Source of the DNA: Branchiostoma floridae
Lineage: Eukaryota > Chordata > Leptocardii > Amphioxiformes > Branchiostomatidae
Length of the DNA stretch: 64,000 nt
NCBI RefSeq assembly: GCF_000003815.2
Contig: NC_049983.1
Coordinates: 4,473,638-4,537,637 of the forward strand
Direction of reading: 5' to 3'
Shown: positions 1 through 64,000 of the stretch, piece after piece
Position numbering within the stretch: the stretch's first letter is position 1
Layout: the number at the start of each line of letters is the position of its first letter
Translations under genes and position numbers: made by a program
Notes under the pieces: model-generated
Told to the model about the DNA's origin: nothing
The model's input: the letters and a program-made list of their open reading frames with translations, nothing else
Databases searched by the model: none

Positions 1-904
1 AAAAACAGTCGGAGCCTAACCTCTGCTTGGAGAGTAGTCCAATCAACGATAGTCTGGATTCTGTAATATCAGTAAAGGTGACAGACTACTGTGGACGTGA
101 TGTACTCACTCCGCCGTTAATAAAGTGACATTAAGCTAGGTGTGTCTGAAAACAAAGCCTGCTTTGTTACACGTCTGACAAAGACACACACTCTCTCACG
201 GTTCGCGCCAAAAATCATTCCCCAGACAGTTCCTGACTGTTTACACTGAACATCCACTCGTTCCTTCACATATATCTCAGACACACATATACTCACTTAT
301 TTATATAGAGAGATATATAAGCAGCTTAAAAAGAGACGAGGAACTGTCCTGGTGCCTTTCCACAACTTGCAAAATCGTACCCCAATGTTGAGAACACTGA
401 CGATGCATTAAATGCTTTTCAATTTGTATATGACGTCAGACTGGCATGGAACGAGTGCCCCCCTCCCCAACTATGTCTGAAAGTCCAGGAAGATTACCTA
501 CCTGCAAATTACTGTATGATAGATAATGGGCTAAGCGCTTAATAACGTATACAAGAAACACTGTAGAAACATAGCGCAATGCATGATGCAACAAAAGCGC
601 CCTCAAGCGACCCACAGGCTGTCTGCATGCAGGACAAACTGAAAGCCACCCAGACATGCAGACTGGCAGCCGGAAAGCTGAAACTGCGCACTAAGCCACG
701 AAAGTTTGGCAAAAAAGATATTTTATGATTATTTGAAAAGAGAACTGCCTGTTTATGATAGCTATAAACAAAGATTAGCTTCCCAGATTAGCACAAAACA
801 CTGCATGTATCAGGTTCGGCCATGGCAAGCGCTGCGAGTAAAAACACAGATAGTATATACATCACACCTCGATTATTCATAGATTGAGATGGAACCCTGA
901 AATC

Positions 905-1262
905 ACAACATTCGTTCAATTTCGTTCCTTTCGTTCCATTTTGCACTTTCTGTACATTCCATTTCGTTCCATTTCGTTCACTTCGTTCCATTTCGCACTT
1001 GCTGTATACTGTAAATGCAGAAATGTTCGCGGTGGATTAATGTTCGCGGTTTTCGCGGTGACCACTTCACCGTGAACTTAAAACCACCGCGAACATTTTT
1101 CTATTATGGTATCAGACTGAAGTCTATGATGTTACCGCGAACTTACATCCACCGCGAAAAGTCCTTTTCCCCGCTACCGCGAAATTAAATCCCCGCGAAT
1201 TTAAATGCATTTACAGTATTCCATTTCGTTCCATTTCGTTCCATTTCGTTCCATTCGCATTT
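905..1262. repeat. ATTTCGTTCC simple repeat, split by a MITE
   Basis: A simple tandem repeat of a roughly 10-base unit (ATTTCGTTCC variants) occupies about 905-998 and resumes at about 1219-1260. The two halves are separated by the inverted-repeat element at 1009-1216. The layout is best read as one short tandem array into which a MITE inserted. Positions 1-900 hold no coding exon that I can support. Confidence 0.7.
1009..1216. mobile_element. MITE with CTGTAAATGCA termini and TA duplication
   Basis: The element starts CTGTAAATGCA and ends with the reverse complement TGCATTTACAG, flanked by TA at 1007-1008 and 1217-1218. A TA target-site duplication fits Tc1/mariner-type mobilisation. The interior is rich in TTCGCGG and its complement CCGCGAA, giving extensive self-complementarity. 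No coding capacity is visible, so it would be non-autonomous. Confidence 0.75.
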
Positions 1263-1440
1263 CGGTACACCAGTGCGTGGCAAGTGTACAAAGTTGCCCA
1301 AAGTTACGTGACGTCATCTACCTTTTGACAGAGGCAAGAGTAGAATAGCAGGTGTACAAATGTGTAGGGGTGAGGGGTGGGGCGCCGGTAGAAGGGTACG
1401 CCTTGTAACATAAGAAGCATCTTGCTACTTGGGATATAGG

Positions 1441-1700
1441 AGAGTTCTTTTACACAACCAAAATTAAACTTACTTGCTTACGTTTCGGTGTCTATCAGAC
1501 ACCTTCCTCAGAGCTTCTGACTGGAGTTCTGCTTCTCGCCGCTATATGTAGCCAATGTAGGTGGCACTTTTACGACGAGAAGATTATCCCAAACGTGTCC
1601 AAGTTTGTATCCCCCCTCGTCCCGATTCATCACTGGGGCTGACTCTCTTATCCATACCGCCTCTTTAATCCACGGTACCGCCTGTTGTCTTCCCTGTCCG
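1441..1700 (-). mobile_element. Penelope-like retroelement 3' fragment
   Basis: Minus-strand translation of about 1560-1690 gives a conceptual peptide containing WIKEAVWIRES followed by MNRDEGGYKL and a WDNLL-type ending. From family knowledge this pattern (EA.WIR, then MNRDEG, then a hydrophobic tail) is typical of the C-terminal GIY-YIG endonuclease region of Penelope-like elements. No intact reverse transcriptase accompanies it, so it is a truncated relic. A second, more decayed copy in the same orientation lies at 20341-20590. The family call is inference from motif memory. Confidence 0.6.
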
Positions 1701-2428
1701 ACTCTGGACCCCTCCCAATCTTGCTACTTGTTGCTAAAACGGAAATACAATGTCTGTTCTATTTTTAAATGATCATTCTATAGCTAGGGATGGCATGACT
1801 GTTCTTATGCTAGTTCAATTCTTACCTGCAAAACATTGCCTCACTACATACAACTGTTCACAATTTACATTGTGCCCGCCTGGTACTGCACTTCTTCCCG
1901 GTCCCGCATGGTGGAGTTCATAGCCTCCATCACCGTCACGGTTTTGACTGGCCAGTGAAAGGCTTGATTACAGTTCAAATAACAACCAAACATTGACACG
2001 ATAACAAAGAAACAGAACTGAAAGGCTATCGACTCTATGATTGGACTGTTTGCCCAGCAAACACGACTTTCCGATGGCTCGATCTCATTAAGTACCGGGC
2101 GGGTTGCTAGCCACCCTTAACACTTCAAATCTCCTTAAAGCTTTCTCTGTCGCGTTAAGGACATTAGCTTCCGCTGTGAACGGGTTTTTGGTGTCCGACG
2201 AGCCATTCACTTCAAGTGGGCCGTGAGAAAATAGTACCGGCAACTCGAGCTAAACCTAGGAGATCGGATAGCGGGGTCCCATTGTGGGAGCGGGCAGGGT
2301 TTTGTATATGCACCATGGTCACAAGTGACGTGTGGACTGTTACTGAATAGAACACACGGACATGTACAGTATGAAGATACCATGAGCGTTTCTACCAAGG
2401 TAGGGATACAAGTACAGGACGTACAAAC

Positions 2429-5400
2429 ATGTCTACAGCCGAACAGAAGCTACTACGGATACAAGAAGAGGCACAAATCACCCTGAAGGAAGCCATGAGG
2501 AACGAGAGGTCGAAGCGATGGAAGAGGGTGAGGGGAATATTTGGTGTTTGTTAACCCCGTTGTAGTGGCCGCAACCGGAGAATGTTGTGGCTATAGTCCC
2601 TACCTGCCGGTACGTTTGTGCTGGCGTGTTATGGTATAAACACGGTACACACGGGAGTGAAACATAGGTTATAGTTCCTAGTTTAGAAAGAAAGGATTCG
2701 TTTTGTTATATTTCCTGACAACAGCATACCAGTTCAGTTGTTGGAAAACGACAATTTCAAAATATTAGGCTTTTTTTTGTAGTTTGGTTGATGGGCTACA
2801 CTATTTCGGATTCTTTCTCCCAATTTTCAAGTGGTTTCTTTTTACGGGGGTGACCTACACGTAGCTCTGAATTCTACACCTGGTCCAGTATAACAGCGTT
2901 CAACATTTCGGCATGTTATATAATATTATGTATCTTCAGAACATTCAGAAATAAGACTCCACAATTGACGAAAATAACGAATAGACAGAAATGATAGATA
3001 TATAGTATTTTGTGGGGCTAGGAAGTTCTTGGTTTTCAAAATGAGAAGACAGCATACCGTTATGAAAAGGTCGGTCTACAGTTGCAGTACGTTAAGATGG
3101 TTAAATAAATATGCATGCCGTAACAGATGTTTATACAAATGTCACAGAGCCAGGCAACAGTTTAAGTCACAACATCGTTGGCATGTCAGGGGATTCGAAC
3201 CCAAGTTATCATTACGACAAAACGACATCTTAATAATACATGCGGTGGCCCGAGCCATCACTGTTTCGGACCCGGAAGAAAGATATGGTTACAGCCACAA
3301 ACGTTTTTGACGAAATTGACGTTGCTCCAACAGTTTCGTGTTCGAGGAAAGAAATGAGCCGCAGTGTTACAGTATTGTCATGTCACGTACAAGAATACGT
3401 TATTTTAAGAGAATATGGCTGGTACTCCATCCCTGAGACGGTATCCCATCATAACGGTATCTTCTAACGTATGTTTTGTTTCATACAATGCATACTCTGG
3501 AAGTGTTTTCACAAGCTAAGAGTAGGAAATGTGTACGGTTGTTCACTTATGAAAGGAGTCTGTAGGCACAGCGTTAATCAAACTGTTCCGCGGTAGTGTT
3601 TGCTTCACAGCAATCAGGGAAACAAATTGGTTTTACGGAATCCATGCGAGTTTTACAACTAGCAAGTACCATTTGTATGAGTACTTATAGGCACCCTGTA
3701 CATGTAACGCTAGTTCACCTTTATCCACTTGTTAACCCGTTTTCTTTGTAGAAACAGGACATTTAGTAATATCAAGTAAATGAATTCCAGTTTGATATGA
3801 CAATGGATATAGGTTGACATGCGTTACGTGCGTTAACGTTTCATAATCGGATATTGTGTACAGTCATGCGAGTCTATGCAAAGTTCACTCTCTATGCAAC
3901 GTCTGAAGGGAAACATTAATACTTCTTACTGATAAAGAAACAGAGTCACGGGGACATAAGACTGTGAGACATGTAACGTTATATGCTGACTGTGTAGGTC
4001 TACTCTACTGTATACAAAGTCACGCCAAACAGAAACACCGGTGAATCTAGGTCATCAGTACTTTACATGAAACACATCGAGTAACACCTGTTAAGCAAAA
4101 CTCAGATGCCGCAAAGTTCAGCATTTTGCCCTCACGACAAACGTTGTCGAAGCACCCATGGTAACGGCTAATGTGTTACTGCCAAACGGTGATTAATACA
4201 CAACCGTCGAGCTTTGTCCCCACCAAATTAAATTCCACACAACTGGCGTTTGATTTCGGCTCAGATTTAGCAACAAAGATATGTGCGAGATAAATGAGTT
4301 AAGGCGCCACGGTTGTGTGTACAAAGTAGAGCCTTCGCCGGATGACCTCATTAGTTCGTGAAAGATCTCTAAAAACATGGCTGGTGAGGTCGAATTGCCG
4401 AGTGGCTAACGGACAAGAGATCGGGGGCCACGGGCCGATTCCTGAATAGACGTACTCTACCTTCGCTCTACCGGGGGTAAAAATAGGGCCCTGACTTCGG
4501 TTGGGGAGGTAAAAGGTGGCGAAAGGCCTAGGGAGAAATGGGCTTCGCTTTCCATTAACGTGGTCAACAATGAAGAGCGGCCTGCAGGCCGATTTCAGCT
4601 TTCATGAATAAACATAGGTTCAAACAAACAAACAAACAACCCACATTGCCCTTATGGCCTCATAAAACGGTACGGAACTACATTTTCTGCGATGGAGGTA
4701 CTTTACACTGTTTTAGACGTAAGCGGTGAAACTTCTTCACGATGTCACAGAAGAATTAGATAAAAGTTTGTAAAATAACCACAGCTCTGGAAACTGTTAC
4801 CCCAGACAGTCGTGTTGTATTTACCGGAGACAACATAAGATCACGCAGGTCGCTCTCAGGACTTTACTGTCAGAACATTTAGCTCCTTGTCTTAAGGGCT
4901 GGAGACACACCTGTTCTTAAGTACCGGACTTACAGGCACAGGTGCCATATGGCGTAATGTCACCAGACAGACGTCGAACCATTGAACAGACATTTCTATA
5001 CGTTTGTACCTCTGTGTAAGATTATTCCGCGAAACGCCGCCTAACGCAAACAGGATAGATTTTCATTGCAGTGACAAAATAGCAATGATCACAGAAAACT
5101 AGTACATGCCAATGCAAGTATGGCACTTTTACAGTGTAGGTACATGGTAATGTAGGGCATGTAACAGTCCTATGTAGGAGTGTAGGACATGTAATATATT
5201 AGTGTAGGACGGGCACTTAACATTGTTGGATATGTAACGGTTTAGGACTTGCAACATTTGATTATACCGTTGTCGGGTACGTACATGTAATAGTGTAGTA
5301 CCAGAAGTGTATGCAGTACCGTAGGGCATGTAACAGTGAATGACACGTAGTGGCGTTGAAACGTATCAGTGTAAGACATACAGCAGTGTAGAACATGTAA

Positions 5401-8400
5401 CGATGTAAGACGCGTAACAGTGTAGGACACATATCAATGTAGGACAAGTGACCGTGTAAGGCATGCAGCAGTGTAGAACATGTATCGATGTAAGACACAT
5501 AACAGTGTACGGCACATAACAATGTAGGGCACTTAACAGTAGCTATAGAGGCATGTAGCAGTACTAGTATAGAACGTGTAACGATGTAAGACACGTAACA
5601 GTGTAGGACACTTGACAGTGCAGGGCACCGAACGTGTAATACATGTAGCAATGTAGAACATATAACGATGTAAGACACGTAACAGGTAGGACACATAACA
5701 GGTAGGACACATAACAGTGTAGGGCACGTAACAGCGTAAGGCATTTAGCAGTGTAATTTAACATGTAATGATGTTTCCATTGTTCCTACAGGTGGTAGAA
5801 AACTACACCCATCTGTTAAAGCTCGTGTCCCGTCGGAACTTACCGGAAGGATACGAACCACCCGCCAGTAAACACATCATGTTGGTAGGTTTGTTTATTA
5901 TCTCCATTAAAAATAGAGGTATTTTTTTGGTGCGCGCGCGTGTGTGTGTGTTTGTGTGTGTGCGTGTTTGTATGCGTGCGATTGCGTGTGTGTGTGTGTG
6001 TGTGTGTGTGTGAGTGTGTGTGTGTTTGTATGTGTGCGTTTGTGTGTGTGTGTGTGTGCGTTTGTGTGTGTGCGCGCGCGTGTGTGTGCGTTTGTGTGTG
6101 TGCGTGCGTGCGTGTGTGTGTGTGTGTGTGCGTGTCTGTATGCGTGCGATTGCGTGTGTGTGTGAGTGTGTGTGTGTTTATGCGTGTGTTTGTATGTGTG
6201 CGTTTGTGTGTGTGTGAGTTTGTCTGTGTGTGCGTTTGTTTGTGTGTGTGTGCGTTTGTCTGTGTGTGCGTTTGTTTGTGTGTGTGTGCGTTTGTGTGTG
6301 TGTGCGTGCGTGCGTGTGTGTGTGCGCGCGCGCGTGTGTGTATANNNNNNNNNNNNNNNNNNNNNNNNNNNNNNNNNNNNNNNNNNNNNNNNNNNNNNNN
6401 NNNNNNNNNNNNNNNNNNNNNNNNNNNNNNNNNNNNNNNNNNNNTACCTAATTGTGGTCAGCATAACATCAGAACGATGGTTTTGTAAGGACATTTGGTA
6501 AGTGGATATGGGTTAGGAAGACGAAGGTCAAAATAGATTTTGGGCCACCTGGTGGCCCTAGTACTGCAGCAGAACTTCTTGTAAACAAGTGAAATGCTTT
6601 GGCTGTGTACGAATAGCTTTGTTAAGGCGTTATTATTGTATTGGACTTGAAATTGAAACTAATACGTCGTGATTTTCTTGTCTCTTTTACAGCTTTATGA
6701 GTCATACTACCATCTCGGACTGGCCCTACAGAACTTAGGTCGGCACCGAGAGGCGATCAAACAATACACCAAGGCGATCAAGGTCGTCAGTATACCGAAG
6801 GTAGATGGGATCATTACTATCATAAACATAGTAAAAGACACTGTGGATTTGAGCTTCCAAATGTATGGTTACCGATTTAGTCGCTTCCTCCGTTTTATTG
6901 GATATAGCTAATATTTATTGCAAATTCTTACCCGTGAGCTAATTGCAGGTAACATAAGACTAAGAGATTCAAACAGTGTAAAAACAATGTCACAAGTGTC
7001 TACTCTAGTCTAAAACAAGTAAAAGCTAGCTCTCGATCCTGGGTTATTGGGTTCGATTTCTTTTTCGAAGACAATGGAAGACGAAATATCCCACCTTTTC
7101 TATTATGTGTGTGTTTTGTGATGTTAGAAGGAGAATTGTTTTCTTTTAGTCAGTGAATGTGAGGAAGTTTGGGTGGAATTTGGTGGCCTCTTCAAACAGC
7201 TCTTTTCTTTCGTGATCGTAGAAAGAGCAGTTTGACATAAAATGTGTTTCGTCTTCCACCACGTTTGACGTGCATTGTTTGTGAAGAAACTAAACTTTTG
7301 TGTTTTTGTTCACAAGAATGGCTGCTTGGCCGGATGTCATTCCAACTCTTGCCTGATGACGCCGCTGTTTGCTAAGAGGGCCTTTGCTTATGCAAAATGC
7401 TGTAAGTAAAATATACGGCTATATGTGGCAAGTACGTTCTTCTTGTTGAACTTTTACTTTTGGAATTTCTGTTCAAGCTGATTTTATGATGATCTTATGA
7501 CTGTGACTTTGCATATCACAGGGGACAGGAAAAATGCACTGAGGGATGCAGAAAAGGCCGTGGTGCTAGACAATGTCAACCCGGTACGTAACTTTTCACC
7601 CACTCAGCTTAGAACAAAGCAGATCCTAGCAAATACTAATTCCTCCTACGGGGGCATTGCAGCAGCGTTTTTCGGTACTGATAGTAGTAATAGCCTTTAT
7701 TGCACATTCATGCCCTATCTGGCTAAGTACAGGCATATAGATACAAAATGTTGTAATACAGTACACATGGTTTCTAAGACTAATCTAAAACATGGATTCT
7801 AAAACTAGTCTAATAAATTTGCTCGGCTTCATCTCGTTTCTTAGTAATGTTAAATATGTAGCTTGAGATGTGTTTGTATAATGTCGTTTGATCAAACCTC
7901 ATAAGAAAAATGAATTTTTCAACACTAGACGAAAATTAAAAGCGAGGGAACTTTCCTATAATATTGCTAAAAAGAGCATTTCTATCGTTACTATATAAAC
8001 TATGTACAATCTAATACAAAGTGGGTAAAATCATAGAATGACACCCCCATCTTGAATGTAGTTCGCCTAGCAAGTGCTAATGAGCTAATCTCTTAGCAGA
8101 GATTAGTCTATGGGTTGATTCAGACACCCATGATTTTCATGCATGTTATACAAGCTAATTACCCGCTCTCCAAGCAGAGGTTAGGCTCCGGCTTGGTACA
8201 TTGTCTGGACATGAATGGACGTTTTGATGAAATTAGTTATTTCTGGTAGAGAGGGACCACTGAACACCTTAGCCCAAACCGCAAACACGAAACTTTATTT
8301 TTTTGTGTCCCATGGACTCTTAAGGTTGTTGCAATTTTCATTTCGTTTATTCATGGAAAACCTTAATCTGTACCGCCCCCTGTCCACCAGGATGTGTACT

Positions 8401-11400
8401 GCATCAGGGCGCTGGCATGGATGACTTTCAATGAGGAGAAAATGGTAAGAATCACTTCCGATGTATATTGCTATCTTCATATCAATACTTGCAGCAAGAT
8501 TAATAATGAATGATTTGTGACTTTTTAAAGACCAATGAAAGTCTATTATGACGATGAGCTAAATCGTAAGAATAGACTCTGTAGACTGATAGAGTATTTC
8601 CTTTGGAACCGAGTTTTTTTTCTACACCCTTGAACAGTTAAATCAGGTAAATAAACAATTGCTGCTACTCAAAAACAATGTGCAATACTTCTTTACGCCT
8701 GTATTCCTATCATTGTATGTAAACATATAAAAATTATATGATATAACGTTACGTTTGGGACTGCATTGTAAACACCATGTCTTTGCATATGCGTAAACAT
8801 AATACTTAACGTTTCGAACCGCATCTGTTATAGGGACTTTACACTGAAACCGAATTAGCCGGAATAAAGTACAATTCGTGCCACATCCTATTCCTAGGAA
8901 TTCGTAGTGTATTCTAGAAATTCTCACTGTCTGCCAGATATTTTTTTGGCCACATCTTGGCAGGATTCGACGTGGCTTGCCGCTTCGGTTCTCCATCGAA
9001 TGAGATAAGAATGTTTCGAATAATGGGAATGCCGTAGAATGCGGCCATACTGCACTTAGAATAGTTAAAAGACACTTAGAATACACTTTAAATATCGTTC
9101 GATATTGCTCCACTTCAAATGCACCTCGAAAGTTTTTAGCATGTCAAAAACTTTCGTGCCAGCCAAAAGAATGGGCACAAATATCTGGAATGCAGCGAGA
9201 ATTTCTAGAATACACTACGAATTCCCAGGAATAAAAAAGAATTTTCATTCTGACGGCATTTCGGCTCATTCTTGCTCTCGTGTGAAGGGGCCTTTAATAG
9301 CGACACCTACTTGTAGTGCGTTACAGAACCAGAGGAGTCAGAAGCATCAGACACTTAGTTGTGTACAACAACAAAAATTGTCCATTTTTCACTGATTTTG
9401 CCGTTTCCTTTTTTCGCAGGCAATACAAGATTTGAGCACAGCGCTCAAGAGAAACCCTCGGCACGCATGCGCATTGATCCTGAGGGGTACGATAGACCGA
9501 CCAATGGTAAGGTACTTGGGACTCTTAATACTAATAAAAAAAACGTTGATAAAGAATGACTATTCTTCTCAGCATATCAAATATATCAAAGCTCTACAAC
9601 CCCAATGCTGACGTATACATCAAGACAATACGACAAAAATAAGTTGATAAATAGATTACCTATAACTAGGTATTGACACTTAGCTGTTTCGGATATTATG
9701 TACTTATTTCATTGTTGATCTTTGATCTTTGAAAATCTGGAAACACTTAACATCATTATAATCTCAATAATTCTCAAGAAACCTTTTTATCACCCACTCT
9801 ACATACCACTTTTTACTTGAGTCAATTGTTGTACACTTGTTGTGCTGTATGTCAATACTTAAAGGGGGACTCAACTCCAGAACTTGTTCTGGCTCTACAG
9901 ATAACATAAAATCCAAACAAATCATTGTATTGTCAGCTTGACATTGGCTTTGGACAAAGCAACAGTTACATTTATACAGCAGCAATATTCTGATACTAGT
10001 AATCCCCTGAATACCCTCTAGATAAATTATAGGGATAACTCTTCAGTTACTGGATTGTAAACGGTTCTTGCTTTATTGATCTGTGATGAAATTTTGAAAA
10101 TATGGTTGATTTTGTATTCATTTTTCATTCATAAAAAAATGTGCTTTGGGGTTGAATCCCGCCTTAATTCCTTCATCACTTACCTACTTGCATGTCATTA
10201 TCTCCTCGTCCCCCTCCCCCATCCCATCCATGGTCATCTAGATAATAGACGTTCCTGAGGTCAGCCAAACTGTGATTAACCAGGATCACGTGAAAGTATG
10301 TGTGACGCGAAGGTTGAGGTGCTCCGTGATGTGGTGTGCGCTTTAATCACTGCAGCAATAATCATGTCGTGAATAATTTCATAATGTTGAATAATCAAGA
10401 AGATTCTTTTATTCACAACCAAGACATGAAAGTACAGCTGGTGACCGTCTGTAACCTGTACTATACATAATTCCATACTGCAGCTAGGCGTCGCTGCCAA
10501 CAATGCGGTACCAAACGTAAAAAATCCCTTCTTTGACGATCCTTTGCGTTTAGGACCGCATTGTTAGAAGCGACGCCTAGCTGCAGTGTGGAAAAGTATC
10601 AATCATTTAATATTGCCCTTAAGAAGGCTGTGATCTTACAAATGTTTTGGTTGTGAATAAGGACCATTGTTTTGTTATCTAGCAATAATCATTGTCCTTA
10701 ACGGCGTGGTAAGAAACGTCGGAGGACTTAATACTAATCATGCTACAAAATCAATTGAATCGTTTGACGTGATTTTAGTAACAAACCAATAATGTCTTTA
10801 CTTATCCTGTGTGTTCTTTATCTTTGCTCTTAAAGACTGGCTTCCCTAAGCTTGTGATATTCCGGTATTATCTTGTAAACATTTTGCCTCAGCCAAAAGT
10901 GTAATCGTTCAATATAGAATACAACACGGTGTATTCCGTATCGCCCAAGGTATCAGCCCGACCGCGGGTCGGATCGCCCGACGGCCGAAGGCCGGAGGGT
11001 GATCCGACCCGCGGCAGGGCTGAGACCGAGGGTGATGCGGAATACACCGTGTTGTATTTTATTTATGTCATACCCACCTGAGAAAACCCATGTTTTGATG
11101 CGAAATGCGCCAGAAGTTGAACAAATTTGGTGCCCTCGAAAAAAACAGCATTGCAACAGTAATGTTCCAACGTCCGAATCAGGTATTCGAACTTTCGATG
11201 TCGCCGTACTCGGCCCACTCGAAACAGTTCGATTTATTCGAATGGAGCCCGTGTGATAACCCCGGGCCGTACGGAAAGTTATCAGCCGGTCCGAAACATC
11301 CGTATCGAACGTTTTCGCGTCACAGGTATGACATAAAGTCTGTTACGCCTGAACCTAGAATCCTAGATAGAGAACTTTCTTTCTACTTGTCATCTAATAA

Positions 11401-14340
11401 TGACAACTTTCACTGTGAAAAATAACACCTTGCATAATCATGTTTGCAAGTATTTTTTCACATCAAATTGTACATTTTTTTCTGTATTTCTAGGTGTATA
11501 ATTATGATAGTGAGTTTGTGGTGTGAGTTTGCCGCCGATTTACCGACTAGCCTGCCTTCTCACTTCAGGCGCTGGAGATGAATCCGCACACCAACCTGTA
11601 TCTTGATGTAAAAGACTTCGAAAGTCCCAAAATAATCGACTTTTATAACAGGTACGTTCTACCTACGTTTAATCTGACAGAACTTATATACTAAAGCGAC
11701 TAACTTGTTCAAAAAGTAAAATTTGCCACATTCTCTTATGATAAGAGAATGTGGCAAATTTTACTTTTTGAACAAGTTAGTCGCTTTATTCTCTCGCAGT
11801 TGATTTGGCGTTATCTCATTTGCTTATGAGTATGGTACCTTGTAATAAAGTTGTATCCCTCGAGTAAACCACCTTAACTATTTAACCTTGTCAGCAAAAT
11901 TTTCTTAGCTTTGACCGTCGTACCAAAAAACGTTTTTTTGCTAATACAACCTAATGTATACATGTATATCTCTCCAAATATTGGGAATTTTATTCTCCAC
12001 TTTATACAGAAAAAAAATCAAACCCAATAACAAACCGATTTTTATAGATTTAAAGTAACACTAGTTAACTTTGATTTCACTCTACATGTTCACTTAATTC
12101 CGTATGCTATACCCTATCATTATCATGATTTTATTTCCGTGTATACTTGTGATTAGCCGTCGGCCATGAATTTGCAATTCGGCTGTTTATCAGACTTTAT
12201 TCTACAGGGGTGCCTAATCATTTGCACGAACCCTATGAGATTCGTACGAACATTATTGCACGAATCACTGCGAAAACGGACAAACCTTATGAAAATCACA
12301 CGAGTCATTATTCGAAAACGTACGAACCTTATGTGATTCGCACAAATCACTATGTGACACACACGGACCTTATGTGATTTGCACGAACCTTATGCAAATG
12401 ACGTAATGTCACGTGGCCCGGCGGTTTCGCTAAGGTTCGTGCAAATCGCATAAGGTTCGTGCGTTTTCGCATAGTGATTCGTGCGTGTCACATAATGTTT
12501 GTACGAATCTCATAGGGTTCGTACAAATGCTTAGGCACCCCTGTCCTAAGAAGATGTGTAAGATTGCCTCTGCTGTGTTTAATCAGTTGATGTTTCATTG
12601 TTGTCAGATTTTTGTTCTCCCTAAACGTCCCGCACACCGTGTCCTCCATCAGCCTGGTGTCAGAGGCGCACAGCCGCAAACAGACACACACCACCACACA
12701 CCACAGTCCACAGGCGGGCCCCGGCATGGGTAAGGCTATTCTCCGAGCAGAGGTTGAGTCGCGAAGATATAGAACTTCTTTGATTCGTCTCTGAAGTAGA
12801 CTCGAAAACGTGTGTTTAAAACCAAGCTACAGCCAGAACCAATTCTACATCATTACTGTCTATAAGACCACACTAGTCTATTTCACTGGTTCTCTCAAGT
12901 TTCATCTAAAAGAGTCACCATTGACTAGTAAGAAGTCCAGATGAAAACGGGGGTGGGAGGAATACTTGAATGTATCTCACTGTCACAAGTTTTACATGCA
13001 GGTTCCAACGCTGTGTGTACGAAGGTACAGAATTATTCCTCTGACTCTGTTTTCATATTGAGCTTCTAGTGAAGCGCTACTTTTTTTCCAGAACCAAATG
13101 GTGTGTTTACTATATCATTATTGTATATCATGTTGAGCCATATTGATTGGATAATAATTTGAATGACATTTGGTTGAGTGTATTAGCGTCAGTGTGAATA
13201 ATATTTTTTTATTGTTCTATATCTCCGCGTCTCAACCTCTGCTTGGAAAACAAGGTAAGGCGTAACGGAACGAATTGAGACAACTTGACCGTTTAATGAA
13301 CCAGACTTATTACCAGTGTGTATGTAACGTCAGTGTGAATATGCTTTATTCGAGCCCATAACATTGAGGAAGCCACATATTCGAGCCCATAACATTGAGG
13401 AAGCCACATATTCGAGCCCATAACATTGAGGAAGCCACATATTCGAGCCCATAACATTGAGGAAGCCACATATTCGAGCCCATAACAGTGAGGAAGCCAC
13501 ATATTCGAGCCCATAACATTGAGGAAGCCACATATTCGAGCCCATAACACTGAGGAAGCCAGGTTCGAATGAAGTTGCTAAACGGGTAACATGCGGCTCC
13601 AGCGTCTTTTCTGAAGATGTGGCCTAAGTGTGAACGGTTGGCTTGAGGTTATCCTTCTCCACATACAGTGTGAATATGCTTTATTGTCAACTTTCCAAAG
13701 AAGGATAGGATTTTCATACTTATGACAGATGTATTTCGGAGAAAAAATACTATCAATGGATATAATCAGCGCAAATGAGGACCTTATTTGCCTATAGCTA
13801 TCTAATGGGAAAATGTGACAAAAATCACACAAGTTTATAAACGCTATAAATCATATTTGTCATTCAATTTGATGCTAACATTACCATATATTGATGGTGA
13901 TTAATCATGCAATTGAATTTAGTGATGGCTTATTTCCATACTCAATGATGACTTAGTATTTGTTGGCAAAGGATTGAGATCGTCTAGCTTCAGTTTTTAC
14001 GACATTAATTTGAGCCCCAAACTAAAAAATGTATAGTGCAGGCAAAGCCCCATAATGTTTCCTGTTCAAATTCGTCAAAACCATATAATGGCATAACTTA
14101 TGTTATCCATTTCCTTTTTTATTTTAGCTTGGTCAACAGGCTCTGTCCCTGCAGCCACACAACTGTCCTCCCCCGACACGCCCCCGATGGACACCCGGGG
14201 ACCGACCCGGCCGCCCTTCAGGTGCGGCACGCCCAGCAGACTGCAGAGGAGCGCAGATTCCGCTGTGAGGCGCTGGCAGTACGGCATGGCCATCCGGGCG
14301 CACTCCATCCAGCAAGCAGGTGAGGTCAACATTCCTCTCA

Positions 14341-14381
<41 letters not shown>

Positions 14382-15957
14382 CGTGTCTGTGTGTGTGTGC
14401 GTGCGTGTCTGTGTGTGCATGTGTGTGTGCGTGCGTTCGTGTGTGCGTGCGTTTGTGTGATTTTTCGTGCGTTTGTCCGTGCGTTTGTGTGTGAGTGAGT
14501 GTGTGTGTTTGTTAAGTGTGTGTGCCCCTGTGGTCTCAAAATGTCTCGTATGTGACTACATAACGATTTTATCAATAAAAAGGTGACACGAATTACAATA
14601 TTTAAACCTGCAATATGCTGTTGGTACATATGTATGTTATGACTAAATTGTCTAACCACAGCGGACCCCATTTCTGGCCACATACGAGCACTGACGGGAG
14701 ACAGACGGTCCCAGAGCGCCCACCCGCTGATGGCCGCTACCATCCAACCTGTTCAACCAACCACAGCACAGCGTAGAGTCAAAACGGCCACGCCCTTCAC
14801 CAAGGGAGCCACGCCCATGGCAACGGGTTTGGCTGTTCCCAGCGGGGCCTCAGAGGAAACTATTAAGGTTAGACCAAATGATTTGTTTACATGGATAACA
14901 TTCTCTGGGCGCCCAAACTAAATTGATGCAAGCGTGCTCATACCCCGTGGATTTCCACTAGGACGGCGCTCTCGCCGCGCTCTCTCTGTGACCTCAAATT
15001 TGACATATCGCTCAACGAATTGTATAGAAAAGAACGAATCTTTTTACACTTTCTGTGTTTTGTTCTTTTCAGTCACACTTTTAAGTTTTGTATGATATAC
15101 CCAGTGTGAAAGCGAAGGTGACACGTATCCTATTCATGTAGCAGTGAGAGCGCAGCGTGATCGGCTAGTGGAAAGGGGGCCGTAGAAGTTGCCATCATTT
15201 TGAAATTTAAGCGGTCTGGAAGGCTGAACGAATGACTGATACAGATCTGTGGTATACCGTACAATAGATGCTTCATTTTCCTAGTTTCACATTCTCTTTT
15301 CATTTCAAATTGACTTATATTCTACAACATACATGTTGTATTATATTCTACAACTGTTAATTTAAAAGTCGGGTTTCCTTGTCTGCAATTCACAGCACAT
15401 AACGTTTATAACGTTTTGGGAAATCACACTCTCGAATATGTTCGTTTTAGCCTTCATTTAACAGGTACTCACCTTATTAGTAGAAATTAACCCTCGCACT
15501 AGTTACTTAATGATGGCTTTAATTGCTGGTGGTCATAACCACACAGTATGGCACTGTGTATTATCACAACAAAAATTCTTTCTTTTTTTCTGCAGGTGTT
15601 TGAACAGGTGAATCTGGACAACATGCCCAGGATGTACTACAAGTAAGTTTACTTTCAATTCCATCAGCATTTGTACGTATCTTGGAACATGGTAACTTAA
15701 GACTGCCTGCATCAACTGTCTTGATATTTGGTATGATAAGACCTCAAATTACCTACTAGTAGGTTTTGAGGGAATGTGTATATTTTGGTATCTCGTATCC
15801 TGGATATGCTGTGGTCGTGACTTTTGATTGTAGGTAACTCATGTTTTCGTTCTTGTAGTTAACATGTTTCTTTTGTTTCTCCAGGCCATGGAAAGGAGAC
15901 AAACTTCCAATGACGGAAACCGAGAGAAGAAAAACTGCTCCAGTCTTCAAAGTGTGA
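2429..15957 (+). CDS. TPR-repeat protein, 13 exons, complete (436 aa)
   Basis: Exons: 2429-2527, 5792-5884, 6693-6800, 7317-7401, 7522-7583, 8391-8444, 9420-9506, 11569-11651, 12608-12729, 14128-14319, 14662-14867, 15596-15642, 15885-15957 (TGA). The lengths sum to 1311 nt, every junction has AG/GT sites, and phases match throughout, which strongly supports the chain. The protein starts [15 protein letters not shown]. Three TPR-like helix pairs are visible at about residues 65-94 ([20 protein letters not shown]), 116-148 ([10 protein letters not shown] ... [12 protein letters not shown]) and 153-192. The remaining 240 residues are Ser/Thr/Pro/Gln-rich with a basic, conserved-looking tail ([16 protein letters not shown]). 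TPRs mediate protein-protein contacts; the partner is unknown. I do not recognise a specific TTC family member. Weakest calls are exon 4 (short, odd Cys-rich start) and the 6800 donor. ATG 2429 was chosen because it opens a clean 33-codon exon ending in GTGAGG. Confidence 0.82.
3180..3265 (-). repeat. tRNA-like sequence (B box), probable SINE relic
   Basis: The minus strand contains GGGTTCGAATCCC, a good TΨC-arm / B-box match, with an A-box-like TGGCTCGGGCC about 60 bases upstream. I could not fold an acceptor stem, so it is more likely a tRNA-derived repeat or pseudogene than a functional tRNA. It lies in intron 1 of the TPR gene. Confidence 0.25.
3709..3840. mobile_element. Decayed copy of the AACGCTAGTTCACC MITE family
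   Basis: The left end (AACGCTAGTTCACCTTTATC) is identical to the start of the inverted-repeat element at 60574-60797. The right end here (GGATATAGGTTGACATGCG) is a diverged counterpart of its other terminus. It is an intronic relic with no coding capacity. Confidence 0.45.
4386..4640 (+). mobile_element. tRNA-derived SINE with CAAA tail
   Basis: The head reads GCCGAGTGGCTAACGG, an A-box-like D arm of tRNA-Leu/Ser type, followed about 35 bases later by GGGCCGATTCC, a B-box-like sequence. The roughly 250-base element ends in a (CAAA)n tail at about 4620-4638. This head-body-simple-tail layout is that of a tRNA-derived SINE. Similar CAAA tails occur near 22440. The family name is not assigned. 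Confidence 0.65.
5110..5770. repeat. Degenerate 17-bp minisatellite
   Basis: About 35 diverged copies of a unit close to AACAGTGTAGGACACGT run up to some 20 bases before the acceptor of TPR-gene exon 2 (5792). The array yields long minus-strand open frames (Cys/Tyr/Leu-rich), but these are a by-product of the repeat. Unlike the TMEM168 arrays, the units do not include the splice site. Confidence 0.8.
5935..6344. repeat. GT/GC microsatellite ending in a gap
   Basis: A compound (GT)n tract with GCGT, TTTGT and GCGC interruptions. It starts 50 bases after TPR exon 2 and runs straight into an assembly gap, so its true length is unknown. Open frames in it (Cys/Val and Thr/His runs) are artefacts. 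Confidence 0.9.
6345..6444. other. Assembly gap (100 N)
   Basis: A run of exactly 100 N, probably a nominal-size gap caused by the adjacent GT microsatellite. It lies in intron 2 of the TPR gene. Confidence 0.95.
8829..9302. mobile_element. Foldback element in TPR intron 6
   Basis: Inner arms are clear: TTCGTAGTGTATTCTAGAAA near 8900 pairs with TTTCTAGAATACACTACGAA near 9205. Weaker pairing extends to the ends (TATAGGGACTTTACAC against GTGTGAAGGGGCCTTTAATA). No coding capacity. It sits between TPR exons at 8444 and 9420. Confidence 0.6.
10276..10700. mobile_element. Nested hairpin element
   Basis: The core arms ACTGCAGCTAGGCGTCGCT (about 10475) and AGCGACGCCTAGCTGCAGT (about 10570) are near-perfect inverted repeats, and pairing continues outward into AACAATGCGGT/ACCGCATTGTT. 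An outer pair, TTATTCACAACCAA and TTGGTTGTGAATAA, brackets the core. This is a non-coding foldback or MITE inside TPR intron 7. Confidence 0.6.
10912..11330. mobile_element. Repeat with AATACAACACGGTGTATTCC palindromic head
   Basis: AATACAACACGGTGTATTCC at about 10919 is mirrored by GGAATACACCGTGTTGTATT at about 11038, enclosing a GC-rich stretch with CCGCGGGTCGGATC and its complement. The following 270 bases (CATACCCACCTGAGAAAACC to TATGACATAA) recur in diverged form at about 22540-22800, and a head fragment appears near 41847. It is a dispersed non-coding family. Confidence 0.55.
11693..11787. repeat. Perfect 47-bp palindrome with 1-base loop
   Basis: Left arm 11693-11739 starts AAAGCGACTAACTTGTTC and its exact reverse complement is 11741-11787, separated by one base. 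It begins 41 bases after the donor of the TPR exon ending at 11651. Such a near-loopless perfect inverted repeat would extrude readily or form a stable RNA hairpin; it could also be an assembly artefact. Confidence 0.85.
12204..12544. mobile_element. MITE with ACAGGGGTGCCTAA inverted termini
   Basis: Starts ACAGGGGTGCCTAA and ends TTAGGCACCCCTGT. The interior is built of alternating CGAACCTTATG-type and complementary CATAAGGTTCG-type motifs, so the whole element folds on itself. It ends 63 bases before the TPR exon starting at 12608. No clear target-site duplication was seen. Confidence 0.75.
12740..13250. mobile_element. Inverted-terminal repeat element
   Basis: The left end CGAGCAGAGGTTGAGTCGCG through ATATAGAAC matches the right end near 13219-13247 in reverse complement (GTTCTATATCTCCGCGTCTC). 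An interior segment of about 310 bp (12780-13092) is present in inverted orientation at 18421-18745. Fragments of the same terminus occur at 1-33 and 8164-8192. Confidence 0.65.
13348..13560. repeat. 31-bp tandem array, 6.9 copies
   Basis: Nearly identical copies of a 31-bp unit starting ATTCGAGCCCATAACATTGA fill 213 bases. The 20-base sequence CAGTGTGAATATGCTTTATT precedes the array (13331) and recurs at about 13668. Minus-strand open frames here only reflect the unit. Located in TPR intron 10. Confidence 0.9.
14341..14520. repeat. GT microsatellite beside a TPR exon donor
   Basis: A (GT)n/(GCGT)n tract starts 21 bases after the exon ending at 14319. Open frames reading from the exon into it are not the protein. 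Confidence 0.85.
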
Positions 15958-18420
15958 CGACAGTTTATGACTTCTGATCAGTGGAAAAGGAATATTAGAT
16001 CAGAGAGGGAGACAAAATACGTCTGGTGCTGAAACAACGTCTTTTTAAAGCCATACAAGTTTGGGATTTGTTTTGTTTTGTTTGATGTACACGTAAAGCA
16101 AACAGTATAACTTAATATGGAAGTGCATAATTATATTTCAGCCATACCATAGGTATGGTGAAATATATTGTATTCGTAATGTTTCTTTCTTCTTTCTTTC
16201 TTTCTTTCTCCTGTCAAATCTTCAAATCGAATCAACTCCGTCGTTCCTGGACCGAATGACTTGAAATTTGGCACAAGGGTAGAGTGGGCCAATACCCTTA
16301 GGTGTTTTTTTTCATTTTATTCATATCTGCTTCTAAAATGATTTTATTGAGGTTTTATTGCAATTTTTGGACCACAACTTTATATTTAGGCCCCCTGTAC
16401 CATGGTATTACATCCAAATGACCTGAAATTTAGCACAGAGGTGCCCTAGGTACTTATTCAAAGGATCCATGCATAATATTTGGTATAAATCACTTCAAAA
16501 TGGCTCATTATGGAGGTTTTTGTGGGAGAATTTTGGATTTGTGAGGTGGAAGTGCCGAGGTCAACGACCTCTAGGTCATTCTGGAAGCCACAGGTGTTTC
16601 TGGTAGATCCAATCATCTACATACCTACCTAGTCTATGTTCCTCCAGGTGGTTGGGGGGACAAGGTAAATCTAATTAATTATTAGCCAATGAGCAAGGTT
16701 ATTTTGCTGGAAGAGTCCATTGTTGGTCAGGGGGGTGTTTTTTAAAATTTACTTTAAGACTTTGGTGATAATGCCAATGCTTTTTTTAGCGGAAGTGTTT
16801 TTGCACTGATCCACTTGACATAAGGCTACTGCTGGGACAGTCCATTTTTGCACATAGGGGGGATTTTTAAAAAATTCATTTTTGGACATGGGTGATGATT
16901 CCGAATTCCATTTGTTGAATGGAACTTGACCCCACCTGAAGACTGTACCTGAGGATTCGGCAGCCAATCAGCAAGCCTGATGTAATATGGATGAGTCCAT
17001 TCATGCACAGGGGACTATTAAAAAAATTCAGTTTTGGACTGGGTTGCTTATTATAGAAAAGGCCATGTATTTCTGGACTTTGGTGATTATGTCAAAGTCC
17101 TATTTTAGCGGATGTATTTTTGGATCGCTCCACTTTGCACAGGGGTATAACAGGTAGAGTCCATTCTTGCAAAGGGGGGGATTTCTTTCAAATTCAGTTT
17201 TGGACGGCTGATGATTCAAAATTCCATTTCTTAGCGGAAGTGTTTTTGGACTGGTCTATCTTACCCTTCTACATTGGGTGCACTTGAGTCCATTCTTGCA
17301 GGGGAGGGGGTTGTACGATTCATTTTTGCTCATACGTGTAATTAGTAGCTTAGGATGCTTAGTCATCTTAAGCAGAAGAGTTCCATTTTTGCACATGGGT
17401 GATTTTGGAATAGTCCATTGTTGCTTGGGGAAGGAGATGGCTGAAATATGCTGTATTTGCTCTCAAGCAAATGTCGGCCTTTCTAGTATATTTTTCTGAT
17501 ACATATTCAAGTATGACCGTCTCAACGCACATATGTGAACTGACTACGTAAAGAGACACTGTACCTACATGTACAATATATGGTACAAGGGGTTATTGTT
17601 AATTTTCGGGTCTCACCCAGAAGTCATGTGCATAACGACCACATTTTGGCCACGTCAAAAGACAACTAGGGATCATTGTAACAGTTCTGAAAAAAAACCT
17701 CTGATATCACCGAGTGTCCAAATTTGAGCAAACAAATATATTTTGCTTTGAAACTCTTTGTACTGATACACCAGTATTTGTCTTTGACACTGTACAACAA
17801 TCATGGAGGTACTGACAAATAAAGTGTTAAGTAATTATTCTTACAAGTTTGTCATTAATACTCATTCTTGAGTCATCTTTAGGCACTTTTACTTTGTTAT
17901 GACATTTGATAGTGACACACCATCGCAAAAAAAACAAACATTTTAAGACCATGTTGATTTGATTAATATACAGATGACATCCTCTGGGAACCCTTAAACT
18001 GGTGTGAGCATGCAAATAAAAAAACTTGGCCCAAAAAAGTTGCCTTCAATAAGAATAGGAAAAGTAAGTGGTCATCAGGAAGGTTGAACAAATGACGGAA
18101 CACATAGCCGATGGTATACCGAACAATAGATTCATTACTTTTGTTCTTTCACATATTCTTCAACTTTGGGACTGGCTTTGACATTCTACAAATTAGTAGC
18201 CATTTTTTAAAAAATATATATGAATTTTTTTTGCAATTTACCAGACATATTTAGCTGCTACTTTGTACAATTTACAGTATTGTTGAATTTCTCGGAAGTG
18301 GCCAAAAATTGATGCATGTGCTGATGTCATCCAAACTATTATCAAATCAATATGGCTTAACATGATAATACAATTATATATTATAATAATATAGAAAACA
18401 CCTTTTTGTTCTTGCATTTG
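15958..18420. other. Intergenic region, degenerate repeats only
   Basis: After the TPR stop there is a short CTTT microsatellite (about 16185-16210) followed by a dispersed repeat (GAATGACTTGAAATTTGGC). From about 16680 to 17420 there are diverged repeats of a phrase of the type TTTTTGGACTGGTGATGATT with AGTCCATT and GCACAGGGG. An AATAAA occurs at about 17819. I see no coding exon here and no strong polyadenylation signal close to 15957. Confidence 0.5.
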
Positions 18421-18745
18421 AAAAAAAGTAGCGCTTGACTAGAACCTCAATGTCAAAATAAAGTCAGAGGGAAAATTCCGTACCATCGTACACACAGCGT
18501 TGGAAATTGCATGTAAAATGCGAAATGTGTGACAGTCAGATACAAGTATTCCCATCATCCCCCTATTATCATCTGGACTTCTTGCTATATAGCCAAGGGT
18601 GACTGTTTTCGATAAAACTTGAGAGAACCAGTGAAATAAACAACAGTACTAGTATGGCCTTATAGACAGTCACCATATTGAATTGGTTCTGACTGTAGGT
18701 GGGTTTACACACACGTTTTTAAGTCTACTTTAGAGATGAATCAAA
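18421..18745. mobile_element. Inverted copy of the 12780-13092 repeat
   Basis: Read on the minus strand this stretch follows 12780-13092 in order: the AGTAGACT region, the CAGAACCAATTC segment, TATAAG, TTCACTGGTTCTCTCAAG, AAGTCCAGAT, and AACGCTGTGTGTACGA, ending at GAAGCGCTACTTTTTTTC-like sequence. The two copies are about 5.3 kb apart in opposite orientation. Confidence 0.7.
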
Positions 18746-20340
18746 CGTGTTCTGTTTACAGCCACACTATTGCCTTGCATTGAATTATTCCTACCTTTCA
18801 CAACAAGGTGCACACAACTTTTAACAGAAAATGTATGGCATGTAGAGTAAGAAACCATTTTTAAATTTGCGCCAAGTGTCTTCACTGACTTTCGTATTAC
18901 TCCACTTTGTGGATTTACACACAAGAAAAAAGGAGCTGACTCACAAAGCTTGTGTAAACCCAACCAATAGCTTGACACTGACACCTGGTACCTCACAGCT
19001 GATAACTCAGAGATTTCTAATTCAAGTCGGGGGTTAGGACAACTTGCTTGGGGCTACATGGTCTATCCCATAAAATGGGGGTCTTGTGTTCCAAGAGGTG
19101 CTCAATCGCACTAACGGGGAAGGGCTAGCAACCCCCTCAGTCTATGCAACATTTGCTACCACCACAAAGCAGATGTCAAGTATACAGTATGCAATTGACA
19201 ATCAAGAAAAGTTCAAGAAGTGCTACCTCACAATAGTTTACCTTATACCTATGTCCAGCAGCTTAACTTTGCTAACAAAAATAGACAGTCAGTAACTATT
19301 TCCACATTGAATTGTTGACAAGATTGTGCACGTAATACCAAGCTTAACACAAGTTACAAACAAATCAACCGTTACAACTGGACAAGATATGAAGCTCATT
19401 TTATTTCATTTTGTTGTAGAAAATGAGAAGAAAATTTCATTTCATTCTTAAAACATTTGCCAATGAGCTCCATGTCTTCCCAAGTGTAGAGATAAGACTT
19501 ATTTTCCAAATAAGGCCACGCTGTCTTAACTTTATGGATGACATCCTCTGGCAACCCCAAGACTAATCCATGAGGGCCATAAAATAAAAATCCAGCAAAA
19601 AAAAATAAATACTGCTAATTATAAACCACAGAACTGAACATTCTGTCCATTCTTTCCTAGGCTTGGTCTGTCTAATGTCTTATGTAAGACTAATGATCGT
19701 CACCATTTCAATAAATGTTTTCTCGCCATTCTTGTTTAAAGACTGGAACAAGGGCGCTGTGGCCCCATGCCCTGACCATATTCCCCCTTACCTGGAGAAC
19801 AAATTGTCTGGCAAGCATAATTTTCTGACCAGAAATGCTATTGGTTCAAAATGTGGCCAATTAGTTTCTCTTTACTTGAGGAACAGGTAAAAATCAATGC
19901 ATGCATGGATGTCATTCATAAACTTAAGTCAGTGTGCCCTAACTTGACATACTCTTCGAGTCAGCCACACACTTTATATCATTCTACAGTCATGGACAGA
20001 CAGACACAACAGTTAGCAGCACAGCTCAGCTTTGCTCTTCACTCATCAGTATTTTCTCATCATGTCCTGAAGCAGGATAGTTTTTACATAATAGTGACAT
20101 AAACAGAGGTAACAATTATCAGTAGATACACTGTTAGCTTGTCATAGAGTACATGTATACCATTTGAATTAAAGGTAGAAAATTGGTATTTTGGGTTATC
20201 TTTAAATCAACATTCTCCAACACAGATTTAATCCCATGTCCTAGAACTGCTTATGCATTTTTCTGAAGGACACATTATACGGACCAGCAAGAAATAGGCC
20301 ATGTAAGAATATCCCTGTAGACAACTGTTGCTACATCTAG

Positions 20341-20590
20341 GACATAGGAGAATTCTTTTACACATTCAGTCAGTCAACCGGTATGTACCTTCCTTACATT
20401 TCTCCCACATATCTTCCTCAGAGCTTAGAAGCTCTTCTCTGGCTGCTATATGTAGACTATGTAGGTGGTGCTTTTGAGGCAAGAACACAATCCTAAATGT
20501 GGCTAAACTTGTATACCCCTCATCCCTGTTCATTACTAGGGTTGACTTTCTTATCCAGACCGCCTCCTTGATCCAAAGACTGGACTCCAT
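20341..20590 (-). mobile_element. Decayed Penelope-like 3' fragment
   Basis: Minus-strand translation includes WIKEAVWIRKS and VMNRDEGYTS, the same EAVWIR...MNRDEG pattern as at 1441-1700, and the nucleotide sequences of the two are recognisably related. It has lost the conserved WD..L ending. It lies about 150-200 bases beyond the TMEM168 stop, in the 3' UTR or just past it. Confidence 0.55.
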
Positions 20591-20740
20591 TTAGAAGCTA
20601 TTATTAGAAAGATCTGACAGACATTGAAACTTAAGCCAGGTAAGAACATTCTGGTTGTGTTTAAGAATTCTCCTATATTCTACCAACCTACTAGTAATGA
20701 AATTATTTTTGGATATGCCTGTAGTAAGATGAGTCCGGTC

Positions 20741-20822
20741 CTGTGTTCAAGTCTTAGTCCTGACCAGTTTAAAGCCGTGTTCTGTGTTCAAGTCTTAGTC
20801 CTGACCAGTTTAAAGCCGTGTC
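20741..20822. repeat. 41-bp tandem duplication across the TMEM168 stop codon
   Basis: 20741-20781 and 20782-20822 are near-identical 41-base copies. The inner copy encodes the last residues of TMEM168 (HGFKLVRTKT and stop at 20788-20790); the outer copy repeats the same sequence, stop included, downstream of the real stop. Confidence 0.85.
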
Positions 20823-23800
20823 CTGTGTTCAGTAGTACCGGAGGCAGCCACTGCATCTTCTTTCTCTTCAAACACTTGAACAACCAATCACAGCAGCAGA
20901 GCAGCTCCACCTCGCCCCCCTGGCACCACGTGGCCACACGGACCAACGGTCGCGTCGCTCGCGGGAAGTGGCTCTCCCAGTGCTGCGCCACGTCCTCTTC
21001 TGACGGCGAATGGAAGTGGAAATCCGTCCAACATCGAGACACGGCGTACACGGCTTTGATAGTCCTGCCCTCTGCGGCCCAGTTGGTGCCGATATCGTCG
21101 CTACAGTTGTACGCGACCCACTCCTTGGTGAACTCCCCTACCTGTGTGGCCATCTCTGGGTCGTCTCTCTTACTCTGCTGGTACGACTGAATGGCTACGT
21201 ACACACCGTCCAACCGTCTGACCTGTGAACACAGACAAGTAAGATACAGGCAATCAGAGATGGCAGACTTCACCCCCCGGCCTCATACTCTGCTGGTACG
21301 ACTGAATGGCTACGTACACACCGTCCAACCGTCTGACCTGGGAACACAGACAAGTAAGATACAGGCAATCAGAGATGGCAGACTTCACCCCCTGGCCTCA
21401 TACTCTGCTGGTACGACTGAATGGCTATATAAACACCATCCAACCGTCTGACCTGCGAACACAGACAAGTAAGATAGAGGCAATCAGAGATGGCAGACTT
21501 CACCCCCCAGCCCCATACTCTGCTGGTACGACTGAATGGCTACATAAACACCATCCAACCGTCTGACCTGGGAACACAGACAAGTAAGACACAGGCAATC
21601 AGAGATGGCAGACTTCACCCCCCAGCCCCATACTCTGCTGGTACGACTGAATGGCTACATAAACACCATCCAACCGTCTGACCTGCGAACACAGACAAGT
21701 AAGATACAGGCAATCAGAGATGGCAGACTTCACCCCCCAGCCCCATACTCTGCTGGTACGACTGAATGGCTACATAAACACCATCCAACTGTCGAACCTG
21801 GGAACACAGACAAGTAAGATACAGGCAATCAGAGATGGCAGACTTCACCCCCTGCCTTTCATGCTCTTCTGGTACGACTGAATGGCTATATAAACACCAT
21901 CCAACTGTGTCTTACTTCAACAAAAATCAGAGATGGCAGACTTCACCCCCTGGCCTCATAATGCTGGTACGACTGAATAGCGATGTGAACACCGTCCAAC
22001 TGTCTGACTTGCGAATACAGACAAGTAATTACAAGATAGAGGCAATCAGGGATGGCAGACTTCACCCCCCGGCCTCATACTCTGCTGGTACGACTGAATG
22101 GCTACTACTAGTACATAAACACCATCCAACTGTCTTACTTCAACAATCAGAGATGACAGACTTCACCCCCCAACACCCCCCACCCCGGCCTCATACTCTG
22201 CTGGTACAAATTTAATAATGAATAGCCATTGAAACACCGCACAACTGTCTTTCTTCACATTCAACATAGACAAGTAAAAAAATACAACTTATTACAACAA
22301 ATCAGGGATGGCAGACTTCATCCCCCTATCCAGAAGCTTAAGGCTTTGAAAGCTACACACAAGGAAAGACAGGGTAATATGGATAACCCTAGGTATGTAT
22401 ACATTGTCAATTCAAAAGATTTAGAACATGAATAAGAGCAAACAAACAAACAAACAGAAAATCACTGAGGACAATTCTGTGCATGTGAGGTAGGGATTCA
22501 CAGTAGGGCTGGTACCTCAGGTGAATTATGGAATATACCATGCTGTACTTCATTTGATTTCTTATACCCAACCAAAAACATACGTTTCAATGTGCCAGAA
22601 AATTTGGTGTCCTTGAACAGAAAAATTGCAAATACAGCAAAATTTCAACATCAAATATTTAAATCTACAATGGCACATTCAGTGCACTGGAAGTGCGTTC
22701 AAATTCTTCTGAGCATCTGAGCGACAGTAGAACCACGGTCAAAAACACCCGTATTGAATGTCATCCCAGGTAGCCCAGGAATGACATAACTTATACGATA
22801 TGTTTGTCATGGAAATGATTAGCAGTCCAAGAGTGAAACTTCATCAGGGCATCTACAATTAGACACAGACTACCTAATGCATATGAAACCCATCTGTCTT
22901 ACCTGTCGCACCCAGTGGTGACCGTTATCCGTATCCAGGATGATGATGAGACGGGAGCCGGCATCGCTGTTTGTCTCCTTCCACCAATCCAGCAGGGTGT
23001 CCAGCTTTAACGATGCCGTACCTTAGGGGAGGGGGGTGGTGAAGCAAACAGTTACTCCAGGTAACATGCATGGGTGCCAGGGTTTGAAATACACATACTT
23101 AACTAATGCAATTTGCATGTAATTTTTGAGATTTGCACGCAACAATCTTGCATGTTGAAAATGCCTGGCCTATAGTAGAAATACTGAGGCCACAGTGCCT
23201 TTGTTTGTCTGACGAGGATTGTCACCAGTCGTCAGTAGGTGTTATAAATACATTAATCAAATTTGGCTTTGCTGCAAACTTACATGCTGATTATGTGGAT
23301 ATCTTTCCAAGATTTCGAGTTCTGTCTATATTTTCATGTGCCGATTTCTGTCCGTCAAATTTTCAAAAGTGACAGAATGGCCCAGACTTGTATCCATCCT
23401 GAGCAGCAAAATTCTGCCAAAGGACGGAATGATGGATGCTGGCTAGAACATTGCNNNNNNNNNNNNNNNNNNNNNNNNNNNNNNNNNNNNNNNNNNNNNN
23501 NNNNNNNNNNNNNNNNNNNNNNNNNNNNNNNNNNNNNNNNNNNNNNNNNNNNNNTCTAAGCAAAAAAAAAAGTCTTTTGATTCCTGGGTGCCCAGGGCAA
23601 AAGTGGGTTAGCCTGGGTCAATCCGGGGAGTACAATGTAGTTCGCTCCGGCATTCATTATATACTATATACATGTACAGTCACTTCTAGCTCTGATGTTC
23701 ATTATACACTATATACAGTCGCTTCTCTGCCATCTGGGAACCTGGTCCAAAGTTTGGTCCCTACACATGAGCGAATTATGGAGTGGGTTCAAGCGATCGT

Positions 23801-26800
23801 TCGAACAGGCGTTCCAACACCGGACAAGCTCTCCGTCTGCTTGTGGAGGCCTGTTGTCATCAAATGAACGCTCTAGAACCTATTCCTTGCTTCACTCATT
23901 ACTTGACGTTAGCACCAAACGGTTTGAATGTGCAGGTATCCAGATCAGGGATCGAAATACTTTTTTATTGCTATACATGCAAAATTGCAAGTTGGCAAAA
24001 ATTTTACGTGCAATTTAAAATATTTACATGCAAAATACAACTAGTCTATACTGCAACGTTCTAGCCACCATCCATCATTCTGTACTTTGGTGGAATGTTG
24101 CTGCTCTGGATGGATAAGAATTTCGCCCATTCTGTCACTGTTGATGGACTAAAATTGGCACATGAAAATATAGACAGAACTGCAAATTTTGGAAAGATAT
24201 CCACATAATCAGCATGTTAGTTTGCAGCAAAGCCGAAGTTGATTGTTTATAACACCTACTGACGACCGGTGATGATCCCCGTCAGACAAAGGCATCGTGG
24301 CCTCAGTATTTTTACTATATGTATTTTCAACATGCAAGATTGCAAGTTCAGAAAATTTTTACATGCAAATCTCAAAAATTATGAGCAAATTGCAAGTTAA
24401 GTATGTCTATTTCGAACCCTGCAGATGGATAGCAGACGTGAACATAGGAGCGAACTAATATCCGGATGGTACCCTGGCTAAAAGTGGGTACCAGTACAGA
24501 AAATTCAGGTACATGTGTGCTTCAGATCCAGCGATTTGCGTCCAGTAGACACAGGGTCAATATTTTACAATTTGGTTTCGCATGTGATTTTTTTTTTCTG
24601 GTGAAAATCATTCTTTGTTCATATGCATCAGTGCAAGTTGAACCAAAAACGTATTCCAGAGCCAATCCACCTTGACACTATATTCTGTATCAAAAATAAG
24701 ATCTACATATTGTATGCACCATTCCTTCCCTCAATGATAGTGCTTATGTGGAAATAAGCCACACATTGAGCCACCACGCCACACCAAAACCGTTTAACGA
24801 CCCAACATAATAATGTTGCACAGTCCGACCAACCTGGTGTGGTATCGCCCGCGGCCTTAAGACCTGGTAGTGAGGAGGGAGGGAGTAAGGATATATACAG
24901 GTACTAGTACATTTGTATTGTACAAAACTGGAACAATCAACATCACCCAGAGTCAAAAGGGCACCACCCCTGAGGTGTGGCCAAAAAAAATCTCACAGTT
25001 TACGGTCTCATTCATGAGTTTCCTTTGCACTGTAATTATATAATTCCTCCAATCAGTAAACACAGGGTTTTATTACGTGGGCCTTTTTAGATCAGTTGGG
25101 CTGGCTAAAATGGAATTTCCCACGGTCCCACCACTGTAAACACGCTTTCATGCAGCTGTTTACTTTCGGTACTAGCTCTTTCAGGTGCACTGCCCACTTC
25201 CAAAAAGTGTGTGTGAAAATATGATTCCTAGTGGACTTTAAAAATTTTTTGAAACTTTATACTTTACAGTTTGAAAAGAAGCTGACATATTATGGAAGTA
25301 AGTATCATAGATATCATTACATTCTACATTGATACATACACAACAGCACGGTACAGGAGAATACAAAACAGTACAGGACATTCAACAAGCCAACACAAAA
25401 AAGGCTCACCCAATTTTTCGACATATCAGACAACTCAAGTTATTGTCAATGCAAGGACTATAACAAATCTACCCTGAACTGAGACGGTGGGCGCCATACA
25501 ATAGCAGGGCTCAAAATACTTTTTTCTGCATACCTGCACTGGTGCAGGTAACACTGAAAATTACCTGCACCAGACAAATTTTACCTGCACCACTATGAAT
25601 TTAGGAAGTATGGATCATACTAAAATTGTTCAGGAACTATAGCTATTTTTTCTGTTATACTTTATAAGTGGTAACAGTCAATGCAGCTAATAACAATCCA
25701 GATACACCTACATCATACTATTCATAGGACATTTATGTATAAAACCCAGTACATGGACCAGTGCAGGTTAGGTGCAGGTAGACACCAGAAATACCTGCAC
25801 AGCTCCAATTTTACCTGCACTAACCTGCATATACCCAGTACATGGACCAGTGCAGGTTAGGTGCAGGTAGACATCAGAAATACCTGCACAGCTCCAATTT
25901 TACCTGCACTAAGGTGCATATGCAGGTGGTATTTCGAGCCCTGAATAGACTTTCTGCAAATTACAATCCACTGCTCACAGAGTCACATGTTCTATCCACA
26001 CACATGTAATGTGATGTTACAGAAGCAGTGGATTGTTCATTCCTTGACAAAGTCTGGTCTTCTAATGTCAAACATTGGAAACGTTCAAATTTTTGTGTTG
26101 GAAATTAAAGCTTAACTTTGATCCTGAATGACAATTCTACTTAGTCTAACACAAATGCATTCTCCATCCAATGGCGAAACTGCCTGTCTGGATGTACCCT
26201 GCTACAATGTATCTCACCGTCACTCTTTGTTCTTGTGGGCATCGCCACTAACCAGCTGTCAGCCAATCACAGAATAGGCCTTTCAGTTTTCAAAAGGGAT
26301 TTTGCATATACATGTATAAGAGTAAGCTCATTAATATTTATAAGCAGGGTGGTCAGGAACTAAGGGAGACGGTTGAGAAAACGGGGTACATCCAGACAGG
26401 CGGTTTCACTGTTGGATGTCCCTGCATAGGAGGATGATACAAATGAAGTTTGAAGTGAACATGAGTTATAGTGTACATACCTGACAGTGCCAGGTCCCCA
26501 CCAGGATGCATGTGTCCGCTGTAGTACACCACGTACGAGTCGAAGCGGGGCCCGTCGGGGGTGTGGCGCTCAAACAGGGCCTTGAGTTTGGATTCCACGG
26601 ACTCGAGCGTGAGGCCGCTGGTGGAGTAGTCGCAGCCGAACGTCTCCACGAGATGGTGCGTGAAGAAGCGCTGCATGCTGTTCAGGATGTCTGTGGACTG
26701 GCTCATGTAGTCCTGCAGGGCACTGGTGGGGAGCAGCAGCACATCACCCTCAGGGCTGCAGGAATAATACAGGGTAGGGTGAGATTGTACTGGAGGGGAG

Positions 26801-29800
26801 CAGCAGCACATCACCCTCAGGGCTGCAGGGATAATACAGGGTAGGGTGAGATTGTACTGGAGGGGAGCAGCAGCACATCACCCTCAGGGCTGCAGGGATA
26901 ATACAGGGTAGGGTGAGATTGTACTGGAGGGGAGCAGCAGCACATCACCCTCAGGGCTGCAGGAATAATACAGGGTAGGGTGAGTGAGATTGTACTGGAG
27001 GGGAGGAGCAGCACATCACCCTCATGGCTGCAGGGATAATACAGGGTAGGGTGAGTGAGATTGTACTGGAGGGGAGGAGCACCACCTCACCCTCAGGGCT
27101 GCAGGAATAATACAGGGTAGGGTGAGATTGTACTGGAGGGGAGCAGCAGCACATCACCCTCAGGGCTGCAAGAATAATGCAGAGCCGGGTGAGATTGTAC
27201 TAGAGGGGAGCAGCACCACATCACCCTCAGGGCTGCAGGAATAATACAGGGTAGGGTGAGATTGTACTGGAGGGGAGCAGCAGCACATCACCCTCAGGGC
27301 TGCAGGAATAATACAGGGTAGGGTGAGATTGTACTGGAGGGGAGCAGCAGCACATCACCCTCAGGGCTGCAGGAATAATACAGGGTAGGGTGAGATTGTA
27401 CTGGAGGGGAGGAGCAGCACATCACCCTCAGGGCTGCAGGGATAATACAGGGTAGGGTGAGATTGTACTGGAGGGGAGGAGCAGCACATCACCCTCAGGG
27501 CTGCAGGGATAGTATTAATACAATAGTAAGGATGTCTATAGACTGGCTCATGTAGTCCTGCAGGGCACTGGTGGGGAGGAGCAGCACTTCACCCTCAGGG
27601 CTGCAGGGATAATACAGGGTAGGGTGAGATTGTACTGGAGGGGAGCAGCAGCACATCACCCTCAGGGCTGCAGGGATAATACATCACAAAACTAAGAATC
27701 AGTTGTCACAAATTACGAATCGAATCAGGAAGACATAACCACACTCCTCTAGAGCAAAGAATATGCCAATTTTGTAGTTTAGGCAAAGTAGAAGATGAAG
27801 TACATTTTACTATGGATTGTCCTTTGTATGATAGCGATAGGAGCATTTTATGACTACTAATGTGTTAAGTAAATATCCCCACTTTAGGTACTTGAATAGT
27901 AAAGAGAAATTGATATTCCTGACAGCTTTTGATAAACCAACTCTAACCAACCATACAGCTAGCTACATTTATACAATTACCAAGAAGCGAGAGGAAGTCG
28001 AATGTCCTACAATAAATTAGATGCATATCTGCATATATAGATATATATAGATGTGTATGATTGTTTCCATTGTTACAAATATGTGTTTCTTACCATGTGA
28101 CCTGTACTTAGCCCAGTGGGGCAAAAATGTGCAATAAAGGTCTTCATTTAAAAAATATAAAAAATACAGGGTAGGGTTAGATTGCTTAATCTAACTAGAA
28201 AGGCAACATTTTTGAAAAAATGCAGGATGTGGGCGAAGGGAAAAGAAAGGAAAAATCGCAAGAAAAGAAACAACTAGAATGACAACATTTTCGCGAAAAT
28301 GCAGCAAGTCTTTCCCGTGGCCTTTTTTTGAAGTTTAAGTCAAACTACCTTACACACAATAGTAATTGCCATTAGGTGCCCCGTATTCTCGGTTCACCCC
28401 TATTCTCGGCCTTTACCTGACGTCACGGGTTGTGCTGTGTAGCAATTATAAAGCTGAAATTCATGATCAGGTTCAGGTCCGGTACCGTAGCCTCCATTCC
28501 AAATTTGACTTAACGCCGCAGGCGACAGACATCGACGATACAGTATTTGGCTGCCGCGGCCGGTATGGTCCGAGGCGTTGACGAGCCCCCCTCCCCACAT
28601 GGACCGTCCGACCGTTTAAACGCCGTCTTTTGAGGGCAATTAAAAAATAAATAAAAAGGCGTGTAAACTGAACGATGCTCTGTTTGCAAGATAAAATTGT
28701 TGTAAATATCAAAAAAGAAAAAAAAAAAGGACAACTAAAAGAAAGTTGTTCCCGCCCGGAATCGAACCAGGGTTGACCTAGCGAAAAAAACGCAATCGTG
28801 GCTGGTGCTTTAGCCATTCGGCCAAGCTTACCGTAACGTTATTGCCGGCATTTTAACAGGTAACATGTATACAAATGCAATGCGTAGCTTGAACACGTCC
28901 GTTCACTGTTTAATTTGCAAGATTCCAAGGTCCCATTTTCTGAAGATAATGTTTTTCTGTGCAAATTTATCAATCTTGTTCATTCCGTGGCGGGCAACTT
29001 CTTCCTTGAGCGCCTGTTTGGTCGAATGCATGGCCGATTTACTGCCGCGTCTCAGCTGCTATTATAAAACTGGATGCCGAATGACATTTTGTGTTCTCTG
29101 CGTTGATAGGTCCAGCTCTGACGTACACCCGAGACAGTCTGAATTTAGGCCAATCAAAAAGCTGGGAACGCGGAGTATTTGCTAACAGCTTCCATTTTTC
29201 TGAGTTTTGATTGGCTATTATCAAAATGGATGCCGATTGTGTCCTGCGCGTTGATAGGTTCACCTCTGACGTACAACCGAGAAAGTGCGACTTTAGGCCA
29301 ATCAAAAAGCTTGAAACATGGAGTACATGGAGGCTTCCATTTGTTTCTGATTTCCGGTGAAATACTTGTAAGAAAACTATATGTGTGGCTTCGCCCACAT
29401 AATTACATGGTACATGGGGAGCTTACTCAGCTTAGTAGTAGAAAAGTCTGATTTAGTGATTACTGAATACTATTTCTAAGTTCATGTATTTTGCATTCAA
29501 ATTGTACATTTTTGTTCTGTTTTCTCCTTTGTCGTTTAGTTCCTTTTGCATATAGTGGCAGTCTGACTGACTGACTGACAGTATTAGTGGTAGAATACTT
29601 TTTGGTGTGCACCAAACTACTTGTTAGTAGTGGGTACTAAAGTGATATGGCAAACATATATTATATACTCAAATTATCATCTATCAATTGGAAAATAACA
29701 CCCCTTCTGAAGTTTAGGGTACCTTTGAGATCCAGGAAAGTTGCCTTTCTTTACTTCATTACATGTAGACTTGTGTACTAGTACTAGTAGTAGATTACAT

Positions 29801-31237
29801 ACAATGTATGTATGTCTTGTAATTGCTTGCTAGGATGCACATGCGGTTTAAGCATAACTCATCAAGAACCTAGAACCTATTACAATTATCAAAAGCAAGA
29901 AGTTAATTATAAATTGTAGTAAACTAGTACCAATAACTTATCATAAATTCATATTTCTAGACATCTCACCTGTATGAGTTGGATGGCGCCACCATGGCGT
30001 ATCCGATACACGTGCCCCCGACACTCCTCCCCAGGTCGTGCAGGAGGCCGTGTATTGTGATCTCTACGGGCAGAACAATGAACAGGAAGGCGAAAAACAT
30101 GGTGTTTGTCGCCTGCCACGACACCGCGGCGAGCATCCACGTACTGAATATCGTACACAGCGCCAGTCTCTCCGATATCTGGCTGAAGTGTCGCACTCCC
30201 TTCGAGGCCATGATACGCGTCATGTTCTTGGTATCTTCTCCGTACGCTTTGTACACCAGTACGCATTCGTTCAACTTGCGCGAGAAAACCCAGCAAGTCA
30301 CGATGAAGACGATGTGGAAGCAGATCCAGAGGATTCCAAAAATGACGAATCCGGGAATGACGAAAAATAACTCTTGGAAGTGCCGGACAATCATGCCAGA
30401 GAAAACCATGAACGTGATGTCTACTACCACAGTGACTAGGATCACTAATCGTTTAACGTGTTTACTTTGGAATATATACCACTGCCATCTCTCCACAGTC
30501 GTAAGGTTGGAGAAATAGATGTCTAGCAGCGGTGCTATGCAGAGGCGACCAGCGAAACACGACGCCGCGTACGGATTGATGGTCTTTTTGAGCGTGGGAA
30601 AGAAAATTGCTATCGACAGTGCTAGGAAGACGGTGAAGTTCGGGACGGCAAGAAGCGCCTTTTTCCGCATGGCGATAAGCCCCAGGGCAAATGCGACCGA
30701 AAGGAAACACACATCCGCCCACTTCTGTCCGAGTAAAATCGTGGCCGTGGCAAACCCGGCTGTTTCCATCAGCTCACTGTTGGTGAGCAGATTGGAGGTG
30801 TATTTGATGTAGTTACAAGTTCTTTCCACCATCGCCCAGAACAACGACAGTCCGACGCTAGTCATCAGCAAAATGTTCATCACTTCCTCTTTCTCGTCGT
30901 AGCGAAAGCTCTCGTTTTCCGTGAACGCCATCATTCCCAACAAGCAGCCGAACCAGAGGTGGGCCAGGCTCTCGCTGAAGTACTCCATACTGAAGTAGTA
31001 GTGTAGGGCCATGGCGATAGCAAACACGAATAGTCCGCCCAACGCCACCACGAGCACGAACACTTCCTCCGTGGCCTCCCATCGCGTGTAGAGTCCGAGT
31101 GAGATGGCGACCAGCAGGACCAGACTGGGCAGGAAGCCCAGGTAACGAATGCTGAAGTGCATCTTTCGAATCTCCTTCATTTTGATCATCAGCGTGGCAC
31201 TGGCATGGCTAAAGAAGTATCGTACTGATCGATTCAT
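20788..31237 (-). CDS. TMEM168: TMEM168 orthologue, 4 coding exons, complete (698 aa)
   Basis: Exons on the minus strand: 31237-29970, 26755-26481, 23021-22903, 21222-20788, with phases 2, 1 and 0 at the three junctions; total 699 codons including stop. From memory the vertebrate protein is 697 residues. The first exon encodes about ten hydrophobic helices between residues 30 and 410 (for example LVLLVAISLGLY, FVLVVALGGLFVFAIAMA). Residues 420-698 form a soluble C-terminal domain with YVVYYSGH (497-504), SGTASLKLDTLLDWW (514-528) and RLIIILDTDN (538-547). The molecular function of TMEM168 is poorly known; it is an intracellular multi-pass membrane protein. ATG 31237 opens MNRSVRYFF; a 5' UTR acceptor is likely at 31302. 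Odd features: two introns carry arrays duplicating the downstream splice acceptor, and a 41-bp duplication spans the stop. Confidence 0.93.
21223..22260. repeat. 115-bp array duplicating TMEM168 exon 4 acceptor
   Basis: Immediately upstream (in gene sense) of TMEM168 exon 4, about six good 115-bp copies (to about 21840) and several shorter decayed ones (to about 22260) are stacked. On the minus strand each unit contains TGTGTTCCCAG|GTCAGACGG, i.e. the exon 4 splice acceptor, followed by about 50 bases of exon 4 up to CAGCAGAGTA, then intron sequence. The exon-proximal junction at 21222/21223 is taken as the real one because only it continues into the full-length open frame. Confidence 0.9.
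22540..22800. mobile_element. Diverged copy of the 10912-11330 repeat
   Basis: Contains, in the same order, CTTATACCCAACC, ACATACGTTTCAATG, CCAGAAAATTTGGTGTCCTTG and a terminal GAATGACATAAC, paralleling the element at 11060-11330. Intronic in TMEM168; no coding capacity. Confidence 0.5.
23072..24423. mobile_element. Large foldback element, arms about 370 bp
   Basis: The left arm (about 23072-23454) and right arm (about 24055-24423) are reverse complements at roughly 85 percent by eye. Shared landmarks include CTGCAAACTTACATGCTGAT, ATGTGGATATCTTTCCAA and TCTGTCTATATTTTCATGTG. The outer ends read GGGTTTGAAATAC and TATTTCGAACCCTG, related to the GGGCTCGAAATAC family seen elsewhere. The left arm stops at the gap. 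The centre shows no coding sequence. It lies in TMEM168 intron 2. Confidence 0.8.
23455..23554. other. Assembly gap (100 N)
   Basis: Exactly 100 N at the inner end of the left arm of the foldback element; the long inverted repeat is a plausible cause. Confidence 0.95.
25507..25944. mobile_element. GGGCTCGAAATAC-type MITE rich in TGCACCTGCA palindromes
   Basis: Begins AGGGCTCAAAATAC and ends GTATTTCGAGCCCT. The interior carries many ACCTGCAC and GTGCAGGT motifs in both orientations, and a segment near 25760-25900 is partly duplicated. The same family, interrupted by insertions, is at 46704-48357. Non-coding, in TMEM168 intron 1. Confidence 0.75.
26162..26430. mobile_element. MITE, ACATCCAACGGCGAAACCGCC family (copy 1)
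   Basis: Left end TCCATCCAATGGCGAAACTG with GTCTGGATGTACCC is mirrored by GGGGTACATCCAGACAGGCG through TGTTGGATGTCCCTGC. Related copies are at 37029-37250 and 54222-54356. It ends about 50 bases from TMEM168 exon 2. Confidence 0.75.
26756..27690. repeat. 67-bp array duplicating TMEM168 exon 2 acceptor
   Basis: About 13 units lie directly upstream (gene sense) of TMEM168 exon 2. On the minus strand each carries CCTGTATTATTCCTGCAG|CCCTGAGG, the exon 2 acceptor plus about 27 bases of exon 2 coding SPEGDVLLLP. One unit at about 27530-27600 contains a longer exon segment (through the TSALQDYMSQS equivalent). The real acceptor is at 26755/26756, since only it leads into the complete exon. Confidence 0.9.
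27690..28150 (+). mobile_element. LINE 3' end fragment with CxxC-H motif
   Basis: Plus-strand translation of about 27692-27840 reads TKLRISCHKLRIESGRH, then CQFCSLGKVEDEVHF and DCPLYD, after which the frame decays. The same peptide pattern occurs on the minus strand at 54692-54880. From memory this Cys/His module follows the reverse transcriptase in several metazoan non-LTR elements. The fragment ends with GTGCAATAAAGGTCTTC, a LINE-like 3' end. Degenerate and non-functional. Confidence 0.6.
28751..28835 (-). repeat. tRNA-like sequence with A and B boxes
   Basis: The minus strand reads GGCCGAATGGCTAAAGCACC (A-box-like) and, about 45 bases on, CCTGGTTCGATTCCGGG, a T arm with a 5-bp stem and TTCGATT loop. 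The expected 7-bp acceptor stem (3' strand CGGGAAC) has no partner upstream, so I call it a tRNA pseudogene or SINE head rather than a working tRNA. It lies in TMEM168 intron 1. Confidence 0.35.
29055..29360. repeat. Diverged tandem duplication, about 150 bp
   Basis: Two adjacent segments share GCGTTGATAGGT, CTCTGACGTACA, TTTAGGCCAATCAAAAAGCT, then GGAGTA and GCTTCCATTT in the same order (about 29055-29205 and 29213-29360). No coding pattern is conserved between them. Intronic in TMEM168. Confidence 0.65.
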
Positions 31238-31302
31238 AGAGACGCCATTGTTCAGCTTCTACTGTCGTAACGTCATATTTGTGGATGATGCAAACTGTGG
31301 TC
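31238..31302 (-). other. TMEM168: TMEM168 5' UTR portion of exon with ATG
   Basis: On the minus strand TTTTCTCTGTTCTAG|GACCACAG gives a good splice acceptor with the exon starting at 31302, 65 bases before the ATG at 31237. An upstream non-coding exon is therefore likely; the best donor seen is at 32338 (TTTTTG|GTGAGA). Confidence 0.5.
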
Positions 31303-32337
31303 CTAGAACAGAGAAAAATTTATTGCAGGACAATTGTAACAGGAGCAGTTGATCATGAACTAATAATTAATATCTAACAATTACAATCAATGACGACAGT
31401 AAAGACACCATATTTATGCATACTAGTAATAATCTAAACATTATGCTGACAATGCTGGAATGTATAACTAGAATTCGAAGTTAGTAGAACATAATTTGTC
31501 TCCTTTTTGCATAGAGTTCAAGGTATATGAGCAGGGCATTACATGTTAATGGTTGAATATCTCTATTTTGTATGTGGTGATAATGCATCAGTTTTACATG
31601 CATATGCAATTGACTGTAAAAATTTTTGTCAGTCATCATAAGTTGGACAAATCATTGTGAAGAGGAATATCATGATGGCATGTGATTTTATACTAAATTA
31701 TAGTGTGATTGTTTAAAGATGTGTTTTGATGTTGTTATAATGTTGTGATGTGTTTGTTATTGTTAAACGTTACGTAACTTTCCCCGAGGTTACCTGGAAA
31801 AATAGGTTACTGACCAGGATTGTAAATATTAATGTTCTGCTTGGAGTTGTTGATCATAACTTTCTTATAGTGATGTCCCAACGTGAAAATATCTGCCCTA
31901 TAATTTCTAAACTCCACAAATTGTTGCCCTCTGCACTAGCCTCCTTAGCTTCCCTATATACTAGTAGTCTTCCAAACCTTAAAGAAAAAACGTCTGTTGC
32001 TTGAGTGAAAATATCATGTCAAAGTCACATACAATGTTAATGTTAAATTTATCATTAGGTTTAAACAAGGAGGTTGAACCTAAGAAATAACCTCCTTTAC
32101 TTCAAACAAGTCGTCCTTAGTTAAAACAAGGAGGTTAAAAGAGACCTCTGCTCTGGCCTTGGTTAAAACACAATTCCGAAAACTAATTGATAATCACTTA
32201 CACATAACTTTTCAACAAGAATAATACAAGCCGTAACAGCTATAGAACACCAAAATGTGGAGTGGTAGCAAATAAAGAATTCCAACGTCCTATAAACATA
32301 CCAGATTTCTTCTGAACTCTACTCTTGTTTTTCTCAC

Positions 32338-32420
32338 CAAAAACGCCAGAGTCCGCCATGTTGGATCAGGTGTGTGGACTGTACCATGCTGGGGTTACGG
32401 GGGGTGGCAGGTTTCTCATA
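32338..32420 (-). promoter_or_regulatory. Candidate TMEM168 first exon / promoter with ACATGGCGGA
   Basis: The minus strand contains CCAACATGGCGGACTC, a YY1-type downstream promoter motif often found just inside 5' UTRs of TATA-less genes, followed by a donor GTGAGA at 32337-32332. Spliced to 31302 the ATG in this motif would open a 21-codon upstream ORF that stops before the main ATG. This is inference; no transcript evidence is available. Confidence 0.4.
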
Positions 32421-33077
32421 GTGAAAACAAAGCACCTCCTAGCGACCGAAATAAAGTTTGCACAATAAGTGTGGTCGATGCTATTTGAAGTATTTCCGTT
32501 GTTTTTTTTGCGTCATTGGAAAGCTTGTGTTTCGACCCAAATATATCCATAAACAACTTGTTATGTTTGCAAATTCATAGAACAAGCACCAGACCTGCAT
32601 TTTGTATTGGATGGTGAAAGTATATTCCCTGCTACTGCTAGTATCCGAAGATATGTCTTGTTGTTTATGGTAGTTATACCACCAACATTAAACTGTTAAA
32701 CACGACAAACATGTGACAATAATAATGAGCAGTGATAAACATTATTGTAAAGAGAGACTACTCGAATGTTAACTTATGGTAAAGTTGGCTATATTTAAAC
32801 TGGTTGGGCTTGACTTCTACTTTGGAAGCAGAGAAAGACGAAAAGCCCCTTTTTTCTACGATTTGTAGACAGGAGGCAGTCGATAGTTAATGTTGAAGTT
32901 GAGTTGTTTCGGAGTGGTTGGGAGTAAGTCGTGTAGGCGTGTGCAATCGCAAGTGTGATGATTTCCTGTCGTGTGTCGATCGCGGTCAGAAAATAATATG
33001 ACGCATTTCGGCATAAGATTCAAATAGCTTTTAAGACTCGCTACTGCAACATTTTTACTCGTCAAAAAGACTTTTAA

Positions 33078-33148
33078 GTGTACTAGTATCTCCGGCTGAA
33101 CATGGTCCTAAACTTTAGGACCATGTTCAGTCGGAGATACTAGTACAC
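33078..33148. repeat. Palindrome between TMEM168 and the scramblase gene
   Basis: GTGTACTAGTATCTCCGGCT near 33078 is mirrored by AGTCGGAGATACTAGTACAC ending at 33148, with arms of about 34 bases, one mismatch and a loop of a few bases. It sits in the divergent intergenic region. Confidence 0.8.
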
Positions 33149-33711
33149 TGTCAGTTCGTTTGCATTTCATACCCGGTAAACTGCGGCTCATGACGTATCA
33201 AACTAGATTGGTACTGGCGTATTTATATGATCCACTAACATTCTGACTATTTTTAAAAGTCTGGTGAATTTTCAATATGCTCGCTCTCCTCAAAAACGGA
33301 ACCTAAATTTAACCGCCCTATCCGAGTGACATCCCTACAGGAAGCTAGTACTCATGTACTCAATAACTCGAAATTTGTGAGTCAACCACCCTAACCACAA
33401 GGACACTGTGCCACCACGAAACTTGACGCTTATCTGCGCTTAAGCTTGGTCATTGTTTGCAGTGAGGTTGTGGCTAGCTACTCACCAAAGAATGGATTTG
33501 GCTGTATTACGCGCCTTTTGGGGACATTCTATCTTATTGCTAACCTTAGCTTGTAAAGTAAGGACTACCCCGTGTTAGGTAAATACGCGACAACGTGTAT
33601 GTGCTCACGCGTCAAAAGTGTATCAACCAAGAAGCGACACCTACTGTCGCATTGTTAACTACAAACTCGTAGGACCACTTTTCAGCAGCTATCTACCATT
33701 AGATAAGAAAC

Positions 33712-36700
33712 ATGGCGTCAGGCTACCCAGTCACACAACAGCCCGGGTATGGAGGTTACCCCCCTCAGGGACAAGGGTACCCACCCCCTCAGCAAGGGTA
33801 CCCCCCTGGCTATGGAGGACCACAGGTGGCTCAAGTCGCGGCGCCGCAGATGGCGGCAGGCCCGGGGCAGGTGTGGATGCAGGCCCCCCGTGCACCTGTA
33901 GGCTGTCCGCCAGGCTTGGAGTACCTGGCACAGGTACGTACAACTTGTGAGACGTTACAATGGGGAACTGGTGGTTGTTTCTGTACCTTATTCACCTTGT
34001 AGACAGACAGTAGGTACCCATCTGAGTAGTGAGGCTGTTATAACGTGGTCGAGGCACCTCCTCGTACACGGGACCCCTATTTTACGTCCCTTCAGAAAGA
34101 CGAATGCATGCAGCTCCAACCCGGGTGTCGTTCCTCGGTTTCAAATCGGGGTGTCACAGTTTACCAACTAGCAGACAACTATGAAGTTACTACCAATTGA
34201 GGTATATGCTAGGGACACCTTAAAGTTATGGCCATTTCCTTAAAATGCCCGTCACATATTATTTTTTGTCGAGTCATTTAGTGTTGACGGAAATCACTTT
34301 TTAGGTTCTATAAATGAATGCTGAATAATTCTCAAGGGACATAAGATATTTCTCGAACTAAGACAAGCCACCGTACCATTTGTTTATTATTGTGAATATA
34401 AATGAATAATTTCATTGCAATTTCTTCCCAAATGCAGACGATTTCTTCCCAGACGCGCATAAAACCTTGAGCGGTATATCATGTAACTCGTTGTCTAGTA
34501 CTAGTCCAAAGGCTGTCTCTAAATTCAAACTTATATTGGGTTTGACATTTGAGTCACTGAAAAACGAGGAAGCCACTTTCTCTGTGATTTGTTTATTTCG
34601 TTATAGAGTAGTTTTCTTTTTGTTTTGCCTGTAAATGCGCGGAGAAATGTAAGAAGAAAGCAATGACCTCGATGCAGCAGGTACTAGTATATGTATATGT
34701 GATGACACGTCAGGTTCCGTATTTCTGTAGCCTGAGGGTTGTGTACAACACGGGACCCGTCCGACTGCATCAATTATACATAGGCTGGGTGTGGTCGTTT
34801 AGCATATGAGTCAGGCCTTTCTCGGAAAGTTTAAAAGGGCGTGTTGTATCTTTTTGGCGCCAAACCTACAAATTAAAAAAATCTCCGTTTGTTTTGACAT
34901 CATTTGTAACTAATTTCCAACCTATCACGTCATTTTTTTACTCCTTATTGCTTTAACATGTGGAAAAAATCAACATATCGCGTAATTTTTTTCACCTCAA
35001 TTACTTTTTGTATAATTGCAATTGCAAATTCTTGCCCGAGGGCTAATTGCAACATTAACATGGCACATACGGAATACATACTAGTAGTAAACATTCATAA
35101 AATAAAAGACTTTGGTATAGATAACAATGGTGACAAGTGGAAACAAGTGACTATTCTAGCAATAATATGGACTGCTGAGAGCTACGATCTAAGTATTTGG
35201 GGCTTGACTTCTTTTCTGCCCTGGAAGCAGTGGAAGACGAAGTGTCCCACTGTATGAAAGCCCCTTGGTTACCCCCCCTCCCCCCCAGCGCACCCCCCCC
35301 CCCCCACGCACACACACACACATCCATTCAGTACACTAGGGTGGAAACCTAGCTGCGACCACGCTACCACCGAGCGATTTGAGAGTACTCAGCGAATTTC
35401 ATACAAAAAACGATCGCTATCAAGTAGGATGGGGCCAAATCAATTAAGCCGCGCAAAATTCACTAGTTTGATTCTCTCACGACTCAACGAAGTTGCCGAG
35501 TAATAAGCTGTACGTAAAAAAAGGTGGCGGATAGTCGGTATCGGCCCCCGTCCTAGTCTGATTATGTAAATGAACCCTCCTTAACTCCTCATATGAAATA
35601 ATAAATGTTGAAATCTTGACTACAGATCGACCAGTTGCTGGTAAAACAACAGGTGGAACTTCTGGAGGCCTTTGTTGGTATAGAAGGGAACAACAAGTAC
35701 AAGATCAAGAACTCCATGGGACAGAAGGTGTACTTCGCGGCGGAGAAGAACGACTGCTGCTCCCGCCAGTGCTGTGGGAACGTCCGGTCGTTTGAGATGA
35801 AGGTGTACGACAACAACAAACAGGAGGTCATCCACTTCAGCCGGCCGCTGCGATGTATGAACTGTTGGGCCGTCTGTTGTCTTCAGGTGGGGAAAATAAA
35901 AGAATGAATTTTCATCAGAGTAGTGTAGATAAGAGTAAAGTACAGTAGAGTAGAGTAGAATGGAGTAAACTGTAGAGTATAGAGTGATGTAGAGTAGAGT
36001 GTACGTACACGTAGACTCGGTAGAGTTATAATCGTAGAGTGGAGTGGAGTATAGAGTACAGTAGAATAGAGTAGAGTGATATTAGAGTAGACTGTATAGA
36101 GTAAAGTATTAAACGTAGCGTTGAATGTGCGTATACGTAGACTCGGTAGAGTACAGTAGAGTGAAGTATGAGTAGAATGGAGTAGAGTAGAGAAGAGTAT
36201 TGAGCAGAGCAGAGGAGATCATAGTAGTGTGTAGAGTAGCGTAAACTCGATAGAATAGAACAAAGTAGTAGTGCTGTGTACAGTAGAGCGGAGTACTTGA
36301 TAGAATAGAGTTGAATAAAAAAGATATTGTGTAGTAAACTATGCCAGCGCAGAGAAGATTAGTGTAGAGCAGAGCAGAGATGAATAGAGTTGAGTAGATA
36401 AAAGAGGCGCATAAAGCAGCATATGGTGGATTAGAGCAACGTAGAGTAGAAAAGAACAGCGTAGAGTAGATCGGCGTGGAGCAGAGCAGAGTAGAGTAGC
36501 GTAGAGCATGAATAGGTCCCAAACGTTAATGATTTGTCATATGCAATGTATTATGTTTGGAATCGTATTGCTAGCAGCGACACCTGTGGAATAATACAAG
36601 TTAGTATTTCCTATCATAGTTGTAAATAAAGAACTTTTATATCCAGTGATTCTCCAACCTGATGAAATTACTCACGGATAAACTTTGCGCTCCATCATAC

Positions 36701-37797
36701 CCTATGGTACAGCCTAAGTGATGCATGATCATGCATCACGCATGGCATGAGTTTCTACCATAGTCGTGTGAGTGTTACATCTCTGTTGTTGCCCCCTGCC
36801 TGTAGGAGTTGGAGGTGCAGGCCCCACCAGGCACCACGGTAGGGTGGGTGAAGCAGAGCTGGCACCCTTACCTGCCCAAGTTCACGGTGGAGGACGCCTC
36901 GGGACAGACCGTGCTGGTGATAGAAGGCCCGTGTCTCAGCTGCTCGTTCTGCGGAGATGTGGACTTCAAGGTTCTGTCAGCGGACGGAGATCAAAAGGCA
37001 CGTGGTTCCCTGTAATCCTAGCCCCTACGCAGGGACATCCAACGGCGAAACCGCCTGTCTGCATGTACCCTGCTTTCTCAACCGTCACCCTTAGTTCCTG
37101 ACCGCCCTGCTTATACATATTAATGAGCTTACCCTTATATATGCGAGACGCCTTTTGAAAAATGAAAGGCCGACAGGAACTAAGAGTGACGGTTGAGAAA
37201 GCAGGCCAGGGTACATCCAGACGGGCGGTTTCGCTGTTGGATGTCCCTGCGAAAGAGGATATTCCTTGTTAGGCTATCTTGATATGATATAATGGAAGAC
37301 ATCAGCATGCGTCAATTTGCGACCATTAAAAAATACTTCACTACCATACTACAGTTACACACAAATCACACAAAACAGCTTCAATATGAAGAACCAAGGA
37401 GCTTCATAAAAGCTCATCATATCAGGTGTTTGCTACACCGAGTATAAACCAATCCATCAAGCCGTTCTTGAATTATCTTGTTAACAGACAGAAAAACAGA
37501 AAGACGCACAGACAAATGTTACTGAAAATATAACCGCCATGAGTATTTCAAGGAGATAAAACGTTTCCTATGCTACAATGCTGACGTAATACCTATCCAC
37601 AGGTGGGGAAGATCTCCAAACAGTGGAGCGGGCTGCTGAAGGAGGCCTTCACAGACGCAGACAACCTCGGCATCGAGTTCCCCATGGACTTGGACGTGAA
37701 AGTCAAGGCTACGCTCCTGGGTGCGCTCTTCCTCATCGACTTCATGTTCTTCGAGCAGGTCGGAGACGATGAGCAGAGGTCGTCCATTCTGTTTTAG
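33712..37797 (+). CDS. PLSCR: Phospholipid scramblase, 4 exons, complete (289 aa)
   Basis: Exons: 33712-33933, 35626-35886, 36806-36997, 37603-37797 (TAG); all phase 0. Scramblases are Ca2+-responsive palmitoylated membrane proteins, also reported to enter the nucleus. Residues 1-60 are Pro/Gly/Gln/Tyr-rich with GYPP-type repeats, as in the family's SH3/WW-binding N-terminus. The scramblase core starts near residue 60 ([16 protein letters not shown]). A Cys cluster at 150-159 ([10 protein letters not shown]) matches the palmitoylation site. GKISKQW (227-233) is the nuclear-import-type segment, [12 protein letters not shown] (243-254) the EF-hand-like Ca2+ loop, and [15 protein letters not shown] (261-275) the C-terminal membrane helix. 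Length fits the family. Exon 3 has no GT donor at the expected place: AAG|GCACGT implies a GC-AG intron and gives the family-typical spacing between GDVDF and VGKISK. Which vertebrate paralogue it matches best is not resolved. Confidence 0.93.
35195..35330. repeat. Dispersed GGAAGCAGTGGAAGACGAA repeat and C/CA tract
   Basis: GGGGCTTGACTTCTTTTCTG and TGGAAGCAGTGGAAGACGAA recur in related form at about 7065-7100, 32805-32850 and 61405-61450. It is followed by a homopolymeric C tract and (CA)n at about 35275-35322. Intron 1 of the scramblase gene. Confidence 0.5.
35925..36510. repeat. Degenerate GTAGA minisatellite
   Basis: About 580 bases composed of diverged AGAGTA/GTAGA pentamer-like units, starting about 40 bases after scramblase exon 2. 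A 137-codon minus-strand open frame across it is a repeat by-product. Confidence 0.85.
37029..37250. mobile_element. MITE, ACATCCAACGGCGAAACCGCC family (copy 2)
   Basis: Ends GCAGGGACATCCAACGGCG and its complement CGCTGTTGGATGTCCCTGC are nearly perfect inverted repeats, and the interior also pairs (AACCGTCACCCTTAGTTCCT with AGGAACTAAGAGTGACGGTT). It begins about 30 bases beyond the unusual exon 3 donor of the scramblase gene. Confidence 0.85.
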
Positions 37798-37841
37798 AAT
37801 CTTTGTTTGGTGTCGTTGAAAAGATGCATCAGTCACGTATT

Positions 37842-37957
37842 GTCGACGACTGCCAGTGCGTCTTAATCACGGAGAGTGACCTAGTCTCGTGTTCTCTCGC
37901 GAGATCGAGAATAGGTCACTCTCCGTAATCAAGACGAACTATCAGTCGTCGAAAATT
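37842..37957. mobile_element. Short hairpin element downstream of the scramblase gene
   Basis: GTCTTAATCACGGAGAGTGACCTA pairs with TAGGTCACTCTCCGTAATCAAGAC, and the flanks GTCGACGACTG/CAGTCGTCGAAA extend the stem, giving roughly 45-bp arms. It lies 45 bases after the scramblase stop and could fall in its 3' UTR. Confidence 0.75.
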
Positions 37958-39810
37958 TGTAGGTATGTACCTTACCTTTAAAAACAGGCATTGCTTGAAG
38001 AAAATTTGGATTAACTTTGTTTGGTGTGCCATTACGTACTAGGACATGTGAAAAAGGCATTCTTGTTGCAAAACAAGAAAGCAACAAGAAAGGCAACATT
38101 TTTGCAAAAATGCAGAATGTTTTCCCTCTAGCCTTGTGTCAAGCTACTAGCATGCAATACTATACCATCAGGCTTGCCTCTAAGTAGTGTGACAGTGTAG
38201 ATGTTGAAATAAGAATTGAGGATATGAATGGGGGAGATCTGACGAGATAGACAGCCCAGTCTTTTCTGTAAACCTTTTCTGCTAGGAGGAAGAAAGAAAA
38301 GAATGCACCAGCATTTCTTCTTTGGGAAAACATAGATATAGAAGATCAAATTCTATATGACTTACGCAAATTGTTCACAAAATGGACCCCTGTCTACTAA
38401 TACGTCGTGGATATGACGTCAGTGCCATGTGGCTGCAACAACTGTTCGTAAGTGCCAGATAATCTGTGTCGCCCCCCGTCTCTTTTCGATGACGGACGGT
38501 TAGCTTGAATTTTCAATGCTTTCTTCACTCTTATGCAAGATGATCCGGCACCGAATCTAAGGATTTTGACTTGTTCTCAGTATTGGTCTTGTAAGCTTAG
38601 TATATACGTATTCATTCATACTAATGCAATTTACAAACATAGAATCTGATGTACTTTCATGCTACGTAGGCAAATATGTATATAGACTTGGACAGACAAA
38701 TCCGTCGACACATTCAGAAGTCAGAGAATCAGAGTACAGCAAGGTGAATTTAAAGACAAAATGAATAGATCACTTATTTACAGAAATAACTGTATTTTGT
38801 ATGGAGACCTTTTTAGTTCAGAATATAGTGCTAATAATACTAAATCATCTGTGGAAATCTTTTACAGTCGTGGTATAGGAGAATATTAGATTCTGAATCG
38901 AAGAGTTTTGTAACAATTTAACACAAGGTGTAAAAAATAAAGGTCGTGTTTTGGTGAAAAACGTAATGTTGTGTCAATTGCACAGAGAGAGATAGAGAGA
39001 GAAAGAGAGAGAGAGAGAGGGGGGGGGGGGCTATTTGAATGACAAAACATACAAATTAAAATACAAGATATCAGTCCGAACTGCCTCGTACAATGTACAG
39101 TACAGAAAAGCGCTTAAAAAGTCTCAAGGTAATCTTCTGTCTGCCTAATTGCGTAAGTCTTGAAATAATATCCTTTGCCAAGTAATTAACTGTGTAATTT
39201 AAGAATAAAAGTGCATGGCCAATGAGGTGGAAAATCAGAGTATTTATCCGATAGTAGTTCGGAGAAAGAAAGGAGGCAGTTGACCAGACAAAATATTGCC
39301 CACGTTTTGGCACGTAGACAGCACGTATTTGCACGTACGGCGGGTTGTTCCCATGGCTTACCGTATCAACCATACGGTGATTTACATCATTCATCATGCC
39401 TTGCAGAGGAGATAGGCGCCGCCAGGGGACTAATTATAAATGCCTATTGAGATTGTCTCAATTGGCATAACAGGATGTGCTGCCCCTACGGCTGATTAAA
39501 AAGCTATGAGATGATGATGATGAATAAGTAATGAAACAAATAATCATCGTATGGCCACAGCAAGTAAATTTTATATTTTTATTTATTTTCAAGCTAGACT
39601 CCATAAACGTCGTAACACGTTTTGAAGTGACAAAACGTGGCATTCATTCCAGAAAGACATGAACTAGTGTGTGGTACATCCCCGTAGAGGAAAAATAATT
39701 TTTTTCTAGAATCAGTCGAAGATTAATAAGTGCGTTGATGTTATCCATAAAATTTATGTGCTGTAGCCTATGCCACCGTAATTTCCATATTTTCTGCTTC
39801 TGTGCAAATG
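37958..39810. other. Intergenic, no gene seen
   Basis: Contains a phrase AAAGGCAACATTTTTGCAAAAATGCAG (about 38090) that recurs at about 28200-28310, an (AG)n tract running into poly-G at about 38985-39030, and a short ATGATGATGATGA tract near 39510. I found no phase-consistent exons. Confidence 0.5.
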
Positions 39811-39819
39811 TTTAAACCC

Positions 39820-39925
39820 CATTGGTCAGAAGTAGAGCGAAAGGACCAATCACAGCCTGTACAGAAACAGCTTAATTATATTATAAAAGATGGCGGTGGT
39901 CTCTTGACGGTTGATGTGTCCCTGT
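39820..39925 (+). promoter_or_regulatory. Candidate promoter: CCAAT boxes, TATA-like box, AAGATGGCGG
   Basis: ACCCCATTGGTC and AGGACCAATCACAGCC are CCAAT boxes in both orientations. They are followed by ATTATATTATAAAAG and then AAGATGGCGGTGG, a YY1-type element commonly just downstream of a start site. The ATG in that motif reads only five codons before a stop, so it would be 5' UTR. It could serve the tentative gene ending at 51733. Confidence 0.45.
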
Positions 39926-41020
39926 GTGAATTTGGGTAACAGTTAAGTACTTTTGGAAATTTCTATGTTATCTGTGACTGTCATTAACGGGAAGGATACG
40001 CAACAGATGAAGGAATAGATGTGGAAACTATTTTAGGAGATATCGTGTAGACTTATCCTAAAAATAAGGCGCGAAGCGACTTATGTGGAGTAACGTTAAC
40101 GTTACAATTTGTGCTGTTGCCTGTCATGACAGACAGTTGGCGCCCATATTTCCAAGCGAACTCCAGTCGGAGAACACACTGCCAAAAATACGTTATAGTA
40201 TTAGGATTCATTGATCAGTGAAGGTTGATTTGCCCTTGGTACGAGCTAAACTGTGTGTCGTGTGGCTTGCTTTAACGCCATATGTCGTTTCTTTGACGAT
40301 AGACAGTCGAGCACACACTGTAGACTTATTTCTTTTCATTGATCTTCCACAAATATTTCAACACCGTACGTAATTCTCAGAACGACTAGACCAGCTTTAG
40401 ATATAGCCGGAAAATATGCTGCTATTTATCCATCTGTATGGCAGTATTAGCACATTTTACAGTGTATTTACTACATTGTTTTGAAACTGCCCCCCTCCCC
40501 TGTCTACCAGTTCCAAAAGAGTTCGGAGACCTCATACCTCTTGAAATATATTTTTTAGATGTTGTGCAAATCAATGATGTCTTCAACATTTAAACGTATT
40601 TCGTGTATGGTGACATTGACATTTAACGAATATACACGAGAAAACACATTATGGCATTTTTGCACCAATTATGCAAATTAGGTCCTTATTTTCATAACTT
40701 TCTGTTCTGTTGCACCTGCCCTTAGATCTAAGAATACACATTAGCGGTTACCCTGGGGGCCATCCGAGAACGGGCAGCTTGGACAGTTTATTCGGTAGTC
40801 CAAGACAGTCATCAAGGCCCGCCGAGCTCCTATTAGGGCCCCGGGGAGTTTAAGCCCGATTAGGTCCACCTGCCCTAGGGTAGCGATAACTCCATTGGGC
40901 TTAAAGTCCCCCGGAGCGCTAATGTGAAGTCGGCGGGCTGACTGCCTTGGCTCTCCAAACAAAACTCGCTAGCTCCCTCGCTAGTTACCCTCGCTAGGTC
41001 CTGTCTGGCTCCCAGGGTAA

Positions 41021-42282
41021 TTAGGGGTTTGGGGTACCGGTATGGTGTACCGGTGTGACAGCGATTTCGCCCCCCTGTGATTTCGCCCCCCCCGGGGGGG
41101 AAATCACTAGGGATTTCGCCCCCCCGGGGGGAAATCACTAGGGATTTCGCCCTCCCCGGCTGGTGATTTCGCCCCCCTACCTTGCCCCCCTTTAGGGATT
41201 TCGCCCCCCCCCCCCCCCAAAAATGGGTTTACATGACATTTTAGAAGTTGATTGGTATAAATCACAAAATGCAGTTTGAGAATGATATAAGTACACGGGT
41301 TTGATACATAACTCCATTCATAGTATCAATATTAACGTAATTACATAGTAATAAGATAGTTGAACTTGTTTCAGACAAGGAGGGTTGGGTCCCTTGTATT
41401 CCCATTATTGCGTATACCTGAGTTTTGACATAAGATGTATTTCATTGTATTCACCTGTCCTCAAGCAACCTATATATCTCCAATATGAAGTCTCTACCAT
41501 GAAGTGACCACAAAAGAACTATGTAATGTCTTTATTGATTATGCAAATATTAGGTATTAATTAGAATAACGCACATTTTGGTATATGCACCTGGCCAAGG
41601 GATATCTTCACCTCCAACATGACTGTTTTTTCTAGTATTTAGGAACTGATGCATTTACCCGTGTTTCTTAAGACTGGTACTTTACCAGTGTTTGTGTAGC
41701 ATTTAGCAACAGCTATATCAACTTGCGCGTAGATAGTGTTTATAATGAGAAACTATTATTCACGTGTGTTTTTGTTAGTGCTTTGGAAATGTTTCCAGCA
41801 CAAGAAAGAAAACACTGTGACAAATTGAAAACATATAGCTGACGTATTCCGTACCATAGACGGTGTTGATTTATACGTTCGCAGTAGCACTGTTTTTATG
41901 CCACCTCAGCTGCAAAAAAAAAAAAATTGTCTTTTTCATTTCAATGTCATGTTTGCACCGAACAATATAGTATCGACTTTCGAGGTATGACATCTTACGG
42001 TACGGTAATAAGGTGCCATATAGGTACCAGGTAGCACACCATATACGTTACTCCCCAGGTGCAGTATAGTACCAGGTAGCGCACCTGTAATATGTAGTAA
42101 CCAGCTGCTCTTGGGGGGGGGGGCGAAAACGCTAAAGGGGGGCGAAAACGCTAGTGATCTCGCCCCCCGGGGGGGCGAGATCGCTGGGGGGGCGAGATCG
42201 CTGTCACACCGGTACAAAACCGTTTTTTCTTCTTGGACGGGTCCGGAAAAAATGTATTTTCTGTACCGGTACCCACCCCTAA
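41021..42282. mobile_element. GGGTACCGGTAC-family element with G/C-rich tandem blocks
   Basis: Left end TTAGGGGTTTGGGGTACCGG and right end GTACCGGTACCCACCCCTAA are inverted. At 41063-41218 and 42108-42205 the element carries tandem GATTTCGCCCCCC / GGGGGGCGAGATCGC blocks with long G or C runs. Related elements lie at 47369-47802, 59610-60060 and 62876-63280. The 41220-42100 interior has no coding exon that I can support. Confidence 0.55.
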
Positions 42283-43479
42283 TACACATGTTTGATGTTT
42301 TGAAGTCTTGTTATTAGAAAACACTGAAATTACAGAGTTTCCTAGGTGATGATGGAAATTTCCATAATTTATATATATCAATGTTTTTCTCTATCTAAAT
42401 TTTAAATGTTGTATCTTTGAATAATCCTATCATAGAAGGCTTTAGGTATATCATATTTATTATTGAACATGATTTGCATGATTATCCTCTAATAACATCA
42501 ATTACGTCAATCATCATGAATACTTTCTGCATACAAAAAACAGGTGCATTTTGCAGCTATTTGGAAGATTTCCAGTATGGGTGCAGGGCTCGAAATACAC
42601 TTTTCAGTCAACTTGCACCAGTGCAAGTTAAGCCAAAGGTAACTTGCACCAAAAGAAACTTACTTGCACAACCCAAAATAGTGAACTGTTAACCCTTTAT
42701 TCTTCTTCTGAAAATTTGCAAATATATGGGGATACATAAAGACCACATGTTTGGATATTTGTTTCCAAAGCGTATTTTATTTTGGATTTCAAATTGTACA
42801 ACAAATGTGAATTTAGGCTTAATTTAAGACAATTCAATGTCTACTACTTGATAAGATCAATAGATTTCTTCTGGACTCTTCGAGTGACTTCCATCACTAT
42901 TCTTAACCATCGCTAGAACAACTCAATACAAACACATATAACTGGAAAATCCAGTTGATCATATCAAAGTCACTAAATTGTATGCAAAATGTATTTACTC
43001 ATATGCAAATCAAGGTAAGACAACACCATAGGAATTATTAGCATTATAGAGATGGTTTTTTTTTTTTGTTTACCTGGATGTCTAACCAAGTTTAGAAATA
43101 AATAGAGTTCCACGAACACATACCTTTGCCAAATAAACCAGGTTTGTTATGTAGAATGATGTCTGTAGATATAAATTTGTCACTCATTACATTTTATTTT
43201 ATATGCCTGGAGTTGGTTCATAAAATTTTGCCATTGATTATACAAATTAGATCCATATTTACACTATTAATATCAAATTGTATCAAGCATCACTTAAGCT
43301 ATCAGCATACCAAAAATCATGATGATCCTTTCATTCTTGACTTATTCTCTTTCAAAGTCTGAAACAAAACCGGCATCTGCAGTTCAAGAAAAGACATTAT
43401 AGGGGACCCAAACATACACCACTTACTCTCTGCCATCTTTCTCAACTACATATGTGACAAGTTTGAAAGTCTTATCACG

Positions 43480-44110
43480 GAATGCAGTGGATCTATCGAC
43501 TTTCCTCATCAATTATGCAAATTAGCTATTAATTGGTATCTCATTATGTAAGTTTTTACTTAGGCTATCTACATACCAAAAATCATGACGATCCGTCAAC
43601 ACGTTCATATTTCCCATCAATTATGCAAATGAGATCAACATTTGCATAATTGATATGTATTGACAGTTCTTTTTCTCAGCTACAAATGTGACAAGTTTGA
43701 AAGTCCTATAATGGAATGCAGTAGATTTACAAACTTTCCTCATTAATTATGCAAATTAGCTGTCGATTTGCATAATTAGAATTCCATCATGTAAGTCTTC
43801 CCTTTGGCTATCTACATACCAAAAATCATGACGATCCGTCAACACATTCATATTTTCTCATTAATTATGCAAATGAGGTCAATTGCATAATTAATATGCG
43901 TTGATATTTTTCTCTTTCTCATCTAAATATGTGACAAGTTTGAAAGTCCTATCATGAAATGCAGTGGATTTATAAACTTTCCTCATTAATTATGCAAATT
44001 AGCTGTTGATTTGAATAATTAGTATTCCATTATGTACATTGTTACTTGGGCTATCTACATACCAAAAATCATGACGATCCTTCTACACGTTCCCGAGTTA
44101 TTCTCCTCCA
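43480..44110. repeat. Tandem repeats of about 240 bp with TTATGCAAAT boxes
   Basis: Two to three copies share CTACATACCAAAAATCATGA, ACGATCCGTCAACACGTTC, ATTATGCAAATGAGGTCAA and GTGACAAGTTTGAAAGTCC in fixed order. A partial earlier copy is near 43240-43380. Non-coding. Confidence 0.75.
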
Positions 44111-44299
44111 AAGTTTGAAAGGAAATCGGCGGCTGCAGTTCCAAACAAGCCGTTAGGGGGTCAAAACTTACAGCACTTACTCTCTGCCCCAAGGGCTATT
44201 TACCATTTAAACATCGCGACCACAACATGTCCAGAACATGAGATATAAAAAATTGAGTTTCTGCTGCAGTACCTTAGCAAGCCGCTATGAGCCCATATC

Positions 44300-44583
44300 N
44301 NNNNNNNNNNNNNNNNNNNNNNNNNNNNNNNNNNNNNNNNNNNNNNNNNNNNNNNNNNNNNNNNNNNNNNNNNNNNNNNNNNNNNNNNNNNNNNNNNNNN
44401 NNNNNNNNNNNNNNNNNNNNNNNNNNNNNNNNNNNNNNNNNNNNNNNNNNNNNNNNNNNNNNNNNNNNNNNNNNNNNNNNNNNNNNNNNNNNNNNNNNNN
44501 NNNNNNNNNNNNNNNNNNNNNNNNNNNNNNNNNNNNNNNNNNNNNNNNNNNNNNNNNNNNNNNNNNNNNNNNNNNNNNNNNNN
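44300..44583. other. Assembly gap (284 N)
   Basis: A 284-base run of N, probably an estimated-size gap, located in tandem-repeat sequence. Confidence 0.95.
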
Positions 44584-44699
44584 AAAGAGGTCAACACGAC
44601 TATGAACCAGACAATACGATTACAAGAAAATTGTTTATAGGGACAGTACATTAAACATGATGGGGTATATACATGCTATGTACACATAAGATTTAATAA

Positions 44700-45260
44700 T
44701 CTGTAGACCAAGAATAAGGGCAACTAGGGGGCCCAAACTTATGTTACTAACTCCTGAGCATAAGAGCTATCTAACACCCAAAATTCGTGACCATATCATG
44801 TTTAGAAGATGAGAAAACACACCCGGAAGTTGCGCTGCAGTACCAAGGGAAGCTGCTAGGGGGCCCATTATCGAACTCCCCCTTCGTTTCCCAGACCCCT
44901 ACCCACCCACCAAATACCAGCTGCATCCGTCGAAGTCTTCTCGAGTTATGCTGTCCGCAGACAAAAGTTTGCAATTAAACCGGCGCCTGCACTTCCATGA
45001 AAGCCACTAGGGGGCCCAAACTCGCAGCAATCACTCCCTGCTTTAAGGGCTCCCTAACGCTCAAAAATCACGACCGCAGCATGTCCGGAACGCGAGATAT
45101 CAAGCATGCAGGTCCCGCTGCAGTACCTTAGCAAGCCGCTAGGAGGCCCATTATCGAACTCGACCTTCGTCTTCCACACCCCTACCCACCCACCAAATAT
45201 CAGCTGCATCCATCGAATTCCTCTCGAGTTATGCTGCTCACAAACGGGGAGAACCACACC
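44700..45260. repeat. Two-unit repeat of about 300 bp
   Basis: Shared landmarks in order: GGGCTCCCTAAC-like, ATCACGACCGCAGCATGTCC, CGCTGCAGTACC, GGGCCCATTATCGAACTC, ACCCCTACCCACCCACCAAA, AGCTGCATCC and CTCGAGTTATGCTG. A related, diverged unit occurs at about 53700-53940. Open frames found here are not conserved between units. Confidence 0.7.
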
Positions 45261-45350
45261 ACCAAACCGAAAACATAACCTTAGCCATTCTGGCAAAGGT
45301 AACAAATTTAGGCTATTTTTTTATTCAGTGTTGTTTTCTTTTACCTTTCA

Positions 45351-48300
45351 ATGGCAGACAATATTCTTGGTGTGTGTAAGCTTTTTCTAAAGTCAGGTAT
45401 TAGTGGATAAAAGTAACTTGCACTGGTGCAAGTTTGGTCCAAACTTACTTGCACCACACCAATTTTACATGCACAAACTTGCATATGCATGTGGTATTTC
45501 GAGCCCTGGGGTGGAAACATTTTTGAGGGAAACAGATGAAATTTGACATGCGTGTAGACGCCATCCAGGGGCACAAACACTACTAGGGGTAAGAGGGTAT
45601 GGAGACATTTAGGGGTAGTGGGGTACGGACAGTACTTGGGGTACGGAAACATCTGCATGTAGCTCTAATCAGATGGAATTTACCTTCCTACACTGTACTA
45701 GTATTCATTTGATTGTTCCCTGGTAATGAAATATATAAGGCCTTGGAAAAAAATTGTTGTGTTTCCTGTTTCAGTCCTGAAAAAATTAGGGTCAGTAGAC
45801 AGGAATTTTTTTTTTCTCGTGATTTTCTTAGGCTTGCCAAAACTCTAGTGAGACATAACAATACAGTTGAACAAAGTCAACTGAAATAAATGAGGACACT
45901 TTTCTTTCATTGTCAAACTTATATATAATACATAATATGTACATAATAGATACATTTATCCTTCATTACTAGTAGACAGGACAAGCAGTGTTTTTACTTC
46001 AATAGGAAGCAGGCTGAATAAAAACTGGAAGCTATGTGACTCCGTGGAGGATTTTTGTGCTACTGGTACAGACTCTTGTTGTATAGAGAACATGTTTTTC
46101 TTGTTTGTATTTCTGTTAACGTTGTTTGAAGCACGAAAACTGCAACTTCTCATATGTTGTTTGTATTTTTATGATATGTTGTCTGTTGCAGACATCGTAG
46201 GTGCAACAGTTACTGCAGACAGAAAGAAAAAAGTCATTTTATGCTCCTCAAGGTGCTGTGACAGGGCATCCCTTTTACAAGGTTAGTAATAGTAACACGT
46301 GAGTCTACTAGTCAGATATTAGACAAGCATTCCTTGATTTAACATGACAATTTCAAACATGACATATACTTAACAAATGTTACACATGCAAATGTTTGTT
46401 GTCTTCAGCAAAAATCCAGAAATAGCTCAACCTAATCATATTTCTACATAATTTGTTCTTTTTAAATCTAAGGACAATTCCTGAATGTGAATTCTCTAAG
46501 AAATGATAGTTTGAGGCAACAATGCTCAGTACTTGGGCATTAAGTTATGTTCTGACTCTGCTATACACACCATTTCATTTCTTAGCATATCTACTTGATA
46601 TCCAAGGAGCCAGGAAGAATTTTGGGATGAAGGAAGCTTAAAACTTAAAGGAAAATTCTACAGGACTGGTGAATCAGGGGAAGTAAAATGGAAAAGGCAA
46701 ACCAGGGCTCGAAATACTACCTGCATATGCAGGTTAGTGCAGGTAAAATTAGATTAAGAGCTGTGCTGGTATTTCTGTTGTCTACCTGCACTAACCTGCA
46801 CTGGTCCATGCACTGGGTTTAATACATAAATGTCCTATAATGTAAGTATATACTGATTGTTATTACATGTAAAAGAGAAAATAGCAATGGTTCCTGAATA
46901 ATTTTAGTATGATCCATTAACTTCCTAAGGCCATACCAATTTAATTTGTTGGTTCTCGGAATCGCCGCTTCTATTTTTCCCAATTTCAAAAAAAAAAAAA
47001 AATCCATGAGGTTATTTGCATGTTCATGAGAACTCATTTGCATGTTCGTGAGAGTTACATGGCCCCGTTACCTGGTACCTACAAGTTGCTGGACAAACTT
47101 CGGCTCAGTTAAACAAAACTTCTGAAACAAGTACTGGACATGCAAAAACAACTATCACCTGCTTATGTTTTCCTTTGTGTTGTAAATCATCGNNNNNNNN
47201 NNNNNNNNNNNNNNNNNNNNNNNNNNNNNNNNNNNNNNNNNNNNNNNNNNNNNNNNNNNNNNNNNNNNNNNNNNNNNNNNNNNNNNNNNNNNNNNNNNNN
47301 NNNNNGAACACGCCTCTAGCGTTTTTTGCTTAAACTGCAGCTTTCACAAAGAGAACAATGAATCATATTAGGGCTGGGTATCGGTACAGCGTACCGGTAC
47401 AAAACCGGTTTTTCTTATTGGACCGGTCCAGAAGAACCGGACCTGAAAAAATTAGATGGACCGGATGTTGGACCGATTAGAAAATTAACATATTATTTTA
47501 TCAGGCATTCACCCTTTTTGGCGCTTGCAGTTGGAAGAAAATGACAAGAGTGAAGTAGAGTAGAGTTTATAGTAATTTCTACCAAGGTTTACAGTCAATC
47601 GTACAGGTGCAGTTAGCGTTGTAGGATTTTAAAACGCCAGTGTAAGTCTAATACTCCACCAAACAGATTTCTTTGTAGTGAAATGGACAATTGGTATGAG
47701 TCATACTGAATCAGGTCCAGGTTCAGGTCCGGACCTGGACCTGATCCTTTGGACCTGAACCGGACCTGGACCTGAATTTTCTGTACCGGTACCCAGCCCT
47801 AAATCAGATGTTTCAGGCACTCTTATTTTTTGGGTGAAATGAAGTCATTTTCTTGTTGCTAACTTACATTAGAGATTATACAATGCTGAAAAAGTTTTTC
47901 AACCTTTTTAAAAGTTTTTTAATGTTGTTAATGATTTACTATGATGATTTATTACAACTGTTAAGCTTTATTACTGTGTGTACTTCTGTAATACTGCACA
48001 TTATTTTGCATTTGTATTGTTGAAATTAAATATAAAATGTATGCTTACATGCAAATTTTTCATGTAATTGTAACTGGATAAGTATTCTGCCACACATATA
48101 CCATGGTTTCAGGTCTGGAATTACCAACCTGAAACTCTGGACCTGAATCCAGACTTGTTGCAGGTTTTTTTTTTTTTTTTTTTTTCGCCCTGTCGCTCCA
48201 ACTTTTTTCTGAAAAAATCCGAGAACCAACAAATTAAATTGGTATGGCCTAAATTCAGAGTGATGCAGGTAAAATGTGTCTGGTGCAGGTAATTTTCAAT

Positions 48301-51300
48301 GTTATCTGCACCAGTGCAGTCTGGTATGCAGAAAAAAGGATTCTGAGCCCTGCAAACATATTCACCTTTCTAGACATTAAGAGACAAACGAATTTATACA
48401 ACAGTAAGTGTTGTCCGTGGAAACTCAACCATTTGACTGTTAAGGCCACGCTTTTTATGCCCCATATTTCAAGTCGTGGCCTGCTGGTAATGTACATACA
48501 TAATGTACTATTTCAATTGAAAGAATTAGCTTGCCTCAATATCATGAAAATTATGTTTCTGTGATCAAACATGCTTATACTGTAGTAGATAAGACTTAGG
48601 TCACAGCATTAGTACATCATGTAACCTTTATGGATGACATCAGTGCATAGTATTACATTGATAGCTCTGTGACGGAGGGTAACCTCTAATGATGGAGTAT
48701 TATTGTTGGTGGATGTGATGACTATTTGCATCTGTATCTCTATGTTCTGTTTGCCACATTCGTATGTAATTTGACATGTCGTGTGCCCTCAGTTGCGCCA
48801 TTACAGTATGCACGTTTTCTTCGCAGTCGCTGTTGTAATCAATGTAATAATATCAGAAATCACCCCTATATTTCCGGTATTGTGGAACAGGCCATTGGTT
48901 TTGGGGTTTGGTAATCAGCTTATCTCCAAGCAGACATTTGGTGTGATACTAGTGACTCATGTAGTTAAACTGTTCTGTATAATATGTTATGTATAAGTTG
49001 CCATACACTGTATCCTCTGCACTACAGTTGTCGTGCAATAAATTTCTTCTTCTTCTGTGTTGTCTAATGTACAGAACAGCTGTCGCGGTACAGGATCCCT
49101 AAACAGACTCTGGCTAACTACACACAGTGCATTGCATTGGTCATTGCCAGTGTTATGATAAACAAGTACATAATTTGTCCAGGTAAGCTACCAGTAATAT
49201 TAGGGCTTCGTTTTCTTTCCAGTTCATCATTATTTCCCTGTCTAGGAAAATTCAATGTCAATATCATCAGCATAATAGATATTATTGCAACTGATGCAAA
49301 GGAATTCCATGAATATGTCACAGAGTATGTTTCCTACGCTCACTGGTTTTTGTTTAAATTAAAAAAAAAACAATCTCTTCAATAAAATAATATGTCGTAA
49401 ACCTCCGTCAGTCTATCTCATCAAAAATTTCGAGACCTCATAAGATATTAAAAGCAATTGTAAATTTAGTCTTATATTTTCTCATTAATTATGCAATCAG
49501 TGTGATATATTTTTGTTTGGATCACCCGTCAGATTGAGGTTAACATTCTGTCATGAATTATGAAATTATGCACATTTGCATAGGTAATGAATTGCGATGT
49601 AAAAATGACGGCATTGGTCTCGCCTTACACGGGGGACATTGCTAACAAGGGACCAGTTTCACAGGGACTGCCTTAGACAAGACAAAAGGAGAGCGAAGCA
49701 TGGTATGTGCATTTAGTAAGCAACAGAGCTTACTCTCTCTCCAGGCATACCGGCTGTTTCCCTATGACGGCATTGGTCTCGCCTTCCATGGGGGACATTG
49801 CTAACAAGGGACCAGTTTCACAGGGACTGCCTTACACCGTACAAAAGGAGAGCGAAGCATGGTATGTGCATTTAGTAAGCAACAGAGCTTACTCTCTCTC
49901 CAGGCATACCGGCTGTTTCCCTATGACGGCATTGGTCTCGCCTTCCATGGGGGACATTGCTAACAAGGGGCCAGTTTCACAGGGACTGCCTTAGACAAGA
50001 CAAAAGGAGAGCGAAGCATGGTAGGTGCAGAAGTAAGCGACAGAGCTTACTCTCTCTCCAGGCACACCGGCTGTTTCCCTATGACGGCATTGGTCTCGCC
50101 TTACATGGGGGACATTGCTAACAAGGGGCCAGTTTCACAGGGACTGCCTTAGACAAGACAAAAGGAGAGCGAAGCATGGTATGTGCATTTAGTAAGCAAC
50201 AGAGCTTACTCTCTCTCCAGGCATACCGGCTGTTTCCCTATGACGGCATTGGTCTCGCCTTACATGGGGGACATTGCTAACAAGGGAGCAGTTTCACAGG
50301 GACTGCCTTAGACAAGACAAAAGGAGAGCGAAGCATGGTATGTGCATTTAGTAAGCAACAGAGCTTACTCTCTCTCCAGGCATACCGGCTGTTTCCCTAT
50401 GACGGCATTGGTCTCGCCTTCCATGGGGGACATTGCTAACAAGGGAGCAGTTTCACAGGGACTGCCTTACATAATACAAAAGGAGAGCGAAGCATTGAAG
50501 GTGCAAAGTGAGCTATGTTATAGAAGTATGTTGAAGGTATGTGAAAGTGAACAATGTGAATTTTGTGAAAGTGATAGAAATGGGAGGATTTTTTCGAGAC
50601 AACATTGTCTACTTCAGGAGGAGATGAATAAATTAATGTAAATAAGGACCTTATTTGCATAATGAATTAGAAACGTATAATTAATATAATAACGAATGAT
50701 ATAATAGTTGTTTTAAATCATTTCATCGAGGTCTGTGATTGTGGAACTCTTGTTTAAACATGAAACTTTTTTAGTTTTCCATCCATTTTTATAAAAAGTT
50801 GCTGCCAATATCTTCAAGCTTTGTCAGATGTCAATTTTTTCCAGGATTAGTTTTCTCCTTGGAAGCGAATTCAAAGAAACGGCAATCACATGAGTATGTA
50901 GTGCAGAGACTTACAAGTGTAGTTTCCAGGATTTGATTATTGTATCTCTTGATTGATAGTATTTGTCTTTCAATAATTTTACCCAACATGTTTTGGTAAT
51001 TGTGTTGTCCACTGTGAACATATTGACTGGCCAATAGTTCTGTCAACTATGTCATCATGTGTTAGGTATATACAACTTGTTTGATGATTTTGACATGAAA
51101 TTCCTCTTCTGCATTAACACATTGTGTGTTTGAGTTGTACACATGTACAGGTGACTGTTCATTGATGGGGTGAGCAGGTGCCTTGAGAGAAGAAAAGAAA
51201 GGCTGGATCTTCATTCGAGGCCTTTCCATGCATGAGCATCCTACAGGCCCCGGAGGGCACACCGTGCCGGCCACTCCAGGTCTATGGAGAAGCGATCAAA

Positions 51301-51733
51301 GAGGTGCAAGACATTAGATATCTAATGGTGCCAGGATGGCCTAATGTAGATCCGACCTTAAAAAGTGCAGAGCATTGGCCTGGGCTGTGTTTTGGAAATT
51401 TGGAGAACCAAGCACATCCCGAAAGTGAAACCGTGTTTGTTTACATTTGCGAGTCCTTGGTTATAACACAAGATATGGAGAAAAGAATTTACTGAATTGA
51501 ATATCAAATGGCTTGACTGGGTATTCATTCTACAGCAGGATCTATGAACTGACTAAAACAAAGCCGTTGATCGAACATGTGTGCTCGATTTGGTTGCACC
51601 TCCTGGGCTATATCCTGCATGCCTGAGGATTAACCTGCCAATATCTGTGCACTTTATGTACCAACACACAGCAAATGCAGACGAGGACGCCAAGCTACCC
51701 CGTATCTACAGTATGTTCAACCTCCCCACATGA
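45351..51733 (+). CDS. Tentative 4-exon small protein (94 aa), unrecognised
   Basis: Candidate exons: 45351-45375 (ATGGCAGACAATATTC, donor GTAAGC), 46192-46281 (donor GTTAGT), 49075-49182 (long pyrimidine tract before ACAG; donor GTAAGC), 51672-51733 (TGA). Phases match at all junctions and the sum is 285 nt. The predicted protein begins MADNILGVYIVGATVTADRK, has a Cys-rich stretch (CSSRCC) at about 29-34, a hydrophobic patch CIALVIASVMI near 58-68 and an acidic-to-neutral tail DEDAKLPRIYSMFNLPT. I do not recognise it. The two middle exons are the best supported. The first lies inside a region bounded by repeat ends, so the true start may differ. A 159-bp array between the last two exons offers alternative acceptors, one of which would end the protein with PGIPAVSL. 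Confidence 0.38.
47193..47305. other. Assembly gap (113 N)
   Basis: A 113-base run of N inside the nested Harbinger-like element. Confidence 0.95.
47369..47802. mobile_element. GGGTACCGGTAC-family MITE (nested, third level)
   Basis: Starts TTAGGGCTGGGTATCGGTAC and ends GTACCGGTACCCAGCCCTAA. The interior has CCGGTCC/GGACCGG and runs of AGGTCCAGGTTCAGGTCC with complements. It sits within the element 46929-48249. Confidence 0.8.
49604..50490 (+). repeat. 159-bp array with acceptor- and donor-like sites in each unit
   Basis: Six copies start at 49606, 49765, 49924, 50082, 50241 and 50400. Each complete unit contains ACTCTCTCTCCAG|GCATACC and, 117 bases later, GAAGCATG|GTATGTGC, i.e. a pseudo-exon of 39 codons bounded by splice-like sites 42 bases apart from the next. 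One frame (GCFPMTALVSPSMGDIANKG) is open through several units. It lies between candidate exons at 49182 and 51672. Confidence 0.85.
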
Positions 51734-52180
51734 GCCACCCCCATCTGCGCGAGACAACCTTGAGAATGTGTTTCAGGGTCAGCACTCAGTCAGAGCTCAC
51801 CAGCAGAACTTTGCATCAAGGACAACACAGAACCCATTCCAGAACTTTGTTTCAGAACCCATCCAAGAACTTAATTTCACAGTCGACACAGACTGCAGTA
51901 TTGACACTGTATCTTCATCCCGAATTTTACAAGAAACATATACACTTATGATCCACAAACTGCAGTAGTGACACTATCATTCCAATTTGAATAGACCTTC
52001 ATTGTTGGTGTAGTTCTTTTACACCTTCAAATCTTCAATGTCTGGTCTCTGTAGGCCAAAATGTTTATTGCCACTCCTGAACTTTACAAGCCACAGAACT
52101 AACGATGGATGTCTTGCGGTGAAACTATAATTATTTAAGCTTTCAGCACTATACCACCTTAGTAGGTTTGTTAACACAGT

Positions 52181-52243
<63 letters not shown>

Positions 52244-53690
52244 TATATATAGTATTAAGTATTTACATGTAACTCTTATCTGTACTCTTGTTTATTTCTA
52301 AGCTATATTCTCATATTTTATTACTGTTAGTTACTGCTAAACAGAAAGGTACTGAAATACACAGGTTAACACATTTCTCTCCAGTAACTAGTGCAAGGTT
52401 TATATTACAATATCATACTGTTCTTAACTGTGATATGCATTCTCTTCATATAACAAAAAGGTACCTATTTCAAACAATATATTCCTATTAATCCTATTTT
52501 ATAACCGCTAAAAAGCAGTTCATTTTGTATTGTCAGCACTGTTGTATCATGTGCCCAGTTAGTTTTGTAATCATTCCTCAGTTAAGCACAGTTGTATTAT
52601 GTGCACACTTCAATGTTACCATAATCCTAACCAATAAGATAGTTTCAGACGGTAGACTGAAGTGCTTCAGGTAGAAAGAAATTTTCGAAAGGAAGGAAAA
52701 GTCTACCACGCCACCTTGGTATACTTCACTGTAACCTCAGTATGTTAAGAAGGTCATGTGACCTGAGTTGTACTTTGAGTGTTACCACCTTGCTCCACTT
52801 AGCAGCCATGTTGTAATAAAGGTCCACCTTGTGACTGTTGCTGAGCGGCCCCTTCGCAATCCTTGTGTGCTTAACTCATTTACTGAAGTAATTCAATATA
52901 TATAATTGTACATATCAAATTCCATGCTGTACATGCAGCAGACGGCTGAACAGAGTATGGTGTTTTACTGTGTTTGAAGGGGGTATGGGGTAGTTTGTTG
53001 CAGAAAGATCAACTTTTGTTATAAGATTTTGTGATAGATATTTTGCTATAGCAGCAGGAACCCAAAGCGTAACCTGTCAATGCTTACTAGAGCTTCAATT
53101 ACATTAAATCTCGTATCTGCTGTAAAGGAACCTTCAGCCTTGGAGATCAAAGGTGATCTCATGATTATAGGCAGAATCGGGCTGGAGCCTCGGGTAATTC
53201 GTGAAGTTTTCTGTGTAGGTATTCTGGTCATACCACCTGAGTTCAGTTCCACTGTTCTAGTACTTGAACATTTACTAGGCAATGCTTTTGACTAAAGGTT
53301 CTATCGAAAAATACAAAGTGCACACAAACACACACACACATAATATCCCTGTTTGTATTCTAAACACATGTCATAGTTGAATTTGTCACTAGCACATCTA
53401 AGATGCACTAAAGAGCAGTACATATGACTACCAGGTCCTGGACAAAAACAAACTTCTAACTCATTCCCAATCAGGCTTAGAAAGTCGCACTCGTGTACAT
53501 GTGAAGCCGCTCTACACTCGGACCTGGAAGATTGAATTGAGTCGATCGACAAAAAGCAGCAAACTGACGGTATTTTCTGTGACTTGTCAAGGGCTTCCGA
53601 CACGCTTGAGTTTAAGAGTTGGCGGATTTTCATGATATTTGGAATGTACGTAGCTTCAGAGATGCTTTACGCAATTAAATGCTGATCCAC
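51734..53690. other. Non-coding stretch with TA microsatellite
   Basis: If the tentative small gene is real, the first part would be its 3' UTR; an AATAAA occurs at about 52815 (TTGTAATAAAGGTCC). A (TA)n tract lies at about 52178-52235. I saw no further phase-consistent exons. Confidence 0.4.
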
Positions 53691-54221
53691 AGCAAACAGC
53701 TAAAAGGCCGAAATTTGCAGCAAATCAACATCCGCCATACACCTACCCCCACATCAAAGTCAACACCACAGCAAGTCCAGGTCCAAAAATATGACACAAA
53801 ACGTGTTGCTGCAGTACCAAGGTCAACCAACAGGTGGTGCAAAACCCACCTGCACCATCACCATCCCTACACCTACCCACCCACCCACCGAAAACCATTG
53901 CAAACCTTCCATCGGTTCTTGAGATATCCCCCACATAACCTCCAGAGTGAAAACAATATAGCAACAATACCTCCATCTTCATGGAGGTAAAATGACAGGC
54001 CAAAGTTGGTATGTCGGATTGAACCAGAATGTAGGATGTAGCAATTGATATTCAATACATTGACAAGAACTATTAAAGAGTACTAGTATACTGGGGACTG
54101 TGGTTGATATATGGCTTTTATAACAATATTCACAAGGCCAGTTTGACCAAGGGGTTGGCAAAATTAACAGGTTTTGCGGTAGCACTTAACGAAGTTTACA
54201 CCATTCTCCTACGCACTGCGA

Positions 54222-54356
54222 CATTCAACGGCGCCAGCACGCAAACCGCCTCTTGTCTGTGCTCTACTATTTATAAGCAGAGCGGTCAGGAACTGATGGT
54301 GGCGGTTGAGATAGCAGAGTACAGACAAGAGGCGGTTTGCCTTCGCCGTTGAATGG
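54222..54356. mobile_element. MITE, ACATCCAACGGCGAAACCGCC family (copy 3)
   Basis: CATTCAACGGCGCCAGCACG with AAACCGCCTCTTGTCTGT is mirrored by ACAGACAAGAGGCGGTTTGC and CGCCGTTGAATG. Internal TTATAAGCAGAGCGGTCAGGA matches the other copies. Short, non-coding. Confidence 0.75.
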
Positions 54357-54639
54357 GTTTATTAACTACTGACTAATGATAACGGCCTTATTACATTTAG
54401 TCAGTACTACTGACTAATGATAAATTGAGATCTAAGTAAAAAAAAAATGACACAATTCAATATGGTTAACGTACAACATGGGCAAAATTCATGAATGAAT
54501 GAAAGAGGATGTTCAACATCTTCTCACTTTTTTGTACAAGTGTATATACATTTGTGTATATAGGAACAGATGATGTTTGATATACAGGGCCTATCTAGGT
54601 GCATCAGAAATAGAAATTTATCCGTTCTATTATCATATT

Positions 54640-55545
54640 CAACGTACAGGAACTCTTTTATGATATAGTTATAAAGCATAATTCTTCAGTCTTATGGTAC
54701 AAGTTCATAGTCTAAGATAACGTGTTGTTCATCTTCTACCTGTTGTAGATCACAAAATTGGCAGACTCTATGACTATGCTGCAGAGGAGTGTTGTTGTGC
54801 CTTCCCGTTTTGATATGTAACTTGTGGCAACTAATTCGAAGTTTACTTTTAGCCACTCTGTGTTGTATGTTGTCCACCATCTGATATTCTTCTTCTTTAT
54901 GAATAAACTTGAATAATCTATAAGTCCGTAATTTGTTACCGAAAGATTTGTCCCGGTTGTCGTTGTGTATTTCGGCTTTAAACGTGTTGGCTGATGGCGT
55001 TAGTTATAGGTAATAGCCTTGTTCCTAGAACTATGATACTTGAGATCTCCATATGTAGACAAAACCGCATTCCTACAGAATCTTTTTATGAACACCGGAC
55101 GCCCAGCATTTGTGACCATTAGCATCTAGTTGTACTTGACAAGATAGGGCATCGGCTTGTCACGGTCAGCTGGCACGTTTTGGCGGATTCTAAGATTTAG
55201 AAAGTGTTTGATAGGCGTTCACGGAGGCTTCCACTGGAATGGGATACCGCCCTAATTTCGCTCTTGTGGCAAGGTTAGATGCTGATCTTGGAACATTTAG
55301 TGCTTGTTTTATGATAATACTAGTTTTATATAATGTGAACAGATTCAATGGGACAGGATTTAGGGCTTATTTCAATGCGCCCGATTTCTGAGCCATAAAG
55401 TAGAATAGGTTTGACACATGCTTTGAAAAATTTGTTTCTAACTGGTACTGAGGCTTTATATAATGACTGCTTGATTACGAATAAAGCCTTTAAATCTTTT
55501 CCACTCAGGTATTCAAGTTGTTATGAGCTTTGAACGTGGCAGGTG
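54640..55545 (-). mobile_element. Non-LTR retrotransposon 3' fragment
   Basis: On the minus strand about 55370-55440 reads PVRNKFFKACVKPILLYGSE, matching the conserved C-terminal RT segment (xxVRPxLLYGSE) of non-LTR elements. About 54700-54880 encodes AKSKLRISCHKLHIKTGRH and CQFCDLQQVEDEQHV, the Cys/His tail also seen at 27690. Frames are broken by stops between them, so it is inactive. Confidence 0.7.
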
Positions 55546-55984
55546 AGCGCACAATATACTAGTAAATATAACAAGTTATGATTTCTATTTAGCGGTTTTT
55601 AGGTAGATGGCCTTTGTAAATAAATTTTGGTTTCCTAAGAAATTCAATTGTATGGAAATTACACTACATGTTTGATTTCCTGTATATGCATTGTTCTTTC
55701 TTTTATCTATGTTTGCGAGATCGACGTATGCTGTAAGGAAGCTGCAGTACATTTAGAGTCCGCAAGAGGCGTTTTCAAAAGTGATTATAAATGCACAGTG
55801 GACTATACCACTTGAGAAAGGGCATTTTCCTAGTTGTAAGTCATTACGACTTATTCATTTTTTCTCCGTCATCTTTAAAAAATTCTACTACAATTCACCG
55901 AACAACAAAATCATCAATTTTGAGGCGGTTGTCTGGAGGTATAAGATTTTCTATTCACGATAAGAAAAAATACCCCCCTTCCGC

Positions 55985-56050
55985 ATGATGATGATGATGA
56001 CTAACATGGCGGCGGTGTGGTGCAGTAAATATATTTAGTGTCAGATCCTC
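55985..56050 (+). promoter_or_regulatory. Candidate TBC1D22 promoter with ACATGGCGGCGG
   Basis: An ATGATGATGATGA tract is followed by CTAACATGGCGGCGGTG, a YY1-type downstream element, about 95 bases before the TBC1D22 ATG. Pyrimidine-rich CTACCTTTCTCTGCTC follows. No TATA box seen. Confidence 0.45.
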
Positions 56051-56097
56051 CAAATTTCTACCTTTCTCTGCTCGCCTAAGAGCTCGTTATTCCCAAC

Positions 56098-59000
56098 ATG
56101 ACTGACTCCGGTGCCCGGTCCGCAATGCCGCCGCCCAGTGAGGGTCTAGGCCGCGCCATGAGCCCGCAGCGGCGTCCTTTTTGGAAGAGGAACGCCCCCA
56201 AAGTGCCCGGCAGGTAATTATTATGACGTGGTCACTTTTCCTTATCTGAAAGTGGAAAAACCAGTTGTTGTACTTGTATTAAGGAACTTTCTGTTTTTTA
56301 TTTGATAACGTTACATAAAAATCACATGGACTGCTTATCATAACCGACTGTTGGCTAATAGCTAACTAGTATAGTAATATAGATCTGAACTTACTACACA
56401 GTCACTGAGTCTCGTCTAATACCTTTGATAACGTTAATATTTGTACAATTACTTTAAAAACAAAGGATAGATTATCAATATTCATAACCAGCAGAGATGG
56501 CAAAATTCACCCGATTATCCGTACTGTGTTTACGAGCCATATGCAGTCCCACAATAAGGTCGTTCAATGAAATTGCATGGAGGATATGTAAAACAATATT
56601 CACTGAATGATAATATTTAAATCACAGAAGCACACACACACACATACAAACACACTGACCAAGTTGTGCTGACAGATCAAATCCCCCAAAACCAATATTT
56701 CACTCGCTGGGAGTATTCTGGGCTTCTCCAGAAAGGGAGCCAAACCTAGAAATAGCCAACAAAGCTAGAAATAGCCAACACCCAGTAACGCTTTATCCAA
56801 CTTGATTCCAAGGACGTTTTATAACGCATATCATTATACATGTAACGTTACAACTGTATGTAGTGTTTTATAGGACAATTGTGGCTTTGGGTTGCATTGC
56901 AGCCGTCACATATCGTGATAAATTTTGTTTTTGTTGTTGTTGTTGTCCTTGTTATTTTGCTAGACGTGGCCTCTTGGTGCTGAGTAACACATGGTTCGCT
57001 TTTGAGTCAAGAGTCTCTCTTGGTATTTAACTCTTGGTTCCTTGTGCAATAGACTTTGTTATTCTTCACCAATTGTTAGTGCTGCAATATACAGTTGATA
57101 TTTGCTCATTTTGCAGCTGCCACCCTCATCATTGTATGACTTACAATTAACCTAAGGTCAAAAACTCAAGAAATTTACACAAATTGATGTGCACAGATTC
57201 CATCTATATACTACATATGCATGTACTAGTAATTGAATGAACATGACCTGACAAAGATTAATGTTGTCTTTCAATATAATTGTATTTCAGGTCTGTGCAA
57301 GCCAGTCCCATTAGGGAGAATCTAAAGGACCAAAAACCTAGAAAGACTTTGTCATTCCAAGATTTTGAGGATAACACCAGTGATGCTTGGGATGATGCTG
57401 AAGATGAGATTATTGCGCTCTCTGAGGCGAAGCTCTCTTTTGAAAACTTGTTACCTGTCTCGGTGAATCACGGCAAAACGGCGAGCACCAATCAGGCAAG
57501 CCTGCCTCAGCGGTTAGAGGAAGTAACGGGAGAAAATACAGTTCCAGTAACAGGAGGTATGTATGGTGGAGCTGTTGTCTTGTTATTTAAGTAATGATGA
57601 CATTTTTATCAGGTCAGACTTTGTTTTTGTGTCTATGTGTTTGTGTGTGTTTCTGTGCACCTATGTGTGTGTTTCAATGTGTGTGACGTGTGTATGTGTG
57701 TTTGCTTGTGTGTGTGTGTGTATGTGTGTTTTCACATGTGTGTGTGTGGGCACGATAGATAATGGATTGTGGCAGTGCATTTGTGTACCGAAATTCATAT
57801 ATAAATATTTCAAACATAATTAGAATGATGCAGAATATACATGTATGAAGGGTTATATGGGAGCTTCAAGTAGGACTGGGAGAATTCTTAATGGCAATAC
57901 CTTATGGTTTTGTTTTCTTACTGTCCTAGACTTTCCAAGCCAACAGGCAAGTTCAACAGGCAAGTCAGAAGAAGTGTCGTCCGTCAGTCGACAGAAAGGT
58001 GTGGGTCCGGGGGTTGGGATCAGACAGAGCATACCTGAAGACTCGAACACAGCACCAGCCATGCCCCCTGTACATGTACACCCCCCACCCACAGTCAACA
58101 CCAGGCATTCAGGTAGGAACACAGCACCAGCCATGCCCCCTGTACATGTACACCCCCCACCCACAGTCAACACCAGGCATTCAGGTAGGAACACAGCACC
58201 AGCCATGCCCCCTGTACATGTACACCCCCCACCCACAGTCAACACCAGGCATGCAGGTAGGAACACAGCACCAGCCATGCCCCCTGTACACCCCCCACCC
58301 ACAGTCAACACCAGGCATTCAGGTAGGAACACAGCACCAGCCATGCCCCCTGTACATGTACACCCCCCACCCACAGTCAACACCAGGCATTCAGGTAGGA
58401 ACACAGCACCAGCCATGCCCCCTGTACATGTACACCCCCCACCCACAGTCAACACCAGGCATTCAGGTAGGAACACAGCACCAGCCATGCCCCCTGTACA
58501 TGTACACCCCCACCCACAGTCAACACCAGGCATTCAGGTAGGAACACAGCACTAGCCATGCCCCCTGTACATGTACACCCCCACCCACAGTCAACACCAG
58601 GCATTCAGGTAGGAACACAGCACCAGCCATGCCCCCTGTACACCCCCACCCATGGTGAACACCAGGCATTCAGGTAGAGAGTGCTAAGGTGTCAGAGCAC
58701 CGATCCTGCTATGTTGTATCCAAGATGCGCTTCTAGCCAAGGCGTTCTTCAAAGCACATCCTGGCTAATATATAATCATTGACAACACCAAAAGAGCGTA
58801 TATGGATGTCCATGATTGGTTCTGATTGGAACAAGACTTGGATAGAGCATGTTTTGGACAGGCTGTGCCTCCTGTACACCCAATACCCATGTTTTCCACC
58901 AGGCATTTAGGTATGATTGTAAACAATTCGCACTTAAATAACTGGCTCAATCTTTTCTCTTGCTCACAATGGATTGTACACAATGGCAAAATTCGAGCCA

Positions 59001-62000
59001 GTGGTTACAACAAAGGATGGTACCCAGGCTTAATCAAATTGTAATGCCTAGGCTATAGTAAAAGGCAGGAGTTTTTAAGGTCTTATTCATGTAACTGCAA
59101 ATTGGGTACCCTACAAGAATTCCAACCCAAAAAGTTAATGGCTGCAAGTAGACATGTTTTTAGGGCTGAGAAATTCCCTTTTAGCCAACTGAACTGATCT
59201 CCAACATTAGATTAATGAAAAGTTGTAACTGAAGAAATAAGTGTTATATTACTTATATTAGAATAGCCTAGTCAACCCCCCCCCTAACCCCGGACGAATG
59301 GAACAGTCGAGTCTGGAATGTGGAGATTCAGTGAGTACACATGTGGACTGAGATGTGTGTGTGTCAGTGTGCTTATTTATCATATATCCCTAAGTAAAGA
59401 GGGACCAGAAAGTCAGCTTAACAATTAGTAGGTAATGTTCAATAGCCGAACACAAGGACAGAGGTACACAGTCCTGGGTGCTGAGTGGTGCGGTTGAACA
59501 CTAACAGAAAAAAAAACAGGGTAAATGTGCTCAATATGCATAATATGGGGTCATTTTCTGTAGCTTCATTATAATATGAACATCATGTAAGACACATATT
59601 TCTTTGGACTAGGGGTGGGTACCGGTACAGAAAACTCAGGCCCAGGTCCAGTTCATTTCCAGAGGATCAGGTCCAGGTCCGGACCTGAACCTGGACCTGA
59701 TTCAGTATGTGAAAACTTCTGTATTGATGATATTCACAACAATGGTTTATTTCAAGGAAATCTGTTTGGTGGAGTATTCGACTCAAACTAACGTTTTAAA
59801 ATTCTACACGGCTAACTACCACTGTACGATTGACTGTAAAACTTGGTAGAGATGACTATAAACTTTACTCTACTTCGCTCTTGTTATTTTCTTCGACGGG
59901 TAAACACCAAAATGTGTCAATGCCTGAACAAGTCATGTGTTCATTTTCTAATAGGTCCAACATCCGGTCCACCTAATTTTTTCAGGTCCATTTTTTCCGG
60001 ACCGGTCCAATAAGAAAAAACAGTTTTGTATAGATACACCGTAACGGTACCCGACCCATAGGTTGGACACTGAGTCTATAAAGCTAAAAGCCTGTTTCCT
60101 CCATCAGAGGATACAACAGAGTCAGGAGACTGGAGCGTGCCCCAATCAGAGAGCAGACCCAATCCCCCATCCCGTCTCAGCAGACAGCTGGGCAGGGCGT
60201 GCAGCGATGACAAATCCCTGTCTGAACGGGAGGGAGCCAAGCTGAAAAAAGTCAATGAGTTTATCGCAGGACCTAATACAGACTTAGGTGAGTATGCATT
60301 GCCTTTGCTAAGAAGGTTATGTTTTTGTTTGTGTGTGTGTGTGTCTGTGTCTGTGCATGTGAGTTTAATACATGTATCTCGAAAATGCTAGGTAGGTCTT
60401 GGTGAGATTTTTGGCCCCTGGCAGCTTTCCATGGTACTGCAGTCAAACTTCTGTTTTTGATATCGCATATTCTGAACAAGCTGTAAATTATAAGGTGTGT
60501 AAATTGCTATCAAGTGACTACAAATGTATTGTCGTACATCAAGCTAATGTTGTTTGAAAAATGATGATACATGTAACGCTAGTTCACCTTTATCCGCAGA
60601 CTAGCCTATTTCCGTTGTTTTCAACATTATTTAGGGCTATCATGCCTATGAAATGTGAGTTTAAACTGCTATATATTTTGAAAATATCACAATCTGATAC
60701 AAAAACCACCATCCCACGACTTGATATCCCTAAATGTGCCATTTTGAAAAAAACAACGGATATAGGTTATCCCACGAATAAAGGTTAACTAGCATTAGCA
60801 GACTATACATAAATGTAGGGAACACTACAATAATCATTGATCCGTATCCTAGCACTGTAATACACTGCCAAGTTGAGTACCAGACACTGTGTTTAGCAAC
60901 TCAGACTTTCAGTAACTACAATGTTGAATCTGCCTGTTTAGATGCGCTGAAGAAGATGGTATGGTCAGGTGTACCCAGAGAAGCTCGACCTACTGTGTGG
61001 AAATTGCTCAGTGTAAGTAATTTCTGTCTCTGCCTCAAGTTAATACTTCCACATGTTACATTGTTAGATTCAACTGCAATGAATGACTTTAAAATCTGAA
61101 GCCTGCAATTCTGTATTTACATCAAACTTAGTACGTTGATAAGTTAGATTTGAAAGATAGTACTAGTTTGTTGGTAGAAGTAATTCTGGATCAAATTTGA
61201 ATAGCCTAATTTTCACCTGTTACACAAAAAATGGCCTAATTTTTTGACTGTCCAACTCTACTCTTTGTCAAGGAATGAGCAATCCACCACTTCTCTGTAG
61301 CATCATGTTATGCTGACTGTACACAGAACTTGGTGACAAGTGAATCATAGCTTATAAGTTGCTCATTCAGACAAAGACTGAAGTTAGGCAGTTGGTTCTG
61401 TTTTCAGTTTGAATTTTTTGGAAGCAGTGAGAGACAAAATGTCACATGTTTTGTATAATAAGTTTTTTTTTTAAGGACTGAACAATGTTATACTTTTCAT
61501 TTTATTGGTAAACATTTCATTGATAATTGTTTCGTTATCAGACAAGCATTTCTTTATAGTATAGGACAAGTCCACCCTGTTTAAGTGATTTATGTACTCT
61601 ACTGTTGTTGCCACATGTACATTTAGAAATACAGTTTTGTACCTGAATCTTAATGAAATGTAGTTATGATACATCAGTAGTTACATGACTTGTGTTTACC
61701 AATGGCTGAATACAATGTGCCTCATGACAAGGCCTGTAAAAAATTATATTCATTCAAAAGGGGAATGCATGGCAAATGGAAGGGTAGGCATGGGGTTAGT
61801 AAGTATCCTTAATTGTAACAGTTACGAAACATACTTTTCATATTTCACAAGTAGAATTTTTATAAAAATTTGGTGATTATGTATTCATTACTACATACAT
61901 GTAATCCATTAGACAGTAGCACCCCCTTCTGTAGTTTAATGCTCCTTTAAATCTCCAGGTGATTTTCATGTACAATCACATACTCATGGATTGATTGCAG

Positions 62001-63452
62001 TTTTTGTCGCCAACATTAGAATTACCTGCCTGCGAATGTTGAGAGGCGGTGTATGATGTTGGAGAGGAAACGGGAGGAGTACTTCAGGTTTGTTAAACAG
62101 TACTATCCCAGCAGGACACAGGACAATCATGTGGAAACGTGGAGACAGGTGAGCAAGTCTGTGTGTTCGTATGAGTGTGGGTTTGTGTCTGTGCTTATGT
62201 AACATTGTGTAATTTGTACATAGGTCAGGGTTGTAGCCAGCACCTCTCCTTGTCCTTGTGTCCTTTCACGGAATTTTGCAGCAGGGGACGGAAAAAAATT
62301 TTAGCCCATTCCGTCCGCAGTGGCAGACAAAAATCGATATGTAAAGATATAATAGAACTGTCTCCCTTGTGTAATTTTTCACCAAAACAGATGCCGTTGA
62401 ACAGCTTAGTCTACCAGCAAAATTTACACCTCAAAATGCAGAAAATAGCATTTCAGAGAATCTGGATTTCAAAATTTTCATGGGGAGCATGCCCCGGGAC
62501 CCCCCTAGGAACATTGCGCCTTCGACACAAAGTCTTACACCTTCAGCGGTCAATAGGATTCAAACTTGAGGGGGACGGAAAACGATTTCAGGCTGGCTAC
62601 AACCCTGACATAGATGTTTGTATTTGCATCATTCTGTGTCTGTTACACTACATAATGATGTGTGGATGTATCTGTGTTTCTATATGTAACTGTGTGTCTG
62701 CGTTTGTACATTTTGTATAATTTAAGACGTCAGACGTAGGGACCACTCAGCGCTCTCGTCCAAGTATCAAATATTCCAGGTATTAGAGATGTCGAAGTTC
62801 CCAGATGGAATAGCAAAGAAGTGACTGTATATAGCTATAGGGTATGATAAACGTTGGAGCAAACTACAACCCTGATTAGGAGTGGGTTCCGATACCTTTT
62901 TTTCTTGTTGGACTGGTCCCAAAAAAACAGACCTGAAACAAGTTCTCCTGGACCAATTGGCAATGAACAGATTATTACAATATTGGCAGGCATTCACACA
63001 TTTTGGTTCTTATTAGTTCAAGAAAATAACAAGAGGGAAATAGAGTAGGGTTTATATTTCTACAGTCAAACTAAGCGTTGTTTACATGAAGATAGGATTG
63101 TAAAATGCCAGTGGGTGTTGGATACTCCACCAAACAGATGCCTTTGTAGCAACAGACCATTATTTTTTTTAGTATCGCCTTCCAGTTTTTACAATTTTTC
63201 TTAGACAGTAAGGTTCAGGTTCAGGTCTGGACCTGTACTGGACCTGGACCTGAATTTTCTGTACCAGTACCCACCCCTAACCATAATAGTACCAAGCTGA
63301 TGTGATCACTGAATGAATGTTTTTGACTGCTTCTTCATGTGTAATGTTCCATGTTTTCTCTGTTTTCCTGGTCCGACACTGACCAGATCCAGGTAGACAT
63401 ACCTAGGATGAATTCCCAGCTTCCATTTTTCCGTCAAAGTTCAATTCAAGAG
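56098..63452 (+). CDS. TBC1D22: TBC1D22 Rab GAP, first 7 exons (337 aa), runs off window
   Basis: Exons: 56098-56213, 57291-57556, 57930-58112, 60108-60287, 60942-61012, 62020-62148, 63387-63452; all phases match. TBC1D22 proteins are TBC-domain GAPs of the Golgi-associated type that stimulate Rab GTP hydrolysis. Family marks: PFWKRNAPKVPGR in exon 1, DFEDNTSDAWDD in exon 2 (NTSDAWD at 67-73), FIAGPNTDL in exon 4. The TBC domain starts with WSGVPREARPTVWKLLSNYL in exons 5-6, and the arginine finger IQVDIPR (316-322) is in exon 7. The Gln-finger half and C-terminus lie beyond 64000. The vertebrate A/B paralogues presumably correspond to this single gene. Exon 3 is Pro/Val/His-rich at its end and its junction is amplified downstream, so its length may vary by 24- or 22-residue steps. 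Introns contain several MITEs. Confidence 0.92.
57615..57760. repeat. GT-rich microsatellite
   Basis: Imperfect (TG)n with TGTTTG, TATGTG and ACGTGTG interruptions, in TBC1D22 intron 2. Confidence 0.7.
58041..58912 (+). repeat. 72-bp array duplicating TBC1D22 exon 3 end and donor
   Basis: Units of 72, 72, 66, 72, 72, 71, 71 and 65 bases follow the exon. Each ends GGCATTCAG|GTAGGA (GCATGCAG in one), so donors fall after 58112, 58184, 58256, 58322, 58394, 58466, 58537, 58608 and 58673. The first six keep the reading frame; a one-base loss in a C run breaks it afterward. In frame the unit reads GRNTAPAMPPVHVHPPPTVN... (24 residues). A decayed tenth copy ends near 58912 (GGCATTTAGGTATG). Confidence 0.9.
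59610..60060. mobile_element. GGGTACCGGTAC-family MITE
   Basis: Starts TAGGGGTGGGTACCGGTACA and ends in the inverted ACGGTACCCGACCCATA; inside are CAGGTCCGGACCTG-type motifs. It is in opposite orientation to 47369-47802. It ends 48 bases before TBC1D22 exon 4, so its right end may overlap the branch-point region. Confidence 0.8.
60574..60797. mobile_element. MITE with AACGCTAGTTCACCTTTAT ends
   Basis: The left end AACGCTAGTTCACCTTTATC is mirrored by GAATAAAGGTTAACTAGCATT at the right. Interior pairs CCGTTGTTTT with AAAACAACGG and AAATGTG with its mirror. Non-coding, TBC1D22 intron 4. Confidence 0.75.
62225..62608. mobile_element. MITE with TCAGGGTTGTAGCCAGC ends
   Basis: TCAGGGTTGTAGCCAGC at 62225 is the reverse complement of GCTGGCTACAACCCTGA ending at 62608. 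GGGGACGGAAAA occurs near both ends in the inner flanks. No transposase; TBC1D22 intron 6. Confidence 0.75.
62876..63280. mobile_element. GGGTACCGGTAC-family MITE
   Basis: Begins TTAGGAGTGGGTTCCGATAC and ends GTACCAGTACCCACCCCTAA. The interior follows the 47369-47802 copy (TTTTTCTTGTTGGACTGGTC, GGCAGGCATTCACACATTTT, CTCCACCAAACAGAT). More diverged than the other copies. TBC1D22 intron 6, 107 bases before exon 7. Confidence 0.8.
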
Positions 63453-64000
63453 GTGAGACCTGATAAAAGGGTGCCCATGTGAGGTCCATGGACTGTTGGA
63501 ACTTAGACTAAGTGTGGAAAATGTAGAAGTGACAGTCTGCGCCCTGATGCGAAAACCAAAATTTTGCCTTTGGTTTCATGAGATAGTAAGCGGTCCCCAG
63601 ACTGACGAGAAAGCATGATGCTTTTTCATTAGCTAGTACTAGTAGTGCCATGCATGATTTTGCCAAGCACAACGGGTCACCCCTACTCCCCTCATATGTG
63701 TATTTGTTTATTTTACGACAGGCTTTTAGCCAGACACTTTTCTTAGGATACCAAGAAATTTGACGCACTAGACGCCCTTACACTGGGCAGCAGATCCTTT
63801 GGCAAGCATGAAATTCTGATTGACCAGGGATGCTATCAGGTTATTTGTGGTTACAGTCTTCTACTGTGACCTCTGTAACAGTATTTTTGCCTCTAATAGG
63901 ATACCTTAGAATGCACTATTTTGACTTTGCACTCTGCATCCTGGAAGGTGGATGCCCTTGGACAATATTCACTTAACGCGACTCACCAATAGATTTGGAC

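Follow-up and report, generated by a model that had tools for sequence, protein, structure and literature searches.

A 115-bp tandem array lies across the boundary between intron 3 and exon 4 of a TMEM168-like gene in Branchiostoma floridae, and we are confident, if short of certain, that it is a mirage minisatellite of the amphioxus type, produced by repeated local tandem duplication of that boundary. The gene lies on the minus strand of a 64,000-nucleotide stretch, referred to here as the window. Mirage minisatellites have been described at Adh3 and at the globin genes BflGb6 and BflGb9 (PMC3087553) as well as at the genes for troponin C (TnC) and PGBD5 (PMC3902484), and they have so far been described gene by gene. 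According to the 2010 globin paper, RT-PCR of Adh3 and the globins indicated normal mRNA splicing despite the copies, array length was unstable (somatically and between alleles at Adh3, between alleles at BflGb6), and the mechanism that makes mirages is called unclear (PMC3087553). Among the literature matches listed, judged by their titles and abstract openings, none dealt with the dispersed core sequence described below or with a genome-wide count of mirages.

We provisionally take the gene to be TMEM168-like: the exon 4 product is identical to a human TMEM168 C-terminus at 68 of 144 aligned positions, and a Pfam search with three pieces of the protein at an E value of 0.001 returned no family. 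The placement of the exons and arrays is given in Table 1, with splice boundaries marked by a slash here and throughout. A gap of 100 N stands at 23455-23554, and the local assembly may be imperfect. Genome searches covered an assembly of 513,431,437 bases in 431 contigs.

Table 1. Coding exons and junction arrays of the TMEM168-like gene, in window coordinates
Feature	Coordinates	Strand	Description
Coding exon 1 region	29970..31258	-	long open frame; donor ACAG/GTGAGA; start codon not fixed
Coding exon 2	26481..26755	-	contains PEGDVLLLPTSALQDYM
Coding exon 3	22903..23021	-	donor CAG/GTAAGA; high end set by exon prediction and reading frame
Coding exon 4	20788..21222	-	144 codons plus stop
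Native exon 4 acceptor AG	21223..21224	-	TTCACAG/GTCAGACGG
115-bp junction array	21167..22330	-	native junction and nine upstream copies; degenerate past ~21905
Nearest exon copy	21289..21337	-	49 nt up to donor-like GT; 0 differences in 48 nt from native; AG intact
Stretch with four further exon copies	21404..21797	-	starts 21452, 21567, 21682, 21797; AG intact
Stretch with four decayed exon copies	21865..22253	-	starts 21913, 22008, 22138, 22253
Six exact core copies, GGTGAAGTCTGCCATCTCTGATTGCC	21249..21849	-	115-bp spacing; low ends 21249, 21364, 21479, 21594, 21709, 21824
67-bp array across exon 2 acceptor	26722..27667	-	native and 13 upstream copies found; TRF part 26722-27511

TRF reported the 115-bp unit in 6.4 copies at 21167-21905 (95% matches, score 1271); its combined rows extend to 22105, degenerate unit anchors reach about 22330, and dinucleotide shuffles of 20600-23000 (n = 20) produced no TRF array at a score of 50 or more. 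The unit covers the 3' splice site and the opening ~50 nt of coding exon 4, as the initial annotation had proposed. Read on the gene strand, a well-kept unit holds a 49-nt slice of exon 4 and 66 nt of intron with GGTGAAGTCTGCCATCTCTGATTGCC, a pyrimidine-rich stretch, and AG. On the minus strand, each of the five least decayed copies has TTCCCAG/GT or TTCGCAG/GT, followed by ~50 nt resembling exon 4. The AG stands at the homologous position in five of the nine upstream copies, namely the nearest copy and the four of the adjoining stretch, and is lost or moved in the four decayed ones.

Counted without gaps over 48 nt of the native exon, the copies differ from it at 0, 4, 3, 3, 6, 10, 7, 20, and 21 positions from nearest to farthest, the last two values being inflated by insertions in those copies. 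Divergence broadly grows with distance from exon 4, in a gradient that is not strictly monotonic, and the nearest copy shows no difference in 48 nt, so outward growth of the array from the working exon is probable. Three differences common to the copies starting at 21452, 21567, 21682, and 21797 are synonymous, which would suit derivation of these copies from an earlier form of an exon under constraint, few as the sites are. Units with CCCAG and CGCAG alternate along the array, which suggests the later doubling of a two-unit block. We propose that a 115-bp stretch crossing the boundary would have been duplicated locally and repeatedly, the selected exon side acting as a master copy and the two-unit block expanding at a later stage. 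The array would persist with its copies remaining intronic while the 3'-most acceptor is used. The copies would have no positive role in splicing, and use of an upstream acceptor or of a copied slice would lead to an early stop. At its start, the end of the intron may already have carried a dispersed, duplication-prone core found near 3' splice sites, with a branch-point-like CTGAT, and the presence of this core might explain why an array arose at this particular intron end.

The array shares with the known mirages both its tandem units across an exon-intron boundary and the mixture of units that keep a splice signal with units that lose it. In those mirages the units turn over and the boundary units stay outside homogenization; the single haplotype seen at TMEM168 displays distal decay and the two-unit alternation. 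The array differs in lying in a new gene, in being one of two arrays in that gene, and in having a unit that includes a dispersed core also present beside other acceptors. The other array, with its 67-bp unit at the exon 2 acceptor, likewise fits the mirage description. That the gene holds two junction arrays with unrelated units had been noticed in the initial annotation, and both arrays are real. CAG/CC is present in all 13 upstream copies found with the 67-bp search pattern, which contained CTGCAG and allowed up to 7 substitutions, such that copies lacking CTGCAG could be missed. A bigger piece of exon 2 is copied again at about 27530-27600. Elsewhere in the window, a 72-bp array at 58045-58677 has an open frame (NTAPAMPPVHVHPPPTVNTRHSGR repeated) and CAG/GTAGG in its TRF consensus unit, and is possibly coding or possibly another junction array. 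At 49605-50495, a 159-bp unit is repeated 5.6 times, 95% alike, with overlapping open frames.

Each 115-bp unit had been viewed initially as a potential micro-exon, with a donor-like site that the array itself created. The site is present: CAGCAGA/GTATG follows seven of the nine copies, with GC in place of GT at the 21913 copy, while the 22008 copy yielded no such site. The array is not the source of this donor-like site, however, because the native exon already reads CAGCAGA/GTAAGA at the same place, and with a better score (1.8 for the native exon site and -0.6 to -0.8 for the copies on a simple hand-made scale that gives the true exon 3 donor 7.4). A usable micro-exon or a regulated poison exon could be argued from the five copies that keep both an acceptor and a donor-like GT 49 nt downstream, together with the branch-point-like CTGAT in the remaining 66 nt of the unit. 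We nevertheless judge such a role very improbable, given the low copy donor scores, the better site in the native exon, and a slice of 49 nt that shifts the reading frame. When exon 4 is modeled with the nearest slice included, a stop follows after 33 codons for one copy and after 41 for two to six. In none of these models was inclusion productive, and the donor is weak.

Entry at any of the five copies with an intact AG, with the array retained, is predicted to reach a stop after 27 codons, and entry at upstream copies gives a range of 13-30 codons over all nine, compared with 144 natively. From the 49-nt slices and the early stops it follows that the copies would be silent at best, and at worst would give rise to wasted transcripts. 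Acceptor scores are 3.9-4.8 in the copies with an intact AG and 3.6 at the native site, so some misuse of the copies is plausible. That splicing passes harmlessly over them is an assumption taken from the published RT-PCR statement on Adh3 and the globins.

Duplicated boundaries occur at other loci in the genome. At L009 and L020, an acceptor and the start of its exon are duplicated with the core inside the duplicated stretch, making TMEM168 the third case of this build, and the one at which the search started. Among 11 core-proximal acceptors picked by eye, a duplicated junction lies upstream in two (L009 and L020), and none of 200 shuffles did as well. Four short downstream matches (L055, L031, L012, and L049), equaled in 0.005-0.06 of shuffles, were left out of this count; L055 (14 nt) and the gapped L049 cross the junction. 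L013, presumably an iron-alcohol-dehydrogenase-like gene, has both an acceptor and a donor duplicated at about 3372-3861, as read by eye. L020, which we take to be a zinc-finger-like gene, carries on its reverse strand (about 3262-4063) a 138-bp donor-side array, also read by eye, and at the next exon the duplication of core, acceptor, and exon start. The donor side is duplicated at L021 (boundary read by eye), and L030 is marginal, as its exon-start copy goes only some 4 nt beyond the presumed acceptor (by eye). Further loci with duplicated boundaries were assumed by name to be thrombospondin-like and kinesin genes. Microhomology at the duplication breakpoints, inspected by eye, was inconsistent across TMEM168, L009, and L020.

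Two arrays in one gene had been offered initially as a sign of either a mechanism that targets splice junctions or tolerance of duplications there. Of the two, tolerance deserves the emphasis, and a targeting mechanism is unproven. Junction enrichment, raised at first as a question for the complete genome, was assessed in a 283-kb sample made up of the window, four CCT genes, and loci mostly picked by the core; there the excess was not significant with strict exon sets and was at most about twofold with loose ones. Of the 20 8-kb loci, 17 contain local duplications of at least 40 bp, and local duplications cover 8.7% of all positions in the sample and 8.4% of those near predicted exons. Given a rate of ~8.4% per position, a gene with six CDS junctions would have at least two of them hit with a probability of about 0.08. 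With 60 predicted exons, 12 of 120 junctions fell in local duplications (null 9.2 ± 3.0, p = 0.21), as did 2 of 60 exon midpoints. The exon predictor behind these counts is simple, with a training set of CCT and TMEM168 exons (1580 codons), and was applied in part to those very loci; the native TMEM168 exon 4 acceptor is not among its 60 exons. Reversed-sequence controls gave 0 exons for this set and 17, 7, 4, and 1 at thresholds 14, 17, 20, and 24, a series run with slightly different splice cut-offs.

A mechanism that targets splice junctions for tandem amplification draws on the looser members of that series, in which junctions in duplications reach up to about twice the shifted controls: 22/242 at threshold 14 against 13.5 expected (p 0.003), 19/200 against 11.5 at threshold 17 (p 0.001), and 18/166 against 9.3 at threshold 20, with none of 1000 shifts as high. 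When core-touching duplications are removed, the counts at the four thresholds become 17, 16, 15, and 7 against 11.5, 10.4, 8.2, and 6.0, such that a 1.5-1.8-fold excess persists at the three looser ones (17/242, 16/200, and 15/166), and TMEM168, L013, and L020 each have two duplicated boundaries. Against this, neither the 60-exon set nor threshold 24 (9/128 against 6.9, p 0.21) has a significant excess, and in the window plus the four CCT genes there is none at any of the four thresholds (2/90, 2/78, 2/66, and 2/54 against 2.5, 2.2, 1.7, and 1.5). Of the 52 profile-match ends in the CCT genes (26 matches), just 1 is overlapped by a local duplication. Most loci were also picked by the core, and copied exons may have entered the looser predictions, making the excess look larger than it is. 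We consider targeting unlikely. Tolerance together with the abundance of duplications suffices, perhaps with a modest excess at junctions.

The intronic half of the 115-bp unit corresponds to the dispersed core, an exact 26-mer found at 48 sites in the genome (37 clusters, of which 31 were assessed for local duplication) and at none when the pattern is reversed. Aligned copies share roughly AGTATGGGTAAGGGGGTGAAGTCTGCCATCTCTGATTGCCTTGTTT, and the perfection of the core in this alignment is by construction, as the searches required it. Some pairs are also more weakly similar for as much as ~220 nt upstream (61-68% identity, low-complexity filter off). GC content around 29 core sites rises slightly downstream (0.44-0.46 against about 0.40), and seven core loci gave no Rfam match at the gathering threshold. 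The core also occurs in tandem arrays with other units at L017, L022, L024, and L028 (42, 46, 45-60, and 84-101 bp), and the L022 array adjoins a predicted acceptor.

At 27 exact sites (21 of the 30 loci L029-L058 plus L063-L068, with six TMEM168 loci, L046, L047, and L052 excluded), we searched 8-90 nt downstream of the core for a predicted acceptor followed by a coding stretch. At a score of at least 8, a row chosen afterwards, five of the 27 had one, including the doubtful L067 at 68 nt, compared with 2.3% of 2394 control positions, whose mutual overlap makes the binomial p of 0.0003 rough. The corresponding figures are 7/27 against 9.0% at score 0, 5/27 against 4.5% at 4, 3/27 against 1.5% at 10, 2/27 against 0.9% at 12, and 0/27 against 0.3% at 15. 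Among 40 loci, a predicted acceptor stands beside the core in sense orientation in 11 and in antisense orientation in 1 at score 4 (7 and 0 at score 8); of these loci, the sense locus L017 is an array artifact, and L022 and L035 are located within or next to arrays. The CTGAT of the core would then stand at the usual distance of a branch point. Of 30 other loci, 8 have the core within a local duplication, compared with 5.8% of 4216 control positions (p 0.00025), a count biased upward in that multicopy clusters are likelier to hold an exact core.

We tentatively suggest, at well below even odds, that a dispersed and mostly sense-oriented element with a branch-point-like CTGAT settles or persists immediately ahead of 3' splice sites, is prone to duplication, and drags the acceptor and exon start into arrays, which would make it the cause of at least one class of mirages (TMEM168, L009, and L020). 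Introners are elements that supply both the 5' and the 3' splice site, and the core resembles them as a dispersed sequence associated with intron ends. It might then be part of a mobile intron bringing its own splice sites, a reading that could appeal to the 48 exact sites against none for the reversed pattern, the upstream similarity in some pairs, and the sense-oriented excess beside acceptors. We regard this as quite improbable. The association found is with 3' splice sites (5/27), and no donor at score 8 was seen within 90 nt upstream of it (0/27; control 1.1%), which is weak evidence with only 0.3 expected. A recognized exon adjoins only a minority of the 27 exact sites, and by-eye reading of a few introns placed the upstream exon several hundred nucleotides off, past the shared part.

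Local duplication across the boundary, as preferred here for TMEM168, also resembles the Rogers model, in which introns are gained when sequence around an AG/GT proto-splice site is duplicated (cited in PMC3087553), in carrying splice signals from which an intron could later form. In contrast to that model, no evidence of a gained intron was found at TMEM168, where the copies stay inside an existing intron. TMEM168 adds a gene with two mirages, and a small sample of its genome holds more duplicated boundaries. For some mirages, a testable candidate cause is the core, located at the position expected of a branch point ahead of acceptors. If this is true, it could be asked directly how the correct acceptor is chosen among several near-complete copies, and whether new introns arise from such arrays.
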